Positions 1-64,000 of a stretch of 64,000 nt of DNA are shown here, piece by piece. The stretch comes from Spirosoma sp. 48-14 (GTDB taxonomy: Bacteria; Bacteroidota; Bacteroidia; Cytophagales; Spirosomataceae). How positions within the stretch are numbered: position 1 is the first letter of the stretch; the number at the start of each line of letters is the position of its first letter. The translations under genes and the position numbers were made by a program. The DNA is taken from the NCBI RefSeq assembly GCF_001898575.1, contig NZ_MKUD01000045.1:265382-329381 (forward strand), read 5' to 3'. The notes beneath the pieces were generated by a model. It did not search any database. It saw only the letters and a list, made by a program, of their open reading frames with translations, and had not been told where the DNA came from.

Positions 1-1
1 C

Positions 2-214
2 CGCAAGTTTGCCGCCGACGATCGACGGAAGGTTTTCATTATACCCAACACGGAAACGATCATGGCGTTGCTGGAACCCCTTTACCGAGACTTCCGCAGC
101 CAGTCGCAACAGCTTCTGGCTTCCTTTTCGGACGAGGAGCGTGCCATCATTGACACCTATTTTACAAAAGCGATTGCCCTGATGAATGAAATGATTGACT
201 TGTTGAATGATTGA
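2..214 (+). CDS. MarR-family transcriptional regulator, C-terminal end (partial)
   Basis: The reading frame is open from the window edge and ends with TGA after about 70 residues; it is too short on the left for the ORF track. It begins with a DDRRKVFIIP stretch, which fits the wing of a MarR winged helix (the DRR motif), followed by a long amphipathic region (SDEERAIIDTYFTKAIALM) like the C-terminal dimerisation helices of MarR proteins. The N-terminal half lies outside the window. It sits 82 bp upstream of rph in the same direction, so it may control rph or be co-transcribed with it; that link is inference. Family assignment rests on the DRR motif and the helical tail only. Confidence 0.6.
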   Translation, partial: RKFAADDRRKVFIIPNTETIMALLEPLYRDFRSQSQQLLASFSDEERAIIDTYFTKAIALMNEMIDLLND

Positions 215-296
215 CTTGTCGATTGACAGAGTGAAACATATACAGTATTCCATACAACCATTCAACAATTCAACCATTCAATCATTCGACCCTTAC

Positions 297-2924
297 ATGA
301 ACCATTACACCATTGATTTTCAACATATAGACAGAACAAAGCTCAACGTTGTCGGGGGCAAAGGGGCTAACCTGGGAGAGTTGTCTCGGATGCCGGGCAT
401 AAACGTACCCGCAGGCTTTTGCATAACGACGGAAGCCTATAACGAGCTTGTGGCACAGAACGAAACTGCCCATTCACTGCTCAGCCAACTGGCGCTTCTA
501 TCCATCGACAAGCGGAATGAGATCAGTGCACTCAGCGCCCAACTCCGCGCGGCTATTGAAGCCATTCCCATTCCCCAGGCTCTGGCCGGAGCGATTACGG
601 AACACCTCAAAACGTATGGTGAACAGGAGGCTTATGCGGTACGGTCCAGCGCCACCGCCGAGGATTTGCCTACCGCTTCCTTTGCCGGTCAGCAGGATAC
701 GTATCTTAATATCATTGGTGCGGAAGCCATTCTACGGCATATGAGTAAATGCTGGGCATCGCTGTTCACCGAGCGGGCCGTAACCTACCGCATTCAGCAT
801 GGCTTCGACCACCGCAACATCCGGCTGGCGGTGGTGGTTCAGAAGATGGTTTTTCCGCAGACAGCGGGCATTCTGTTTACGGCCGATCCGGTTTCGGGTA
901 ATCGTAAGATCGTATCCATCGACGCCAGTTTCGGACTTGGTGAAGCCTTGGTCGCGGGTCTGGTCAATGCTGATACGTATAAAGTGCGTAATGGCGAAGT
1001 GATCGAGAAAAAAATCCCGGCTAAGAAACTGGCTATTTATGCTGCCGAAAAGGGGGGCACAATCGAAAAAGCCGTTGAAGCAGAGCAACAATACCAGTCA
1101 GCGCTAACGGACGAGCAGGTTTTGCAGTTAGAACGCATCGGCCGTACAGTTGAAGCCCATTTCGGCCAGTCGCAGGACATCGAATGGTGTCTAGTAGACC
1201 AGTCGGTTTACGTTGTCCAGAGTCGGCCCATCACGACTTTGTTTCCCCTCCCGGAAGTGGCTGATAAAGCCCCCCATGTGTATGTATCGGTTGGACACCA
1301 GCAAATGATGACCGATGCCATGAAGCCGTTAGGCATAGCTATGTGGCAACTGACGGCGGGCCGACCGATGCCCACGGCGGGTGGACGGATTTTCGTGGAT
1401 GTGGCCGATGATCTGGCATCGCCTGTCAAACGACACATGCTGGTTAATGTATTAGGCAAATCGGACCCGCTTATCAGAGACGCGTTTATGACCCTGCTGG
1501 AGCGTGGCGATTTCATCAAATCGGTGCCAGAGCAGCCGGAAGCGGTTCCAGCCCAAAGTCCTCCAGGCCCACCGCCCGTCGATTACCAAACCCTGGCCGA
1601 CTACGATCCGGCTATTGTTTCGGAATTGATCGGTCGCAGTGAAACAGCCATAGCGGAACTAAAACAGGCGATTCAATCAAAATCGGGCACAGACCTGATC
1701 GATTTTATTCAGGAAACAACCCAACAGTCGAAACGAGGTGCGGCTGATTCGCAAAGTTTCGGGGTTATCATGACAGGCATGAACGCGGCCTCCTGGCTCA
1801 ACGAACATATGGAGATGTGGTTGGGTGAAAAAGCCGTAGCCGACACACTGACGCAATCGGTGCCGAACAATATCACATCCGAAATGGGACTGGCCTTGCT
1901 GGATGTGGCCGATGCCATTCGCCCTTATCCTGACGTAATTGCCTATTTACAACGGGGTAACCTTGCGCAGGAACAAGACGCTCATTTCCTGGATGAGCTG
2001 GCTACGGTGGCCGGTGGACCAGAAGCCCGTAACGCCATCAACATTTTTCTGACCAGATACGGCATGCGATGTGCCGGAGAAATCGACATTACGAGACCCC
2101 GATGGAGCGAAAAACCGGCTACGCTTATCCCGCTGATTCTAAGCAACATCAAAAACTTTGAACCGGGCGAAAGTAGTCGGCGGTTTGAGCGGGGGTTGCG
2201 GGAAGCGATGGCCAAAAAACAGGAGATTCTGGCCCGGCTGAAGCAATTACCGGATGGCGACGAGAAAGTGAACGAAACGAGCCGCATGATCGACCTGGTT
2301 CGTAACCTGGCCGGGTATCGGGAGTATCCTAAATACGGCATCGTCAGTCGCTATTTCGTTTTTAAACAGGCGCTGTTAAAAGAAGCCGGGCGACTCGTGC
2401 AGGCGGGCGTTCTTCACGAAAAAGAAGACCTGTTTTACCTCAGATTGGACGAACTCCGCGAAGTCATCCGCACCCATACGCTGGGCTATGACCTGATCAA
2501 TCAGCGAAAAGACGACTACAAACGCTTTGAAAAACTAACACCTCCACGGGTGATGACATCCGACGGTGAAATCATTACGGGTCAGTACAAACGCGACAAT
2601 CTCCCGGCCGATGCTATTGTCGGATTACCCGTTTCGGCGGGCGTGATTGAGGGACGGGCGCGGGTCATTCTGAAGATGGAAGATGCCGAGCTGGAAGAAG
2701 GCGATATTCTCGTCACGCCCTTTACCGACCCGAGCTGGACACCCCTGTTTGTCGCCATCAAAGGGCTGGTTACTGAAGTCGGTGGCCTGATGACCCACGG
2801 AGCCGTTATAGCCCGTGAGTATGGCTTACCCGCCGTTGTGGGCATCGATCAGGCAACGAAGTTGATCAAAGATGAGCAACGAATCCGGCTAAACGGCACC
2901 GAGGGGTATATTGAAATCCTGTAA
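297..2924 (+). CDS. rph: rifampin (rifamycin) phosphotransferase
   Basis: Rifampin phosphotransferases use ATP to phosphorylate the ansa-bridge hydroxyl of rifamycins, giving AMP and phosphate and inactivating the drug. The protein has the three-part layout of that family: an N-terminal ATP-grasp domain like PEP synthase (VVGGKGANLGEL near residue 20, then RSSATAEDLPTASFAGQQDT), a central substrate domain (from about 330 to 750), and a C-terminal swivelling phosphohistidine domain. The catalytic His lies in LMTHGAVIAREYG, 41 residues from the end, as in characterised enzymes. The PEP synthase C-terminal barrel is absent, which separates it from ppsA. The track starts at 207, but the first 30 residues are low-complexity and overlap the MarR stop; the Met at 297 (MNHYTIDF) gives 875 aa, close to the usual 865-870. 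Whether it confers resistance here is untested. Confidence 0.88.
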   Translation: MNHYTIDFQHIDRTKLNVVGGKGANLGELSRMPGINVPAGFCITTEAYNELVAQNETAHSLLSQLALLSIDKRNEISALSAQLRAAIEAIPIPQALAGAITEHLKTYGEQEAYAVRSSATAEDLPTASFAGQQDTYLNIIGAEAILRHMSKCWASLFTERAVTYRIQHGFDHRNIRLAVVVQKMVFPQTAGILFTADPVSGNRKIVSIDASFGLGEALVAGLVNADTYKVRNGEVIEKKIPAKKLAIYAAEKGGTIEKAVEAEQQYQSALTDEQVLQLERIGRTVEAHFGQSQDIEWCLVDQSVYVVQSRPITTLFPLPEVADKAPHVYVSVGHQQMMTDAMKPLGIAMWQLTAGRPMPTAGGRIFVDVADDLASPVKRHMLVNVLGKSDPLIRDAFMTLLERGDFIKSVPEQPEAVPAQSPPGPPPVDYQTLADYDPAIVSELIGRSETAIAELKQAIQSKSGTDLIDFIQETTQQSKRGAADSQSFGVIMTGMNAASWLNEHMEMWLGEKAVADTLTQSVPNNITSEMGLALLDVADAIRPYPDVIAYLQRGNLAQEQDAHFLDELATVAGGPEARNAINIFLTRYGMRCAGEIDITRPRWSEKPATLIPLILSNIKNFEPGESSRRFERGLREAMAKKQEILARLKQLPDGDEKVNETSRMIDLVRNLAGYREYPKYGIVSRYFVFKQALLKEAGRLVQAGVLHEKEDLFYLRLDELREVIRTHTLGYDLINQRKDDYKRFEKLTPPRVMTSDGEIITGQYKRDNLPADAIVGLPVSAGVIEGRARVILKMEDAELEEGDILVTPFTDPSWTPLFVAIKGLVTEVGGLMTHGAVIAREYGLPAVVGIDQATKLIKDEQRIRLNGTEGYIEIL

Positions 2925-2985
2925 GCCGGAGAGGGTATAAGTCTTTTTGAAAGCTGAACCTGTTTTAATTTTTTTGCGATAGACG

Positions 2986-3072
2986 TTTTTGTCATTGCGA
3001 CGCAGGAGCAATCTTCGGACACTCATAAAAGCTACTATTCCGAAGATTGCTCCTGCGTCGCAATGACAAAAA
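2986..3072. repeat. 34-bp perfect inverted repeat (GTCATTGCGA-type palindrome)
   Basis: Two 34-bp arms (2986-3019 and 3039-3072) are perfect reverse complements around a 19-nt loop. The arms begin TTTTTGTCATTGCGACGCAG. The stem is much longer than a normal terminator, and T/A runs at both ends would allow bidirectional termination for rph and for anything entering from the right. Intergenic elements containing GTCATTGCGA are common in Bacteroidota; treating this one as a mobile palindromic repeat is inference. Confidence 0.85.
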
Positions 3073-3094
3073 ACACACTTGCTGTAGCCCAGTT

Positions 3095-3313
3095 TCAGAA
3101 AGTTAATCCAGGTTCGCTGTTAAAACCTTCCATAATCAAATCATAATGAATGTTTTTATCTTCCCGGCGGACCGGTCGGGATGAAAAAAAGACATTGATA
3201 AAACGTTTCTCCCATTTAGCCTGCTTTTGCAGCTTCTTATCCAAAAACGCGTCCTTGTATCGTGTCATTGGCTGGTAACGGCTGATAATACGATACAACG
3301 AATCGTCAATCAT
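3095..3313 (-). CDS. hypothetical 72-aa protein or gene fragment
   Basis: This open frame fills the gap between rph and the CocE-like gene and is divergent from the latter, with starts overlapping by 2 bp. The product is basic and aromatic (QAKWEKRFINVFFSSRP) and has no signal peptide or membrane segment. I recognise no family. It could be a small real gene, the tail of a decayed gene, or a chance frame. Nothing upstream on the minus strand resembles a promoter, because that sequence is coding for its neighbour. Confidence 0.25.
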   Translation of the reverse strand: MIDDSLYRIISRYQPMTRYKDAFLDKKLQKQAKWEKRFINVFFSSRPVRREDKNIHYDLIMEGFNSEPGLTF

Positions 3314-5066
3314 GCGAATAATCCGTAAACGCCTTCTTTACCTCTCGCTTCTGTTTTTATCGTCCTTCATCAGCATTGCCCAACAAACAGTCAGCACAAA
3401 AGCCAATGACGCAACCAGCCCATACGACATTCAGGATAACGTATTGATTACTACCCAGGATGGAGCCAGCATATCGGCAATGGTTGTCCGAAAGAAAGGC
3501 GTAACCGAGCCCCTGCCCGTCGTCCTACAGTTTACGATTTATGTACGGGATAAAGGACGAGACATGAAGTCGTTGAAAGAGTCGGCCGACCGGGGGTATG
3601 TGGGCGTCATTGCCTATACCCGCGGAAAACGGTTTAGTCCCAACGCCATCTATCCGTATGAACATGAAGCAACCGACACCTACGACGTAATCGACTGGAT
3701 TAGCCGACAGCCCTGGTGCAACGGCAGCGTCGGTATGTTTGGCGGCAGCTATAACGGTTTCTCGCAATGGGCAGCCTGCAAAAAACTACACCCTGCCCTT
3801 AAAACCATCGTACCGTATGTAGCCAACCGGCCGGGCATGGGGTTGCCGATGGAGAACAACGTATTCGTCAATCCTAATTACGAATGGTCGTTCTATGTAG
3901 GCAACAACAAATACCTCGACACCCTGGTCGGCAATGACCGGAAGCGGTTCCGAAAAATGATGTTCGACTGGTGGCAAAGTGGTGTGGCTTACAACAGGAT
4001 GGATAGCCTCGACGGAACGCCCAACAAGTGGTTTCAGCGCTGGATCAGCCACCCCAACTTCGACCGCTACTGGCAGAAAATGGCACCCTACGAACGTGAT
4101 TTTGCCAGCATAAACATCCCCATTCTGGCTTTCGACGGCTACTATAACGACTCCCAGAATTCGAGTCTGTATTACCTGCGGGAGCTTCAGAAGTATGCCC
4201 CCCAAACACCCTGTTACCTGGTCATTGGTCCTTACGGCCATTTTGGAACACAGATTGGTGGCGAGCGCGTAATCAATGGCTATTCGGTCGATTCGGTTGC
4301 GTTGTTCGACATCAAAAAAATAACCTATCAGTGGTTCGACCACATCCTGAAACAGGGACCAAAGCCTGAAATGCTGGCCGATAAAATCAATTACGAAGTG
4401 ATGGGTGCCAATAGCTGGCGTAGTGCGCCTTCGCTCGACAAGATGCACAATGCCTACTTAACCTTTTACCTGACCGACCAGAAAACAGGCGATTTTTATG
4501 CCTTACGCCCTACGAAGCCCGCTAAAACAGGCTATTTGTCGCAGCAGGTTGATTTCGCAGACCGGCAAACCAGCACTAACAACTACTACCCCGACCCCAT
4601 TTCGCGGAAAGAGATCGACACCAGCAATGGGTTTGTTTTCATCAGCGAACCGTTGTCGGAGTCGATGCTCATCAATGGCTCCTTTCTGGCCCAACTGAAT
4701 ATCAGCATCAACAAAAAGGATGTAGACCTTGGCGTTACACTTTACGAACTGACTCCGGCTGGCGATTACTTTCACCTGTCGTATTACATCGGTCGGGCGA
4801 GTTATGCAAACGACATCACCAAACGAACCTTGCTGACACCTAATGCCCAAACGACCATTGACGTATCAAACACGCACCTGGTCAGTAAACAACTGAGCAA
4901 AGGCAGTCGGCTGGTGGTGGCGATCAACGTCAACAAAAATCCCTTTTCGCAACTGAACTATGGGACCGGCAACGACGTAAGCACGGAGTCCATACACGAT
5001 GCCAAAGAGCCGCTACGAATAAACTGGTACACGAACAGCTACATCCGCATACCAGTCTGGCGATGA
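3312..5066 (+). CDS. secreted CocE/NonD-family hydrolase (peptidase S15 type)
   Basis: An alpha/beta-hydrolase of the X-Pro dipeptidyl-peptidase / cocaine esterase family, 584 aa. The N-terminus is a signal peptide (LYLSLLFLSSFISIAQ), so it is exported. The nucleophile serine is in MFGGSYNGFSQW (about residue 144), and the acid and His are expected near AFDGYYND and GPYGHFGTQ. The last 200 residues form the beta-sandwich domain (C-terminal S15 domain) usual in this family, ending IRIPVWR. Members cleave X-Pro peptides, acyl esters or glutaryl side chains, so the substrate is open. It has no obvious operon partner: rph lies upstream behind a long palindrome and the next gene is convergent. Confidence 0.85.
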   Translation: MRIIRKRLLYLSLLFLSSFISIAQQTVSTKANDATSPYDIQDNVLITTQDGASISAMVVRKKGVTEPLPVVLQFTIYVRDKGRDMKSLKESADRGYVGVIAYTRGKRFSPNAIYPYEHEATDTYDVIDWISRQPWCNGSVGMFGGSYNGFSQWAACKKLHPALKTIVPYVANRPGMGLPMENNVFVNPNYEWSFYVGNNKYLDTLVGNDRKRFRKMMFDWWQSGVAYNRMDSLDGTPNKWFQRWISHPNFDRYWQKMAPYERDFASINIPILAFDGYYNDSQNSSLYYLRELQKYAPQTPCYLVIGPYGHFGTQIGGERVINGYSVDSVALFDIKKITYQWFDHILKQGPKPEMLADKINYEVMGANSWRSAPSLDKMHNAYLTFYLTDQKTGDFYALRPTKPAKTGYLSQQVDFADRQTSTNNYYPDPISRKEIDTSNGFVFISEPLSESMLINGSFLAQLNISINKKDVDLGVTLYELTPAGDYFHLSYYIGRASYANDITKRTLLTPNAQTTIDVSNTHLVSKQLSKGSRLVVAINVNKNPFSQLNYGTGNDVSTESIHDAKEPLRINWYTNSYIRIPVWR

Positions 5067-5090
5067 TGTTCGTCTGCGCGAATGGCGACT

Positions 5091-6518
5091 TTACCGCCAC
5101 CCGCCACCCAAAGATCGGTAGACGTCGACCATGGCACTAAGCCGCTGTCGTTTGATATCGGCTACGGCCAGCTCGGCCTGAAGGGCATTGCTCTGGGCCG
5201 TGATGACTTCCAGATAGGTTGCCATTCCACTTTTGAACAGTAGTTTGGCATTGTTGATGGCCCCCTGCAAGGTTTGGGCACGTGCCGTGGCAATCCGTTC
5301 CTGCTCCTGTACTTTCTCGTGCCGCACCAGCGCGTTCGATACGTCGGTGACGGCCGTATTCAAACTCTGCCGAAACTGAACCAATGCGGCCTCCCGCTGA
5401 ATCTGACTCACTTCCAGTTGGGTTCGAAGCTGACGACGCTGGAATATGGGTTGTACCAGACCAGCCGCCAGGTTATAGAACAGGGAGTTGGGTAGTGCAA
5501 ACCAGTTGCTGGCCTGAAAGGAATTTAGACCAGCACTACCGGTGATAGTCAGAGCGGGATACAGACTCGCTTCGGCCACACCAGCCCGGGCATTGGCAGC
5601 CACCAGGCTCAATTCACTCACCCGAACATCGGGTCGGTTGGCCAGCAACTGGGCCGGTACGCCCGTCAGCAACGTATCCGCCACCGGGTAGGTGGCGAGT
5701 CGGCTGCTACGGGCAATGGTGCCGGGCCAGTCGCCCAGTAGTTGCCGGATTCCGTTCTGTTCAATCGCCAGCGCCTGTTCCAGCTGCGACCGAAGCAGAT
5801 CGGCATTCTGACGCTGGGCTTCGGCCTGTTGCACCGCCAATTCGGTTACGTCGCCCGACTGTTTCTGAAGTCGGATCAGCCGCACAATGGAATCCCCCAG
5901 GGCAACGTTCCGCTTTGCAATCTCCAGTTGAGCGTCGAGCAGCAAGACGTTGAAGTAGCCCGTTGCTACGCTGGCTACCAGATTCGTACGCACCGCTTTG
6001 GCCGCTTCTTCGGTTTGCAGGAATTGGGCCCGTGTGGCTTCATTCTGCCGCCGGATGCGTCCCCAGATGTCGGCCTCCCAGGATAACGCCAGGTTGGCCG
6101 AGTAGTCTTCCAGATGCCGGGTACCAATAAAATTTTCCAGGCTCAGACCGTTCAGGCTGTTACGCGAGGGCGTAACGGTCGATGCAGCTACTTGCCCGTT
6201 GACGGCAGGTAACAGCGCATAGCGTGTCTGCCGAACATAGGCCTGATTTTCCTCGATTCGTTTGATAGCTACCTGTAAATCGAAGTTGTTCGTCAGCGCC
6301 GTGCTGATCAGGTTCTGCAAGTCGGTATCCCGAAAAAACTGCCGCCAAGGCATCAGCGCTACGCTGGACGTGTCGACCAATGGGCGCTCTGCGTATTGTT
6401 CCGGTAGCTGAACGGTCGGGCGTCGGTAGTTCTGCCCTACTTTACAGCCCGAAACGAGCAGGGTAAGTATGAGTATGCCAATGAAAAGGCGAGACGACGA
6501 AAAATAAGGTCGTGTCAT
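5091..6518 (-). CDS. RND efflux outer-membrane channel lipoprotein (NodT/OprM family)
   Basis: TolC-like outer-membrane factor of a tripartite drug efflux system, 475 aa, the usual size. The N-terminus is a lipoprotein signal with lipobox LVSGC (Cys about 25), followed by KVGQNYRRP, the standard start of this family. Two internally related halves with long coiled-coil helices form the periplasmic tunnel; LANRPDVRVSELSL is the hallmark motif that opens the second half. It is the last gene of the operon, 3 bp after the RND pump stop, so it is translated from the same mRNA. It ends near the convergent CocE-like gene with only 24 bp between stops and no clear terminator. Confidence 0.93.
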   Translation of the reverse strand: MTRPYFSSSRLFIGILILTLLVSGCKVGQNYRRPTVQLPEQYAERPLVDTSSVALMPWRQFFRDTDLQNLISTALTNNFDLQVAIKRIEENQAYVRQTRYALLPAVNGQVAASTVTPSRNSLNGLSLENFIGTRHLEDYSANLALSWEADIWGRIRRQNEATRAQFLQTEEAAKAVRTNLVASVATGYFNVLLLDAQLEIAKRNVALGDSIVRLIRLQKQSGDVTELAVQQAEAQRQNADLLRSQLEQALAIEQNGIRQLLGDWPGTIARSSRLATYPVADTLLTGVPAQLLANRPDVRVSELSLVAANARAGVAEASLYPALTITGSAGLNSFQASNWFALPNSLFYNLAAGLVQPIFQRRQLRTQLEVSQIQREAALVQFRQSLNTAVTDVSNALVRHEKVQEQERIATARAQTLQGAINNAKLLFKSGMATYLEVITAQSNALQAELAVADIKRQRLSAMVDVYRSLGGGWR

Positions 6519-6521
6519 GAT

Positions 6522-9500
6522 TTAATTACGAGTTATGGGGTGGCTGGCGAAGGCTTCTTCGGCCAGCGCTTTGCGTTCTTCGGGCGTTTTAGGCCGTTTG
6601 ATCTTCTCCTGAATCCCCTGAAAAATGACAAACAGCACAGGAATGATAAACAGCCCCAGCAGAACGCCGGTCAGCATTCCCCCCGCCGTACCGATGCTAA
6701 TTGAGTGATTTCCCTTGGCCGATGCGCCCGTGGCTCCCATCAGCGGAATCAGACCGACGATAAACGCAAACGAAGTCATCAGAATCGGGCGTAGCCGTAG
6801 CCGGGCCGCATCGAGCGCCGATGCCAGCAGACCCATCCCCGCCTGTCGGCGCTGGGTGGCGTATTCAACAATCAGAATCGCATTTTTCGCCAGCAACCCA
6901 ATAAGCATAATCAGACCGACCTGCACGTAAATGTTGTTGTCGATACCTGCCAGATTGATAAACAGGAACACGCCCAGAATCCCCGTCGGAATGGAGAGCA
7001 GCACCGCCCAGGGCAATACGTAGCTTTCGTACTGAGCCGCCAGCAGAAAATAGACAAAGACCAGGCTAAGCCCGAAAATCAGACTCGACTGACCACCAGC
7101 CGCAATTTCTTCCCGCGTCATGCCCGTCCACTCGTAGGTGTAGCCCACGGGTAGTTTGGTCTTCGCCACTTCCTCCACCGCCCGGATGGCATCGCCCGTG
7201 CTGTAGCCCGGCTTAGCCTGTCCGTTGATGGCCACCGAAGTGAAGAGGTTGTTACGGGTGATGGCTTCGGGTCCGTATACGCGTTTCAACCTAGCCACCG
7301 TCGTCATGGGGACCATCTGACCAACGGAGTTTTTCACGTAAATACTGTTCAGCGACGCCGGATCGGCCCGATACGGCGCGTCGGCCTGGGCAATAACGCG
7401 GTAGAATTTACCAAATCGGTTGAAGTCCGACGCGAACGAACTACCGTAGTATACCTGCATCGTTTGCAGAATATCATTGGTCGAAATGCCGAGCTGCTTG
7501 GCTTTCTTCACGTCCAGTTCCAGTTCGAACTGGGGCGTCTGCGTGTCGAAGGTCGTGAAAGCAGCTGCGATTTCGGGGCGTTTTTGCAGTTCTTCGATGA
7601 AGGCATTGGCCGTCGCGCTGAGCTTGTCGAGCTTACCGCCAGTCCGATCCTGCAACAGCAATTCAAACCCATCCACGTTACTGAAACCCGGCACCGTAGG
7701 CATGGTAAACACATCGACCCGGCCTTCTTCCACACCCGCTACCTGCCTGCTCACCGTATCGACCACCTGCTGCAACTCTTTCACGGCACCCCGCTCTTCA
7801 TACGGTTTCATCTTGACGAATCCGGCCGCATAGGACGGACTTGCCGAGTTGGCGATCATGTTGAATCCGCTGATTTCAATATGCTGCTCAACGGCCTGCG
7901 TTTTGTGCAGAATCCCTTCAATTTTATCGGCCACTTTCTGCGTTCGCTGTAGGGATGCCCCCGCCGGAAGCTTCAGCGAATACGCGATGAACCCCTGATC
8001 TTCGGAAGGAATAAAACCCGTAGGCGTGGTCCGCATCAGGAAAACGGTTAGGGCCGTTACCAGCGCCAATCCGCTTAACCCAACCCATTTATTCTGAATC
8101 AGAAACCGCAGGCTACCCACGTATTTGTTTGTCAGCGATGCAAAACCCGCGTTGAAGGCATCGAAGAAGCGGTTCAGAAATCCTTTTTTCGGATGATGCG
8201 TATCGTCGCCATGCGGATTTTTCAGCAGTAGGGCGCATAAAGCCGGACTCAGCGTTAGCGCATTGACCGCCGAAATCAGAATGGCGATGGCTAGCGTGAA
8301 TGCAAACTGCTGGTAGAAAACCCCTGCCGGACCGTTCATAAACCCGACTGGCACGAACACGGCGGCCATGACCAGCGTAATAGAGACGATAGCTCCCGAA
8401 ATTTCCTGCATGGACTGGAGCGTGGCCGACCGGGCCGACTGCCGACTCTTTTCCATTTTGGCGTGAACCGCTTCAACCACGACAATCGCATCATCGACCA
8501 CAATCCCAATGGCCAGCACCAGCGCGAAGAGCGTCAGCAGGTTGATCGTAAAGCCGAACAGTTGCATGAAAAAGAACGTACCGATAATGGCCACCGGCAC
8601 CGCAATGGCCGGAATGAGCGTTGAACGGAAGTCCTGCAAAAACAGAAACACCACGATGAACACCAGAATAAACGCTTCGATCAGTGTGTGCGTCACCTGG
8701 TCGATGGATTCGTCCAGAAACGTTTTGGTGCTATAGCCAATGGTGTAGTTGATCCCTTTAGGAAACGCCCCGGCGGCTTTGTCCATGATTGCCAGAATAG
8801 CCACCTGGATGTCGTTGGCATTCGATCCCGCCATCTGGTTGATGGCGATTCCGACACTGGGTTTCCCATTCACCCTGGTATCACCACTGTACGTAAACGA
8901 CCCAAATTCAATCCGTGCTACGTCCTTGAGCTGCACCATCGACCCATCGGCGTTGGCTTTCAGGATAATGTTTTCGTACTGCTCCGGCTGGTTGAGTTTA
9001 CCCTTGTATTTAATGACGTACTCAAAAGCTTCCTCACTTTTCTCCCCGATTTTACCGGGGGCTGCTTCCAGATTCTGCTCCCGAATGGCGCCAATAACCT
9101 CCTGGGGCGACAAACCGAGCGCCACCAGCCGATCTGGCTTTAGCCAGATTCGCATGGAGTAATCCTTCACACCGAAGACCATCACCTGCCCTACCCCATT
9201 CACCCGCTGTAACTCTGGAATCAGGTTAATTTTGGCATAGTTCTGCAAAAACGTTTCGTCATAAACGGCCGCATTGCTGTTCAGGTTGAGGATCATGATC
9301 ATGCTGTTCTGCTGTTTCTGCGTCGAAATACCAGCCTGAATCACTTCGGTAGGCAGCAGACTCGTCGCTTTGGCAACCCGGTTCTGCACGTTTACAGCAG
9401 CCAGGTCGGGGTTGGTGCCCAGCTTGAAATAAATGTTGATCGCCACCGACCCATCGTTACCCGACGACGACGTCATATAGGTCATGTTTTCGACCCCGTT

Positions 9501-9707
9501 GATAGCCTCTTCGAGCGGTGTCGCCACGGAGCGGGCCACCACTTCGGCATTGGCACCGGGATACGATGCGGCTACCTGCACACTGGGTGGGGCGATTTCG
9601 GGAAACTGCGTGACGGGTAGTGTCACCAGAGAAATCCCTCCCAGAATGACCAGCAATATGGAAATAACTGTGGCCAGAACCGGGCGTTCGATGAATAATT
9701 TAAGCAT
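6522..9707 (-). CDS. RND multidrug efflux pump, HAE1 family (AcrB/MexB-like)
   Basis: Inner-membrane proton-driven exporter of hydrophobic compounds, 1061 aa with 12 membrane segments and two large periplasmic loops. The N-terminus (LFIERPVLATVISILLVILG) is typical of HAE1 pumps. The proton-relay acids are present in TM4 (GIVVDDAIVVVEAV) and the conserved Lys in TM10 (LLAKNAILIVEYA). The porter domain motif PTEVIQAGIS is also present. It lies between the adaptor gene (62 bp upstream) and the channel gene (3 bp downstream), giving the order adaptor-pump-channel. Substrates cannot be read from the sequence. Confidence 0.95.
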   Translation of the reverse strand: MLKLFIERPVLATVISILLVILGGISLVTLPVTQFPEIAPPSVQVAASYPGANAEVVARSVATPLEEAINGVENMTYMTSSSGNDGSVAINIYFKLGTNPDLAAVNVQNRVAKATSLLPTEVIQAGISTQKQQNSMIMILNLNSNAAVYDETFLQNYAKINLIPELQRVNGVGQVMVFGVKDYSMRIWLKPDRLVALGLSPQEVIGAIREQNLEAAPGKIGEKSEEAFEYVIKYKGKLNQPEQYENIILKANADGSMVQLKDVARIEFGSFTYSGDTRVNGKPSVGIAINQMAGSNANDIQVAILAIMDKAAGAFPKGINYTIGYSTKTFLDESIDQVTHTLIEAFILVFIVVFLFLQDFRSTLIPAIAVPVAIIGTFFFMQLFGFTINLLTLFALVLAIGIVVDDAIVVVEAVHAKMEKSRQSARSATLQSMQEISGAIVSITLVMAAVFVPVGFMNGPAGVFYQQFAFTLAIAILISAVNALTLSPALCALLLKNPHGDDTHHPKKGFLNRFFDAFNAGFASLTNKYVGSLRFLIQNKWVGLSGLALVTALTVFLMRTTPTGFIPSEDQGFIAYSLKLPAGASLQRTQKVADKIEGILHKTQAVEQHIEISGFNMIANSASPSYAAGFVKMKPYEERGAVKELQQVVDTVSRQVAGVEEGRVDVFTMPTVPGFSNVDGFELLLQDRTGGKLDKLSATANAFIEELQKRPEIAAAFTTFDTQTPQFELELDVKKAKQLGISTNDILQTMQVYYGSSFASDFNRFGKFYRVIAQADAPYRADPASLNSIYVKNSVGQMVPMTTVARLKRVYGPEAITRNNLFTSVAINGQAKPGYSTGDAIRAVEEVAKTKLPVGYTYEWTGMTREEIAAGGQSSLIFGLSLVFVYFLLAAQYESYVLPWAVLLSIPTGILGVFLFINLAGIDNNIYVQVGLIMLIGLLAKNAILIVEYATQRRQAGMGLLASALDAARLRLRPILMTSFAFIVGLIPLMGATGASAKGNHSISIGTAGGMLTGVLLGLFIIPVLFVIFQGIQEKIKRPKTPEERKALAEEAFASHPITRN

Positions 9708-9769
9708 AGTTTTACCAGAAACGGGCCAATTAGATCAGGTTGATCAGCCCGATGAATGGATCTGAATTC

Positions 9770-10939
9770 TTACAGTGAACGACTGACCAGACTATCGCTG
9801 GCAATCAGTCGGGGCGTGATAGCATCGCCATCGCGAAGTCGATCGATTCCCTCCCGCACAATGCGCTCGCCCGGCCGAATCCCGTTGTCGATCAGGTAGA
9901 AATTGCCGCTCTTCCCGGCAATCTGGAGCGGTTTGCTCACCACCTTGTTACTGTCGGCAACGGCAAACACAAACACACGGTCCTGCCGCTCGAAGGTTGC
10001 TTCCTGTGGTACGACCACCGCCGACGGGTGTTGCTCGGGAATGCGGACACGACCCGTAATGCCCGACCGCAGAAGACCCTGCGCATTCGGAAACACGGCG
10101 CGGAAGCTAATGGCCCCCATCGTTTTGTCGAACTGCCCGGATACCATTTCGATCCGGCCTTTCTGTCCGTAGGCTTTGCCGTCGGCCAGCACCAGCTCAA
10201 CCGGGGGCAACTTCCGAATCTTATCGGCCAGACTTCCGCCCGCAGCCTGCCGGGTAAACCGCAGGAAATCAACTTCGCCCATCGAGAAATACGCGTAGAT
10301 GTCGTGAACATCCGACACCGTCGTCAGGGGCAGCGCTTCCGAACGCCCTACCAGGCTCCCCGCTTTATAGGGCAACCGACCAATAAACCCACTGGCTGGC
10401 GACGTAATGAGTGTGCGGTTCAGGTTAACATTGGCGTTCCCCACCATCGAGCGGGCCTGTTCGACATTGGCTTTCGCAGCCGCATAGGCCGACTGCGCGG
10501 CTTTGAGCTGCACATCCGACACAACGTTGTTTTCGACCAGGGGGGTCAGCCGGGCCACTTCCAGCGCGGCTTTATCCAGATTAGCCTTGGCCGCCAGTAA
10601 GGTGGCATCGGCATTGCCAACCTGCTGCTGGTAGGTGCGGGTATCGATGCGGAACAGAGGCTGGCCTTTCCGAACGGCAGCACCTTCATCGACGTATATT
10701 TTTTCCAGATACCCTTCCACCTGTGGCCGGATATCGACATTAACGCGCCCTTCCAGCGTAGCCGAAAATTCCTGATACGTCGTTACCGAGGCCGTTCTGA
10801 CCTGCACGACTGGCAGGGTCGGAATCTGCGTGGGAGCTGACGTTTCATTCGTTGAGGAACCACAACCAAACTGGCTCATAACCAGTATCAACGCCAGATA
10901 ACGCGACGATTGCTTGTGGATAGTTTTAGTAACTTTCAT
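9770..10939 (-). CDS. RND efflux periplasmic adaptor (membrane fusion protein)
   Basis: AcrA/MexA-type adaptor that links the pump to the outer-membrane channel, 389 aa. It has a lipoprotein signal ending SQFGCGSS (lipidated Cys about 26), then a biotinyl-lipoyl half-motif (VNVDIRPQVEGYLEKIYVDE), an alpha-helical hairpin with repeated heptads (residues about 100-165), the second lipoyl half (RTLITSPASGFIGRLPY), a beta-barrel and a membrane-proximal domain. It is the first gene of the efflux operon. No TetR or MarR regulator lies next to it on the minus strand. The 450-bp upstream gap has a 7+7 palindrome that could be an operator. Confidence 0.93.
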   Translation of the reverse strand: MKVTKTIHKQSSRYLALILVMSQFGCGSSTNETSAPTQIPTLPVVQVRTASVTTYQEFSATLEGRVNVDIRPQVEGYLEKIYVDEGAAVRKGQPLFRIDTRTYQQQVGNADATLLAAKANLDKAALEVARLTPLVENNVVSDVQLKAAQSAYAAAKANVEQARSMVGNANVNLNRTLITSPASGFIGRLPYKAGSLVGRSEALPLTTVSDVHDIYAYFSMGEVDFLRFTRQAAGGSLADKIRKLPPVELVLADGKAYGQKGRIEMVSGQFDKTMGAISFRAVFPNAQGLLRSGITGRVRIPEQHPSAVVVPQEATFERQDRVFVFAVADSNKVVSKPLQIAGKSGNFYLIDNGIRPGERIVREGIDRLRDGDAITPRLIASDSLVSRSL

Positions 10940-11339
10940 CAGATTGTAAAACAGTGGTTGATGGGTGGTTTTTGATAGGCTGTCAAAAACTACCCGTCAA
11001 CTGGGAACAGCAATTTGGCCTGAACTATTCCAGCCACATTAAAAATTAATTAAATCACAACCCACGCTTACTGTAGGTCGGCGGGGATCTAGTCCATAAA
11101 TGACTGATCATCTGAGAACAAAATACGCTCCTATCTTCGTGATAAAACGACTAAAAATGACCAACCTCTTTTTTTCGATGACCAATTCGGTTGGTCACTT
11201 TGGCCTGAAAACTGGATTATTGTCGTTGAAGCTCCCGAGGAAACCGGCAGAAATCTTCCTTACGACTTAACGTATCAACCGTTGCCCCTGACAACCCAGC
11301 AGATAGCCGAGGAACAAACGCAAAATCGTTACCCAACTA
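10940..11339. other. intergenic region between efflux operon and arsR
   Basis: This 400-bp stretch separates two divergent operons and holds no convincing gene. A palindrome TGACCAA-TTCGG-TTGGTCA at 11179-11197 resembles a TetR-type operator; a half-copy TGACCAAC occurs just before it (11157-11164). A frame without any Met runs from 11108 to 11356 and reads DDQFGWSLWPENWIIVVEAP in its middle. It may be a fragment of a lost gene or a chance frame. No TAnnTTTG box was found for the efflux operon on the minus strand. Confidence 0.4.
11179..11197. promoter_or_regulatory. putative TetR-type operator palindrome
   Basis: TGACCAATTCGGTTGGTCA has 7-bp perfect arms around a 5-nt centre. It lies 240 bp upstream of the efflux adaptor start and 190 bp upstream of arsR. 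Its size and symmetry suit a TetR-family dimer, and TetR regulators often control RND operons. No tetR gene is in the window, so any regulator would act in trans. The assignment is inference from symmetry only. Confidence 0.35.
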
Positions 11340-11387
11340 TTTGTGTAGTCAAATAACTACATGTATATTTGTAGTCAAATAGCTACA
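11340..11387 (+). promoter_or_regulatory. arsR promoter with two tandem ArsR operators
   Basis: A Bacteroidota-type promoter is visible: TTTG (11340-11343), a 20-nt spacer, and TATATTTG (11364-11371). Two 18-bp palindromic sites of the form TGTAGTCAAATAnCTACA lie at 11344-11361 and 11370-11387, 26 bp apart. The first fills the promoter spacer and the second covers the end of the -7 box and the leader, ending 2 nt before the ATG. This is a strong layout for repression of the operon by its own ArsR product. The binding itself is inferred. Confidence 0.75.
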
Positions 11388-11389
11388 CG

Positions 11390-11713
11390 ATGAATTTACG
11401 ACGAGATGTATTTCAGGCCATAGCCGACCCGACCCGACGGGCAATCCTGCTGCTGGTAGCCTCGCAGGCGATGACAGCCGGTGCCATTGCCGCCAACTTC
11501 GATACGGCCCGGCCAACCGTTTCCAAACACCTGCACATTCTTACCGAATGTGAATTACTGCGTCAGGAGCAGGCAGGGCGGGAAATCTACTACCATTTAA
11601 ATCCCAAAAAGATGAAAGAAATAGCGGATTTTATCGAGCCGTTCCGCCAGATGTGGGATGATCGATTCAACAAACTGGAAGCCATCATGAAGAACTATCA
11701 AGCCAACCAATAG
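11390..11713 (+). CDS. ArsR-family winged-helix repressor
   Basis: 107-aa ArsR/SmtB-type regulator. It starts with the family signature [16 protein letters not shown], then a helix-turn-helix ([23 protein letters not shown]) and a beta-wing (REIYYHLN). The two-Cys metal site of true metal sensors is absent, which is normal for the subgroup paired with SRPBCC/AHSA1 proteins. It is the first gene of a three-gene operon (7 bp, then a 4-bp overlap). Two palindromes overlapping its promoter indicate autorepression. Its ligand is unknown. Confidence 0.9.
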
Positions 11714-11720
11714 AAACCAC

Positions 11721-12197
11721 ATGGAGCCAAAAACCAAAGTCCATGCCGAAGCAGGCAAACAGGAGTTAGTGATCACACGGGAGTTTGACCTGCCGCTCGA
11801 ACTAGTATTTAAAGCGCATGTAGAACCCGACCTGGTGGAGCAATGGATGGGGACGAAAGTGCTGAAACTGGAACCTAAAAAACACGGTAGCTGGCAATTC
11901 GAAACCACTGACCCCATAGGGAATAAACACGGCTTCAACGGAGTTTTTCACGAGTTTGTCCCGAACCGGAAAATCACCCGAACCTTCGAAATGGAGAGTG
12001 CCCCCTTTGGCGCTCAGCTTGAGTTTCTGGCGTTTGACGAACTCTCACCGACTACCAGCCAACTAACGATGCATGTCATATACCGATCCGTCGGGATCAG
12101 AGATCAGGTATTACAACTGCCCTTTGCCAAAGGCATCAATATGGCTCACAATCGCTTACAGGACACCGTAAACAAGTTGATCACTAACTCCTTATGA
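11721..12197 (+). CDS. SRPBCC / AHSA1 domain protein
   Basis: 158-aa member of the START-like AHSA1 family (C-terminal domain of the Hsp90 activator Aha1). The typical opening is seen: LVITREFDLPLELVFKAHVE, then a Trp-rich strand (QWMGTKVLKLEPKKHGSWQF) and GVFHEFVPNRKITRTFEME. These form a hydrophobic cavity that binds small lipophilic ligands. No export signal is present, so it is cytoplasmic. ArsR-AHSA1 pairs are common in bacteria, and the shared operon suggests the regulator responds to a compound handled by this protein. Its stop overlaps the next start (ATGA). Confidence 0.87.
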   Translation: MEPKTKVHAEAGKQELVITREFDLPLELVFKAHVEPDLVEQWMGTKVLKLEPKKHGSWQFETTDPIGNKHGFNGVFHEFVPNRKITRTFEMESAPFGAQLEFLAFDELSPTTSQLTMHVIYRSVGIRDQVLQLPFAKGINMAHNRLQDTVNKLITNSL

Positions 12198-12757
12198 ACA
12201 ATAAACAGCAATTATCGCCCGATCAGCAGACTGAACTCCTCAATACGTTAAACGTGCGTTTTGCAAAAAATAGTAATCGTCATACAGGCCTTGATTGGAC
12301 AGCCGTACTGGCAAAGCTGGAAGCAGCTCCCGAAAAACTTTGGTCGCTGTATGAAATGGAGCGTACGGGTGGTGAGCCAGATGTGGTCGGTCAGGATACG
12401 GGCACGGGTGAGTACATTTTTTTCGATTGTTCGCCCGAAACCCCTAAAGGTCGCCGGAGTGTTTGCTTTGATCGGGAAGCACTGGACTCCAGAAAAGAAA
12501 ACAAACCAGCCAACACCGCTCTGGATATGGCGGTGGAAATGGGCGTTGAACTGTTGACAGAAGAGCAGTATCGGCTGCTACAGACACTCGGAAAGTTCGA
12601 CCTGAAAACATCGAGCTGGATCGCTACCCCTCCGGCCATCCGAAAACTGGGCGGAGCACTCTTTTGCGACCGTCGCTACGATACGGTTTTTGTGTACCAC
12701 AATGGCGCCGAATCCTATTATGGCGTTCGGGGTTTCCGGGGCTCGCTTCGGGTTTAG
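12194..12757 (+). CDS. DUF4256 family protein
   Basis: 187-aa protein matching the DUF4256 family over its whole length: ERTGGEPDVVG, then FDCSPETPKGRRSVCFDREAL, and the C-terminal KLGGALFCDRRYDTVFVYHN block ending GFRGSLRV. No enzymatic function is established for the family. The conserved Asp/Cys/Arg residues look like a functional site, but that is inference. It overlaps the SRPBCC gene by 4 bp and is the last gene of the arsR operon. A hairpin of the CCGCAAGGACG type follows its stop. Confidence 0.85.
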   Translation: MNNKQQLSPDQQTELLNTLNVRFAKNSNRHTGLDWTAVLAKLEAAPEKLWSLYEMERTGGEPDVVGQDTGTGEYIFFDCSPETPKGRRSVCFDREALDSRKENKPANTALDMAVEMGVELLTEEQYRLLQTLGKFDLKTSSWIATPPAIRKLGGALFCDRRYDTVFVYHNGAESYYGVRGFRGSLRV

Positions 12758-12766
12758 GGCTTAATT

Positions 12767-12837
12767 AAACCGCAAGGACGCTAAAGCCGCTAAGAAGTAT
12801 CATAACTCTCTTTGCGTCTATAGAGTCCTTGCGGTTT
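12767..12837. terminator. palindrome of CCGCAAGGACG type, probable terminator
   Basis: Arms AAACCGCAAGGAC (12767-12779) and GTCCTTGCGGTTT (12825-12837) are perfect complements, with a less perfect inner stem (GCTAAAG against CTTTGCG). It stands between the convergent DUF4256 gene and the small membrane-protein gene. A related sequence (CCGCCAGGACGCTAAGGCGC) occurs after guaA at 60065, so it belongs to a family. Confidence 0.7.
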
Positions 12838-12863
12838 TAGAAACCAAGTTTATATTTCTTCCA

Positions 12864-13154
12864 CTAACTCCCGGCAATCGGGCTTCCGAAAATACCGACG
12901 GCCAGTTCGATCCAGATCAGCACCAGCGCCAGCAGAATGGCACCGCAGAGGGCAAGTCGGTATTCGCGTTTGCGTACCGTTCGCAAAACCAGCTCACACA
13001 TCAACCCAGTACCGAGCAGCAGCGTACCCGCTACGATAAAATCAAAAAGGCTCCAGTTCACCTCATTCGTAAACTGCATGGCAATAAAGGGAATCGATAA
13101 TAGAATAACTACTGCCCCCAAAATCCCGGTAAGTCTTGTGTTCTGAGTGATCAT
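12864..13154 (-). CDS. small three-helix membrane protein, unknown function
   Basis: 96 aa with three hydrophobic helices: GILGAVVILLSIPFIAMQF, FDFIVAGTLLLGTGLMCELV and ALCGAILLALVLIWIELAVG. A short basic loop (RTVRKREYR) lies between helices 2 and 3. The motif FTNEVNW after helix 1 is shared, as I recall, with conserved hypothetical proteins of Bacteroidota. It is monocistronic with a well-formed promoter 27 bp upstream. No function is known. Confidence 0.8.
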   Translation of the reverse strand: MITQNTRLTGILGAVVILLSIPFIAMQFTNEVNWSLFDFIVAGTLLLGTGLMCELVLRTVRKREYRLALCGAILLALVLIWIELAVGIFGSPIAGS

Positions 13155-13180
13155 GTCTGTACTGTTTTAAAGTCTGGAAG

Positions 13181-13210
13181 CAAATTTACCAAAGAACTTT
13201 GTATTACAAA
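13181..13210 (-). promoter_or_regulatory. promoter of the small membrane-protein gene
   Basis: Read on the minus strand: TTTG (13210-13207), an 18-nt spacer, then TAAATTTG (13188-13181). This is an exact match to the Bacteroidota vegetative consensus. The start codon follows 26 nt after the -7 box. Confidence 0.72.
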
Positions 13211-13282
13211 GTAAATAGATAAAAAAATGATTTATCTCTCGCAAGTGTATATACTGTATTCCCATGAGTACACCATTCATAC

Positions 13283-14098
13283 TTACTTAGCATTCGTTAA
13301 CCTTTGCTGTATATCGTTCACAAATTCGACGGAGACGCCTGCAATATCGGCAACTTCCTCAAGTGATAGGGATAGCTTAGTAAGCAGATTTTTTACAACC
13401 CGCTCTTCAGCTTTCTCTTCACCTTTGTCGAATCCACGCAAATAGAGGACATCCCTTTCTTCGCTGATAAACTTGGCAATACTATCCATAGTTGTCTTTA
13501 ATACAAGCTCTAAATTACGTAATTGGGCTAATACCCGCAATTGACTGAAGTATCTCCTCAACGAAAAATCACCTTTAGCTGTTTCTTCAATACGTTCAAT
13601 GATACTTTTCAGAACTGCTTCTGGACTACTAGTGTTAAAATTGGCTAACACGGCTAAAAGGATTTCTTCCGGTTTATTCGCTTTTAGGAAAAGCCGGTAA
13701 TCGATCTGGATAAATGAAATCAGAGGAAAACGGAATCGCAGAACGTCTACATCTAGCTGGGTTGGCATTTGCGGTTGATTTGCTCCAAGAAAGATTACGA
13801 ACTGCCGAACAGCAGTTTTATATTTTCTCACCAGCATAATAAAATATTCAGCCATTCGGTAAACCATCTCTGGCTCATCTACTAGCTGAAATTCGATGTG
13901 AAGTACGAATGTAGTCCCGTGCACATCAGTAATCTTTTTTAGGACATCAGGCTTGCGTTCTTTAGTATGCTGAATATCGTCTGGCAACTCCTCAAGTTCA
14001 ACGGCGGTGATACCAAGAATGGTATCCATCAAACTTGGCAGCACAGCTTCTATATTCTCCCTGAAAATCTTGTCATATTGATTCACCTGCTTAGCCAT
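13283..14098 (-). CDS. Rpn-family PD-(D/E)XK nuclease / transposase-like protein
   Basis: 271-aa member of the recombination-promoting nuclease family (also called PD-(D/E)XK transposase family). The N-terminal part (NQYDKIFRENIEAVLPSLM) is characteristic. The nuclease motifs follow: ERKPDVLKKI carries the catalytic Asp and FVLHIEFQ the ExQ motif. The central part matches the family's RMAEYFIMLVRKY helix. The C-terminus has the typical LRGFDKGEEKAEER stretch and a short helix-turn-helix-like tail. Such proteins are often lineage-specific and recently amplified, and may act in recombination rather than transposition. No terminal repeats are seen. A TATTTTTG box lies 5 bp before the start, which would make the mRNA almost leaderless. 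Confidence 0.82.
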   Translation of the reverse strand: MAKQVNQYDKIFRENIEAVLPSLMDTILGITAVELEELPDDIQHTKERKPDVLKKITDVHGTTFVLHIEFQLVDEPEMVYRMAEYFIMLVRKYKTAVRQFVIFLGANQPQMPTQLDVDVLRFRFPLISFIQIDYRLFLKANKPEEILLAVLANFNTSSPEAVLKSIIERIEETAKGDFSLRRYFSQLRVLAQLRNLELVLKTTMDSIAKFISEERDVLYLRGFDKGEEKAEERVVKNLLTKLSLSLEEVADIAGVSVEFVNDIQQRLTNAK

Positions 14099-14214
14099 GT
14101 AACAAAAATAACTAAAAAGAATAGTTATTTCCTGAATAACCCGAGATTCGTTTACATGCTAACATGCTATAACCAACGGAGAAAATCGCATAGTTAACAG
14201 TGGATTATTACTAT

Positions 14215-14222
14215 TAATTTTG
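14215..14222 (+). promoter_or_regulatory. possible -7 box of the GH127 gene
   Basis: TAATTTTG fits TAnnTTTG exactly and lies 22 bp before the GH127 start. No good TTG box is present at the expected distance upstream (only TTA at 14193), so the site is tentative. Confidence 0.35.
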
Positions 14223-14244
14223 TCTTTTATGCAATCCGTCTGTC

Positions 14245-16356
14245 ATGAGCGCCTGCCGATTCCTGATCCGATATACGTTACTAGCTACTGCGGTGGCATC
14301 ACTTTCACCCGTGTGGGGCCAAACGAACGCCTTGGTCAATACGTCGAAAAGTTCGTTTGCCCGGCTGGAAAGTACAGACCTCAACGCCGTAAAATGGACA
14401 ACCGGTTTCTGGGCCGACCGCTTTGCCGTTTGTCGCGATTCGATGGTGCCGCATCTGTGGGATACGTATACCAATCCGAACGTAAGTCATGCCTTCCGCA
14501 ATTTTGAAATAGCCGCTGGTCTGGAATCGGGGAACTTCAAAGGGCCATCGTTTCACGACGGGGATTTCTACAAAACGCTGGAGTCGGTGGCGAGTATGTA
14601 TGCACTCACGAAGGATAAAAAGCTGGACGAGCAGATGGATAGGGCCATTGCCGTAATCGCCAAAGCACAGGCCCCCGATGGCTACGTATACACCAAAGCG
14701 ATCATCCAGCAAAAGAAGACCGGCGAATCCACGCTGGGCGAATCCACGCCGGGCGAATCCACGCCGGGCGAATCCACGCTGGGCGAGAAAAAGATGTCCG
14801 ATGGGGCAGCCTTCCGCGATAAGCTTAGCTTTGAAGCCTACAACTTCGGTCATCTGATGACAGCCGCCTGTGTGCATTACCGCGCAACGGGCAAAACCTC
14901 CCTCCTGAACATTGCTAAAAAAGCTACTGATTTTCTGATTGGGTTTTACGATACGGCTACCCCCGAACAGGCCCGCAATGCCATTTGCCCGTCGCATTAT
15001 ATGGGCATTACCGAAATGTACCGGACAACCCACGACCCACGCTACCTGACACTCGCCAAAAAGCTGATCGACATTCGGGGCCTGACCGAAGGCACCGACG
15101 ATAACTCCGACCGGGTTCCGTTTCGGCAAATGAAAAAAGTGATCGGACATGCCGTTCGGGCCAATTACCTGTTTGCCGGAGCCGCCGATGTCTTTGCCGA
15201 AACCGGCGACAGCACGCTACTGGCTACGCTCGATCTGATGTGGAACGATGTCGTAAATCGGAAAATGTATGTAACGGGTGGCTGCGGGGCGCTATACGAC
15301 GGTGTTTCGCCGGAAGGAACGTCGTATAAACCTGATACAGTCCAAAAAATTCATCAGGCTTATGGCAAGGCGTATCAGTTACCCAACCATTCGGCCCATA
15401 ACGAAACCTGCGCCAACATCGGCAACCTGCTCTGGAATTACCGGATGCTTCAGATTACGGGTCAGGCCAAATATGCCGACGTGATGGAACTGGAGTTATA
15501 CAACGCTATCCTGTCGGGCGTAAACCTGGGCGGTACGACGTTTTTCTATACGAATCCGCTCAGTGCGTCAGACGATTATCCCTATCAGCTGCGCTGGATG
15601 GGCGGTCGGCAGTCGTATATCCGACTCTCGAACTGCTGTCCACCAAACACGGTACGGACAATGGCCGAAGTGAGCAGCTATGCCTACAGCATTTCAGATA
15701 AAGGACTGTGGGTAAACCTCTTTGGCGGTAGCCAGTTGACGGCCACACTGAAGGACGGTGCCCCTATTCGCCTGACACAAACGACCAATTACCCCTGGGA
15801 TGGTGTCATTAGCCTTCAACTGGAACAGGCTCCGGCAAAACCCTTCTCTGTTTTTGTCCGGATTCCAGGCTGGTGTCAGGGGGCCACCATCAAGATAAAT
15901 GGCGTAACCGTCTCAACGCCTATCCGTTCGGGCGAATATGCCGAGATCAACCGTGTCTGGAAAGCCGGGGACAAGCTCGACATTAACCTACCGATGCCCG
16001 TAAAACTGATCGAATCGAATCCGCTGGTTGAGGAAAACCGTAATCAGGTAGCCGTTAAGCGTGGCCCCCTCGTCTACTGTCTGGAATCGGTCGACAATCC
16101 AAAAACGAAGTTGACGAGCGTAGCCCTATCGCTGAGAAATACCTTAAAACCTATACCCATCACGATCAAGAATAGTCCGCTGCTGGCACTGGAAGGCGAT
16201 GCCAGCCTTTTGACTGAAAGCAACTGGACTAACCAGCTCTACCGGGAGGTCTCCGAAAAAGCACCGGCCTCCACGCGCGTACGACTGATTCCGTACTACG
16301 CCTGGGCCAACCGGGGCCATTCGGAAATGGAAGTCTGGATTCCGTTTATTCGATAA
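14245..16356 (+). CDS. glycoside hydrolase family 127 (DUF1680), beta-L-arabinofuranosidase type, secreted
   Basis: 703-aa secreted enzyme with a signal peptide ending in VASLSPVWGQ. GH127 enzymes release beta-L-arabinofuranose from plant arabinans and glycoproteins using a zinc-bound Cys nucleophile. The domain order is an (alpha/alpha)6 barrel (about residues 45-480) followed by beta-sandwich domains. Motifs: SFEAYNFGHLMTAACVHY, HNETCANIGNLLWNYRM (acid/metal-binding Glu) and LSNCCPPNTVRTMAE with the catalytic Cys. A 20-residue insert of four GEST(L/P) repeats lies near residue 160. It is not in a clear operon; its substrate fits the arabinan/pectin genes and remnants downstream. Confidence 0.9.
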   Translation: MSACRFLIRYTLLATAVASLSPVWGQTNALVNTSKSSFARLESTDLNAVKWTTGFWADRFAVCRDSMVPHLWDTYTNPNVSHAFRNFEIAAGLESGNFKGPSFHDGDFYKTLESVASMYALTKDKKLDEQMDRAIAVIAKAQAPDGYVYTKAIIQQKKTGESTLGESTPGESTPGESTLGEKKMSDGAAFRDKLSFEAYNFGHLMTAACVHYRATGKTSLLNIAKKATDFLIGFYDTATPEQARNAICPSHYMGITEMYRTTHDPRYLTLAKKLIDIRGLTEGTDDNSDRVPFRQMKKVIGHAVRANYLFAGAADVFAETGDSTLLATLDLMWNDVVNRKMYVTGGCGALYDGVSPEGTSYKPDTVQKIHQAYGKAYQLPNHSAHNETCANIGNLLWNYRMLQITGQAKYADVMELELYNAILSGVNLGGTTFFYTNPLSASDDYPYQLRWMGGRQSYIRLSNCCPPNTVRTMAEVSSYAYSISDKGLWVNLFGGSQLTATLKDGAPIRLTQTTNYPWDGVISLQLEQAPAKPFSVFVRIPGWCQGATIKINGVTVSTPIRSGEYAEINRVWKAGDKLDINLPMPVKLIESNPLVEENRNQVAVKRGPLVYCLESVDNPKTKLTSVALSLRNTLKPIPITIKNSPLLALEGDASLLTESNWTNQLYREVSEKAPASTRVRLIPYYAWANRGHSEMEVWIPFIR
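14722..14781 (+). repeat. four 15-bp tandem repeats inside the GH127 gene
   Basis: Four in-frame copies of GGCGAATCCACGCYG (bases differ at one position) encode four GEST(L/P) pentapeptides. They fall in a loop between barrel helices, just after ITQ-type loop residues IIQQKKT, and the frame is kept. Copy number could vary between strains by slippage. Confidence 0.95.
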
Positions 16357-16432
16357 TCTGAACGGTTCAAAACGCATTCGGGAACATGTTTACGCCTAAA
16401 ATTGCTTCTCTTCTAGATAGCCGTAGCAATTG

Positions 16433-17113
16433 ATGGAGCATGTATTAGACAATCCCGCCTGGAACGCCCTGGTATCGGGCAACAAACACTTAGGTGATGG
16501 TACAGACAACGTAAAGTACTTTATGCCTGAGGTATCGCCGTTCGTTGCCCTGCAAGAAAACACAGCACAGAATCTTCACCTGCTCGATGCGGCAATTCCC
16601 TTTAACAGTCCGATTGGGTTTATTACGACAATTCAATTACCCATTCCTACCCCCTGGACGCTTTTGCAGCGGGTAGATGGCTTACAGATGGTTTACGATT
16701 CCGTTGCCGAAAAGCCCCAAACCAACCTGCCGATCAGACCCTTGACAAGCGCGGATGTTCCCGACATGCTTGCCCTGACTCAGTTAACCCGCCCCGGCCC
16801 CTTCTCAACCCGGACAATCGAATTCGGCCATTATGAAGGAATCTTCGACGAAGATAAACTAGTGGCTATGACCGGACAGCGATTGAATCCGTTCAACTAT
16901 GCTGAAGTCAGTGCCGTCTGTACTCATCCCGACCATCTGGGCAAGGGCTACGCCCGGCAACTGATCTCGAATCAGCTCTACCGAATCCAGCAGAGCGATG
17001 GTGTTCCTTTCCTGCATGTGCGCTCCGATAACAAGCGGGCTATCCAGATTTACGAAGCAATGGGTTTCAAGGTCAGGACTGAAATTTATTTCTGCTTTAT
17101 CAAACGCAGCTAA
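16433..17113 (+). CDS. GNAT N-acetyltransferase (FR47-like)
   Basis: About 226 aa. The second half is the acetyltransferase domain: IRPLTSADVPDMLALTQLT, then AEVSAVCTHPDHLGKGYARQ with the acetyl-CoA pyrophosphate loop (motif A, variant HLGKGYA), and VRSDNKRAIQIYEAMGFKV at the end. The first 100 residues form a degenerate N-terminal GNAT-like half, as in FR47-type enzymes. The track begins with TTG at 16430; the ATG three bases later is the better start. The acetyl acceptor is unknown. It follows GH127 by 75 bp and could be co-transcribed. Confidence 0.82.
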   Translation: MEHVLDNPAWNALVSGNKHLGDGTDNVKYFMPEVSPFVALQENTAQNLHLLDAAIPFNSPIGFITTIQLPIPTPWTLLQRVDGLQMVYDSVAEKPQTNLPIRPLTSADVPDMLALTQLTRPGPFSTRTIEFGHYEGIFDEDKLVAMTGQRLNPFNYAEVSAVCTHPDHLGKGYARQLISNQLYRIQQSDGVPFLHVRSDNKRAIQIYEAMGFKVRTEIYFCFIKRS

Positions 17114-17392
17114 ACGAATAACCAAGTGCTAACTTTTTAGAGCGAAATTCGCCCAGCACTTTGTGTATACATCGTCTCTACCTGGATAAACAGTGCCGAA
17201 TTAACAATAATAAACACGATAGAATACCAAAATCCATAATGGGGCGTAAGTAAATGAGCGGAACTAGTTTAGAGTATGCAGCAAGGACGTTTCTCCATAC
17301 CCTATTCCGCTACTATGCTACAACTTCCAGAAAAAATGATGGAGATGACGAATCTCACCAAAAGAATATCGACTGGCTGTTTGAGTAAGCTG

Positions 17393-17471
17393 TTTTCTGA
17401 CAGGATTTACAGGATGAACAGGATTCTTCTGGGCATATAATCCTGTTCATCCTGTAAATCCTGTCAGAAAA
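17393..17471. repeat. 33-bp inverted repeat (CAGGATTTACAGGATGAACAGGAT type)
   Basis: Arms 17393-17425 and 17439-17471 are perfect complements around 13 nt. The arm contains CAGGATTTACAGGATGAACA, a sequence found in many bacterial intergenic palindromes. It ends 9 bp before the deoR-type stop and probably terminates that gene. The rest of the gap (17114-17392) shows no gene or clear motif. Confidence 0.85.
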
Positions 17472-17480
17472 ACGTACTCC

Positions 17481-18245
17481 CTAGGTAGCAATAATCAGCT
17501 CGATTTCGTTGTCGTGAAACACCTGCTTGTGTTTCTCTTCGATACCCGCATCTGTAATAATGTAATCGATCAGCGACAAAGCACCCAGACTGGCGAAAGC
17601 GCTTTTACCGATCTTGGTCGAATCAGCGACTAGATAGGTCGTGTCGGCCGCGTCGATCATCGCTTTTTTGACGACCAGATCACTGATACTCGGATAGGTC
17701 AGACCCGATTTGAGGGAGATACCTGCCGTAGCCAAAAACAACTTCTGCACATTGATTCCCTTGAAGAAATCGGCGGCTTTCTGCCCGGTCAGCGACAAGG
17801 TAGGCGGCTTAAACTCGCCCCCGGTCATAATCACCTCGATACCGGGTTCGGCTCCCAGAATCAGCGCAATATTCAGGGCGTTGGTAATGACTGTCAGGTT
17901 TTTGTAGCCCCGCAGCTTTTTAGCGATCTCGGTCGTTGTCGAACCGGAGTCCAGAATGATGCTGTCGCCACTTTCGATAAACTCCAGGCATTTGTTGGCA
18001 ATGGCTTCTTTCTTATCAATATTCTCCTGGTTGCCGAGCGAAAACGTACGCACCTGATCTTCGACGTTTTTCAGATAAGCACCCCCATGTTCTTTAATGA
18101 CCAGACCGTCTTTTTCCAGTTTCTCCAGGTCCTGACGAATCGTCACTTCGGTCACTTTGAAGATCCGGGCCAGGTCGACCACCTTGGCAGATCCGTCTTC
18201 CTTTAACAGTTCGAGTATTTTATCCCGGCGTTGGTTCGGCAGCAT
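17481..18245 (-). CDS. DeoR/GlpR-family transcriptional regulator
   Basis: Sugar-phosphate-responsive repressor of the DeoR family, 254 aa from the chosen start. The N-terminal helix-turn-helix begins MLPNQRRDKILELLKEDGSA and continues VTEVTIRQDLEKLEKDGLV. The sensor domain contains DSGSTTTEIAKKLRG, which binds the phosphosugar, and VADSTKIGKSAFA, both typical. The track start at 18275 lies inside the -7 box of the promoter, so translation must begin downstream. Met at 18245 gives the family's normal N-terminus; 18260 is the alternative. Divergent to the GH140 remnant, so it may once have controlled that sugar locus. Confidence 0.88.
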   Translation of the reverse strand: MLPNQRRDKILELLKEDGSAKVVDLARIFKVTEVTIRQDLEKLEKDGLVIKEHGGAYLKNVEDQVRTFSLGNQENIDKKEAIANKCLEFIESGDSIILDSGSTTTEIAKKLRGYKNLTVITNALNIALILGAEPGIEVIMTGGEFKPPTLSLTGQKAADFFKGINVQKLFLATAGISLKSGLTYPSISDLVVKKAMIDAADTTYLVADSTKIGKSAFASLGALSLIDYIITDAGIEEKHKQVFHDNEIELIIAT

Positions 18246-18272
18246 ACTGACTTCTTTCATATCGAAAACAAT

Positions 18273-18306
18273 CAAAAGTAAAGAAAAGAATCATTCCCTT
18301 CGGCAA
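18273..18306 (-). promoter_or_regulatory. promoter of the deoR-type gene
   Basis: On the minus strand TTG (18306-18304) is followed by a 23-nt spacer and TACTTTTG (18280-18273). The -7 box overlaps the upstream in-frame ATG at 18275, which excludes that codon as the start. Confidence 0.55.
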
Positions 18307-18490
18307 TCTGGTGAGGCCATCGACACAAGCTCAGTGCATTAGTCCTGTTCCTTCGTCTATCAATGAACCATAGCCACCCACTCTAAACCGAAAACGGCTA
18401 ATCGGAACGCATCAGGCACGTTGCTAAAATCATACAAACCGCCGAAAAAATCATACAAGTTACCGGACTGGAAAATCTCATTCTTTGTAC

Positions 18491-19374
18491 ATGCTAAACC
18501 CACTGGTTAAAACCCTGTTTCCTGTATACCTTATGTTGGTCCTCTTTCTGACCTGTGGTTACCCAGGGGAAGCCCAAAAAATCGATTCGCCTAAACTTTC
18601 TGTCTCCCAAAATGGCCGATTTCTGGCCATTGGTACTAACAAACCCTTTTTCTGGTTGGGCGATACGGGCTGGCTGTTGTTTACCCGACTGACGCGCGAC
18701 GAAACCGAACAGTATCTCGAAAACCGAAAGCAGAAAGGCTTCAACGTTGTGCAGGTCATGGTTTTGCATACGCTGGCAGCCGCCAATGTCTATGGCGATT
18801 CGGCCCTCATCAATAAAAACATCGCAACCCCGAAACTCACTGATGGGGCCTCTTTCAGTGACGCGACCCAATACGATTTCTGGGACCATGTTGATTTTGT
18901 AGTCAACAAAGCTGCTGAAAAGGGCATATATATAGCGATGGTGCCGCTTTGGGGCAACAATGTCAAGAGCAAACTGGTCGATCAGCAACGGGCGAAAACC
19001 TTCGCCGAGTTCCTCGCAAAACGCTACCAAAACCGACCGAACATCATCTGGCTAAACGGGGGCGACATCAAAGGCAGCGACTTACTGGAAGTGTGGAAAA
19101 CCATCGGCCAAACCCTCAATCGGATCGACACAACTCACCTGATCACCTTTCATCCACGCGGTCGTTCATCGTCGTCGGAGTGGTTTCATAATGAACCCTG
19201 GATGTCCCGACCAGTCGCTCATCGCCAATCAGGACAATCGGTACGAGTATCTGGTCGCCAGTCGCGGCCCTGATTACGCGCTGGTTTATACGTACACTGG
19301 GCACACCATCAGGCTGAACATGGGCAAACTGCCAGGCAATACGATAGCGGCTTCGTAGTACAGCCCCCACGACG
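18491..19374 (+). pseudogene. GH140 (DUF4038) apiosidase-type glycosidase, decayed
   Basis: The first 235 codons read as an intact DUF4038/GH140 enzyme with signal peptide: FFWLGDTGWLLFTRLTRDE, FNVVQVMVLHTL, YQNRPNIIWLNGGDIKGSD and EWFHNEPW. Then the frame breaks. About 150 residues of the barrel are missing, and the sequence resumes one frame over as DQSLIANQDNRYEYLVASRG and YALVYTYTGHTIRLNMGKLP. That part ends at an in-frame TAG (19356) where the family has Trp (AASWYSP). Full-length members are about 450-480 aa. GH140 enzymes act on apiose side chains of rhamnogalacturonan II. So this is a deletion plus nonsense pseudogene. Confidence 0.85.
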
Positions 19375-19459
19375 GGTAAACAACTGCCATAAGCTCCTGC
19401 ACGAAAGAGATGTATCTATTCAGTTCATAAACTGGCTAACGAGGGACTGCATTCACTGA

Positions 19460-19648
19460 TCGCTGGAGCGGTTTATTCCGCTGATGGAACACGAACAGAC
19501 AACGGTAATCATCTGGACACCCGAACTGTTTTACGACGACGTAGCCGACCAGTTCGTGATTAGCTGGGCTTCTACCATTCTCGGCCGATTCAAACGCGGC
19601 CCAACCCCAACGGTCAAAACCTATTATTATCTGTTTCCACGAATTTAA
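19460..19648 (+). pseudogene. fragment of a GH43-like secreted glycosidase
   Basis: An open 62-codon frame without a start, too short for the track, contains WTPELFYDDVADQFVISWAS and TILGRFKRGP. This matches the (A/T)PELFYD...WASTIPGRF block of a GH43-like beta-propeller family common in Bacteroidota. The reading frame degenerates after TYYYLFPRI and stops. Everything before and after is missing. Confidence 0.6.
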
Positions 19649-19688
19649 CCGGAGTCGATGTTCAACAGGCCCTATAGCCGGTGAGTAG

Positions 19689-20003
19689 ACTCATACGATT
19701 CTTACGGCCAATCTGGTTGCTGACCCCAGGCTCCTAAATGAATACCTGGATTACCACGCCACACAGTTTGAGAAATGGTCGAAGGTGTCGGACGGGTTCT
19801 TCAATGCACAGTTTCAGCAGCTGCTGTTATACCGAAACGGTCGGCAACTGATGCTGGTAATCAGCATTCGGAAGCATAAAAGTCTGGATAAACTTAATAC
19901 CAAAACCACCGAAAACAATCCACGTGTCGATGGCTGGAACACCCGCATGAAGAAATACCAAGAAGGCATTTCCGGTACGAGCCCAGGAGAAGTTTGGGTG
20001 TAA
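19689..20003 (+). pseudogene. L-rhamnose mutarotase (RhaM/DUF718) remnant
   Basis: An open frame of about 104 codons starts after a TAG with no ATG in the proper place (the track uses an internal GTG at 19785). It reads TILTANLVADPRLLNEYLDY, then HATQFEKWSKVSDGFFNAQF and NNPRVDGWNTRMKKYQEGI, ending PGEVWV followed by TAA. This pattern fits L-rhamnose mutarotase family proteins, which interconvert alpha and beta L-rhamnose. The N-terminal catalytic residues and start codon are lost. Rhamnose is a pectin backbone sugar, in line with the neighbouring remnants. Confidence 0.65.
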
Positions 20004-20059
20004 TTAAAGATACTACCTGAGTAAGGCCTTTATCCGATCCGACAAAGCAAAGACAATAA

Positions 20060-20230
20060 ACTTGCCTATTATTCCGGCCCGACGCTTCAAATCGTAGAAT
20101 TCAGGCTGGCAATTTCTACGTTCATGCCAATCACGGTTTTCATAACGACACAACTCCACGTTATGACAATGCAGCAGCTGAGTTAGCCAGGAAACGTACG
20201 ATTGCCTTTTTCAACGCAAAATCAACATAA
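20060..20230 (+). pseudogene. dienelactone hydrolase family C-terminal remnant
   Basis: The last 39 codons of this frame read [20 protein letters not shown] and [15 protein letters not shown] before a TAA. This is the C-terminus of dienelactone hydrolase / carboxymethylenebutenolidase-type alpha/beta hydrolases, including the catalytic His in NHGFHND. The catalytic Cys/Ser and Asp region upstream is not preserved. A stem-loop terminator follows 16 bp later, perhaps the old end of the gene's transcript. Confidence 0.7.
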
Positions 20231-20245
20231 CATTAAGTATAATGA

Positions 20246-20290
20246 TTAAAGCAGGGCTGAAGGCTTTAAAAAGCAACAGCCCTGCTTTAA
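20246..20290. terminator. bidirectional terminator hairpin
   Basis: TTAAAGCAGGGCTG (20246-20259) pairs with CAGCCCTGCTTTAA (20277-20290). It stands between the dienelactone hydrolase remnant and the convergent repeat-protein gene. Confidence 0.75.
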
Positions 20291-20305
20291 TTAACCATAA
20301 CCCCG

Positions 20306-21691
20306 TTACTTGACGGTTATAGACAGTGTACAGGTCTGCCCGCCAAAACTGAGCGCAAAATTGGCCGTACCCGCTGCTGATGGTGTTCCAGTGATGGTAT
20401 AGACAATAGTCCCATCCCCTTTAGCCAGACTACCTGATACCAAAGTTGCATTCAGGCCTGTCACACCAGTCGATGCGATAGCAGTGCCCGCGGCATACGA
20501 TCCTCCATTGCCACCTATATAGGGCACCGTAGCGGTCGCGGTATAAGCTGTACCACTAACGGCAGAAGCAGAAAGCACGGCTGATCCGCAAGTAAGACCA
20601 GAAACCGCTGGTGATACGGTAGTCGAACCGGGTGAAGTGACAGGTAGAGACACCGTACAGGTCTGTCCGCCAAAACTGATAGCGAAATTGGCCGTACCCG
20701 CGGCTGATGGCGTTCCCGTGATGTTATAGACGATACTTCCATCACCACTGGCCAGTTTACCTGATACCAAGGTCGCATTCAGGCCTGTCACACCGCTTGA
20801 TGCGATGGCAGTGCCTGCGGCATACGCTCCTCCATTGCCACTTGTATAGGGCACCGTAGCGGTAGCGGTGTAAGAAGTGCCGCTAACGGCAGAAGCCGAA
20901 AATACGGCTGATCCGCAGGTAAGGCCAGAAACCGCTGGTGATACGGTAGTCGAACCGGGTGAAGCGACGGGTAGAGACACCGTACAGGTCTGTCCGCCAA
21001 AATTGATAGCAAAATTGGCCGTACCCGCTGCTGATGGCGTTCCCGTGATGTTATAGACAATACTCCCATCCCCTTTGGCCAGATTGCCTGATAGTAAGGT
21101 TGCATTCAGGCCTGTCACACCGCTTGATGCGATGGCAGTGCCCGCGGCATACGATCCTCCATTGCCACCTGTATAGGGCACCGTAACGGTCGCAGTATAA
21201 GAAGTGCCGCTAACGGCAGTAGCAGAAAACGTGGCTGATCCGCAGGTAAGGCCAGAAACAGCTGGTGATACAGTAGTCGAACCGGGTGCAGTGACGGGTA
21301 GAGACAGTGTGCAGGTCTGCCCACCAAAATTGAGCGCAAAATTGGCCGTGCCAGTTCCCGATGGTGTTCCGGTGATAGTATAGACGATACTTCCATCCCC
21401 ATTGGCCAGATTACCTGATACTAAGGTCGCATTCAGACCTGTCACACCGCTTGATGCGATGGCACTGCCCGTGGCATAAGAGGCCCCATTGCCACCCCTA
21501 TAGGGCACCGTAGCGGTAGCGGTGTAAGAAGTACCGCTAACGGCAGAGGCAGAAAACGTGGCTGATCCGCAGGTAAGGCCAGAAATTGACGCCGAACTGG
21601 GCGTTAAGTCAGTGTCTGTTTTTTTGCACGAGATCACCGTCACGAGCCCCAGCAGAAGGGCTATCAAAATTGATAAATACGTGGTTCTCAT
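20306..21691 (-). CDS. surface lipoprotein built of four 109-aa repeats
   Basis: 461 aa: a lipoprotein signal (IALLLGLVTVISCKK, lipidated Cys about 22) followed almost entirely by four tandem copies of a 109-residue unit. Each unit contains GLTCGSATFSASAVSGTSYT, VPYTGGNGGSYAAGTAIASS, GVTGLNATLVSG and NFALNFGGQTCTLSLPV. Each has two Cys (LTCGS and GQTCT) that could form a disulfide. The composition (Gly, Ser, Thr, Ala) and beta-strand pattern suggest an extracellular beta-rich fold. Such repeats are common in Bacteroidota surface proteins, but I cannot name the domain. Function is unknown; adhesion is a guess. Confidence 0.8.
   Translation of the reverse strand: MRTTYLSILIALLLGLVTVISCKKTDTDLTPSSASISGLTCGSATFSASAVSGTSYTATATVPYRGGNGASYATGSAIASSGVTGLNATLVSGNLANGDGSIVYTITGTPSGTGTANFALNFGGQTCTLSLPVTAPGSTTVSPAVSGLTCGSATFSATAVSGTSYTATVTVPYTGGNGGSYAAGTAIASSGVTGLNATLLSGNLAKGDGSIVYNITGTPSAAGTANFAINFGGQTCTVSLPVASPGSTTVSPAVSGLTCGSAVFSASAVSGTSYTATATVPYTSGNGGAYAAGTAIASSGVTGLNATLVSGKLASGDGSIVYNITGTPSAAGTANFAISFGGQTCTVSLPVTSPGSTTVSPAVSGLTCGSAVLSASAVSGTAYTATATVPYIGGNGGSYAAGTAIASTGVTGLNATLVSGSLAKGDGTIVYTITGTPSAAGTANFALSFGGQTCTLSITVK
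20309..21616 (-). repeat. four direct repeats of 327 bp
   Basis: The landmark CAGGTCTG(C/T)CC recurs at 20331, 20658, 20985 and 21312, exactly 327 bp apart. Units differ by scattered substitutions, mostly in third codon positions. The repeats cover the coding sequence except the signal peptide. They are a likely hotspot for copy-number change and for assembly collapse. Confidence 0.95.
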
Positions 21692-21961
21692 TTTTACAAT
21701 CTGGTAATATGATTAGTTATTAGTACGATGAGATAAACTCCATTTTGGCAAAAGTGTTAGACACCTTGTTTACCCACTGAGGTGCTTTTGGAGCCTAGGT
21801 AAGTAGACAGCTTGCTTTAGTTTGCGAGATGAGCTGACCCTCTTGTCCCATTAAACCCCTGAATATCATTGACACAACCTCATACGTTTAGCGAACACGT
21901 TCCTCAATCGAGTAGCAGACCGCAACGCAACTAATTCAAGATTGTAGAATGATTTGCTAAG

Positions 21962-21992
21962 AACCTACAAGGTCTTTGAGAGCTTGTAGGTT
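21962..21992. terminator. AACCTACAAG hairpin with T-rich tail
   Basis: AACCTACAAG (21962-21971) pairs with CTTGTAGGTT (21983-21992) and is followed by TATTTTTG. It is oriented as a plus-strand terminator, yet no intact plus-strand gene lies upstream; it may have served a lost gene. The rest of 21692-21961 shows nothing I can identify. Confidence 0.55.
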
Positions 21993-22153
21993 TATTTTTG
22001 TTCTACTTATGAAACGTACCCGTCTTCTGCTCCCTGCACTTTTCTTAGAAAGAAGCCGCTCGTTTTTTTGTCGATTTTCGGGTGAAAGACCCGAAGACTG
22101 GCTGGCTAATCAGCACCCCATCGAACTCACCCGAACATGGTGGACTACTGGCG

Positions 22154-22243
22154 GGTCCAACGATGGCTCACCAGATCATTCGTGATCTGTTTAAAAACTG
22201 CATAGCAGCCAGCGAACTCTTGAAGACAATGGATGGCAGATAG
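22154..22243 (+). pseudogene. small fragment of a GH95-type glycosidase
   Basis: Twenty-nine codons read [20 protein letters not shown] and ELLKTMDGR before a stop. The block GPTM-(D/A)-x-Q-I-I-R-D-LF-xN-x-I-x-A is a conserved helix of GH95 enzymes (alpha-L-fucosidase / alpha-L-galactosidase). The track ORF 21976..22185 runs through the same DNA in another frame and is not the real one. Nothing else of the gene remains. The match is short, so confidence is moderate. Confidence 0.5.
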
Positions 22244-22386
22244 TAATCTTCGAAGTAACTGAAACTATTCGGTTAAGGCTATGATATATAATTAAAATAC
22301 TTACTTCCTAGAGTACGTATAGGTAAATATTCAGATTGTTAATCTTTTGGGATTGCTCTAGTTACAATTTTTACACCTATTAGCAT

Positions 22387-24297
22387 ATGAAAACAAATAT
22401 ACCACGCTATTACTTCCGAATTTTTAAGGCAAACACGACCATTTTTATTAGCCTATTTTTTCTATTAACTCTTGGGGGGCATTATTATTTAGGTGCTACC
22501 CCTACACACATCCATAACGAAGAAGACAGTATATTACTGAATACACTTACTGATGCTAGCCTATCAAGTGAAATAGGTGTGCTCGAGAATATGCCTCCCG
22601 TTGTTGTAAGTGGAGGGCTAACTTCTCCAATTAAAGTTACAGTAGGTGTTGCCGTTACCATTGCTACTGCCTACGCATTTAATGACCCCGAAGGGCATCC
22701 ATTAACCTACATATCCAGTCCTTTACCGACTGGATTAAGTATTAATGCTGCTACGGGTGTTATCTCGGGGACTCCTACAACTCCTTCATATAAAGCAGGG
22801 ATTACAGTAGGTGCTGTAGACGATGCAGGAGCCACTGCGTACAGTGGCTTTTATATGACTGTTAGCAACCCTTTGCAAAGTGTAATAGCGACACCACAAT
22901 CGGCTACAGTAGGAATACCTTTTTCAACTACAACAGCCTATGCATTTTATGGAGGAGATTTACCTGCCTATAATAAATATAGCTCTTATAGCTTACCCAC
23001 TGGATTAACTATCAACGACATTACAGGAGTTATATCGGGTACGCCTACCACTCGGGGCTTGTTTGGGGTTACTATAGTAGCCCGCGACTTATATGGAGAA
23101 GAATCTTACCAAGGTTTTTATTTAAATATTCAAGGTAATCCATCTATCAACGAACCACCGGGAGTAGTTGGAAGCGGATTGATTTCCCCCCAATCCGTCA
23201 GCATTGGTCAAGGCCTTTCAATTCCTAGTGCCTATGCGTTTACTGACCCGGAAGGACACGCCTTAACGTATTCGTCCAGTAGCCTACCTCAAGGGTTAAC
23301 CTTGAATACTGTTACAGGCGTTATATCCGGTACACTTACTACCATGGGCCGCTTCGGTATTACGATTGGCGCTACAGATGATGGAGGTTCAACAGTATAT
23401 AGTGGCTTTTATCTATTAGCGGGTTTAGATCCATCAGTTAACCTTCCCCCAATAGTGGTTGGCAGTGGTATACAATCGCCACAATCAACTACGCTAGGCA
23501 CAGCCGTTTCAATTCCTACTGCTTATGCATTTTCAGATCCTGAAGGTAGGCCTTTGGTTTATTCTTCCAGCAGCCTCCCTGCCGGCTTGACCCTTAACAC
23601 AAGTACAGGGATTATTTCAGGGACAGCTGTTAATGGGGGCACAGCAGGTATTACGATTGGCGCTACAGATGATGGAGGTTCAACAGTATATAGTGGCTTT
23701 TATTTTAACGTTAATGAGCCTCCTTATGTAGTCGGCACCGGCCTAACTTCTCCTATACGATTAACTTTAGGTGTATCGGTAACTATAGCAACCGCTTACG
23801 CTTTTAATGATCCAGAAGGGGCAACACTACAGTATTCGGCCTCTAACACCATTCCAACCGGATTAAGTATCAATCCGGCTACAGGCGTTATTTCGGGCAC
23901 GCCCACAATCCCTACTCCGCGAGCTGGTGTCACCATAGCTGCTACTGACCCGGAAGGAGCCTCTGCCTATAGTGGTTTTTATATAACGGTGAGTGGCCCT
24001 GAAGGTGGACGCTTAAGTGAGCAGTCGCTCAACGACTTGGGAGATTATTTACAGGTAAAAGTGCTAAGTAACCCTACAACATCCGAACAAATAGAACTGG
24101 AGATTCGAGGAGCTGATGGCCAGCCTGTAATGTTACGTAGTTTTAATGCTCAAGGCACGCTACTCAGCGATTACTCACTTAACAAAGCTGGTTTTGTAGA
24201 ACAGCAACGGATCCATATAGGATCGGTAGCCGGATTGTATTACCTACAGGTCAGTACGGCCAATCAACAAAAGGTTATAAGAGTTTTAAAGAACTAG
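22387..24297 (+). CDS. secreted Ig-like (He_PIG) repeat protein with T9SS-type C-terminal domain
   Basis: 636 aa. A signal-anchor-like N-terminus (TTIFISLFFLLTLGGHYYLG) is followed by five repeats of about 90-100 residues. Each has AYAFNDPEGHPLTY, a PTGLSIN-TGVISGTPT motif and YSGFY, the signature of putative Ig (He_PIG/cadherin-like) domains. The last 80 residues (LEIRGADGQPVML to GLYYLQVSTANQQKVIRVLK) look like a type IX secretion sorting domain, so the protein is probably displayed or released at the cell surface. The gene is clearly more AT-rich than its neighbours, which suggests recent acquisition. Likely role: adhesion or carbohydrate contact (inference). Confidence 0.82.
   Translation: MKTNIPRYYFRIFKANTTIFISLFFLLTLGGHYYLGATPTHIHNEEDSILLNTLTDASLSSEIGVLENMPPVVVSGGLTSPIKVTVGVAVTIATAYAFNDPEGHPLTYISSPLPTGLSINAATGVISGTPTTPSYKAGITVGAVDDAGATAYSGFYMTVSNPLQSVIATPQSATVGIPFSTTTAYAFYGGDLPAYNKYSSYSLPTGLTINDITGVISGTPTTRGLFGVTIVARDLYGEESYQGFYLNIQGNPSINEPPGVVGSGLISPQSVSIGQGLSIPSAYAFTDPEGHALTYSSSSLPQGLTLNTVTGVISGTLTTMGRFGITIGATDDGGSTVYSGFYLLAGLDPSVNLPPIVVGSGIQSPQSTTLGTAVSIPTAYAFSDPEGRPLVYSSSSLPAGLTLNTSTGIISGTAVNGGTAGITIGATDDGGSTVYSGFYFNVNEPPYVVGTGLTSPIRLTLGVSVTIATAYAFNDPEGATLQYSASNTIPTGLSINPATGVISGTPTIPTPRAGVTIAATDPEGASAYSGFYITVSGPEGGRLSEQSLNDLGDYLQVKVLSNPTTSEQIELEIRGADGQPVMLRSFNAQGTLLSDYSLNKAGFVEQQRIHIGSVAGLYYLQVSTANQQKVIRVLKN
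23356..23703 (+). repeat. 57-bp exact direct repeat within the He_PIG gene
   Basis: The segment at 23356-23412 recurs without change at 23647-23703, 291 bp (97 codons) apart. It encodes GITIGATDDGGSTVYSGFY in repeats 3 and 4. Flanking repeat sequence is diverged, so the match is best explained by recent gene conversion or recombination. Confidence 0.95.
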
Positions 24298-24450
24298 TTT
24301 ATACTATCTACAGATCGTTATGCCTGATGAATACAAAAACGGTTAACGTTATAAAGCACTAATTGAGAGAGAAATGTAGCAATAGAATCTATCTCGCTCC
24401 AGGCTATTATTAGTTTGAGACAGTTGTCTATTCTGAAGCTGACGCATAAA

Positions 24451-24485
24451 CGTTACCCCCGAAATAATTGATTTCGGGGGTAACG
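24451..24485. terminator. bidirectional terminator between convergent genes
   Basis: CGTTACCCCCGAAAT (24451-24465) and ATTTCGGGGGTAACG (24471-24485) form a perfect 15-bp stem with a 5-nt loop. It lies between the He_PIG gene and the DUF1080 gene, which converge. Confidence 0.85.
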
Positions 24486-24515
24486 GCACATTTGTCTTTA
24501 AAATACCAGAATCCT

Positions 24516-25244
24516 CTAAAGCGTTCTCAGCTTAATATTACGGAACCAGACACTCGTATTCCAATCCTGAAGACCAATGCGTCCGCTGTATTTGCCTTTG
24601 CCAACAGGGGCATCTTTCAGCTTACTGGCGGCCATCCGCTTTTTCCAGTCGGCACTGGTCAGGTCGTGTTCCTGCACCACATACCCATTGATCGTGACGG
24701 TCAGTTTATTTTTTTTCAGCATCACCTCCACTTTATTCCAGGTCCCTAGCGGTTGAGGCTCCTGAATACGGACATCAGCGATGCCAAAGAGGTCGCCGGA
24801 GTTGTGCGGATGTTCTACCGCTTTCTGATACAACACATCATCGCCCACCTGCACCTCCAGACCCGTGTTATAGATCTTCTCGTTCTTAGGCGCTTCCTCG
24901 ACGAAGAAAAAGAAACCACTATTGGTGTACTTCTCAATTTTATACTCCGCCTTAAAGGCAAAATCGCCGGATATAACAGCATCAGTGACTAAATCGCCAC
25001 CGTCGCGAACCGTACCAGTTGCCGTTTTGGGCACATCCAGATGCAAAACGCCCTGTTCTACTTTCCAGGAAGACGGCACACCTTTACCATTGTATTTATG
25101 CCAGCCTTTGAGATCCTGGCCATCAAAAAGCAGCTTCCATCCCTCTTTTTTCTCCTGTGCCGACAAGGTATTAAGCGACTGGGCCTGCACACCAGCAAAA
25201 GCCAGCATCAGGAGCAAACTGCAAACAGATCTTTTCAAAAACAT
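24516..25244 (-). CDS. DUF1080 (3-keto-disaccharide hydrolase type) secreted protein
   Basis: 242 aa from the Met at 25244, which begins a clean signal peptide (MFLKRSVCSLLLMLAFAGVQ). The track start adds 36 residues without homology. DUF1080 proteins have a concanavalin/LamG-like jelly roll. Signature segments: GWKLLFDGQDLKGWHKYNGK, NSGFFFFVEE, and the final GRIGLQDWNTSVWFRNIKL. Characterised members cleave 3-keto-glycosides or bind sugars; the substrate here is unknown. Transcribed alone, ending at a bidirectional hairpin. Confidence 0.88.
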   Translation of the reverse strand: MFLKRSVCSLLLMLAFAGVQAQSLNTLSAQEKKEGWKLLFDGQDLKGWHKYNGKGVPSSWKVEQGVLHLDVPKTATGTVRDGGDLVTDAVISGDFAFKAEYKIEKYTNSGFFFFVEEAPKNEKIYNTGLEVQVGDDVLYQKAVEHPHNSGDLFGIADVRIQEPQPLGTWNKVEVMLKKNKLTVTINGYVVQEHDLTSADWKKRMAASKLKDAPVGKGKYSGRIGLQDWNTSVWFRNIKLRTL

Positions 25245-25431
25245 AGTGATTAGGATTGAATCTACATAAGCCAATCGCCCGACGAAACTCCTCATTCCAC
25301 ACTCGTTTTCACCTCGTCCACCTAACCTACTATACCAGCTGAAACAGGCCATCGAATTATGATTTTGCGGCTAAACTTTACGGACTAAATTATGCCGCAA
25401 ACGACCCATTTATTGCCGTTTTTACCCCCCA

Positions 25432-25459
25432 TTGATCAGCCCGAAAAGCGGTAAATTTG
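25432..25459 (+). promoter_or_regulatory. promoter of the DoxX gene
   Basis: TTG (25432-25434), 17-nt spacer, TAAATTTG (25452-25459). The ATG at 25491 follows 31 nt later. It fits the Bacteroidota consensus at the short end of the spacing range. Confidence 0.6.
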
Positions 25460-25490
25460 ATCTATCAAATCAACCAAACAACAACGACAA

Positions 25491-25961
25491 ATGACACACA
25501 TCCAGATTAACACTACCAATCGGAAAGCCCTTAAAAAGACGAATATCCTATACTGGATACTAACTGGTTTATTTGCATTTGTAATGGCAGGCTCGGCCAT
25601 TCCCAACATCATGGTCAATCCCATGTCGGTGCAGGGGTTTCATGAAATGGGGTATCCAACCTACATCATTCCGTTTCTGGGTTGGGCTAAGTTGCTGGGT
25701 GTGGTGGCGATTCTGGTTCCGGGCTTTCCTAGGCTTAAAGAATGGGCGTATGCCGGACTCATCTTTGATTTGCTGGGGGCTACGTATTCCGTCGCGAATA
25801 GCGGTAAAGAGCTTGTCCAGTGGGCGCCGATTTTTATTTTTGTGGCGCTGGGCTTTGGTTCGTATTATGCCTATCACAAAAAACGGAAAGTTTTGGCACT
25901 CCAGCATCCTGCGGCAACTCAGCGCGATTTCCAACGCAACGACCCTGCTCAGGTAGCCTAA
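25491..25961 (+). CDS. DoxX-family membrane protein
   Basis: 156 aa with four hydrophobic helices typical of DoxX-like proteins: WILTGLFAFVMAGSAIPNIM, IIPFLGWAKLLGVVAILVPG, EWAYAGLIFDLLGATYSVA and WAPIFIFVALGFGSYYAY. The conserved GxxMG(Y/F)P-x-Y in loop 1 (HEMGYPTYII) is present. DoxX-like proteins sit in the inner membrane and may couple to quinones or thiols, but the function of this branch is not established. Own promoter upstream, hairpin terminator downstream. Confidence 0.85.
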   Translation: MTHIQINTTNRKALKKTNILYWILTGLFAFVMAGSAIPNIMVNPMSVQGFHEMGYPTYIIPFLGWAKLLGVVAILVPGFPRLKEWAYAGLIFDLLGATYSVANSGKELVQWAPIFIFVALGFGSYYAYHKKRKVLALQHPAATQRDFQRNDPAQVA

Positions 25962-25985
25962 GCTCCATATATTTTTCAAGCATGT

Positions 25986-26014
25986 ATGCCCGTAGTCTGA
26001 TTGGCTACGGGCAT
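25986..26014. terminator. terminator hairpin after DoxX
   Basis: ATGCCCGTAG (25986-25995) pairs with CTACGGGCAT (26005-26014), followed by TTCTATTTTA. It ends DoxX on the plus strand and may also face the decayed minus-strand genes. Confidence 0.7.
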
Positions 26015-26021
26015 TTCTATT

Positions 26022-26174
26022 TTATACAAAGGCAGCAGCCGCATCTTTCAGTACCGGTATCTGATCCTCTTCCGATACGTCAAGCGCGTTGAAATCATCG
26101 CCCGAGCGAACCACATTGTCGATGACATACAAGGGTTGCAGCGTACCGCTGGTTCGCAATGCGTTCCTCCCATT
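26022..26174 (-). pseudogene. TonB-dependent receptor plug-domain fragment
   Basis: A 50-codon minus-strand frame not in the track reads GTLQPLYVIDNVVRSGDDFN and then VLKDAAAAFV before TAA. PLYVIDxV...VLKDAAA is the plug-domain motif of TonB-dependent (SusC/RagA-like) receptors. Only this piece is left. The break lies close to the stop of the DUF3826 fragment upstream, as if a deletion had joined the two. Confidence 0.65.
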
Positions 26175-26194
26175 CTTTGCTGGCTTTTCCATGT

Positions 26195-26491
26195 CTATTC
26201 CAGGTCGCGATATTGCTGCACGATGGTTTGCTGCACATGGGCTGTTTTGTTCACATCGGTCAGGCCCAGCGAAGCCACTATTTTAGCAGCCCGTTCATTC
26301 AATACACGTGTATAGGCAGCTTCTTTTTCCTCGCTCGTCTGCTCCTGTCCTACAGCCAACCCCACGCTTAAGAAGGCAATCAGGGTGCCCAATAAGGTAT
26401 TTTGCAGCCCAGAACGTAGTGCAAAAAACAGGCTTTTCGACGCTGGCTGACCTAACATTCGACAACTGCCTAGCTGAGCAAAATCCTTCAT
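26195..26491 (-). pseudogene. DUF3826 protein, truncated after about 50 mature residues
   Basis: The frame has a signal-like segment (LLGTLIAFLSVGLAVGQ) and then QTSEEKEAAYTRVLNERAAK and IVASLGLTDVNK, ending VQQYRDLE with a stop. This resembles the N-terminus of DUF3826 proteins, which are about 200-230 aa and are often encoded near pectin-degrading genes in Bacteroidota. The remaining 150 residues are gone and TonB-plug sequence follows within about 20 bp. The family call is from memory of the motif pattern. Confidence 0.5.
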
Positions 26492-26705
26492 GAGAGAGTC
26501 TGTAGAAACTGGCAAAAACACGGTTAAACAATACTTTTCTATAACACGATACAAAAATAGGCTACGACCAGGGGTAACAACTGTATTTTTTCGCCAATTT
26601 ATTGTAGGAAATTATCATAGAGAAAATGTGAATAATTTGGATTATTTCGTTTAGGTTTGTAATCAGGTTCCCGCCAACCTATGTAATGAAGCGCCTTCTC
26701 TTGCC

Positions 26706-27596
26706 ATGAAACCTCTATTTCGAAAAGTAACGGCCAACCTCGAAACGTCGTACACGGTTCGGCACGACGTTTTACCGCATTTCAAGAACATCTGGCATTA
26801 CCACCCTGAACTCGAACTACACTATATTATCAAGGGCGAAGGGGTGCGGTTTATTGGGGATAAGATCAGCAACTTTTCACCGGGGGAGATTGTGCTGGTC
26901 GGCGAAAACTTACCGCATACCTGGCGAAGCAGTGATGAGTATTTTCAAAACGATCCCGATCTACATATTGAAATCATCGTCATTCACTTTTTGCCCAATT
27001 GCTTGGGTGAGCATCTGCTGAAACTTCCCGAGGCCTACCTGCTGCCCCGGCTTTTTGAAAAGGCAAAAAGTGGTATGGTCATCAATGGAAAAGCGAATAC
27101 CAAACTGGCCGAACTGATGCAGCAGGCCATCGATGCTACGAATCTGGATAAGATTCTGATTTTGTTTTCGATCCTGAAAACACTGGCTGAAACCGAAGAA
27201 TACGAACCGATTGTGAATGGTCAGGCTGCTTTTTACCAATCGAACGAAACCGATACGCTTCGCCTAAACAAAGTGTGCAACTACACGCTTACTAACTACC
27301 GGAAAGACATTACCCTGGATGAAATTTCGTCCATCAGCAACCTGAGTGTCACTTCGTTTTGTCGCTATTTTAAGCTGATGACCAATAAAACGTACTACGA
27401 TTTTCTGATTGAAATACGCATCAGTCATGCCTGCCGGGCACTGATTGACGATAAAATACCGACGGAAGTCATCTGCTTTGACTGCGGCTTCAACAACGTG
27501 TCGAATTTTTACCGCCATTTCAAGAAAGTTACCGGTCTGACACCCCTGGAATACAAGCGTCAGTATTTGAAAAAAGGCCGTATGGCAGTTGCCTAA
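26706..27596 (+). CDS. AraC-family transcriptional regulator
   Basis: 296 aa. The N-terminal cupin sensor has WHYHPELELHYIIKGEGVRF and IVLVGENLPHTWRS, typical of sugar-sensing AraC proteins of Bacteroidota. The C-terminal double helix-turn-helix runs from NYRKDITLDEISSISNLSV through FCRYFKLMTNKTYYDFLIEI to FDCGFNNVSNFYRHFKKVTG, ending TPLEYK. A TAGGTTTG box lies at 26652. The GH43 gene starts 31 bp downstream in the same direction, so this regulator probably controls it and may be co-transcribed with it. Confidence 0.9.
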   Translation: MKPLFRKVTANLETSYTVRHDVLPHFKNIWHYHPELELHYIIKGEGVRFIGDKISNFSPGEIVLVGENLPHTWRSSDEYFQNDPDLHIEIIVIHFLPNCLGEHLLKLPEAYLLPRLFEKAKSGMVINGKANTKLAELMQQAIDATNLDKILILFSILKTLAETEEYEPIVNGQAAFYQSNETDTLRLNKVCNYTLTNYRKDITLDEISSISNLSVTSFCRYFKLMTNKTYYDFLIEIRISHACRALIDDKIPTEVICFDCGFNNVSNFYRHFKKVTGLTPLEYKRQYLKKGRMAVA

Positions 27597-27627
27597 CCTA
27601 ACAAAGCTGCATTTTTTAAACCTATCT

Positions 27628-29202
27628 ATGCCCTCCCTTTTCGTACGAATCGTGCTGTGTTTACTGATTTCGGTACACAGTCTGGCTCAGTCCACAAAAC
27701 CTTCGGGAATAACAACTACATACCGCAATCCGGTTATTCCGGGCGATTTTGCCGATCCATCCATCATTCGCGTTGGGGATACGTATTATGCCGTTGGCAC
27801 CTCGTCGGAATGGGGGCCTGCTTTTCCAATCTATACGTCAAAAGACCTGGTCAACTGGACGTACGTTGGCCCTGTTTTTCATAAACTCCCGTCTTGGACC
27901 ATGGGCAGTTTCTGGGCTCCCGAACTTGTCTATCGGCAGGGCACTTACTATGTTTATTATACAGCCCGCCGAAAGTCGGACAAGCACTCGTTTATAGGCG
28001 TAGCTACGGCCCGCAACCTACGAAGCGGCTTTACCGATCATGGGCTGCTACTGGAATGGACAAGCGAAGCCATTGACCCATTTATCATTGAAGATAAGGG
28101 TAAACCGTATATAACCTGGAAAGCCTACGGCCTCGATAAGGGCAAAGCCATTGAATTGCTGGGCGCGGAATTATCGGCCGATGGCTTAAAAGTAATCGGC
28201 CAGCACTTTTCCTTATTAACGGCTGACCGTTCGGGTTGGGAAGCGGGCGGCATGGAAGGCCAGGCTATTTTCAAACGGGGTATGTATTACTACATGACCT
28301 ATTCAGGGAACACCTGCTGCGGAACTGGCTGTAACTATCAGGTTGGTCTGGCCCGTGCGGTGAACCTGCGAGGCCCTTGGGAGAAATTTTCCGGCAACCC
28401 GGTTTTGGTGAGTGACGACACCTGGAAATGCCCCGGCCATGGAACGGTAGTGACCACGCCCGATAATCGGTATGTCTATCTGCACCATGCGTATAACGGA
28501 ACAGACTTTACGTTTACCGGTCGTCAGGGTGTGTTGAGTGAGCTGGTCTGGAACGACAAAACGCAGTGGCCCACCTTTCGGTATGGTACTACCGTTCCGG
28601 CACAGGCCGAAGCCTTCGGTGGCGCTTCCCAGAAACCTATTTCTCCGCAAACCGTTCACTTTACCAACCCAGGCGCTGCTCTTCCCTGGGTTTGGGATGT
28701 CAGTCAGACCGAACCTCCGACTACGATTCAGGCTGGTCAACTACAGCTTTCTAGCGTATCGACCAGCCCAACGGGAAGTTTTCTGGGGCTGGTCATTCAA
28801 AAAGGTACGTATACGTTTTCGGCCGACATAACTCCGCAGCCCGGTATTCTGCAAAGCATTTGTGTGTATGGCGATGCGAACAATTCGCTAGGTTTTGGCA
28901 TTCGCAACGATTCGCTCGAATTGTGGCAGGTGAAAGACGGCGTTCGACAAGTATTGAAAAACCATCGCTTAACCGAAAACGTATCGGAATCGGACATTAC
29001 CTTGCAGGTACACAGCCATGTTGGGCAATATTATACTTATAGCTGGCAAACCTCCGGTGGAAAGCCGCAACAGATAACGACCAATCCCGTCAACGGCTCC
29101 TTTCTTCCCCGTTGGGACCGTGCCCCCCGTATCGGTATCAGCGTGTCAGGGCCTCCGCATACGCACAGCCTGATTCGGACTGTATCGCTAACCTATCCCT
29201 GA
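27628..29202 (+). CDS. secreted glycoside hydrolase family 43 enzyme
   Basis: 524 aa from the Met at 27628, the start of a signal peptide (MPSLFVRIVLCLLISVHSLA); the track used an upstream TTG inside the AraC gene. GH43 five-bladed propeller with its three acids in place: Asp in GDFADPSII, the pKa-modulating Asp in EAIDPFIIED and Glu in GWEAGGMEGQ. The C-terminal 170 residues form a beta-sandwich (GH43 C2-type) domain. Likely activities are arabinofuranosidase, arabinanase or xylosidase; the sequence does not decide. The AraC neighbour suggests induction by arabinose-type sugars. Confidence 0.9.
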   Translation: MPSLFVRIVLCLLISVHSLAQSTKPSGITTTYRNPVIPGDFADPSIIRVGDTYYAVGTSSEWGPAFPIYTSKDLVNWTYVGPVFHKLPSWTMGSFWAPELVYRQGTYYVYYTARRKSDKHSFIGVATARNLRSGFTDHGLLLEWTSEAIDPFIIEDKGKPYITWKAYGLDKGKAIELLGAELSADGLKVIGQHFSLLTADRSGWEAGGMEGQAIFKRGMYYYMTYSGNTCCGTGCNYQVGLARAVNLRGPWEKFSGNPVLVSDDTWKCPGHGTVVTTPDNRYVYLHHAYNGTDFTFTGRQGVLSELVWNDKTQWPTFRYGTTVPAQAEAFGGASQKPISPQTVHFTNPGAALPWVWDVSQTEPPTTIQAGQLQLSSVSTSPTGSFLGLVIQKGTYTFSADITPQPGILQSICVYGDANNSLGFGIRNDSLELWQVKDGVRQVLKNHRLTENVSESDITLQVHSHVGQYYTYSWQTSGGKPQQITTNPVNGSFLPRWDRAPRIGISVSGPPHTHSLIRTVSLTYP

Positions 29203-29495
29203 CATTGATCAATCTCTATACACTATAAAGCACCGTATATATTGTGACAAGGACGAAATACAAAATGCCCCGAAGGAATTTATTTGGTGTTCTTTCAAAA
29301 GAGCGTTTTCCTGAGATTGGATGAAGTTTAACTAGGTAAGACGTCTCTTCTGCTCACTGTCGTTTAATAGAGTGGCTGGCTAAATACATCTATAGCTTAC
29401 TCATCAGTTGGTTGTACTGACATCAAATTCTTTTGTTTTTGACTCCACCAGAATCTGTGTGTGGCATTGCTCAATAAGCTGAAGAATTTACTCGA

Positions 29496-30713
29496 CTAGT
29501 GGCCACTCAATTTAAGGGCATACTTCTTGAGGATGCTTTTAAATTCGGCCATATCAGTAGATGCATTACACAGAAACACAATGCCAACCTCATGGTTGAA
29601 TTCAATCAAACTGGAAACGCCTGGGTCACTACCCGGGTGACCAATAAAACCGTCCGGGTAAAGCTCCCAGAATACCCCGTTATTATACTTAGTTACATCG
29701 TAATTGCCAATTTTATCCCTGTTCGTGAAAAAAGGCCTTACCATTCTTTGCACCATTTTCTTCGGTAAAATACGGGATGAGTTGTTTAGAGACTTAATCA
29801 TTTCTTGCACAAACTGACTTAATTCCCCAGCGGATGTGACCAGTCCACCGTCAGGATAGGTGACTGAAGTGTAAAAAGGAAATGCCAGATCGGCATTATA
29901 GTAGGGTATAGCTCGGCTACGTAGTGTTTTAGGATTGATAAACCAATCGGATTGGCTCATTTTTAAGGGCGCAAAAATGTATTTATGCGTAAAATCCGAA
30001 AAACTCATCTTCGCCTTTGTTTCAATTAAATAGGCTGCCAAGGCGGAGCCAATATTACTGTAGCTATAGTATGTTCCTGGTTTTTGGTTTAAGAAATTAC
30101 GGGTAGAATAGAGGTTTCCCTGGGTGGACAGATAGCTAACCATAAACTCATGTAATGTTGTATCGGTTAAGTCACCGCCCAAATCGGCTTCTTTGATGAG
30201 TGCGATTGAAGATGCGTCTGTATGGTCGGTAATTACGAACCGATAGGTCTTAGCATAAACGCTGTCATTATCAGTAATTCCCGAAGTATGAGTGACTAAG
30301 TGTTTAATACGAATGGTTTCAGCCGGAAAATACGGGTTATAAATGGTAAATGGCAGTAGTTTGTTGATATCCGATTCTAAATTAAAATAGCCCAGTTGAA
30401 TCGCTTTTATTAAGGCTAACGAGATAAACGCCTTACTGACGGAGGCAATGTTGATGGTGGTGTTCAAGTCGAACGGTTTTTGGTTTTTGATATCCGCATA
30501 CCCCAGCGACTTTTGATAAAGTATCCTCTTACTATTTAGAATTGTCACCGCACATCCGGGAATAGCTGATTGTTCAAAACGAGCCGTTAAGTCTCGGTCT
30601 AAACTGTCCAAATACTTGTGCTGTCCTGTTGCTTTTGTAGCTAGTCCTAAAACGGAAACAAATACGAGCAGGATAAAGAGAATTTTAGGTAAACTGGAGG
30701 TTGATCCGTTCAT
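29496..30713 (-). CDS. serine hydrolase, class C beta-lactamase fold
   Basis: 405 aa from Met 30713, which opens a signal peptide (LFILLVFVSVLGLATKATG); the longer track start adds unrelated residues. Catalytic motifs of the beta-lactamase/DD-peptidase fold: SVSK (IASVSKAFISLAL) and YSN (YYSYSNIGSALAAY); the third motif appears as HPG (IGHPGSDPGV). Members act as peptidases, esterases or amidases; no specific substrate can be named. The base composition is somewhat AT-rich. The IS605 element lies just upstream of it (beyond 30937). Confidence 0.83.
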   Translation of the reverse strand: MNGSTSSLPKILFILLVFVSVLGLATKATGQHKYLDSLDRDLTARFEQSAIPGCAVTILNSKRILYQKSLGYADIKNQKPFDLNTTINIASVSKAFISLALIKAIQLGYFNLESDINKLLPFTIYNPYFPAETIRIKHLVTHTSGITDNDSVYAKTYRFVITDHTDASSIALIKEADLGGDLTDTTLHEFMVSYLSTQGNLYSTRNFLNQKPGTYYSYSNIGSALAAYLIETKAKMSFSDFTHKYIFAPLKMSQSDWFINPKTLRSRAIPYYNADLAFPFYTSVTYPDGGLVTSAGELSQFVQEMIKSLNNSSRILPKKMVQRMVRPFFTNRDKIGNYDVTKYNNGVFWELYPDGFIGHPGSDPGVSSLIEFNHEVGIVFLCNASTDMAEFKSILKKYALKLSGH

Positions 30714-30944
30714 AGTTCTAGTCAGCTTCAGGCATTTTGACCAAGCAACAATCGGCGAGTTGCTCCCAAGTAGCCAAACGAACATTTAGTTACCCACTAA
30801 CGCTCTTGTTTGCGTGGGTCTACTCTACTGATGCCTAATCTAATCCAAGGGTTGTCGGCTTGAGCGGAGCTTAACAAATTTTAACGGATGATACTTGGGT
30901 AGCTGTACTAACGACTCATTAAAGGCCCGGTTTTACGATATAAA

Positions 30945-30986
30945 AGCGGCTAATGCTCCCGGCTTTAGCCGGGGGATACAGCCGCT
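30945..30986. repeat. left-end hairpin of the IS605-type element
   Basis: CCCGGCT-TT-AGCCGGG (30958-30973) forms the tip, and AGCGGCT (30945-30951) pairs with AGCCGCT (30980-30986) to lengthen the stem. TnpA of this family recognises such a subterminal hairpin as single-stranded DNA. It overlaps the 3' end of tnpA by 2 bp. Confidence 0.75.
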
Positions 30987-31383
30987 AATTGTTTTTCTGG
31001 TCCTGAATATACCGTTTGATGGTTTCTTCTGAGATATGCCCAACCGATTCAGCATAATACGAACGAGTCCACAAGGTAGGCAATCTGGTACGAAGGCTGA
31101 TATATTCCTGCCTGAGTATTCGGCTTGTATAGCCCTTGATTTGTCCGGCAATGTTGTGTACGCTATCGATTGGCCGGGCCTCTACAAACAAATGTACATG
31201 GTCTGGCATCACTTCCATTTCATGTACCGTCAACCCCATCGCAAACGCTTTTTCCATAATCAGTTCTTTGAGCCTGACTTCAATGTCTGGTATCAGCACC
31301 TTGCGCCGGTATTTGGTACACCAAATAATATGATACTTGAGATTGTGGACAACGTGCGACGAATAAGAATATCTGTCTGCCAT
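30985..31383 (-). CDS. tnpA: IS200/IS605 HUH transposase TnpA
   Basis: 132-aa Y1 transposase that cuts and rejoins single-stranded DNA at the element's ends. The HUH metal-binding motif is in VMPDHVHLFVEA and the catalytic Tyr is expected in YYAESVGHISEETIKRYI. The opening HNLKYHIIWCTKYRRKVL is standard. Length is within the family range, with no frameshift. Divergent from tnpB with 51 bp between starts. A TATATTTG box lies 20 bp before its start. Confidence 0.93.
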   Translation of the reverse strand: MADRYSYSSHVVHNLKYHIIWCTKYRRKVLIPDIEVRLKELIMEKAFAMGLTVHEMEVMPDHVHLFVEARPIDSVHNIAGQIKGYTSRILRQEYISLRTRLPTLWTRSYYAESVGHISEETIKRYIQDQKNN

Positions 31384-31403
31384 TTTTATAATTATTTATT
31401 AGG

Positions 31404-31411
31404 CAAATATA
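31404..31411 (-). promoter_or_regulatory. -7 box for tnpA
   Basis: TATATTTG on the minus strand matches TAnnTTTG. It lies in the 51-bp gap between tnpA and tnpB. The gap also has 7-bp arms ATTAGGC and GCCTAAT near its two ends. No -33 box was found. Confidence 0.4.
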
Positions 31412-31434
31412 TATCTATTTTGTAGATTCGCCTA

Positions 31435-32586
31435 ATGATTCAGGTCAAGACATACCGTTACAAACTGGCCCCTAATTTGTCCCAACAGAGGGCATTAGGC
31501 CAATGGCTTGGTGCGTGTCGATACGTCTATAACCTGTCGTTGTCCTACAAAAAGACCTTATGGGAGCAATATAAAATCAGTATTGGCAAGAACGACATTC
31601 AGAAAGAGTTAGCAAGCATTGCTAAAGATACCGACTGGTTAGGCTGTGTGCATTCTCAAGTGTTGCAGGAAGTCACTGACCGCGTATTCAATGCGTTTGA
31701 TGGTTTCTTTAACCGGGCCGCCGGGCGGCCGGGCAAGGGCTTTCCAAAGTTCGCCCGGAAGGGTCAATATCAGTCGTTTAGCTTTAAACAGGGCGTTAAA
31801 ATCAACAATACCCATGTACAGTTGCCCAAATTCGGCAAGATAAAATACCGCAACAGTCGAGATTGCACGGGAACAATAAAACGGGCAACGGTTCGTGAAT
31901 GTGCTGACGGTTGGTATGTGTGTCTGTGTGTAGAAACGGACATTGAATCACTACCTATCAATCAGAACAGCATTGGTATTGATGTAGGTATCAAATCGCT
32001 TCTTGTTACTTCAGACGGCGAAACGATTGATAACCCCAAACATCTCTACAAAGCGGAGAAAAAGTTAAAGAGACTACAACGAAGCGTTAGCCGCAAAAAG
32101 AAGGGCAGTGCTAACAGGAAGAAAGCGGTAAAAAAGTTAGCGCGTCAGCATCAGAAAGTAGCCAATACCCGGAACGATTTTCAGCATAAAGTAACGACTC
32201 GGCTCATTCGTGAAAACCAAGCGATTGCCTGTGAATCGTTGCAGATTCAAAATATGTTAGCCAATCACAATCTGGCAAAGTCCATCTCGGATGCTGGTTG
32301 GTATAGCCTAACCCAAATGCTTGAGTATAAAGCGAAATGGTATGGTCGAACGTTTGAGAAAGTGTCTGCCCGGCATACTTCGCAAGACTGTTCAGCGTGT
32401 GGCTACCGTAATACCGAACTAACGCTTGCGGTTAGGTTGTGGACGTGTCCGAGTTGTGGCAATATCCACGACCGTGACCAGAATGCGGCCCAGAATATCA
32501 AGAAAAAGGCGGTAGGGCATACCGTGTCAGCTTGGGAAGTATACACGCCGGTTGCGGTGGTAGCCCAAGAATCTCCCGGGCTTTAG
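31435..32586 (+). CDS. tnpB: TnpB, RNA-guided nuclease of IS605 (OrfB)
   Basis: 383 aa. TnpB proteins are RNA-guided DNA nucleases, relatives of Cas12, that use an RNA from the element's right end. The RuvC acids are present: Asp in SIGIDVGIKSLLV, Glu in QAIACESLQIQNM, and Asp in IHDRDQNAAQNI. The zinc ribbon is CSACGYRNTEL followed by CPSCGNIHDRD. The N-terminal WED-like part starts IQVKTYRYKLAPN and includes GACRYVYNLSLSYKK. All catalytic residues are intact. Its stop lies within the right-end hairpin, where the guide RNA scaffold is expected. Confidence 0.93.
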   Translation: MIQVKTYRYKLAPNLSQQRALGQWLGACRYVYNLSLSYKKTLWEQYKISIGKNDIQKELASIAKDTDWLGCVHSQVLQEVTDRVFNAFDGFFNRAAGRPGKGFPKFARKGQYQSFSFKQGVKINNTHVQLPKFGKIKYRNSRDCTGTIKRATVRECADGWYVCLCVETDIESLPINQNSIGIDVGIKSLLVTSDGETIDNPKHLYKAEKKLKRLQRSVSRKKKGSANRKKAVKKLARQHQKVANTRNDFQHKVTTRLIRENQAIACESLQIQNMLANHNLAKSISDAGWYSLTQMLEYKAKWYGRTFEKVSARHTSQDCSACGYRNTELTLAVRLWTCPSCGNIHDRDQNAAQNIKKKAVGHTVSAWEVYTPVAVVAQESPGL

Positions 32587-32594
32587 CCGGGAGA
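32572..32594 (+). repeat. right-end hairpin of the IS605-type element
   Basis: TCTCCCGGGC-TTTA-GCCGGGAGA forms a stem with one extra G. It resembles the left-end hairpin and overlaps the tnpB stop. In this family the 3' part of tnpB and the right end are transcribed as the guide RNA; the guide would be the 15-20 nt after the element end. The RNA itself is not proved by sequence. Confidence 0.65.
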
Positions 32595-32794
32595 GTGTCA
32601 AAAACGTATGATGTTGGTCGTACGTTTGTAAAATGAGATTTGGGTAACCTATAAATGTTAGTTTATAGTGGGACATGAAAAGTCTTTAAATGACAATGCC
32701 CACGACATGACTAAGTAACGACGAAGGACAATATTGTTAACAGCCTCTCTTTCTTAAAGATGCCTTGTGACCATTAAAGAGAAAGGGCAGTAGC

Positions 32795-33730
32795 TTACAA
32801 AACCTCCAACGCCAGTTTATCCTGCAAGCGGGTATAATCGGCCAATAAGCCTTCCACTTGTTTAGCGATTTCGGGCGTAAATGTGCCTACCTCACGACGG
32901 GTATAGGTCGATATGTCGAAGCCACGCAGTTGCAGGAAGTATTTCGACACGGTTGGGTACACGTTATGAATCACATCCATACTGTCGATCAGAAACTGCT
33001 GTACCTCCCCTACTTCCTGCTGTAAATCCGTGTGATTATAATGCTGGCACAACCAGACAATCAGCTCAGGGAAGAAGTTGCCCTGAATGCAGGAAAGTCC
33101 GGCCGAACCGGCCTTGAGCGATTCGACGGCATGAACCATATAAGCATCGTACAACCCGAAACCAGGTCGGTTGGCCAGTCGTATCTTCTCCCGGATCTGA
33201 TCAATGTCCAGGCAGGTATCTTTATGGTAGATCACCCGACCCGTATCGACAAACAGCTTCAACTGCTCAGGCGAAATCAGGCGTTTATACGGTACCGGAC
33301 ACTCGTAAAAGCCAACCGGAACCGTATCCGTTTGATCCAGCAATTGAAAAACGCGGTCGTTGAACACGTCATCCGAATCGGTTTGTTCGGCTAGTAGCCC
33401 CGTAATCAGGATAACGGCATCCGTCCCTTTATCGGCAACCTGCTTCACAAAATCAGCTTGCTGAGCAATAGGTCCACCAAATGTACCCGTAGCCACAACA
33501 GGCACTCGACCATTGGTTACCTTGATGACGTGTTCGATGATCTGAAGCCGCTCCTGCTCGCTCAGTTCAAACATTTCGCTCGACAGGCAATTGGCAAACA
33601 ACCCAGCGGCACCGGCTTGTAAGTATAGCTCCGTCAGTCGGGTAAGCGAGTCGAAATCAATAGCGCCACTGTCCGTGAACGGCGTGAGCATTACAGGGAT
33701 AAAGCCCTTTTGCGAAGTTTTGTTAGTCAT
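32795..33730 (-). CDS. DapA-family aldolase/lyase (class I, Schiff base)
   Basis: 311 aa from Met 33730 (MTNKTSQKGFIPVMLTPF). A (beta/alpha)8 barrel of the dihydrodipicolinate synthase / N-acetylneuraminate lyase superfamily. The Schiff-base Lys is in VIYHKDTCLD and the conserved Tyr in VGFYECPVPYKR. The usual GTTGE motif is replaced by NCLSSEMFEL, so it is not true DapA. Such enzymes cleave 2-keto-3-deoxy sugar acids or sialic acids. It overlaps the end of the symporter gene by 8 bp and is last in a three-gene operon with a glycosidase, so catabolism of an imported sugar is likely. Confidence 0.85.
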   Translation of the reverse strand: MTNKTSQKGFIPVMLTPFTDSGAIDFDSLTRLTELYLQAGAAGLFANCLSSEMFELSEQERLQIIEHVIKVTNGRVPVVATGTFGGPIAQQADFVKQVADKGTDAVILITGLLAEQTDSDDVFNDRVFQLLDQTDTVPVGFYECPVPYKRLISPEQLKLFVDTGRVIYHKDTCLDIDQIREKIRLANRPGFGLYDAYMVHAVESLKAGSAGLSCIQGNFFPELIVWLCQHYNHTDLQQEVGEVQQFLIDSMDVIHNVYPTVSKYFLQLRGFDISTYTRREVGTFTPEIAKQVEGLLADYTRLQDKLALEVL

Positions 33731-35315
33731 TGGTAAATACACTGGCCTCTTTGGTTTGCTCCGAAGGTCGGCCTTTAAGTTTAGTCAGTACAACACCCAC
33801 CAGGAAAATAGTGAGCGTACCGACGACAATAATCATGTTGCTGTGTAATGGATTGCGAAGGTATCCGTACTCGTCGGGTAGCTTGGGCGAAAACGTCAGC
33901 CAGACAATGACGAGTACCCCGATCACGACGGCTGTCAACGCTTCTGCACTCTTCGTTTGTCGACTGATTAGCCCTAGCAGAAAGAGACCCAGCATACCAG
34001 CCGCAAAAATACCCGATAATGTCCACCAGGTATCCAGAATGCTTTTCACACCGATCATAGCCAGTCCGGCGGTCAAGCCAAATACACCTACCACAACCGT
34101 GGAAATGTGTAACAACCGAAGCTGTTTCTGGCTCGATGGATTCGAATTAATGTACCGCTTGTAAATATCTTCGGTAAAGACGGTGGCCGATGCATTCATC
34201 CCCGAACTGATGGTACTCATCGCTGCCGACAGAATGGCCGAAATAATGAGCCCCATCAGGCCAACTGGCACATTGGTAACCATGAAATTAGGCATCACCT
34301 TATCGCCATAGTCGGCAGGTTGCAGCGTCGATGCCAGTTGGTTCACTTCAGCAGCCGATGCACCGGCTGGTAATCGTTCAAGTGCGACATTATGCCGAAT
34401 GACCTCAAGGAGCTGAGGGTACTGCTGATAATAGCCAAACAGGCAGGCACCAATGATAAAAAACAGCAGCGAAGCCGGTACATACAACCAAACGCAGAGC
34501 CAAAGCGATTTCGACGCTTCTTTCTCCGATGCCGTCGTATGGTAGCGCTGGATGTAGTTCTGGTCCATGCCAAAATTGTTCAGGTTGATGAAGAAGCCAT
34601 AGAACAGCACGACCCAGAATGTCGATTGCGTAAAATCGGGGGAGAGACTACCCAGGCTGAATTTGTCGTGCGCTTTACCGATCTCGATAATGGATGAAAT
34701 GCCCCCCGGCATCGCCTGCACAATGAGGTACATAATCAGCAAAGCCCCAAACGTTTTGATGACGCCCTGCACAACTTCGGTCCAGATCACGGCTTCCATT
34801 CCACCCATCACGGTGTAAATGATGATACAAACGCCCATCACCACCATAATGGTCTGCATCGAATACCCCGTAAGCGCCTGTAAACTCAACGCAATACCCA
34901 GAAAGATCGACCCCATCCGCGCCAGTTGGGTCAGCAGGAAACAGACGACGGCATAAGTTCGCGCCCATGAACCAAACCGATGCTCGAAATGCGTGTAGGC
35001 CGACACTTCGCCCGAACGCCTATAAAACGGAATAAAATACCGGGATGCCACAAAAGCCGCCAGCGGCATGGATAAACTGAATACAAACGAATTCCAGTTA
35101 CCCCCGAAGGCTTTGCCCGGCACACCCAGAAACGTATTGCTGCTCAAGAACGTCGCGTAGATGGATAAGCCAGTAGCCCAGCCCGGTATTAAGCCGGAAG
35201 CGGTCGTAAACTGGTCGGCATTCTTGTTCTTTCGGGAGAAATACACGCCCACCAGCACCATGGCTACGAGGTACACAGCAATAACGCCAAGGTCGATCAG
35301 GGGTAAGTTTTTCAT
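33723..35315 (-). CDS. sodium:solute symporter (SSS family)
   Basis: 530 aa from Met 35315 with 13-14 membrane helices. Family signatures: the first helix LGVIAVYLVAMVLVGVYFSR, then GLIPGWATGLSIYATFLSSN with the sodium-site region, and LPAGASAAEVNQLAS in an extracellular loop. The later part has GLIISAILSAAMSTISSGMN, the conserved TM8 Ser/Thr sodium site of SSS proteins. It imports a sugar, sialic acid or similar solute across the inner membrane; the cargo is undetermined. It lies between the MGH1-like glycosidase and the DapA-type aldolase. Confidence 0.9.
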   Translation of the reverse strand: MKNLPLIDLGVIAVYLVAMVLVGVYFSRKNKNADQFTTASGLIPGWATGLSIYATFLSSNTFLGVPGKAFGGNWNSFVFSLSMPLAAFVASRYFIPFYRRSGEVSAYTHFEHRFGSWARTYAVVCFLLTQLARMGSIFLGIALSLQALTGYSMQTIMVVMGVCIIIYTVMGGMEAVIWTEVVQGVIKTFGALLIMYLIVQAMPGGISSIIEIGKAHDKFSLGSLSPDFTQSTFWVVLFYGFFINLNNFGMDQNYIQRYHTTASEKEASKSLWLCVWLYVPASLLFFIIGACLFGYYQQYPQLLEVIRHNVALERLPAGASAAEVNQLASTLQPADYGDKVMPNFMVTNVPVGLMGLIISAILSAAMSTISSGMNASATVFTEDIYKRYINSNPSSQKQLRLLHISTVVVGVFGLTAGLAMIGVKSILDTWWTLSGIFAAGMLGLFLLGLISRQTKSAEALTAVVIGVLVIVWLTFSPKLPDEYGYLRNPLHSNMIIVVGTLTIFLVGVVLTKLKGRPSEQTKEASVFTND

Positions 35316-35395
35316 AGTTTTTTCTGGCATCCCAACGCAATCGGAATGGCAAGGTAAGGGTGTCTATTCAAAAATCCTTTCTCAGGCAGGGTCTT

Positions 35396-36964
35396 TTAAA
35401 ACCTTCGGACCGCCACCGGAGCCAGTGTATTGCTTTTAAATACTTGTTTTCCGTTCGAAAGGACTATGAATCCCTTGCCTTTTCCGTAATGCTTCCCGGT
35501 TTTGTCGTACAGAATAGTCAGTATCTTTCCGTGATACAATACGTTGTCCAGACAAAACCAGTCCCATTTGCCCTCAGGAATGAGGGGATGAATTTCCAGA
35601 ACGTTATCTGAACGGGGCTTGAGACCGATCAAATCGTTGATGATCAGATCAGCAAAGCCCGAATGGTTATAGAATTTACTCCGTGGATTGTCGCCTTTCA
35701 ACCATTCTCCGGTCTTCTCGTCCTGATACTCACCCAGATAAATCGCTCCGTTCATTGTATGGGAGCGAGCATATTTCAGCAGTTCATCGTAAAACCCCGA
35801 CTTGTTCATGCGCCCCTGATTTTTATAATCCGTCAGCAGGTTCGACAGTCCTTTCAGCGTTTGTGTAGTCGCAAATGGCCACACCGCCCCATCCCATTCG
35901 CAGCCATGCCCCGACCCATGCGTACGAAATCCTGGATGCCTGCGTTCAGCGGTCGTAATTCCCCAGGGAGCGTCGAAGCCACTTGTATCCGTTAGCTGAT
36001 CCCATTGTCGGGCATAGTCCGATGTATCGTCGGGTAAATTAAAATACCAGGGAATAAAGCCAATGGCCTCACGTGCGTTAGCAAAAGCCCCATTCGGATA
36101 CCTGACCTCGAAAAAATGAGCTTCTTTATTCCACAGGCTATCGAGCGTCAGCTTTTTCAGTTCAGTGGCCTGTTGCTCATACCGACGCTGAAGCGTATCG
36201 TTTTTAACCAGAGCGGCCATGGCTGCCAGAGCTTTGGCATTGCCATACATGTAGCTGTTGATGGTTGGGCGACGATTTTTGTCTTTCCGCGAGCCACTGA
36301 TGGATTCTTCCATCGCATCGCGCACATCGAACTGCCAGAACAGGCCGCTGGGCAACTGTTTTTCCTGCTGCCATTTCCGATAATCGGCATCGAGTGTCAG
36401 CAGGTTTTTCTGAACAAACGGCTTGTCGAGGTTGACCAGATAACGTTTATACACTGCATCATCGACCCAGCTGCTGAATGCGTGAAACCGCTGCACTGTA
36501 TGTTTAGGGTCGACGTACAACCAGAACGAAATATAGTCATCGATGTATTCCGGCGTATGTAGCCAGCGCCCTTCGTAAATATGATGACCAAGGGCGCTGC
36601 TGATGGCATTATACTTTCCCGCATGGTTCATCTTGGTGATGAACTCTGTGAAAATGAACCCTTCCGGTGTTTCTTTCAGGTGCTTCCGAAACGCCCACCA
36701 ACGATAATAGTAGATCGTATTCAGGGCTGAGTCCGGGCAGTCGAACAGGGGGATATTTTTCGACAGCCACTCAAACGACTGATCGTTGGGCACGTAATTT
36801 TTGACAGCCTCCTCCTGATCGACTGTGTTGAAATAGTTGACGTATTGCTTCAGTTTATGAGTTGTCAGCACTTTAGCCGACTGAGCCTCCGCCCAATTGG
36901 CAGTCAGACAGGTCAGTAGCCATAAACAAGGTACGATTAAACAACGTTTATGGAGTGAGTTCAT
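35396..36964 (-). CDS. secreted MGH1-like six-hairpin glycosidase
   Basis: 522 aa with a signal peptide (CLWLLTCLTANWAEAQS). The (alpha/alpha)6-barrel region resembles MGH1-like / GH63-type glycosidases: YYYRWWAFRKHLKETPEGFI, then GRWLHTPEYIDDYISFW, SYMYGNAKALAAMAAL, and HGSGHGCEWDGAVWPFATTQ near the active site. The C-terminal segment is the small beta-sandwich (PLIPEGKWDWFCLDNVLYHG). The precise substrate is unknown. It leads the operon with the symporter (80 bp downstream), and a TAATTTTG box lies 44-51 bp upstream on the minus strand (37015-37008). Confidence 0.8.
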   Translation of the reverse strand: MNSLHKRCLIVPCLWLLTCLTANWAEAQSAKVLTTHKLKQYVNYFNTVDQEEAVKNYVPNDQSFEWLSKNIPLFDCPDSALNTIYYYRWWAFRKHLKETPEGFIFTEFITKMNHAGKYNAISSALGHHIYEGRWLHTPEYIDDYISFWLYVDPKHTVQRFHAFSSWVDDAVYKRYLVNLDKPFVQKNLLTLDADYRKWQQEKQLPSGLFWQFDVRDAMEESISGSRKDKNRRPTINSYMYGNAKALAAMAALVKNDTLQRRYEQQATELKKLTLDSLWNKEAHFFEVRYPNGAFANAREAIGFIPWYFNLPDDTSDYARQWDQLTDTSGFDAPWGITTAERRHPGFRTHGSGHGCEWDGAVWPFATTQTLKGLSNLLTDYKNQGRMNKSGFYDELLKYARSHTMNGAIYLGEYQDEKTGEWLKGDNPRSKFYNHSGFADLIINDLIGLKPRSDNVLEIHPLIPEGKWDWFCLDNVLYHGKILTILYDKTGKHYGKGKGFIVLSNGKQVFKSNTLAPVAVRRF

Positions 36965-37250
36965 GCACTATAAAGCATATCGAAACGGGCCGTATCGGAA
37001 GAAAATTCAAAATTAATTAGAATAAACCGCTACGGAATATGCTATTTTCACAAGCCATTATAGGATGTTAGCGTGTTTGAGAAACGCATGAGCGAACAGT
37101 TCGTCTGCAATTGTATCGCGGATAGGCAATGGACTAAAGAGAGTTGGAGTCTTAAAAACATATTTTTATTAAGCCGTAAATTAGTTTACAATAAAATTTA
37201 CAGTTTATCAAATTTTGACAATACGATCATTAATGGGACTGTAATGCGTC

Positions 37251-39164
37251 ATGAATAAAGTGGAAATAATAGTAAATATTGCTCTTACCGAAGAATATGA
37301 TAAACCAGCTACTATTGACTTGATCAATAAATATAAAGCTAACTGTATCGAACTTGCTAATGCTGTCATTGATGATCTTGATAATCATGAAGAATTAGAT
37401 CCTTCGATTAAAAAAATTATCATTACTGATAATTACGAAACGGCTGTACAAGAGCAAGCTAATCTATGGAATCTCAGGACATATTATCATACTATAGGCA
37501 GAGGTTATCGCGGTGTTGGTAAAGTCGTCTATAATGAGCAAGAAAATAGACCAGAACGTTATATTTTTATTCCTAGCCACCTAGGAACCGAACAAATTTT
37601 CCCACTTGTTCTATACGGACTTGCCCTTGAGGTTTATTCAACGAGTATATTACCCAAACGGCTTCAATCTATCCGATTAATTAACCTCCCTTGGACTTTT
37701 CATAGCCATATAGAAGCTACTTTGCCAAGGTGGATTAAAACCTATTGGACACGCAGCAAAATTGCGGAGCGATTTGATCGTGAATTATTCGTTTATCGAT
37801 CACCCGACGACTGCTACTCTGCTTTCTCACGTGATCTCAAAAAATTCCTTTTTGAGTATAATTGCTATATAGGTGACGGACAATCAGATAATACGCAAAG
37901 AATAGGTATATTTTGGGAGAAGCTTTTCATGTCAACCGAATTCTTAATTGCAGGATTATTAGAAGCGGCTCCTTACTATGATGGTGATTTACCATTTACA
38001 AATCCCGAGATTGCTCCCATTTTGAATAATATTGTTATAGAAGCAAAAATTCTTACTCAGGCTATATCACATCAAGAGCCATACTCAATTGAAAAGCTCA
38101 AATTAGGTCTACACGAATTCTATAAGCAACTCGGTATAAATATTATAGAGCATCCTTCTGCTATTGAAATTCGTCTGGTAAAGAATCCAAAACGTTACCC
38201 CAAGAGTGATATAGTAGATGTGGAGCCACGTTTCGTCTGCTTCATGGATATTCTTGGCTTTTCGGCAATGGTTGATGAGTACGACCAAGATTCATCATCT
38301 AATGTCCTTCAGAAACTTCAAACTGCTTTCAAAGAAGCTCTCCTAGTATTAACCTCGTATTCACAGTTTCAGAACATAGATGAAGATGAATCGGAAATTG
38401 AACATTTAGAATATCGCGTTTTCTCAGATTGCATTTGTATATCACTACCTTATTTTGACAATGAAGTCAATTACACTACGAATCTAACGCTGCTACTCAC
38501 CTATGCACGAGGACTTCAAACCGCCTTAATGACCAAGGGGGTATTTACACGCGGTGGAATTGCATCTGGCCCATATTATATGGATGATAACATTTTGTTT
38601 TCTAAGGCAATGATCCGAGCATATATTATTGAAAGTAAAGAGGCTATTTATCCAAGAATTGTACTTGATAAAGCTATCATTGAGAAATTAAGTACTTACT
38701 CAGCTACATCGCTATATCTTCAATCAGTCTTAGCCTTACTAGCTAAAGACACTAGTGGCATTATATTTCTCAATCCGTTCAATTCTTCACAGAACTCTGT
38801 TAATCAGTTTAAGCATTCAATGGATAGTATTCAGACTTCACTAAATAATATCGCTGATATAGATGACGGATTTTCCAAAATAGAAGATAGTGTCATCCAA
38901 AATATAAGGGACTGGAGCCTTTCTCTTGTTGAGAATAATATTGATACTGAAGCTGACAAAATGCTTAATGAAGTTATACGAAGAGAAATACAACACCAGC
39001 GTTGGAGGTTAGAAATCCAAAAAAGTGAAGTATCTGTTGATTCTAATGCTTTTAAAAACATTGAAAAATCTTTATCGAAATACAATTGGTTAGAAAGTTT
39101 TATGAATTGGGCTACTGGCACATCTTTGACCAATTCTGCCGAATTTGAGTATTGCAAATTTTAG
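37251..39164 (+). CDS. 637-aa protein with nucleotide-cyclase-like C-terminal domain
   Basis: I do not recognise the N-terminal 310 residues: a mixed alpha/beta region (EYDKPATIDLINKYKANCIE), then an Arg/Tyr-rich part with RPERYIFIPSHLGTE and a helical region. It has no signal peptide or membrane segment. From about residue 325 it resembles class III nucleotidyl cyclases: RFVCFMDILGFSAMV holds a first metal-type Asp, YRVFSDCICISL a second, and FTRGGIASGPYY fits the glycine strand. The tail (540-637) is helical. The gene is markedly AT-rich and flanked by sugar genes and a broken lectin gene, pointing to transfer. Activity is inference; a signalling or defence role is possible. No effector gene lies next to it. 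Confidence 0.6.
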   Translation: MNKVEIIVNIALTEEYDKPATIDLINKYKANCIELANAVIDDLDNHEELDPSIKKIIITDNYETAVQEQANLWNLRTYYHTIGRGYRGVGKVVYNEQENRPERYIFIPSHLGTEQIFPLVLYGLALEVYSTSILPKRLQSIRLINLPWTFHSHIEATLPRWIKTYWTRSKIAERFDRELFVYRSPDDCYSAFSRDLKKFLFEYNCYIGDGQSDNTQRIGIFWEKLFMSTEFLIAGLLEAAPYYDGDLPFTNPEIAPILNNIVIEAKILTQAISHQEPYSIEKLKLGLHEFYKQLGINIIEHPSAIEIRLVKNPKRYPKSDIVDVEPRFVCFMDILGFSAMVDEYDQDSSSNVLQKLQTAFKEALLVLTSYSQFQNIDEDESEIEHLEYRVFSDCICISLPYFDNEVNYTTNLTLLLTYARGLQTALMTKGVFTRGGIASGPYYMDDNILFSKAMIRAYIIESKEAIYPRIVLDKAIIEKLSTYSATSLYLQSVLALLAKDTSGIIFLNPFNSSQNSVNQFKHSMDSIQTSLNNIADIDDGFSKIEDSVIQNIRDWSLSLVENNIDTEADKMLNEVIRREIQHQRWRLEIQKSEVSVDSNAFKNIEKSLSKYNWLESFMNWATGTSLTNSAEFEYCKF

Positions 39165-39250
39165 AAGGCAAAACACTCGTCAGCGACGTAAAACAAACTA
39201 TTAAGCGGCCTTAAAGGTATTTTTTGCGTCATAGACCCGGACCTCAGACA

Positions 39251-39269
39251 TCCGCGATTCAATCGCGGA
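39251..39269. terminator. TCCGCGATT palindrome, possible terminator
   Basis: TCCGCGATT (39251-39259) and AATCGCGGA (39261-39269) form a 9-bp stem with one central base. It lies between the convergent cyclase-like gene and the lectin pseudogene. A further ATCGCGGAC occurs at 40406. There is no T run, so termination is uncertain. Confidence 0.4.
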
Positions 39270-39292
39270 CAAGCTGAAGAGCAGTTTATAGT

Positions 39293-39805
39293 TTATATCT
39301 GCGGGTCCTGCTCGTAGATAGTCCACAACTGCGCTTGCGATGCAGATTTTTTAGCCAGTATAATTCGGGAGTTAACAGACCCTTTACTATCGACGGGCGT
39401 GATGTACAGGTCTGACCCTTTGAGTTTGATACGATAGGTGTCTTTTCCGGCGGAGATAAATTCATATTCCTGGTTGTCCTGTGAAGACACCAGCGGCTGC
39501 TGTTCCAGGTTAGCTCCCTCACATACCTTCCCGCTTTCAGGCTGCAACGTTTTGCTGGTGAACAAATTACGGAGTTGATAGGTATCGCCCTCTACATGCA
39601 CGAAATCCCAGGTAACGCATTTCCAATTCACGGGCGAATAGGCAACGATGGGCGTTCCATCTGCTTTTCGGGCATCCTGAACCCGCAACAACTACCCAGT
39701 CTGAACATTTTTGATAGCATAGTGCCCCCGAATTGACGGCGGAAAGGCACTACCAAGACCCATATACAGGTCGATCAGAAGCAGGAAAATGAGTTTGTTT
39801 TTCAT
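39293..39805 (-). pseudogene. secreted ricin-type beta-trefoil lectin, broken by an in-frame TAG
   Basis: From ATG 39805 the frame gives a signal peptide (MKNKLIFLLLIDLYMGLGSA), then HYAIKNVQTG, a TAG at codon 38, and continues in the same frame for 132 residues: LLRVQDARKADGTPIVAYSP, QLRNLFTSKTLQPESG and AQLWTIYEQ. The Q-x-W and AxLWxI patterns fit ricin-type carbohydrate-binding repeats. Only one base is wrong for a continuous 170-aa protein, so this is a recent nonsense mutation or a sequencing error. The track shows only the part after the stop, from a TTG. Confidence 0.7.
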
Positions 39806-39820
39806 CTTGAGGAGCGTACC

Positions 39821-39886
39821 GTTTGTGTAACTTTCCGAATCGGCATGGTTTGCACAACGCATAATGCTTCGGAAAGTTACACAAAC
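39821..39886. repeat. 19-bp perfect inverted repeat (GTGTAACTTTCCGAA type)
   Basis: GTTTGTGTAACTTTCCGAA (39821-39839) and its exact complement (39868-39886) frame a 28-nt loop. It lies between the lipoprotein gene stop (39891) and the lectin start (39805) on the minus strand, so it may end the upstream transcript. Confidence 0.85.
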
Positions 39887-39890
39887 TTCG

Positions 39891-40331
39891 CTATTTGGTA
39901 AGCGTCAGATGCTCATTTTCAGCGGGATTACTATTATCCAGCTTGATGGCCGACGAATTGGCATCCATAATGGTCCAGGTCTTACTCAACTTGTCATAAG
40001 GCGTTTTTATACCAAAGCTGAGCGTTACCGTTTTAGAATCGGCGGGTGTCCCATAGTAGCTGTTTCCGCCCCACGACCAGGAACCTACGGTCGTCTGCCC
40101 ACCTTGTGTTGCGGTAGCTTTTCCATCACTGGTGAAATTAATGCTGATGCTTCCCAGCGCTTTCAGTTTATCTTCGGTTCCCTGTACATAAGAACTAATT
40201 ACCCAGGTACCGGGTGCCAGTATCTGAGGAAATGTAGTAGCCGTCGTGGCAGGCGCTACATCATCCGTACTTTTCTTACAACCCACAGTCAACGTCACAA
40301 CCAGCAGCAGAGCAAACAGAATCGGTTTCAT
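39891..40331 (-). CDS. small lipoprotein, lipocalin-like, unknown function
   Basis: 146 aa from Met 40331 (MKPILFALLLVVTLTVGCKK), a lipoprotein signal with the acylated Cys at about 18. The mature part has a Thr/Ala linker and then strands GTWVISSYVQG, SISINFTSDGKATATQGG and KTWTIMDANSSAIKLDNS. The W-x-(I/V)-S...F..DGK.T pattern matches the small lipocalin-like proteins common in Bacteroidota. The site of action is the outer or inner membrane facing the periplasm or the outside. Function unknown. Confidence 0.75.
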   Translation of the reverse strand: MKPILFALLLVVTLTVGCKKSTDDVAPATTATTFPQILAPGTWVISSYVQGTEDKLKALGSISINFTSDGKATATQGGQTTVGSWSWGGNSYYGTPADSKTVTLSFGIKTPYDKLSKTWTIMDANSSAIKLDNSNPAENEHLTLTK

Positions 40332-40427
40332 AGTAGCGTACAATTTTGAGGTGAATGATGCTACTAATACGAAAAAGTAGTGTGGCAGGTTGCGTTGATG
40401 CTACAATCGCGGACGAGCAACGACTCT

Positions 40428-41807
40428 TTAGTTTTCAGGAATGTACCAGAATGGAATCTGATAATACGGCTGGGACTTATTGACCGAATCGGGTACGGTG
40501 ATGCGAAGTAGATTCCGGCCGGCTTTCAACCCACTGGTCATTAAAACGGTAGTCAGTCCGCGCTGCCCGTTGTCGGCACGTTGGGTGAACAGGAAACCCG
40601 GAGCCCGATAGAGCGAGTCATTTACATAGACACCAAAATACGACTCCAGTGATTTCAGATACCAGGCAGCCCGCTTCTCGCGTTTTTCTTTCTTCGACAG
40701 ACTAGCCGGCCATTGAGGTTCTTTGAATCGCTTCGTTAGTTCGCTATCCAGCAGTTTGGGATAACTGACAAACAACCGAATATAGGGCTCACGAATTACG
40801 TCGGACTGGATACGGGCCTGATCGATCAGTTGATCGGCTGTTCGTAAATTATCGAATGCATTTGCATCAACTAGTCGGTTTGGGTCACGCGTCGACATAA
40901 ACGACCGACTATCAAACACGTCGGTTGCATTCCTGACCTGAACAAGTTGGCCTGTCATAAATACGATTTCTATGAGCAAACCCAGACCGATTATCCATAC
41001 ATATCGTTTTTGCAGGATGTTTTGCGGAATCTGGCTGGTGAAGGTAAGGCTGATGTACTGCGCCGGTCGATACAGGCCCAGGAATACAATGGAAAATCCT
41101 TCGCTCATCCGAAAGACAATCGGCGCGAATCGATCGTCATTACGAAACCGAGGTAAATTAAGAATAGTATATACAATGATAAATACTGACACAAGAGTCG
41201 CCAGTGACCAGCCTACTACTGTACGAACGGTTTCATACAGATGATCAGGTACCAGCAGTTGCAGGCTAGCCTCAACCAGGACAAAAATTGCGTAAAAACC
41301 AGTAATGCCAAATAAGAAAAATACCAAACTGAAGGCCAGCGCAAAAACAACATTGCATCGCTTATCCAGCCGGATTATGTAGTCGGATAACGTACCCATT
41401 TCGCCAGCCAATCGTTGCTGGGCATACCGGCTCAGCTTATAGATGCGATCATACCGAATGCCATCTGGATAAACAGCCAGCAGCCCCACGAGCCCAATCC
41501 AGAAAGCCCGCATAACAAAATTGGCCAGAAAAGCGCCAAACAATACGTAACAGGCCCCTTTCATGATCCCAAACATTTCTGCGGGCATCATCTCATGAAT
41601 TAAATCGGCATCGGTCATCAGGTTATACCGATAATAGGTCAGTGCACTTTCCAGTAGATCGGGCAGGCTGAGCGTAGCAAACATAGCGGCTCCTGAAACA
41701 ATTAATTCCAAGTTCCAGCTCTGGGCCGTTAACTCACGAAGCTTATCCTGAATCTCCGGTTCAGCAGACGGTTGGGGTTCTATGGGAGTTTCATCGGGAA
41801 GGGTCAT
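40428..41807 (-). CDS. polytopic membrane protein of unknown function
   Basis: About 459 aa from Met 41807 (MTLPDETPIEPQPSAEPEIQ); an upstream Met at 41852 is also possible. After an acidic Pro-rich N-terminus it has about six hydrophobic segments: the ELIVSGAAMFATLSLPDLLE region, MKGACYVLFGAFLANFVMRA, FWIGLVGLLAVYPDGI, VVFALAFSLVFFLFGITGFY, LATLVSVFIIVYTILNLP and WIIGLGLLIEIVFM. The last 180 residues are hydrophilic and end in a beta-rich domain. I recognise the general type as a conserved hypothetical of Bacteroidota but no function. Confidence 0.65.
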   Translation of the reverse strand: MTLPDETPIEPQPSAEPEIQDKLRELTAQSWNLELIVSGAAMFATLSLPDLLESALTYYRYNLMTDADLIHEMMPAEMFGIMKGACYVLFGAFLANFVMRAFWIGLVGLLAVYPDGIRYDRIYKLSRYAQQRLAGEMGTLSDYIIRLDKRCNVVFALAFSLVFFLFGITGFYAIFVLVEASLQLLVPDHLYETVRTVVGWSLATLVSVFIIVYTILNLPRFRNDDRFAPIVFRMSEGFSIVFLGLYRPAQYISLTFTSQIPQNILQKRYVWIIGLGLLIEIVFMTGQLVQVRNATDVFDSRSFMSTRDPNRLVDANAFDNLRTADQLIDQARIQSDVIREPYIRLFVSYPKLLDSELTKRFKEPQWPASLSKKEKREKRAAWYLKSLESYFGVYVNDSLYRAPGFLFTQRADNGQRGLTTVLMTSGLKAGRNLLRITVPDSVNKSQPYYQIPFWYIPEN

Positions 41808-41852
41808 ATTCCTAACACGGTGGTTTATCGGCAAAATAGCGCTTTTCGCCAA

Positions 41853-42206
41853 TTCTTCGCACCGTTGGTTCGCAATTGTATCCTAGTCGAACCATAAAAA
41901 AATAATCCCCTGATTTGTAACCATTCAGACTATCTATCTAATGAATTAGCAATGTCCAGATAACGATCATCTGTTACCCATGAACGATTCGTAGCCTAAG
42001 CTTACGTAAAAGCCTTACGTTCATGAATCTTCAGGAAAAATTCACGGCAACCAATTTCATAAATGAATATTTATCAATATTTGATTACTAAATGTACTTT
42101 TGGAGCGCGTTTAAGGCCTGCCCAAACAGCTTCCTATGACGAAACTATTCAAGCCCGGTCGGTTGCTACTAACCAACACGTGCGGTTTTTCAGAACCGCT
42201 TATACA
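41853..42206. other. intergenic region without a gene
   Basis: This 354-bp gap is AT-rich. A TACTTTTG box occurs on the plus strand at 42095-42102 without a proper partner box and without a plausible plus-strand gene after it. Near the right end GCGGTT...AACCGC (42181-42199) could form a weak terminator for the beta-propeller gene on the minus strand. Nothing else is seen. Confidence 0.4.
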
Positions 42207-43331
42207 TCATAGCTTTTTCTTCGGAGGGGACGCGACAAACTCTTTATTACTTTTCCCCAAATCGACAGACGTAGCCACGGCAATGCCACGCTGATCGGCT
42301 TTGTTGACAGCACAATAGAAGTGGTATACAATACCTTTATGCTTAACGACGAATGACTTATGGGCGTATAAGTCATCATACGGTCCCGACGGCTCAATCA
42401 GATTAGCCCCCGTCCAGTCGGTCCAGTTGACTAGATCGGTCGATACGGCAAAACGGTTAAATGCCCCCTTTCGATCCTCCCAAAACGCGCCGAAATAGAA
42501 CATAACATACAGGTCACCCATTTTCTGAATCACCGCATCGCCCGTAATTCCGGCCGAATGCATCAGCACGGGTTCTTTATGGAAGCGTTGCCAATTCAGC
42601 ATATCGTCGGAAACGGCCATACCAATCCGCTCATATCCACGGTATTTCGGCACTCCGGTCGTATCGCCGTTGGCATTGTAGTACATCACAAACCGATAGC
42701 CCGTTTTTTTCTGCTGATCCTCAATGATTGTACTTTTGTACAACTTCCGATTCTCCCACCAGCGCGTATCCGGGTCTTTAGCGGTCAATACGGGTTTAGG
42801 ATTCCGTTGCCATTCATGCGCTTTTGTAGGGTCATCTGAAGTATAGGCAATGCCAATCGACAGGTCACCAGCTTCGTACCCTTTGCCATTGCCTCCGATG
42901 TACGACATCCAGTAGTTGCCGTTGTATTTGTTCAGGGCATAACTGCCACCCCATTTCAGGTCCTGCAACGCGTTATAGCCTGCCTTCTGATTAGCGTCCC
43001 AGCGAGTGGTTTTGGTTGTATCCGAAAACGACATAAGCCGACCGAGCGTATCCCAATGCAGCAGGTCGTTGCTTTTGGCCAGCCAGGTTTCGTAGCCGCG
43101 ACCGTCGTAGATCAGGTAAGTCATATACCACTGGTTGCCTTTCTGAAAGATTGTTGGGCAGTCCATTTTATGCTCATTATCGGCGGGGGTCATCACCAGC
43201 CCGTATTTGAATGGGGTTTTCACCTCGTTATACACATGTTGCATCTGCATATCGGATACGCGGCTGATCTGCGCAAACAGCGATGTAGGGAGAAGACAAA
43301 AAAGTACAATTCGGATGTTTAGGAACGTCAT
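42207..43331 (-). CDS. secreted five-bladed beta-propeller glycosidase-like protein
   Basis: 374 aa with signal peptide (IVLFCLLPTSLFAQ). It shows the repeated W-Y-M-x-Y blade pattern of the GH43/GH32/GH117 superfamily: DCPTIFQKGNQWYMTYLIYD, NGNYWMSYIGGNGKGYEAGD, FVMYYNANGD, ITGDAVIQKMGDLYVMFYFG and FVVKHKGIVYHFYCAVNKAD. Asp in MDCPTIF, and acidic residues in GITGDAVI, are candidates for catalysis. The exact family is not certain. A TAGTTTTG box lies at 43398-43391 on the minus strand, 60 bp upstream. Single gene. Confidence 0.75.
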   Translation of the reverse strand: MTFLNIRIVLFCLLPTSLFAQISRVSDMQMQHVYNEVKTPFKYGLVMTPADNEHKMDCPTIFQKGNQWYMTYLIYDGRGYETWLAKSNDLLHWDTLGRLMSFSDTTKTTRWDANQKAGYNALQDLKWGGSYALNKYNGNYWMSYIGGNGKGYEAGDLSIGIAYTSDDPTKAHEWQRNPKPVLTAKDPDTRWWENRKLYKSTIIEDQQKKTGYRFVMYYNANGDTTGVPKYRGYERIGMAVSDDMLNWQRFHKEPVLMHSAGITGDAVIQKMGDLYVMFYFGAFWEDRKGAFNRFAVSTDLVNWTDWTGANLIEPSGPYDDLYAHKSFVVKHKGIVYHFYCAVNKADQRGIAVATSVDLGKSNKEFVASPPKKKL

Positions 43332-43857
43332 AGCAGCTTATAGATAAACCACTCAGCCACTTCATTCAGCCGAATGGTTATCCAAGAGTACAAAACTATC
43401 CGTGATAAAGACTATAGGTATCTATAATTTCCCCGAAAGATTGTCTGATGTTAGCGTGTGCAGCATCAGCCTGCCTAAAAAATGCATTTCAAATAGGTCA
43501 TGTTGGCACCGAAGTTATTCCTAACAAACAGAATTTTAAACAATCTGAACATTACCAGCGCCTGGCAAATAGCCATATTGCATATTAATCTCAAAATAAA
43601 TCTAAAAACGCGCCCAATGTCTATATCATTTTCTCGGCAATGTATAGGATATTATCATCCTCTATTAAATTCACGTAATCTCTCTGCTTAAATGCTACAA
43701 TTGTGTTGTTAGTATGCTAAACAAGTTGCGTTTCCTGACCTTAAAACTCCTATCCCTCCTGTATCTCACACGCTTTATCGGGTAAAATGAAGCCTTTCCT
43801 GACTTATGGGTAGTAGGTCTGTATCTTTACATCGACCTGCCTAAACCACCCGTTTAC
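43332..43857. other. intergenic region between divergent sugar genes
   Basis: A 526-bp AT-rich gap between the beta-propeller gene (minus) and the aldose epimerase gene (plus). It should hold both promoters: TAGTTTTG at 43391-43398 (minus strand) and, less clearly, TATCTTTA at about 43820 on the plus strand. The 63-codon track ORF at 43500 has no protein-like features. No RNA gene was recognised. Confidence 0.4.
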
Positions 43858-45006
43858 ATGAAACGTGTTCTCTTTTTGTTAGCTGGATCGCTTTTTTTTA
43901 GTAGTATGACGCCTGGATTCTCCACCAACACAACAACTGAGCCTCCCAAAGCCGGTATTGAAAAAACACGCTTCGGTACGTTTCCCGACGGGCGCGAAGC
44001 TGATCTGTTTACGCTTCGGAATGCTACTGGCATGACCGTCAAAATTACCAATTATGGCGGCTATATCGTGTCGATTGCCACGCCTGATAAATCGGGAAAA
44101 CTGGACGACATAACATTGGGGGTTCCTACTTTCGATGATTACATAAAAGGAACACCCAGCTTAGGGCCGATTATTGGCCGGTATGGTAATCGGATTGCCA
44201 ACGGAAAATTTACCCTGGATGGCCAGGAGTATACATTAGCCCAGAACAACAATGGCAACCACATTCATGGTGGGCCTACTGGTTTTGATAAGCGGCTCTG
44301 GAAAGCGACGCCTAAGGATGGGGCCGAACCTGCCGTTGTGCTGGAATACACCGCAAAGGATGGCGAAGAAGGGTATCCAGGGAATCTGGCGGTTACGGTA
44401 ACTTACACGTTACAAAAAGATAACGGTCTTCGGATCGACTACAAAGCGACAACCGATAAACCCACGGTGTTTAACCCAACGAATCACGCGTATTTCAACC
44501 TGAGCGGTATGAAACATGATGTGATGAATCATGTGCTGATGGTAGCCGCCAACAACGTGCTGGCAACCGATCCTAAACAGATTCCGACGGGAGAGATAGT
44601 ACCCGTTGCCGGTACGCCGTTCGACTTTACAAAGCCAACCCCCATCGGCGAACGCATCAACGATACCACCAATATTCAGATCAAATACGGCAAAGGATAT
44701 GACCATTGCTGGGTATTCACCGATCAGTCAAAAAAACTAAAGCTGGGCGCTACGTTATATGACCCTACTACCGGGCGTTTTATGGAAACGTTTACGACTG
44801 AACCGGCAGTACAGGTGTATACGGCTAACAACCTGAACGGCAAACTGCAAAACAAAGATGGAGTGCCACTGAGCCGTCGGTTTGGGGTATGTCTGGAAAC
44901 CCAGCACTTCCCCGATTCGCCTAACCATTCGAATTTCCCCAGTACCGTTCTGCGGCCTGGCCAGACGTTTTCCAGTACAACCGTGTATCGCTTCTCGGTA
45001 AAATGA
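43858..45006 (+). CDS. galM: secreted aldose 1-epimerase (galactose mutarotase)
   Basis: 382 aa. It interconverts the alpha and beta anomers of aldoses. A signal peptide (FLLAGSLFFSSMTPGFS) places it outside the cytoplasm, as is common in Bacteroidota. Active-site elements: the substrate Arg/Asn region GPIIGRYGNRIANGKF, His in NNGNHIHGGP and NPTNHAYFNLSG, and the catalytic Glu in GVCLETQHFPDSPNHSNFP. Length is usual for the exported form. It is monocistronic and followed by a hairpin. It could serve the sugars released by the nearby glycosidases. Confidence 0.93.
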   Translation: MKRVLFLLAGSLFFSSMTPGFSTNTTTEPPKAGIEKTRFGTFPDGREADLFTLRNATGMTVKITNYGGYIVSIATPDKSGKLDDITLGVPTFDDYIKGTPSLGPIIGRYGNRIANGKFTLDGQEYTLAQNNNGNHIHGGPTGFDKRLWKATPKDGAEPAVVLEYTAKDGEEGYPGNLAVTVTYTLQKDNGLRIDYKATTDKPTVFNPTNHAYFNLSGMKHDVMNHVLMVAANNVLATDPKQIPTGEIVPVAGTPFDFTKPTPIGERINDTTNIQIKYGKGYDHCWVFTDQSKKLKLGATLYDPTTGRFMETFTTEPAVQVYTANNLNGKLQNKDGVPLSRRFGVCLETQHFPDSPNHSNFPSTVLRPGQTFSSTTVYRFSVK

Positions 45007-45023
45007 CCACAAGCATCAAGCTA

Positions 45024-45179
45024 TTCCCTTTTCTAAAACTTCCTATTTGAAGCTTTTTTGGTTCGTGGTGGCAGGCTCTTACAACCTGCCACCACGAACA
45101 GAACCTGCCCTCACCCTACCTGAGCAAAACGCTGTAAGTTGATTAACGCAAACAACTTTTTAGGTTTTAGAAAAGGGAA
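45024..45179. repeat. nested inverted repeats (16-bp outer, 15-bp inner)
   Basis: The outer arms TTCCCTTTTCTAAAAC (45024-45039) and GTTTTAGAAAAGGGAA (45164-45179) are perfect complements 124 bp apart. Inside, GTTCGTGGTGGCAGG (45061-45075) and CCTGCCACCACGAAC (45085-45099) form a strong hairpin. The unit fills the gap between the convergent galM and mtgA genes. The inner hairpin can end galM; the outer arms look like the ends of a small non-autonomous element. Confidence 0.8.
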
Positions 45180-45192
45180 CAGGCTGAGATAA

Positions 45193-46053
45193 TCACAAAT
45201 TCCGAATATACTTCTGCCCACCCAAGTAGCGCATCTGACGGGCAATCTGACGGGTTCTTCGCTGAACGTAATTAGAGGGGTGAGCAATCGAAAACTTACG
45301 CGGATTGGGCAATACGGCCGCTATCCGGGCGGCTTCATCACGCGAAAGAGATGCCGCTGCATGATGGTAAAAGCGTTCTGATGCGGCCTCAACGCCAAAC
45401 GTCATGGGTCCGGTTTCAGCCACATTCAGGTACACTTCCAGAATCCGCTTTTTACCCCAGATTAGCTCAATCAGTACTGTAAAGTAGACTTCAAGCCCTT
45501 TTCGAATGTAGCTGCGCCCGTTCCAGAGAAATACATTTTTGGCGACCTGCTGCGAAATGGTACTGGCTCCCCGTGGGCGTTTGCGGGTTTTGTTTTCTTT
45601 AATTGCATCCTGGATTTCATCGAAATCAAAGCCCCAATGAGTCGGAAACGCCTGATCTTCCGACGATACAACCGCCAATGCCGCTTCCTTGCTGATTTCG
45701 TCGTAGGAACGCCATTTTTTGTAAATATGACTGCTATGGGTGGTACTATCGCCCTCCATCCAGCGCGAAACCATCAGAGGGGTTACCACAACCGGAACGT
45801 ATTTCAAGGAAATAACATAACCCAGCGAACCAAAGAAAATCCATAGGAACGCTTTCAGGCAAAACCAGTACGCACGTTCCAGAAAAGGTCGTTCGCGGAT
45901 AAATTGACGGGTTTGCCCCCAACGCGACGAATCCTGCTGATTCGACCGACGGGAACGGCGGGTTTCCGGTTGTGGACTAGGTTGATTGACTTTAGGTCGT
46001 GGTATTCGGGGACCACTATCACGGAATCTATTGACAGGTTGCTGAGGATTCAT
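45193..46053 (-). CDS. mtgA: monofunctional biosynthetic peptidoglycan transglycosylase
   Basis: 286 aa from Met 46053 (MNPQQPVNRFRDSGPR); the track start adds 24 residues. GT51 enzyme that polymerises lipid II into glycan strands at the inner membrane. A Pro/Arg-rich cytoplasmic stretch and one membrane helix (FLWIFFGSLGYVISLKYVPV) precede the catalytic domain. Motifs: VVSSEDQAFPTHWGFD with the catalytic Glu, RPRGASTISQQVAKNVFL, and KKRILEVYLNVAETG with the second Glu. No transpeptidase domain, hence MtgA rather than a class A PBP. Confidence 0.92.
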   Translation of the reverse strand: MNPQQPVNRFRDSGPRIPRPKVNQPSPQPETRRSRRSNQQDSSRWGQTRQFIRERPFLERAYWFCLKAFLWIFFGSLGYVISLKYVPVVVTPLMVSRWMEGDSTTHSSHIYKKWRSYDEISKEAALAVVSSEDQAFPTHWGFDFDEIQDAIKENKTRKRPRGASTISQQVAKNVFLWNGRSYIRKGLEVYFTVLIELIWGKKRILEVYLNVAETGPMTFGVEAASERFYHHAAASLSRDEAARIAAVLPNPRKFSIAHPSNYVQRRTRQIARQMRYLGGQKYIRNL

Positions 46054-46167
46054 AGGTGTAGGCGCATTCCGCGAAAATACTAGTAAGGCTGGTGGAAACC
46101 CGTTCTTTTTAGCGAATAAAACCAAAATCCCCGAAAAAGCGAGGCCCTACGGCACGACACACTCCCC

Positions 46168-47304
46168 TTACTCCACAAATAAAGTTGCAGCAACCCGATC
46201 GGCAAACAACTTGCCCGCCTGGGTCAGACGCAGCCAATCGCCCTCGCGGATAAGCCAGCCCGATGCGTACATGGCCGACAACTCATCAGCCTGTTGACAG
46301 GTAAAATCCATTCCCAGCAATTTGTTCAATTCAGTTAGTGAGCAGCCCCACTGAGTCCGTAATCCAGTCAGCAGATAGTCGTTTACCTGATCAGCAATGG
46401 TTAGTTCTTCACGTTCAGCAGGGATTTGCCCCTGCTGAATGACAGCGATATAACGTGCATTGTTGGCAATATTGTATTGCCTCGAAAAACCATTGTAGGA
46501 ATGGGCACTAGGACCTACGCCCAGATAGGGCTTACGTTGCCAATAGGCGGTATTATGCCGGGCATATTGAACGACACCTTCCTGATCGGCACGGGCAAAA
46601 TTCGAGATTTCGTAATGTTCGTATCCGGTCTGAATCAATGCCTGAGTCAACTCCTCAAACTGATCGGCAGCCAACGCTTCATCGGCCGGGGGTAGTTTTC
46701 CTTTCTGTTGCCAGCGCCCAAAAGCAGTGTCGGGTTCAATGGTCAGGGCATAAGCCGAGAGATGTGGTATGTTCAAGGCCAGCATCTTTTCCATATCCTG
46801 TTTCCAGCACGATTCATGGCGGTTCGGTATCCCATAAATCAAATCAACACTCAGGTTTTCAAACCCCACTTCTCGGGCCAGTCCAACGCAATTTTCAGCT
46901 TCCGTTGCCGAATGAGCGCGGTTCATCCAGCGAAGTGTTGCCTCGTCAAATGTCTGAATGCCAATACTCAACCGATTTACGTATCGACGGAGCATCGCTA
47001 ATTTTTCGCGACTCAGATCATCCGGATTAGCCTCTAGCGTTATTTCCGCGTTGGGTGCTATGACAAACTGATTGTTGATCGTCTCAAAAAGCTGAGCCAG
47101 TTCATTCTCCGTCAGGATTGAGGGCGTTCCACCACCCAAATAAACCGTTTCCAGAACCGAGGTTGGCAAATACGCTTTCTGAAGGCGGATTTCAGTGCAA
47201 ATGGCCTCAACCAAAGCTGGTTTCAGGCGCATGCTCGTACTAAAATGGAAGTCGCAGTAGTGGCAGGCCTGCTTACAAAACGGTATGTGCAAATAAAGGT
47301 GCAT
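46168..47304 (-). CDS. hemW: radical SAM heme chaperone HemW
   Basis: 378 aa from Met 47304 (MHLYLHIPFCKQACHYCDFH). The CxxxCxxC cluster motif (Cys 10, 14, 17) binds the 4Fe-4S cluster; the following Phe after YCD is typical of HemN/HemW proteins. GGGTPSIL binds SAM, and VDLIYGIPNRHESCWKQDME and HLSAYALTIEPDT are family blocks. The C-terminal HemN domain carries YEISNFARADQEGVVQY. HemW proteins bind heme and help insert it into respiratory enzymes; the extra Cys typical of true coproporphyrinogen III dehydrogenase N-termini is absent. Confidence 0.92.
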   Translation of the reverse strand: MHLYLHIPFCKQACHYCDFHFSTSMRLKPALVEAICTEIRLQKAYLPTSVLETVYLGGGTPSILTENELAQLFETINNQFVIAPNAEITLEANPDDLSREKLAMLRRYVNRLSIGIQTFDEATLRWMNRAHSATEAENCVGLAREVGFENLSVDLIYGIPNRHESCWKQDMEKMLALNIPHLSAYALTIEPDTAFGRWQQKGKLPPADEALAADQFEELTQALIQTGYEHYEISNFARADQEGVVQYARHNTAYWQRKPYLGVGPSAHSYNGFSRQYNIANNARYIAVIQQGQIPAEREELTIADQVNDYLLTGLRTQWGCSLTELNKLLGMDFTCQQADELSAMYASGWLIREGDWLRLTQAGKLFADRVAATLFVE

Positions 47305-47388
47305 CGCTCTTAGAGACAACAAAACGGGGAGTTGGGTTCAAAAGAGAGAGGAAGAGGGCAATCAGAAACGACAACTTCGCTTCTCCTT

Positions 47389-47841
47389 TTATAACTTTTT
47401 CTCCAGCACAATCGCCAGTCCACGCTTTCCCTGCGTGACGCCAATGATGTCGAAGCCAACGTGTATGTTCAGGCTAAGCATGGAACGCCACTGATTGTAA
47501 GTCTGCGTTCGGATGGTATGGTACTTCTGGGTTCGGCACCACTCGTGTTGCCGGCGCATCAGTTCTGACGCAATACCGTGCCCTCTGAAATCGAGATGAA
47601 CCCCACCGAGCCAGCTATAGTAGTGACCCTTCTTCCGTTCATAGCCCAGTTTACACCCAACAACCCGACCATCAGCCAGGGCTAGTTGCATTTGCAACCC
47701 TGTTCGGGATTGCTGATACGTCAGTTCAGCGAGTAGTTTGGAGCGGGATCGATTGGAAAAAACAACGGTAAGCAGATCGATCAGTGACGACAGGAGAGGT
47801 TCCTGGGGAAGCTCAGAAACGGATGTATACTGTATGTCCAT
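47389..47841 (-). CDS. GNAT N-acetyltransferase
   Basis: 150 aa. Acetyl-CoA-dependent transferase with motif A in YYSWLGGVHLDFRGHGIASE (pyrophosphate loop RGHGIA) and motif B near LNIHVGFDIIGV. The acceptor is unknown. It starts 45 bp downstream of a 51-aa Cys/Lys-rich gene and probably shares its promoter at 48065-48095. Confidence 0.85.
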   Translation of the reverse strand: MDIQYTSVSELPQEPLLSSLIDLLTVVFSNRSRSKLLAELTYQQSRTGLQMQLALADGRVVGCKLGYERKKGHYYSWLGGVHLDFRGHGIASELMRRQHEWCRTQKYHTIRTQTYNQWRSMLSLNIHVGFDIIGVTQGKRGLAIVLEKKL

Positions 47842-47886
47842 CCGGCGAAGATGGACAAAAGACCCTATCGGGCAAAATCGGCCGGA

Positions 47887-48042
47887 TCAGTCCGGGCACT
47901 TTTTACAGCGTTTGCCCTTCTTATATTTCTTGCAGCATTTCTTCAACACACACTCATAGCCCACAAAAGGGTTGGTCTGAATCAGTGTTTTAGCATCGTT
48001 CGAAGCAAGGGTATAATCAGTAGCCAGCAAATCCGTACTCAT
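47887..48042 (-). CDS. 51-aa Cys/Lys-rich small protein (new)
   Basis: This gene is too short for the ORF track. From ATG 48042 it encodes MSTDLLATDYTLASNDAKTL, then NPFVGYECVLKKCCKKYKKG and KRCKKCPD. Five Cys lie in the last 21 residues (C, CC, C..C) among nine or more Lys/Arg. This could bind zinc, iron-sulfur or nucleic acid, but I recognise no family. Support for a real gene: a near-consensus promoter (TTTG-19-TACCTTTG) starts 23 bp upstream, codons look like the genome's, and a GNAT gene follows 45 bp later on the same strand. The function may be joined to the GNAT enzyme. Confidence 0.68.
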   Translation of the reverse strand: MSTDLLATDYTLASNDAKTLIQTNPFVGYECVLKKCCKKYKKGKRCKKCPD

Positions 48043-48064
48043 GAATCATTGTTGTTTTCTGCCA

Positions 48065-48095
48065 CAAAGGTAAGCTTGTTTAGATTTATTACAAA
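48065..48095 (-). promoter_or_regulatory. promoter of the small Cys-rich gene and GNAT operon
   Basis: On the minus strand TTTG (48095-48092), a 19-nt spacer and TACCTTTG (48072-48065) match the Bacteroidota consensus. The ATG of the 51-aa gene follows 22 nt after the -7 box. Confidence 0.7.
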
Positions 48096-48190
48096 TTAAA
48101 ATAATTGATTTCTTTTAAAAGCAATAGCCCGAAGGCGTTGGTGCTTTCGGGCTATGGATTCGTAATTAATGAATTGAAGAGCAGACTATT

Positions 48191-49006
48191 TTAGTGATGA
48201 ATTTCTCCAGTCATATACAACTGTACCTGTCCGGAAATATCGACCCGAACGGGGTTCGTACCATCATCATTGAGTTTACACCGAATGTAGCCCCCTCGCT
48301 TTGACAACTGACGGGCCGATAGCTCCGTTTTCCCTAATCGCTCGGCCCAGTACGGCATAAGCGTCGTATAGGCAGATCCCGTTACCGGATCTTCGTCGAT
48401 ACCTGCCTGTGGACCAAAAAAGCGGGCTACAAAATCAATCCCAGAATCCTCATTGGCGGGTGCGGTCACAATGACTCCCCGCGCGGGTACGGTATTCATT
48501 TCCCGAAAATCAGGTTCCAGCGCTTCGATCTGCTCCTGCGTTTTGTATACCAGCATGTAATCAGTTTTGCCTTTGTAAATTTCCAGCGGTCTTTCCTTTA
48601 CACTACTGATCAAGGCAGGCGGTTGGAGGTTAGCTTTGTGAACCACATCGGCCGGGAAATCGAGCGTTAACCAGCCATCCTCGCTCCGGCACACTTTCAG
48701 CATACCCGATCGGGACGTAAAAAATACCTGATCACCTAGTCCGGTATTTTCCAGGAAAAATAACACATACCCCGTAGCAAGGGTAGCATGCCCGCACAGG
48801 TCGACTTCGATAGTGGGCGTGAACCAGCGAATATGATACGTGTCTTTCTGATCGGTTTTTACATAAAATGCGGTTTCTGCCAGGTTATTTTCCGTCGCGA
48901 TTTGCTGTAGTCGTTCGTCAGGAAGCCAATCGGTCAACGGTATAACAGCCGCTGGATTACCGGCAAACAATTGATCGGTAAACGCGTCAAGTTGATAAAT
49001 ACGCAT
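48191..49006 (-). CDS. PhzF-family isomerase/epimerase-like protein
   Basis: 271 aa. Two-domain diaminopimelate-epimerase fold of the PhzF family. Hallmarks: YQLDAFTDQLFAGNPAAVIP with the conserved opening, ATENNLAETAFYVK containing the catalytic Glu, FTPTIEVDLCGHATLATGYV, and DEDPVTGSAYTTLMPYWAER. Characterised members catalyse isomerisation, but most chromosomal PhzF proteins have no known substrate. It is cytoplasmic. It lies 35 bp after the HAD phosphatase gene on the same strand and may be co-transcribed with it. Confidence 0.9.
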   Translation of the reverse strand: MRIYQLDAFTDQLFAGNPAAVIPLTDWLPDERLQQIATENNLAETAFYVKTDQKDTYHIRWFTPTIEVDLCGHATLATGYVLFFLENTGLGDQVFFTSRSGMLKVCRSEDGWLTLDFPADVVHKANLQPPALISSVKERPLEIYKGKTDYMLVYKTQEQIEALEPDFREMNTVPARGVIVTAPANEDSGIDFVARFFGPQAGIDEDPVTGSAYTTLMPYWAERLGKTELSARQLSKRGGYIRCKLNDDGTNPVRVDISGQVQLYMTGEIHH

Positions 49007-49041
49007 GAGGGTTTAGGGATGTGCCAGGCACTATTAACACG

Positions 49042-49731
49042 TTAGGAATAGTTTTCTGTGGTTTGTAGGGTATCAAATAGGGTTGCCGAAAATTCCGTCA
49101 GTGAAGGTAGAATTACATCGGCTATTGCAAATTTAGGGTCGTTCAACTCAAAGGCTCCGGGCACTGCTATCGTTCGCATTCCTGCACTATGAGCCGATTT
49201 CAGCCCATTGCCTGAATCTTCAAAAGCCAGACAGTCGGCGGGTAATACCCCCAGCTTTCGGGCCGTTCCCAAATATACATCAGGAGCCGGTTTATTACGC
49301 GCTTCCAGCGTAGCCGAATGCCAGAGTGTGAGCGATTGGCGGATACCTAGTCGGTCGACAACCACTTCAATCAGACTCATGGGCGATGCTGAAGCAATGG
49401 CCGTTGGTATGCCCTGATGAGCGAAAAAATTCAGCGTTTCAACAGCCCCCGGCATTGGCTCAGCCATGTGCGCAATTCGCTCATGAACCCCTTCGGTAAT
49501 GGCGTCGGCCAGTTCCTGAAACCCTCGCCCTGGTGCTGCCGGATCAGCCCACGGACGGCGGGCAAACCAGTAATGTACCACATCCAGAATGGGCAATCCG
49601 GTCGTTTGTTTGCACTCTTCGTCGGTCAGGTATAGCCCAACCGTGGCAAATACCTCACGTTCCATAGCTCGCCAGTGGGGTTCCGAATCCACCAGAAGGC
49701 CATCCATATCAAATATTGCTGCCTGTATCAA
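49042..49731 (-). CDS. HAD hydrolase, hexitol phosphatase HxpB-like
   Basis: 229 aa. HAD phosphatase of the beta-phosphoglucomutase/HxpB group. Motif I FDMDGLLVDSEPHW holds both catalytic Asp (8 and 10), motif II is IASAS, and motif III/IV are NKPAPDVYLGTARKLG and AFEDSGNGLKSAHSAGMR. The helical cap between 20 and 85 fits sugar-phosphate substrates. HxpB dephosphorylates 2-deoxyglucose-6-P and hexitol phosphates in E. coli; the true substrate here is inferred. Followed by the PhzF gene at 35 bp. Confidence 0.86.
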   Translation of the reverse strand: MIQAAIFDMDGLLVDSEPHWRAMEREVFATVGLYLTDEECKQTTGLPILDVVHYWFARRPWADPAAPGRGFQELADAITEGVHERIAHMAEPMPGAVETLNFFAHQGIPTAIASASPMSLIEVVVDRLGIRQSLTLWHSATLEARNKPAPDVYLGTARKLGVLPADCLAFEDSGNGLKSAHSAGMRTIAVPGAFELNDPKFAIADVILPSLTEFSATLFDTLQTTENYS

Positions 49732-49844
49732 AATAGGTTGTAAGTCATTAAGTGGATGAATAATGTAAAATGAGCAATTAACAATTGAACATCAGTTAGG
49801 GAATCACATTATCCATTGTTCATCTTAAATTATCCATTATTCAT

Positions 49845-50132
49845 TTACACACTCGCCTGACGGAAGGGTTTTATATCGATAGTTTCCCAAACGCCCTGCA
49901 CAATATACGGGTCATTTTGCAAGTAATCATCCAGTCGGTCCTGCGATTCGAGATTTAGCAAAAGCATCGAACCAATCATTTTTCCGTCGGGATCGAGCAG
50001 GGCACCGCCCAAAATGAACTCTCCTTTTTCTTTCAGTTGACGAACGTACTCAAAATGAGCCGGACGGGCGGCCATCCGCCGATCCAGCGCGTCGGGGTCG
50101 GTATGGTCGTATGCGTGAACAACGTATTGCAT
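49845..50132 (-). CDS. YciI-family protein
   Basis: 95 aa with the ferredoxin-like alpha-beta fold of YciI proteins: VVHAYDHTDPDALDRRMAAR, then HFEYVRQLKEKGEFILGGAL and DDYLQNDPYIVQGVWETIDI. The His-Asp pair thought to be catalytic (His in PAHFEYV and Asp near DPDA) is present. Function of chromosomal YciI proteins is not established. Single gene. The gap to the phosphatase gene holds only AT-rich low-complexity sequence (AACAATTGAACA). Confidence 0.85.
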   Translation of the reverse strand: MQYVVHAYDHTDPDALDRRMAARPAHFEYVRQLKEKGEFILGGALLDPDGKMIGSMLLLNLESQDRLDDYLQNDPYIVQGVWETIDIKPFRQASV

Positions 50133-50167
50133 AAGTGTTATGAATGTATTGACCAGCTAGGACTGGA

Positions 50168-50254
50168 TTAAGCTAATGGGTTTGCTGTAAAATAAGCGAT
50201 CGTTAATTCATAGAAGGTCCGGGCATCATCTAACAGGAGTTTTGCTTCTTTCAT
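50168..50254 (-). pseudogene. truncated HEPN-position partner of the MNT gene (28 codons)
   Basis: An ATG overlaps the MNT stop (ATGA) and starts a 28-codon frame: MKEAKLLLDDARTFYELTIA YFTANPLA then TAA (two pieces). This is the position and the start of a HEPN toxin-type gene, whose N-terminal helix often reads like EAKLLLDDA. A complete HEPN protein has about 120-140 aa and an R-x4-6-H site; here the rest is missing. So the MNT/HEPN pair seems to have lost its partner. Recognition rests mainly on position and overlap. Confidence 0.5.
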
Positions 50255-50640
50255 ACCAATACTCCTTCTCTGCGAGCATTTTGATACACAGACCCAAACG
50301 ATTGTTGATACCGCTTAACGGAAGCGGGTAAAACCGATACTGCCTTACCATACCGAAGAATAAAATCCATCGTAATATCACTTAATCGGAATAGCTCGGC
50401 ATATGTATTTACGGTTTCGTCGTTCAGTAGTACCATCAGGTCAATGTCCGACTCCTCGTCGTAGTCGCCCCTGGCATACGAACCATACAACACCACATCA
50501 TGCAGACGGTCGCCGTACAGCGTCTGCAGCGAGGTTTTAAACTCCCTCACGATGGGTTCTATGACCGGATTAATGCGCGTTTTCACGCCGAAAAGTAAGC
50601 GATTCGCCCTTTTCTTCCTAATTTCAGGCTTTCCCTTCAT
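50251..50640 (-). CDS. MNT-type nucleotidyltransferase (antitoxin family)
   Basis: 129 aa. Minimal polymerase-beta nucleotidyltransferase with the catalytic signature VVLYGSYARGDYDEESDIDL (GS-x9-12-DxD). MntA-type proteins neutralise HEPN ribonucleases by AMPylation. The ATG at 50640 lies only 19 bp from the divergent S9 peptidase start; the first 19 residues are very basic and a GTG start at codon 19 would give a more usual N-terminus (near VKTRINPVIEPIVREF). Its partner gene downstream is truncated to 28 codons, so the antitoxin is probably an orphan. Confidence 0.83.
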   Translation of the reverse strand: MKGKPEIRKKRANRLLFGVKTRINPVIEPIVREFKTSLQTLYGDRLHDVVLYGSYARGDYDEESDIDLMVLLNDETVNTYAELFRLSDITMDFILRYGKAVSVLPASVKRYQQSFGSVYQNARREGVLV

Positions 50641-50659
50641 CTGCTTACGCTATTTTTTC

Positions 50660-53092
50660 ATGAAACACCTCTTTTACTGGCCACTCACACTTCTTACGGC
50701 ATCGGCGCTTGCCCAATCAGCGCCCAAAGCGTCGGGAACGCCGGAGCTTCCGCAACTCACCGTCGAAACCATTATGCAGGACCCTAAAAATTGGGTCGGC
50801 ACATCCCCTTCCAATCCATTCTGGTCCGAAGACTCGCAGACACTTTACTTTAACTGGAACCCTGAAAAAGCAAAAAGTGATTCGCTCTACAAGGTAACGT
50901 TCACACCAACCACCAAAGGCAAAGTACTGACAGCCTCAAAACCTGTAAAGGTTAGCCCAGCCGAGCGTCGGGCGCTGCCCACGCCACCTGTAGCCGCCTA
51001 CAACCGGGCGTATACCCAACGACTGTTCGAACGGCAGGGCGATTTGTATGTACTCGACGTAAAAACGGGTGCCATCCGGCAACTGACGAATACGGTTGAG
51101 GTCGAAAATGATCCGAACTTTTCAGGAGACGAACAACGGGCGGTCTTCCGTCGTAGCAACAACCTCTTCAGCATCGATCTGAAAACGGGCCAACTGGACC
51201 AGCTAACCGACTTCCGGCCCGGCTCGAAAAAACCCGACCCCAAACCTACCGACGAAGAGAAATTTCTGAAACAGGACGCGTTACGACTTTCGACAGTGCT
51301 GACGGAACGAAAGGAGAAGAAGGACGAAGGCGAACGGATCAGCAAAGCCGACCGTCCTAAACGCCCGAAGGAGATTTACCTGGAAGAACGACAATTACTC
51401 AGCCCGCAACTCAGCCCCGATGGACGGTTTATTACGTATCGGCTTTCCAAAAGTGCGTCGAATGCTAAAACCGCTCAGGTTCCTAATTACGTGACCGAAT
51501 CGGGCTACACCGAAGAAATTGCGGCTCGTACCAAAGTAGGGGCTCCAGCCGCTACGCAGGAGTTTTTTGTTTACGACCGCATAAAAGATACCATACGAAC
51601 TGTCAGCCTGAAAGCGATTCCCGGAATTTATGACCAACCCGCCTATCTGAAAACGACGGCAAAATCCAAAGCCGATACCAGCAGGAAAATACGCCCAGTA
51701 ACCATGACTAGTGTGCTTTGGTCGGATGATGGCAAACTGGCTGTAGTAACCGCCCGGTCGTTTGATAATAAAGATCGCTGGATCATGCGGCTCGACTTGG
51801 AAACCCAGAAACTCACCGTTCTGGATCGGCAGCACGACGATGCCTGGATTGGCGGTCCGGGTATTCAGGGCTTCGGCCCATCGGCTGGTAACATGAACTT
51901 TCTGGCCGACAATCAAACGATCTGGTTCCAGTCGGAAGCAGACGGCTATTCGCACATCTACACGGTTAATATACTGACGGGCGAGAAAAAGCAACTGACA
52001 TCGGGAAAGTTTGAAGTACAGCAGGTGCAGTTATCGAAAGACAAAAAATACTTTTTCCTGCAAACCAACGAAGTCCATCCTGGCGAACAGCATTATTACC
52101 GGATGGCCGTTACGGGTGGTGAACGGGTAAAACTCACCACTATGCCGGGAGCCAACGACGTAACCCTGGCCCCTAATGAAACCCGGATGGCCATTCGCTA
52201 CTCGTCGAGCAATCAGCCCTGGGAGCTTTACGTAACCGATATCAAGGCTGATGTAAAAAAGGGAGATATTGGGAAAGACGCGCTCAAACTGACCGACTCC
52301 CCTACCGCCGATTTCAAAAAATATCCCTGGCGCGAACCGGCACTGGTAACCATTCCCGCCCGCGATGGCCAAACGATTTATGCCCGACTATATAAACCGA
52401 CAAAGCCGAGTGGGAAAGCGGTTGTGTTTGTACATGGCGCAGGGTATTTACAGAATGCGCATAAATGGTGGAGCCAGTATTTCCGCGAATACATGTTCCA
52501 TAACTTACTCACTGACAAGGGGTATACGGTACTGGATATTGACTATCGGGCCAGCGCTGGCTACGGTCGTGACTGGCGAACGGGCATCTATCGGCACATG
52601 GGTGGTAAGGATTTAGATGACCATGTCGATGCAGCCAAATGGCTGGTGCAGAACCATGGTGTGGATGCGAACCGAATTGGGATTTATGGCGGATCGTATG
52701 GCGGGTTTATTACGCTGATGGCGATGTTTACCACACCCGATGTGTTCAAAGCCGGTGCCGCGCTCCGTCCCGTAACCGACTGGGCGGCCTATAACCACGG
52801 GTATACGGCTAACATCCTGAATGAACCCCAATCAGATTCGCTTTCGTATCGCCTGTCGTCGCCCATTAATTTTGCCGAAGGGCTGAAAAACTACCTGCTC
52901 ATCTGCCACGGTATGGTCGATGTAAACGTTCATTTTCAGGACACTGTCCGGCTCATTCAGCGACTAATCGAGCTTCGAAAAGAGAATTGGGAAGTAGCCG
53001 CTTATCCTGTCGAAGATCACGGTTTTGTGGAGCCTACCAGTTGGATGGACGAATACAAGCGTATTCTGAAATTGTTCGAAGAGCGATTATAA
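50660..53092 (+). CDS. secreted S9-family prolyl oligopeptidase-like peptidase
   Basis: 810 aa from Met 50660 (MKHLFYWPLTLLTASALAQS), a signal peptide; the upstream 36 residues of the track lie over the MNT gene. A beta-propeller (about 60-530) with repeated S-DG..I.Y strands precedes the alpha/beta-hydrolase domain. Catalytic triad: Ser in IGIYGGSYGGFITLM, Asp in HGMVDVNVHFQD, His in EDHGFVEP. It cleaves peptides in the periplasm, often after Pro or Ala/Gly. The propeller-to-hydrolase layout fits DPP-IV/acylaminoacyl-peptidase-like S9 enzymes. Ends at a 25-bp palindrome. Confidence 0.9.
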   Translation: MKHLFYWPLTLLTASALAQSAPKASGTPELPQLTVETIMQDPKNWVGTSPSNPFWSEDSQTLYFNWNPEKAKSDSLYKVTFTPTTKGKVLTASKPVKVSPAERRALPTPPVAAYNRAYTQRLFERQGDLYVLDVKTGAIRQLTNTVEVENDPNFSGDEQRAVFRRSNNLFSIDLKTGQLDQLTDFRPGSKKPDPKPTDEEKFLKQDALRLSTVLTERKEKKDEGERISKADRPKRPKEIYLEERQLLSPQLSPDGRFITYRLSKSASNAKTAQVPNYVTESGYTEEIAARTKVGAPAATQEFFVYDRIKDTIRTVSLKAIPGIYDQPAYLKTTAKSKADTSRKIRPVTMTSVLWSDDGKLAVVTARSFDNKDRWIMRLDLETQKLTVLDRQHDDAWIGGPGIQGFGPSAGNMNFLADNQTIWFQSEADGYSHIYTVNILTGEKKQLTSGKFEVQQVQLSKDKKYFFLQTNEVHPGEQHYYRMAVTGGERVKLTTMPGANDVTLAPNETRMAIRYSSSNQPWELYVTDIKADVKKGDIGKDALKLTDSPTADFKKYPWREPALVTIPARDGQTIYARLYKPTKPSGKAVVFVHGAGYLQNAHKWWSQYFREYMFHNLLTDKGYTVLDIDYRASAGYGRDWRTGIYRHMGGKDLDDHVDAAKWLVQNHGVDANRIGIYGGSYGGFITLMAMFTTPDVFKAGAALRPVTDWAAYNHGYTANILNEPQSDSLSYRLSSPINFAEGLKNYLLICHGMVDVNVHFQDTVRLIQRLIELRKENWEVAAYPVEDHGFVEPTSWMDEYKRILKLFEERL

Positions 53093-53096
53093 ATTG

Positions 53097-53160
53097 AACC
53101 CATAGACGCAGAGCGCACAGAGGAAATATAAATTTTCTGTGCGCTCTGCGTCTATGGGTT
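53097..53160. terminator. 25-bp perfect palindrome between convergent genes
   Basis: Arms 53097-53121 (AACCCATAGACGCAGAGCGC...) and 53136-53160 are perfect complements with a 14-nt loop. It lies between the S9 peptidase and the serine hydrolase stops and can end both. Its length exceeds a usual terminator. Confidence 0.85.
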
Positions 53161-53166
53161 AAATAC

Positions 53167-54660
53167 TTATTTCATCATCCGTTCCAGCATTTTTTTTCCG
53201 TTCTGATTATCAGGATTGAGGGCAACGGATTTCTGGTACATGCTGATGGCTTCTTCTTTTTTCCCGTTCTTCAACAGCGCTTCTCCGAGACTATCGTAGG
53301 CATTCCAGCTATCAGGGTATTGGTTTACGATGAGTTTAAATACTGCCAGCGCTTCCTTCGGTTTTCCCTGACCATTCAGGAGTCGATAACCCCAATCGTT
53401 CAGATCGTTCTCGGTTGGCTGAAAACCCGCATTTGTTCGTTTCAGCTCGGCAAAGGTGGCTGGTGCCTGATCGAAGCCCCGTTTCTCCAGTTGCATACGC
53501 AAAGCCGTAATCGGATCCGACAAAGGGATTGCCGGATTAAAGAAACCAGCCAGTTCATCCACAAACTCCTCGGGATACGAGCCTGCCAGATTCGTCAAAA
53601 CCACAATGGCCAGATCATCATCGGGATACACGCACATAGCCGAACGTCCTCCTCCTGTAATCAGAACAGCATCATGCTTAGGCCGTGGCTTCACCGTCCA
53701 GCCAAGCGCCCACTGAGTAGGGTTTCCGTTATTGTAAGAACCTGGCGTCCAGAGCGTTTTTAAGGCTTCTTTTGTTTTCAGCAATTTGCCCTGTTGCAAT
53801 ACTATAATCCAGCGGGCCATATCTTCGGCAGTACTGTTCATACCCGAAGCGGTTCGGCGCATGGGCGGGAATTCCGCATAATTGGTAATCAGTTTTTCTT
53901 CGCCCAGCGATTTACCGTCCAGACTAGTCACATACCGATACGATTGCACCATACCCGGAATAACATCGCGTGAATCACCAAAAACAGTACCAGGCATATC
54001 GGCTACATCGAACTGACGTTCTTTGAATACCTGGGCAAAGGGTTTGCCCCGAAATTTGTCAATAATTTTACCAAGCAGCAGATAGTTGGTTTGATTGTAG
54101 CTAAACTGCGTTCCGGTTGGAAAATCCATCGGGAAGGTCTGAATTTTAGCAAAAGCCGCTTCTTCTGTGCCAACGCCTTCCAGCCCATATGTGCCGGGAT
54201 TGAGTAGTCGGTTGATGTCGGGCAGACCCGAAACGTGGGTCAATAGCTGACGAATCGTGACGGGTCGCCAGGATTGAGGAAGGCTATCCAGATACCGGGA
54301 TACCGGGGCCGAAAGGTCTATTTTCCCTTCTTCCACAAGTTGCATGATCGCCACACCTGTAAACGCTTTGGTACAGGAGTTGATCGGGAAAATACTTCGA
54401 TTAGTAACAGGTACGTCATCCTGCACATTCGCCATACCATACGACTTCGACAGCACCAGCTTCCCATGCTGAACCACCGCTGCCTGTAGCCCGGTTATCC
54501 GACGTTCGCTTAGTTTTTTCCGCAGAAAGGCATCGACCTCACTGGGTGTTTTGGATGTTCTTTCCTTCGCTGGCCCCTGCTGACCGAAGGTCTGTGCATA
54601 AACCAATACAATTAAATAAGCTGCCCATACAGCCCATGTCTGCTTCCTTTGTACGTGCAT
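53167..54660 (-). CDS. beta-lactamase-fold serine hydrolase with C-terminal TPR unit
   Basis: 497 aa with signal peptide (WAAYLIVLVYAQTFGQQ). Class C beta-lactamase/DD-peptidase fold: SxxK is SCTK (FPINSCTKAFTGVAI), YxN is in TQFSYNQTNYLLLG, and the third motif is HDAVLITGGGRSAM. The last 80 residues form tetratricopeptide helices (SWNAYDSLGEALLKNGKKEE AISMYQKSVALNPDN, two pieces), which usually bind partner proteins. The combination is common in Bacteroidota. Substrate unknown: peptides or esters in the periplasm. It is monocistronic between two palindromes. Confidence 0.87.
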   Translation of the reverse strand: MHVQRKQTWAVWAAYLIVLVYAQTFGQQGPAKERTSKTPSEVDAFLRKKLSERRITGLQAAVVQHGKLVLSKSYGMANVQDDVPVTNRSIFPINSCTKAFTGVAIMQLVEEGKIDLSAPVSRYLDSLPQSWRPVTIRQLLTHVSGLPDINRLLNPGTYGLEGVGTEEAAFAKIQTFPMDFPTGTQFSYNQTNYLLLGKIIDKFRGKPFAQVFKERQFDVADMPGTVFGDSRDVIPGMVQSYRYVTSLDGKSLGEEKLITNYAEFPPMRRTASGMNSTAEDMARWIIVLQQGKLLKTKEALKTLWTPGSYNNGNPTQWALGWTVKPRPKHDAVLITGGGRSAMCVYPDDDLAIVVLTNLAGSYPEEFVDELAGFFNPAIPLSDPITALRMQLEKRGFDQAPATFAELKRTNAGFQPTENDLNDWGYRLLNGQGKPKEALAVFKLIVNQYPDSWNAYDSLGEALLKNGKKEEAISMYQKSVALNPDNQNGKKMLERMMK

Positions 54661-54665
54661 AAACG

Positions 54666-54717
54666 TTCCGTTTCGCTGGAAACTTCAACGAGTCGCGAAG
54701 GTTACAGCGAAACGGAA
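54666..54717. repeat. 13-bp inverted repeat upstream of the serine hydrolase
   Basis: TTCCGTTTCGCTG (54666-54678) and CAGCGAAACGGAA (54705-54717) are exact complements with a 26-nt loop. It sits between the permease stop (54733) and the hydrolase start (54660), so it probably ends the permease transcript. Confidence 0.75.
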
Positions 54718-54732
54718 ACCCTGGGAACAGGC

Positions 54733-55959
54733 TTATTTTTTAAAGGCCAGTGCTTTTACCGGCTGAATCCGGTTAATGATAAATGTCGGGAACCAGAGCA
54801 CCAGTGCAATCAGCAAGATGGTTCCGCCATTCAAGGCCAGAATAGTCGGCCAGTCCCACACAATGGGCACGTAATTCATGAAGTAATTTTTAGGGTCGAG
54901 TGGAATCAGTTTGAAGCGGTCCTGTAGGTAGCAAAGCCCCAACCCGACTACGTTGCCGATTAGCAGCCCCCAGCTAACCATGTTGAGCCCAACAAATACA
55001 AACATGCGTCGTATGAGCGGATTAGCGGCTCCCAGCGCTTTCAACAGACCAATCATAGGTGTTCGCTCCATCATCAGCACCAGCAACACCGAAATCATAT
55101 TGAACGAAGCAATGAACGTAATCAGGCTCAGCAGAATAACCATATTTCGGTCGAGCAGAAGCATCCAGTCGAACAAGGGTCGGTATTGGTCGGTTACGCG
55201 CGTCAGGCGCATATCGGGCGACAGGGCTTGAAAAACGTTGGCGGCCGTCTGGTCGAGTCGGGCAAAATCATTAACAAAGATCTCGTAACTACCCACGGAA
55301 TCGGGTCCCCAGCGATTCAGCCGCTGAATGAGCCGGATATCACCCAGGGCAATGGTTTTATCGACTTCTTCCAAGCCGGTATCATAAATACCAACTACAG
55401 TCATTTTTCGGGCACGGGGCGCATTGCCCAGAAAATACAACGGCACACTTTCGCCCACACTTACGCCCAGTTGGTTGGCCATGTACTGACTCAGCAACAG
55501 TTGAGTTGATCCGGAACCGGTATCGGCCCCAACAACGGGTATCTTTCCAGCGACCAGCGATCCCTGAAACAGATTCCAGTCGTAATCCCGACCTACGCCT
55601 TTCAGAATCACCCCACTCAACTCCTCTTTAGTTTTGAGGATACCCGCCTTCAGCGCTACCGCCTGAATATGCCGAACACCCGGAATTTTCGTACTGTCGT
55701 CGTACAGCCTGGAGCGTAGAGGCAGGGCCGTTTCTTCGTACGACATATTATTGGTGAATTTACTCACGCCCAGATGCGCCCCAAACAGAAAAATCTTCTG
55801 CTGAATCGTATGTTTAAACCCATAAAGGACCGCAAAGGCTACAATCAGAATGGCTAACCCCAGCGCAATACTGCCAATGCCGATTCGAGTAACCGTAGCC
55901 GAAAAACTGCCCTCGGGCGCGTGGCGAACCTTACGGGCTAAAAAAACAGGGACGTTCAA
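54733..55959 (-). CDS. ABC transporter permease, LolC/E-like (FtsX family)
   Basis: 408 aa. One N-terminal membrane helix (IGSIALGLAILIVAFAVLYG), a large periplasmic MacB-type domain (about 50-250), and three C-terminal helices with the FtsX core (MVILLSLITFIASFNMISVL, VGLNMVSWGLLIGNVVGLGL and the WPTILALNGGTILLIALVLW segment). The stretch MMERTPMIGLLKALGAANPL is the coupling region for the ATPase. In this family it helps extract lipoproteins to the outer membrane; the ATPase gene is not adjacent here. Assignment to LolC/E rather than another MacB-type permease is by size and layout. Confidence 0.85.
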   Translation of the reverse strand: MNVPVFLARKVRHAPEGSFSATVTRIGIGSIALGLAILIVAFAVLYGFKHTIQQKIFLFGAHLGVSKFTNNMSYEETALPLRSRLYDDSTKIPGVRHIQAVALKAGILKTKEELSGVILKGVGRDYDWNLFQGSLVAGKIPVVGADTGSGSTQLLLSQYMANQLGVSVGESVPLYFLGNAPRARKMTVVGIYDTGLEEVDKTIALGDIRLIQRLNRWGPDSVGSYEIFVNDFARLDQTAANVFQALSPDMRLTRVTDQYRPLFDWMLLLDRNMVILLSLITFIASFNMISVLLVLMMERTPMIGLLKALGAANPLIRRMFVFVGLNMVSWGLLIGNVVGLGLCYLQDRFKLIPLDPKNYFMNYVPIVWDWPTILALNGGTILLIALVLWFPTFIINRIQPVKALAFKK

Positions 55960-56119
55960 GTTGAGTGGTTCGCCGTTTGTCGATAATTGTTCATTGTAGG
56001 TCGTATAAAAAAGATGTTTTTAGCCGTGAATCCTACCGATAAACTGACTACTATTGACTAGCGACTGTTATTTTGTTCTACAACGTAAAAGTAAGAGTTT
56101 TACAGTGATTAACTGGCCA

Positions 56120-58327
56120 ATGATTACAATCGATACGACACATCAGCCAATTTGGACAACGAATCGACTACGTACCCATACTCTATCTCTGCTATTGGTG
56201 CTGTCTATGTTGGGGGCACTGACCACGTATGCTCAATCGGTAACCCGAATCGACAGCCTGCCCGCAGATGGATTGTCGCTCGTGAAGGGCTGGCGCTGGC
56301 ATACCGGCGATAACCCGGCCTGGGCTAATACCTCGTTCGATGACAGCCGATGGGATACCATCCGGCCAGGACGTCCGATAACGCGCCTGGACAACGTCAA
56401 AAACCATCCTCTTGGCTGGCTGCGCTATACCTTCACGCTTAATACAGATACGCTGCCTGTTTCTCTGGCAGCTACGCTCAATCAGGCCGGGGCTTCGGAC
56501 ATCTATATAGACGGGTCACGATGGCAACAACTGGGGCGTGTCGGGTCAACCTATCAGACTCAGCGGTCTTATACGCCATCCGATCATGCGATCTACCTTC
56601 TGCCCCCCTTAGCTCCCGGTCGTCATGTACTGGCTGTACGGCTTTCGCAGCTATCGCCCCCCTGGTATTCGCCTAAGTTCCTTTATTTTACCCTGCCTGT
56701 TTTCCGAATTACGTTGTTCGAAGCGCAGCACCTGGCCACGAGTCAGTTTAACCGACTGTATACCCAGGCGCTTGGCAATTACCTGCTGGTCGGTATCTTC
56801 TTCATGCTGGCGGTTATCCACTTTCTTTATTATTACTACCGCCGAAAGCGGGTCAATCTGGTATTCGGGCTAACCATGCTTTCAGGGGCCTTCTGCATTA
56901 CACTAGTCGAATTGCTGGGCCTCATCACTGATCCATCAATTGGCGAATGGCTTATTGTAAGCCAGGGCTTACTCGTATCCCTCTTTATGCTGATGCTCCT
57001 GATCACCTATTACGTCTACCTGGATCAGCCCTTACCCTGGTTTTTAGTCATTGAGGGTATTTTGCTGATTACCCCCCGGTGTATAATGTCCTTATCGTCA
57101 TCCTGGCAAGTCGCCAGCATTTTATCCATTCTGGCCATTACTGGGCTATTTGCCGATGGCATACGGGTCAGCATCAATGCCATTCGGGCCAAACAAATAA
57201 ATGCCCGGTTCATGCTCAGTAGTATTCTTGTCATGCTGGTCATCCTGCTGCTGGGTGGCTTTATAAGCTGGTGGTTATCGATCCACTTCCCAGCTTATAA
57301 TGCAATTTTGTCAGCCATGACGAATCTGCTTTTCTTCCTGACACTACCGATCACATTTGCTATCATACTAGCCCGTGAACATGCCCAGACGAACAAAACG
57401 CTGGAAGAACGACTGGTACAGGTGCAACAGCTATCTGCCGAAAAAGAAAATATTCTGACCCAGCAAAACGAAACCCTCGAACAACAGGTGACCCAGCGCA
57501 CATCTGAACTGACGCAATCGTTGACCGAACTTCGCGAGACACAGCAACAGCTAATTCAACGCGAAAAAATGGCTAGCCTGGGCGAGCTTACAGCGGGTAT
57601 AGCCCACGAAATACAAAACCCTCTCAACTTCGTCAATAACTTTGCCGAGGTATCGGGCGAGTTACTGGTCGAACTTCGGGACGAACAACAAAAAGGGGCG
57701 AACCGCGACCTGACACTGGAAGAAGAACTGCTGGACGATCTGACGGGTAATCTGCAAAAGATTCGGCAACACGGTAGTCGGGCAGCAAGTATTATCAAAG
57801 GCATGCTGGGTCATGCCCGCACCAGTACTGGTCAGCGGGAGCCAACCGACCTGAATACCCTCTGTAACGAATACCTTCGGTTGGCCTATCATGGCCTCCT
57901 GGCAACAGACAAGCAGTTTAACGCCCAACTGGAAACTCATTTCGACCCCAATCTGAAAGAGGTAACTGTAGTGCCTCAGGATATGGGACGCGTACTACTC
58001 AATTTATTCAGCAATGCGTTCCATGCCGTTCGCGAAAAAGCGACTAAGGCTACTGGAGCATACCAGCCAACCGTCGTTGTACGTACGTATCAGGAAGATA
58101 CTGGGATCAGAATCACAATTCATGACAATGGTACGGGCATCCCCGATCAGGTCCGGGCTAAAGTATTCAATCCTTTTTTTACGACCAAACCTACCGGGCA
58201 GGGAACTGGCTTAGGCTTATCACTCAGTTACGACATCGTCACCAAAGGGCATGCTGGCTCGCTAACCTTCGATACGGTCCCCGACCAGGGAACAACATTT
58301 ACCATTTGGCTACCCATCAAACAGTAG
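56120..58327 (+). CDS. membrane sensor histidine kinase
   Basis: 735 aa from Met 56120; the track's extra 22 residues look non-native. Layout: signal peptide (LSLLLVLSMLGALTTYAQS), an extracellular galactose-binding-like jelly roll (GWRWHTGDNPAWANTSFDDS RWDTI, two pieces), six to seven membrane helices (7TMR-DISM-like), a coiled coil (VQQLSAEKENILTQQ), then DHp and ATPase domains. The phospho-accepting His is in LTAGIAHEIQNPLNFVNNFA; G1 and G2 boxes are HDNGTGIP and GQGTGLGLSLSYDIV. No response regulator is next to it. The ligand is unknown. Confidence 0.9.
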   Translation: MITIDTTHQPIWTTNRLRTHTLSLLLVLSMLGALTTYAQSVTRIDSLPADGLSLVKGWRWHTGDNPAWANTSFDDSRWDTIRPGRPITRLDNVKNHPLGWLRYTFTLNTDTLPVSLAATLNQAGASDIYIDGSRWQQLGRVGSTYQTQRSYTPSDHAIYLLPPLAPGRHVLAVRLSQLSPPWYSPKFLYFTLPVFRITLFEAQHLATSQFNRLYTQALGNYLLVGIFFMLAVIHFLYYYYRRKRVNLVFGLTMLSGAFCITLVELLGLITDPSIGEWLIVSQGLLVSLFMLMLLITYYVYLDQPLPWFLVIEGILLITPRCIMSLSSSWQVASILSILAITGLFADGIRVSINAIRAKQINARFMLSSILVMLVILLLGGFISWWLSIHFPAYNAILSAMTNLLFFLTLPITFAIILAREHAQTNKTLEERLVQVQQLSAEKENILTQQNETLEQQVTQRTSELTQSLTELRETQQQLIQREKMASLGELTAGIAHEIQNPLNFVNNFAEVSGELLVELRDEQQKGANRDLTLEEELLDDLTGNLQKIRQHGSRAASIIKGMLGHARTSTGQREPTDLNTLCNEYLRLAYHGLLATDKQFNAQLETHFDPNLKEVTVVPQDMGRVLLNLFSNAFHAVREKATKATGAYQPTVVVRTYQEDTGIRITIHDNGTGIPDQVRAKVFNPFFTTKPTGQGTGLGLSLSYDIVTKGHAGSLTFDTVPDQGTTFTIWLPIKQ

Positions 58328-58380
58328 CTGGCCGGTTAGTAGCTCCAAGAGCCGCAGACGTTCTAAACATCCTATTTCAC

Positions 58381-58406
58381 GGTGTCGGTTATTAGTAACC
58401 GACACC
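58381..58406. repeat. 10-bp palindrome (GGTGTCGGTT type)
   Basis: GGTGTCGGTT (58381-58390) and AACCGACACC (58397-58406) with a 6-nt loop, located 54 bp after the kinase stop. No T run follows. It may terminate the kinase mRNA or be a short intergenic repeat. Confidence 0.6.
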
Positions 58407-58474
58407 ACCGCCAAACCATAGTGCCGCCACTACAGTGTCTAAAGCCTTAATCGCTTTTTGTGGTGAAAATTGAG

Positions 58475-58503
58475 TTGGTCAAACGAAAAATGCTCTAACT
58501 TTG
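58475..58503 (+). promoter_or_regulatory. guaA promoter
   Basis: TTG (58475-58477), an 18-nt spacer and TAACTTTG (58496-58503) match the Bacteroidota consensus. Transcription would begin close to 58510, leaving a leader of about 12 nt before the ATG at 58522. It also excludes the TTG at 58501 used by the ORF track as a start. Confidence 0.65.
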
Positions 58504-58521
58504 CATTTTAGAGACCAATTC

Positions 58522-60054
58522 ATGGCCACCGAACAAATTCTGATTCTGGATTTTGGTTCGCAATACACCCAACTCATTGCCCGCCGGGTGCGCGAACTGA
58601 ACGTTTACTGCGAAATCCATCCGTATAATCACATTCCCACAATCACGGCTGACGTCAAGGGCATTATTCTTTCAGGTAGTCCATCATCCGTTCGTGATAT
58701 CGATGCACCTGAAGTTCATCTGGCAGCTTTTCGGCATAAACTCCCCATTTTAGGGGTATGCTATGGTGCTCAGTTACTGGCGCATACCAGCGGGGGCGAA
58801 GTACAGCCTTCTTCCATTCGCGAATATGGTCGGGCCAAACTCGGTACAGTCGATACCGAAAGTCCACTGCTAAAAGGTATTGACCAGCATTCGCAGGTCT
58901 GGATGTCGCATGCCGACACCATCACCAGCGTTCCCGATAATTTCACCATCATTGCTTCAACCGATACCGTTCGGGTAGCGGCTTTCCATATTGAGGGCGA
59001 GCCTACGTACGGGATTCAGTTCCACCCCGAAGTGACGCACTCGTTACAGGGCAAAACCTTGCTTCACAACTTTGTTGTCGACATTTGCGGCTGTGCCCAG
59101 AACTGGACATCTGAGTCGTTTGTCGAAAGTACAGTAGCCCAGCTAAAGCAAAAGCTAGGGAACGACAAAGTCGTGCTGGGCCTGTCGGGTGGAGTTGACT
59201 CGTCGGTTGCCGCCATGCTGATTCACCAGGCTATTGGCAGCAATCTCTACTGTATTTTTGTCGATAACGGTGTACTGCGGAAAGACGAATTCGAAACGGT
59301 ACTCGAATCGTACAAAACGCTGGGGCTTAACGTGAAAGGCGTCGATGCCAAAGACCGATTCTATACCGCGCTGGAGGGCCTGACCGACCCCGAAGCCAAG
59401 CGGAAAGCCATTGGCAAAACCTTTATTGATGTATTTGACCATGAAGCGCACCTGATTGAAGGGGTTTCGTGGCTGGGACAAGGGACTATTTACCCGGACG
59501 TGATCGAATCCGTATCCGTAAAAGGTCCTTCGGCTACCATCAAATCGCACCATAATGTGGGCGGCCTCCCCGATTTCATGAAGCTCAAAGTCGTGGAACC
59601 GTTAAATACCCTTTTCAAAGACGAAGTGCGGTCCGTTGGTCGAACACTCGGTCTACCCGATTTCATTCTTGGGCGCCACCCATTCCCCGGACCAGGGTTG
59701 GCGATACGGATTCTGGGTGATATCACACCTGAAAAAGTAGCGATTCTGCAACAGGTCGATGCCCTGTTCATCGACGGTCTGAAGCGCGAAGGGCTGTACG
59801 ACAAGGTATGGCAGGCGGGTGCGATTCTGCTGCCAGTTCAATCGGTTGGGGTTATGGGCGATGAGCGTACGTACGAGCGTGTCGTTGCCCTACGGGCTGT
59901 AACCTCTGTCGATGGAATGACCGCCGACTGGGCGCATCTGCCTTACGAATTTCTGGCCGATATATCGAACGAAATCATTAACCGGGTAAAGGGGGTTAAC
60001 CGTGTGGTGTATGATATTTCCTCCAAACCGCCTGCAACCATCGAGTGGGAATAA
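58522..60054 (+). CDS. guaA: GMP synthase (glutamine-hydrolysing)
   Basis: 510 aa, usual length. Converts XMP to GMP with ATP and glutamine. The N-terminal class I amidotransferase has its Cys nucleophile in [10 protein letters not shown] (Cys 80) and His-Glu in [12 protein letters not shown]. The ATP pyrophosphatase domain has the PP-loop [11 protein letters not shown], and the C-terminal dimerisation domain ends [20 protein letters not shown]. The track start is a TTG within the promoter; the ATG at 58522 ([15 protein letters not shown]) is right. Single gene with its own promoter and terminator. Confidence 0.98.
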
Positions 60055-60064
60055 ATGGACTAAA

Positions 60065-60118
60065 CCGCCAGGACGCTAAGGCGCAAAGAATAAATGAATG
60101 TTTTTTTGTCTCCTGGCG
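60065..60118. repeat. CCGCCAGGACGCTAAGGCGC-type intergenic repeat
   Basis: CGCCAGGA (60066-60073) pairs with TCCTGGCG (60111-60118). The sequence resembles the hairpin after DUF4256 (CCGCAAGGACGCTAAAG). Its stem is poorer, suggesting a decayed copy. Confidence 0.55.
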
Positions 60119-60160
60119 TCCCTGCTGGTTGGTATCCGGTTCATAATTAACATTTCTCGC

Positions 60161-60188
60161 AAACGCCCGACTTACTGATCGGGCGTTT
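60161..60188 (+). terminator. terminator downstream of guaA
   Basis: AAACGCCCGA (60161-60170) pairs with TCGGGCGTTT (60179-60188), followed by TATTTTAG. A classic short GC stem after the guaA stop. Confidence 0.78.
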
Positions 60189-60241
60189 TATTTTAGAAAA
60201 AATGCATACTTTCGCCCGCAATTCTAACCTTTTGTTTCTGT

Positions 60242-60787
60242 ATGAAAACCTTACAAATGACTCGGGTTCTGGCCCTCACGCTAGCCGGTGTATGTATGAC
60301 TATGATCAGCTTCGCACAAGGCGACAAAGCCAGCCGCCCCAGCCCTCCCGCTACCGCCAGCGGCAAAATTGGAGGAGCAACAATTACCATCAACTATGGC
60401 AGCCCATCGGTGAAAGGAAGAAATGTGTGGGACCCCGCTGGAACGCTGGCCCCATATGGTAAAGTATGGCGGGCCGGTGCCAACGAAGCCACCATCTTCG
60501 AAACCGATAAAGACATCAAAGTAGAAGGTAAAACCTTAGCTGCCGGCAAATACAGCCTGTTTGCCACGCCAGGCGAAAAAGAGTGGAAAATTATTTTCAA
60601 CTCACAAACCGGACAATGGGGCATCAAACGGGGTGGTGAAGCCAACCGCGACCCAGCCAACGACGTGCTGACGGTAGACGTTAAGCCCAAGAAAACGGCC
60701 ATGACCGAAAAACTGGTCTATGAGGTAAATGGCAAGGGGGTTGATCTGAAATGGGATACCGTCGATGTTCCCATCTCGATCAAATAA
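60242..60787 (+). CDS. DUF2911 family secreted protein
   Basis: 181 aa with a signal peptide (LALTLAGVCMTMISFAQG). DUF2911 signature: SGKIGGATITINYGSPSVKG followed by GKVWRAGANEATIFETDKDI, then AAGKYSLFATPGEKEWKIIF. The strand-rich fold is typical of Bacteroidota and many members lie near metabolic genes; function is unknown. The export signal places it in the periplasm or outer surface. It is followed by a very strong 27-bp hairpin. Confidence 0.9.
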   Translation: MKTLQMTRVLALTLAGVCMTMISFAQGDKASRPSPPATASGKIGGATITINYGSPSVKGRNVWDPAGTLAPYGKVWRAGANEATIFETDKDIKVEGKTLAAGKYSLFATPGEKEWKIIFNSQTGQWGIKRGGEANRDPANDVLTVDVKPKKTAMTEKLVYEVNGKGVDLKWDTVDVPISIK

Positions 60788-60797
60788 CCCTATTACT

Positions 60798-60853
60798 GAC
60801 CTACATGCAGAAAGGACCTGAACAGTTGTTCAGGTCCTTTCTGCATGTAGGTC
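60798..60853. terminator. 27-bp perfect hairpin between convergent genes
   Basis: Arms 60798-60824 (GACCTACATGCAGAAAGGAC...) and 60827-60853 are perfect complements with a 2-nt loop. It separates DUF2911 from the YtxH gene, which converge, and can terminate both. Confidence 0.88.
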
Positions 60854-60869
60854 GATACACGTTCGGCTT

Positions 60870-61220
60870 TTAGTCAATTTTCAGCGCTTCCTGAGCCCGA
60901 TCGATTCCTTCTTCGGCTGAGTTAGCAGCCCTGTCGACGGTGTTGTTGAACGCTCTTTTTGCCTGGCCTGCTTTAGCCTGTCCATCCTCTTTGTATTTGT
61001 CGAATATCTGTTCAGCCTCGTTGGCGTACTGATTGGCAGAATTGCTTGCTTTCCCAACCACTCGGTCGACCTGAGATTTTACCTGATCAACACCATCTTC
61101 CCATTGACGTTGTAAATCGTCCATTCCCTGCGATAGTTTTTCGCGTGTTTCTTTTCCGCTGCGGGGGGCTGTCAGATAACCAATGGCCAGACCTGCTAAT
61201 ACTCCTCTTAGAAAGCTCAT
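60870..61220 (-). CDS. YtxH domain-containing protein
   Basis: 116 aa. The N-terminal glycine-rich membrane segment and following basic turn, FLRGVLAGLAIGYLTAPRSG KETREKL (two pieces), is the YtxH signature. The rest is a highly charged amphipathic helix with repeated Asp/Gln/Lys and Ala (QVDRVVGKASNSANQYANEA), like a coiled coil or CsbD/apolipoprotein-type stress protein. In other bacteria YtxH proteins belong to general stress regulons; the role here is inferred. The upstream gap (61221-61478) holds no gene. Confidence 0.87.
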   Translation of the reverse strand: MSFLRGVLAGLAIGYLTAPRSGKETREKLSQGMDDLQRQWEDGVDQVKSQVDRVVGKASNSANQYANEAEQIFDKYKEDGQAKAGQAKRAFNNTVDRAANSAEEGIDRAQEALKID

Positions 61221-61478
61221 ATTCGTGTTTGTTTTCAGTTTTGATTAACGATTGGTGATTCTTTTAAAAAAAGTATGCCATTTCATCTACCTGACCCCTA
61301 ACCAACTGGCTATCAATAACAAATTTCTTTTTCCGCAGGTACAGGCATCCCTAATTACATAAGTTATGAGTATTTTTTTCTACAGGATAGGGCAAACAAA
61401 GGGCCACTAGTTTCCTAGTGGCCCGGCAATAAAAGAGAGATATATGCCTGAAAATCGGTCTGACTGCTGCGGTAGTGC

Positions 61479-62891
61479 TTACCGATTCTCAGCGATGACC
61501 TCCCGAATGTCGCTAATGATCTTACCAGCCAGGTAGTCGGCCGTGGCTAGCGTATCTGATTCGGAGTAAATTCGGATAATAGGCTCTGTGTTGGATTTAC
61601 GCAAGTGTACCCACTCTTTATTAAACTCGATTTTCACCCCATCGATAGTATTGATCGGATTTCGGGCATATTTGGCCTGGATGCGATCAAGGACAGCATC
61701 GACGTTTATATCGGGGGTAAGCTCAATCTTATTTTTCGAGATATAATAATTGGGATACGTCCGCCGGAGAATAGAGGCCAGTTTACCCGACTTGGCCAGA
61801 TGGGTCAGGAACAGCGCAACCCCTACCAGTGCATCACGGCCATAATGGAGGTCTGGGTAAATAATGCCCCCATTGCCTTCGCCCCCAATTACAGCGTCTT
61901 TTTCTTTCATCATGTCTACCACGTTCACCTCTCCAACAGCCGATGCAAAATGCTGCCCACTATATTTCTGAGTGACATCCCGCAAAGCGATTGTACTCGA
62001 CATATTCGACACGGTATTGCTCGACCGGGGGCTTCCTGCTGGATTATTTTTCAGGACATAATCTGCAACGGCTACCAGCGTATATTCTTCGCCAAAGGGG
62101 GAACCATCTTCGCAAATCAGGGCCAACCGATCAACATCGGGGTCGACAACAATGCCGAGATCTGCTTTACCTTTCTGCATTTCCTTGATGATATCCCGGA
62201 GATTCTCTGGTAATGGTTCAGGATTATGGGCAAAATTTCCGGTTGGTTCGCAGTGCAGTTTGGTCACCTGTTCGACACCCAAAGCTTCCAGCAACATCGG
62301 AACGGCCAGACCACCCGTTGAGTTAACGGCATCCACCACAATACGGAAGTTCCGGGCGGCAATCGCTTCCTTATCGACTAACGGTAAAGCCAGAATCTGA
62401 TCGATATGTTTCTGAAGCCAGGTCGAATCGGCCCGGTACTGGCCTAACTTTCGTACCTCGGCAAAATCGAACGACTCAGCTTCGGCAATGGCTAAGACCT
62501 CGGCTCCGTCCTGTGCCGAAATAAACTCACCGGCTTCATTGAGTAGTTTAAGGGCGTTCCACTGAATGGGGTTATGGCTGGCGGTTAAGATAATACCTCC
62601 CGAAGCCACTTCGCCAGGTACCGCCAGTTCGACAGTGGGTGTCGTAGATAGGCCCAGGTCAATTACGTTAAGTCCAAGTCCCTGCAAGGTAGCAGCCACC
62701 AATTTAGAAATCATTTCGCCCGACAGCCGACCATCCCGGCCAATGACCACCGTCTGACGGTCGGGGTTACGCTGTCGCAGCCACTGCCCAAAGGCGGCTG
62801 TAAATTTAACTACATCTAAAGGTGTCAGGCCTTCTCCACTTTGTCCTCCAATCGTTCCTCGAATGCCGGAAATAGACTTTATTAATGCCAC
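61479..62891 (-). CDS. glmM: phosphoglucosamine mutase
   Basis: 470 aa. Interconverts glucosamine-6-P and glucosamine-1-P for UDP-GlcNAc and cell-wall synthesis. The phosphoserine loop is ILTASHNPIQWNALK (Ser 105), the metal loop DPDVDRLALI, the sugar loop GGEGNGGIIYPD and the phosphate-binding loop LRKSNTEPIIRIYSE. The opening LIKSISGIRGTIGG is typical of Bacteroidota GlmM. The sugar loop GEGNGG lacks the GEQSGH of E. coli GlmM, which is normal for this phylum; phosphomannomutase activity cannot be excluded. Single gene. Confidence 0.88.
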   Translation of the reverse strand: MALIKSISGIRGTIGGQSGEGLTPLDVVKFTAAFGQWLRQRNPDRQTVVIGRDGRLSGEMISKLVAATLQGLGLNVIDLGLSTTPTVELAVPGEVASGGIILTASHNPIQWNALKLLNEAGEFISAQDGAEVLAIAEAESFDFAEVRKLGQYRADSTWLQKHIDQILALPLVDKEAIAARNFRIVVDAVNSTGGLAVPMLLEALGVEQVTKLHCEPTGNFAHNPEPLPENLRDIIKEMQKGKADLGIVVDPDVDRLALICEDGSPFGEEYTLVAVADYVLKNNPAGSPRSSNTVSNMSSTIALRDVTQKYSGQHFASAVGEVNVVDMMKEKDAVIGGEGNGGIIYPDLHYGRDALVGVALFLTHLAKSGKLASILRRTYPNYYISKNKIELTPDINVDAVLDRIQAKYARNPINTIDGVKIEFNKEWVHLRKSNTEPIIRIYSESDTLATADYLAGKIISDIREVIAENR

Positions 62892-63059
62892 GTGACGGGT
62901 TGGATAATTGTTTTGGTTAAATTGTAAAAATAGTTGATCGTGGTCAGTCGTCGATTACTTACCATTACTTATTTAATAGTAAGTTGTCAATTTCCGATAA
63001 AGAGCCGGGTTTAGTAGTAACCACGTACCTGTATAAACGAAAGACCCTACGTGACTAGT

Positions 63060-63890
63060 TTAGATGAATGTCAATTCTGATCGTAAAGTAGAATTAGCCC
63101 GTCCCATAAACGTACCGCTGATTGGCGCTGCCAGCTCGGGTTTGGCCGTTGATGTCAGAAAAACATGCCGATTCACAACCAGTGTGCCTTCGGTCGGGTC
63201 GAAACCACGCCAGCCTGCTCCGGGCAGATATGCTTCAGCCCAGGCATGAAGCTGATGCTCCTGCTGAGGGTTTCCCAGCAGATAGCCACTTACAAAGCGG
63301 GAAGCTATTCCTAAACTCCGGCAGGCTGCCATAAACAGGGTCGTATAATCACGACAGGAGCCCTTCCGTTGGCGCAGCGTTTGTTCGGGTGGTAATGGCA
63401 GACCTTCTTCACGAACTTCATAGGTAAATTTCCAGATCGTCTGATTAAGCGCCATCAAAAACGCTGTGGTCTGCCAGTTGGCCTGCGCTGCTAATTCTCT
63501 GGCCCAGCTTTCGACCTGCTCTGTTACACCCAGTTTGTCCAGGTACGGACGCAGTAATTCGTCTTCTGCTTTAGGGTACTGGAAAGGAACCTGCTGGGTA
63601 TCAAAGGGGAACAATACAAAATCGAACGAGTTGAATTCGTCGGATTCCAGTTCCATTTCAACAGTTACCCGCAAATGTGAGGTCAAATGACTGAAGTACA
63701 CGACCTGCTGTACATTACCTTCTACATCCACATTACGGACAATGCGTGCTGGTTCGGGATCAATCTGCAAGGTGTACGCTAGTAGCCGCTGATATGGATA
63801 CATACGCGGATACAGGTACAGCGTTTGTGGTCCTAATGCCACAGGTGCATCGTATGTATACTCAGATTCGTGCCGGACGTGCAGACGCAT
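63060..63890 (-). CDS. transglutaminase-like family protein
   Basis: 276 aa. N-terminal beta domain (LHVRHESEYTYDAPVALGPQ, the bacterial transglutaminase-like N-region) followed by the papain-like core. The triad is visible: Cys in QRKGSCRDYTTLFMAACRSL, His in HQLHAWAEAYLPGAGW, and Asp in RGFDPTEGTL. Such proteins are thought to act as peptidases or amidases; one group is encoded with alpha-E and circularly permuted ATP-grasp proteins. These partners would lie past the right edge, so operon context is unknown. No signal peptide, so cytoplasmic. Confidence 0.88.
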   Translation of the reverse strand: MRLHVRHESEYTYDAPVALGPQTLYLYPRMYPYQRLLAYTLQIDPEPARIVRNVDVEGNVQQVVYFSHLTSHLRVTVEMELESDEFNSFDFVLFPFDTQQVPFQYPKAEDELLRPYLDKLGVTEQVESWARELAAQANWQTTAFLMALNQTIWKFTYEVREEGLPLPPEQTLRQRKGSCRDYTTLFMAACRSLGIASRFVSGYLLGNPQQEHQLHAWAEAYLPGAGWRGFDPTEGTLVVNRHVFLTSTAKPELAAPISGTFMGRANSTLRSELTFI

Positions 63891-64000
63891 GGGAATGTAT
63901 ATAGGGTGTATGACGTATCATGTATGATTCTGACGGAGAAAATTTACAGCCTATATCCTACAATTAACCTCATACATTTTTTACGGCGCGAACTTTTTCA

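Follow-up and report, generated by a model that had tools for sequence, protein, structure and literature searches.

A 64-kb stretch of the Spirosoma sp. 48-14 genome (here, the window) raises the question of whether a 51-residue reading frame rich in cysteine and lysine is a gene and, if so, what its product does. The initial annotation had put this frame forward as a missed protein; comparative analysis confirms the frame, with its five cysteines and basic tail, and places it in a conserved family. This mini-protein, absent from gene catalogues, extends what is probably the iron regulon of a large phylum, where it probably helps iron-starved cells to reach stored or bound iron. The features of the locus are collected in Table 1.

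Table 1. Features of the mini-protein locus, in window positions
Feature	Position	Strand	Remarks
Cys/Lys-rich mini-protein ORF, 51 aa	47887..48042	-	Family conserved in Bacteroidota, single copy
C-terminal module ECVLKKCCKKYKKGKRCKKCPD, CC-x8-C-x2-CP, putative Fe-S/metal site	47890..47955	-	Invariant Cys; weak FhuF match
Bacteroidota-type promoter TTTG-N19-TACCTTTG, -33/-7	48065..48095	-	Kept in orthologues
Fur-box-like operator ATTTGTAATAAATCTAAAC	48078..48096	-	3 mismatches to ATTTAGAWTNAWTCTAAAT; overlaps -33 element
GNAT acetyltransferase	47389..47841	-	PF00583, E 3.5e-7; neighbour, not conserved partner
HemW-like radical SAM haem chaperone	46168..47322	-	TIGR00539, E 3e-83; next downstream
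PhzF-family isomerase	48191..49006	-	Upstream; neighbour within genus only

A small gene conserved in the Bacteroidota

The translated protein (MSTDLLATDYTLASNDAKTLIQTNPFVGYECVLKKCCKKYKKGKRCKKCPD) is basic (pI 9.2, with 11 lysines and arginines versus five aspartates and glutamates), its tail having a pI of 9.8, and its cysteines are C31, C36, C37, C46, and C49. In a tblastn search over 59 relatives, 35 of the 36 Spirosoma genomes proved to have one copy of the gene; the one without it is 71% complete. Three genomes from other families carry it too. A class-wide search with a profile built from 26 diverse members found it, always as a single copy, in 79 of 395 sampled genomes and 42 of 196 genera; one among these matches, in genome G095, is broken by a stop.

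The pattern of substitution differs sharply along the protein. Across 26 Spirosoma orthologues that share the same length, the gene as a whole has a pN/pS of 0.30, its N-terminal part 0.57, and the tail 0.05, and the share of differences that fall at the third codon position is 51% over the whole gene and 81% in the tail. The tail is under strong purifying selection and the N terminus drifts. Because of its near-universal presence in the genus, the concentration of differences at third codon positions, and the pN/pS values, the frame is a real gene and more than a chance reading frame.

Other sources gave little by which to name the family. None of the Pfam and NCBIfam models covers it, and no named small protein was found in the literature on Flavobacteriales iron responses. 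A viral or mobile origin was considered and set aside, as no viral contig matched, and the search for relatives of solved structure returned chance matches to dynactin only. The AlphaFold model is poor (pLDDT 58.6) and unfit for a fold search.

A cysteine tail that resembles the cluster site of FhuF

Four of the five cysteines and one proline (C36, C37, C46, C49, and P50) are invariant in the family alignment. Homologues are mostly 45-60 residues long, with a variable N terminus and a C terminus that keeps the cysteine pattern, which is CC-x8-C-x2-C in 101 of 118 homologues and CC-x9-C-x2-C in the other 17. Relatives sharing this spacing, which the initial annotation expected of a genuine protein, are present both in Spirosoma and in the wider family, and a metal-binding tail, suggested there as one possibility, is the best reading of the motif.

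The closest known pattern is that of the ferric-siderophore reductase FhuF, whose [2Fe-2S] site is C-C-x10-C-x2-C (PMC8068687) and whose 262-residue E. coli representative ends in RRTCCQRYRLPDVQQCGDCTLK. The family tail, KKCCKKYKK--GKRCKKCP, lies in register with this motif across a two-residue gap, and both hhalign and BLASTP place all four cysteines and the tyrosine of the tail on it. These are single comparisons of modest score (for hhalign, E 0.026 at no more than 1.9% probability; for BLASTP, E 0.008), and the lysine- and cysteine-rich composition inflates such weak scores. TIGR03950, the model of FhuF-like reductases, is the only one matched repeatedly by the family, by 18 of 26 members, yet with a best E of 0.013 that falls far short of its cut-off. 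PF11575 (FhuF_C) matches none of the same 26 members, nor the gene in Spirosoma. A scan of 396 sampled Bacteroidota genomes gave no match to this model; the draft genome of one Spirosoma (G002, 84% complete) does match it.

FhuF and the mini-protein have in common a vicinal cysteine pair at the extreme C terminus, the CC-x-x-Y pattern, basic flanks, and a C-x2-C pair, together with Fur control, which is known for FhuF and predicted from the operator for the mini-protein. They differ in length (262 versus 51 residues), in the ligand-binding reductase domain that the mini-protein lacks, and in a cysteine spacing of 8-9 rather than 10, so that the C-C-x10-C-x2-C signature is not present. With sub-threshold scores and no PF11575 match, the likeness is best taken as resemblance and not as membership of the FhuF family.

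A Fur-box-like operator over the promoter

The promoter pointed out in the initial annotation is present and is a good example of the Bacteroidota type. As a loose pattern it occurs three times in the window versus 0.7 expected and is therefore weak on its own; its conservation upstream of orthologues adds to it. Upstream of the Spirosoma orthologues, a common element, ATTTGTAATnAATCTAAAYAA, directly precedes TAnnTTTG and consists of one degenerate and one good half of the palindrome ATTTAGAWTNAWTCTAAAT, the left half-site, TTTGTAAT, being the degenerate one. The palindrome overlaps the promoter at a fixed position that is conserved across families. Within about 200 bp upstream of the gene, a box with at most 3 mismatches is found in 28 of 35 Spirosoma loci, where dinucleotide shuffles predict 0.10; for other genera and families the figure is 31 of 83 homologues, with 0.55 predicted. 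In several families, namely f108, f82, f91, f76, and f97, this region yielded no Fur box.

The best experimental parallel is the Fur box of Riemerella anatipestifer, ATTTAGAATTATTCTAAAT, which has been tested by EMSA (PMC5609570). Both it and the mini-protein operator are palindromes of the same 7-1-7 type, lie less than 100 bp from start codons, and overlap a -33/-7 promoter, whereas the left half-site is degenerate in Spirosoma, where Fur binding is a prediction. A DtxR/IdeR-type box was the initial candidate, but Fur suits the 7-1-7 spacing of the half-sites and the Riemerella sequence better.

In the Spirosoma sp. 48-14 genome, the degenerate Spirosoma sequence showed no enrichment over its control, and the symmetrical palindrome gave five sites versus one for the control, two of the five lying before feoA-feoB and a TonB-dependent-receptor-like gene. 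Genus-wide, 15 sites versus 12 for a reversed-pattern control amount to no enrichment; the argument rests on the identity of the genes that carry them. Eleven of the 15 stand at promoters of TonB-dependent-receptor-like, siderophore-interacting protein (SIP), PepSY, or Peripla_BP_2 genes. In all, the palindrome in Spirosoma was seen at the feoA-feoB promoter (L107); receptor-like promoters (L106, L112, L115, L117, L119, and L122), with receptors called by CarboxypepD-reg and plug-like N termini from the part of each ORF that was read; promoters of siderophore-interacting FAD reductases (L113, L114, L118, and L121); and those of a PepSY gene (L116) and a Peripla_BP_2 protein (L120). Because the operator is conserved, the same palindrome stands before iron genes, and the genome contains three Fur-family genes, Fur control of the mini-protein gene is a prediction well supported by sequence; Fur would bind there and release the gene at low iron.

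Several further boxes were seen in passing. In the four Spirosoma genomes with SIP reductase sites, a palindrome with 0-1 mismatch lies 20-137 bp before the reductase start. Close to near-perfect Fur-like boxes at three other Spirosoma loci, L124 (-567..-219 from the centre), L126 (+146..473), and L125, there is a protein of 109-116 residues that shows a Cys-x2-Cys and TTHGK pattern (GYIGHCSCCGTYNVAFKNSLF in L126; L124 has a relative), which is a candidate for an uncharacterised member of the iron regulon. The window has a second, weaker Fur-like match at 25249-25267, with 3 mismatches, in the start region of the ORF for a DUF1080-like secreted protein (24516-25352, minus strand); this match is probably due to chance.

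Ferritin as a neighbour

A ferritin gene (PF00210, E 1e-31 or better) lies beside the mini-protein gene in three lineages: Sphingobacteriales MAGs (L040, L041, L045, and L046), genome G724 (L198), and genome G728 (L176). Among the matches listed there is no further case. In the MAGs and G724 the mini-protein gene directly follows the ferritin gene on the same strand; the copies at these loci have no Fur box of their own and look as if they were co-transcribed with it. In G728 the ferritin gene lies 126 bp downstream and the mini-protein gene has a 1-mismatch box. In Spirosoma the ferritin gene is on another contig. The adjacency is rare and was noticed post hoc: for three independent cases, a rough Poisson calculation gives 4e-6 to 2e-4 at expectations of 0.03 to 0.1, and the true significance is weaker because ferritin was not named beforehand. 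Ferritin is also present in 75 of 79 genomes with the mini-protein versus 184 of 316 others (Fisher p 1e-11) and in 39 of 42 genera with it versus 99 of 154 others (p 1e-4), by tests that ignore phylogeny and are confounded by it.

A proposed role in iron mobilisation and its alternatives

The reading we favour, tentatively and at somewhat short of an even chance, is that of a Fur-repressed protein that bears a metal site, Fe-S or other, and takes part in intracellular iron mobilisation, with ferritin as its likeliest partner. It builds on what the sequences themselves display: the conserved gene, the conserved operator, the ferritin neighbourhoods, and the cysteine motif. Of these, the operator, the neighbourhoods, and the likeness of the motif to FhuF went unnoticed in the initial annotation. 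When iron is plentiful, Fur would repress the gene of this small cytosolic protein; in iron starvation the repression would be lifted and the protein made. Its invariant CC-x8/9-C-x2-CP tail may hold a metal centre, most likely an FhuF-type [2Fe-2S] cluster with vicinal cysteines, and the lysine-rich tail may dock on an acidic partner, most likely a non-haem ferritin. Once docked, it would pass electrons (or take up iron), allowing Fe3+ to exit as Fe2+, a role parallel to that of Bfd at haem-bearing bacterioferritin. The cofactor or cluster, the ferritin partner, and the electron transfer with its direction are the conjectural steps of this scheme.

To our knowledge, the reductant of the non-haem ferritin core in bacteria is unsettled, and a mini-protein with a Fur-like operator beside ferritin is a concrete and easily tested candidate for it. 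Bfd frees iron from haem-bearing bacterioferritin and does not bind FtnA in Pseudomonas aeruginosa (PMC8945002). The only Fer2_BFD matches in Spirosoma are parts of long ORFs (at least 656 residues), and none is a stand-alone Bfd. Like Bfd (PF04324), the mini-protein is small, is predicted from its operator to be derepressed by low iron, is sometimes encoded beside a ferritin-type gene (in three lineages), and is proposed to donate electrons to stored iron. It is unrelated to Bfd in sequence, has another cysteine pattern and no Fer2_BFD match in Pfam, and its proposed partner is a non-haem ferritin rather than a haem bacterioferritin. A bolder and more doubtful form of the proposal would see in the family a class of mini-ferredoxins of about 50 residues whose vicinal-cysteine [2Fe-2S] site frees iron from non-haem ferritin in Bacteroidota; if true, these would fill the vacant role of a Bfd for Ftn-type ferritins.

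Other roles compatible with Fur control have to be weighed. A small basic protein behind a Fur-like operator is also the profile of FbpB (48 residues; PMC7430163), and the mini-protein might accordingly bind RNA, as its basic tail would suit. It resembles FbpA, FbpB, and FbpC of Bacillus subtilis in its length of about 50 residues, basic character, and (as predicted from the operator) Fur control, but differs from them in its four invariant cysteines, which RNA binding alone would leave unexplained, in the ferritin neighbours of some lineages, which this role does not predict, and in matching no Fbp family in Pfam; RNA binding is, moreover, undemonstrated even for FbpB itself. We regard this role as unlikely. 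We likewise give little credence to a free-standing [2Fe-2S] module of FhuF type that would act as a reductant of imported ferric chelates, of siderophore or haem iron, instead of ferritin. The similar cysteine motif, the operator found also at receptor and SIP reductase genes, and the absence of FhuF_C itself from the sampled genomes all suit such a helper, yet the gene adjoins ferritin rather than transport genes, the ligand-binding domain of FhuF is missing, and Spirosoma already has SIP reductases.

An iron or metal chaperone or buffer, delivering Fe2+ or a cluster to clients when iron is scarce and doing no redox work, would account for a small, cysteine-rich, single-copy protein with a Fur-like operator; it is quite improbable, as the invariant CC-x8-C-x2-CP spacing suggests a defined cluster site and ferritin is the only linked client gene. 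Scarcely credible is the role given by the initial annotation to the adjacent acetyltransferase, with the mini-protein as its substrate or partner. The GNAT start codon does lie 45 bp past the mini-protein stop on the same strand, as described there, with the family confirmed by PF00583, and the two genes are immediate neighbours in 23 of 35 Spirosoma loci. In the other 12, however, GNAT is absent or displaced while the mini-protein gene persists, and the pair is not adjacent in any of the other genera examined, so that as a general function the partnership was rejected, being largely refuted by synteny.

Other neighbours

Synteny with HemW extends over most of Spirosoma and only there, and in six of the 12 loci where GNAT is absent or displaced HemW has moved up beside the mini-protein gene. 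Neither HemW nor PhzF is adjacent in the examined genera outside Spirosoma. Elsewhere the surroundings vary by family. In f100, f105, and f108 the gene and a DAHP-synthase-like one (identified by eye) are divergently oriented in what is an inherited neighbourhood (L159, L160, L164, L166, L168, L169, L179, L180, L193, L194, and L213), and within the region examined these loci show no Fur box. In f75 (L177, L186, L195, and L200) a glutathione-peroxidase-like gene, also identified by eye, lies closely 3' of it on the same strand. In f24 (L056, L057, L061, L062, L064, and L066) a convergent gene with a DnaJ domain lies beside it, with gcvP upstream in most, and the mini-protein promoters carry a ATTTATTCTAAATTA element.
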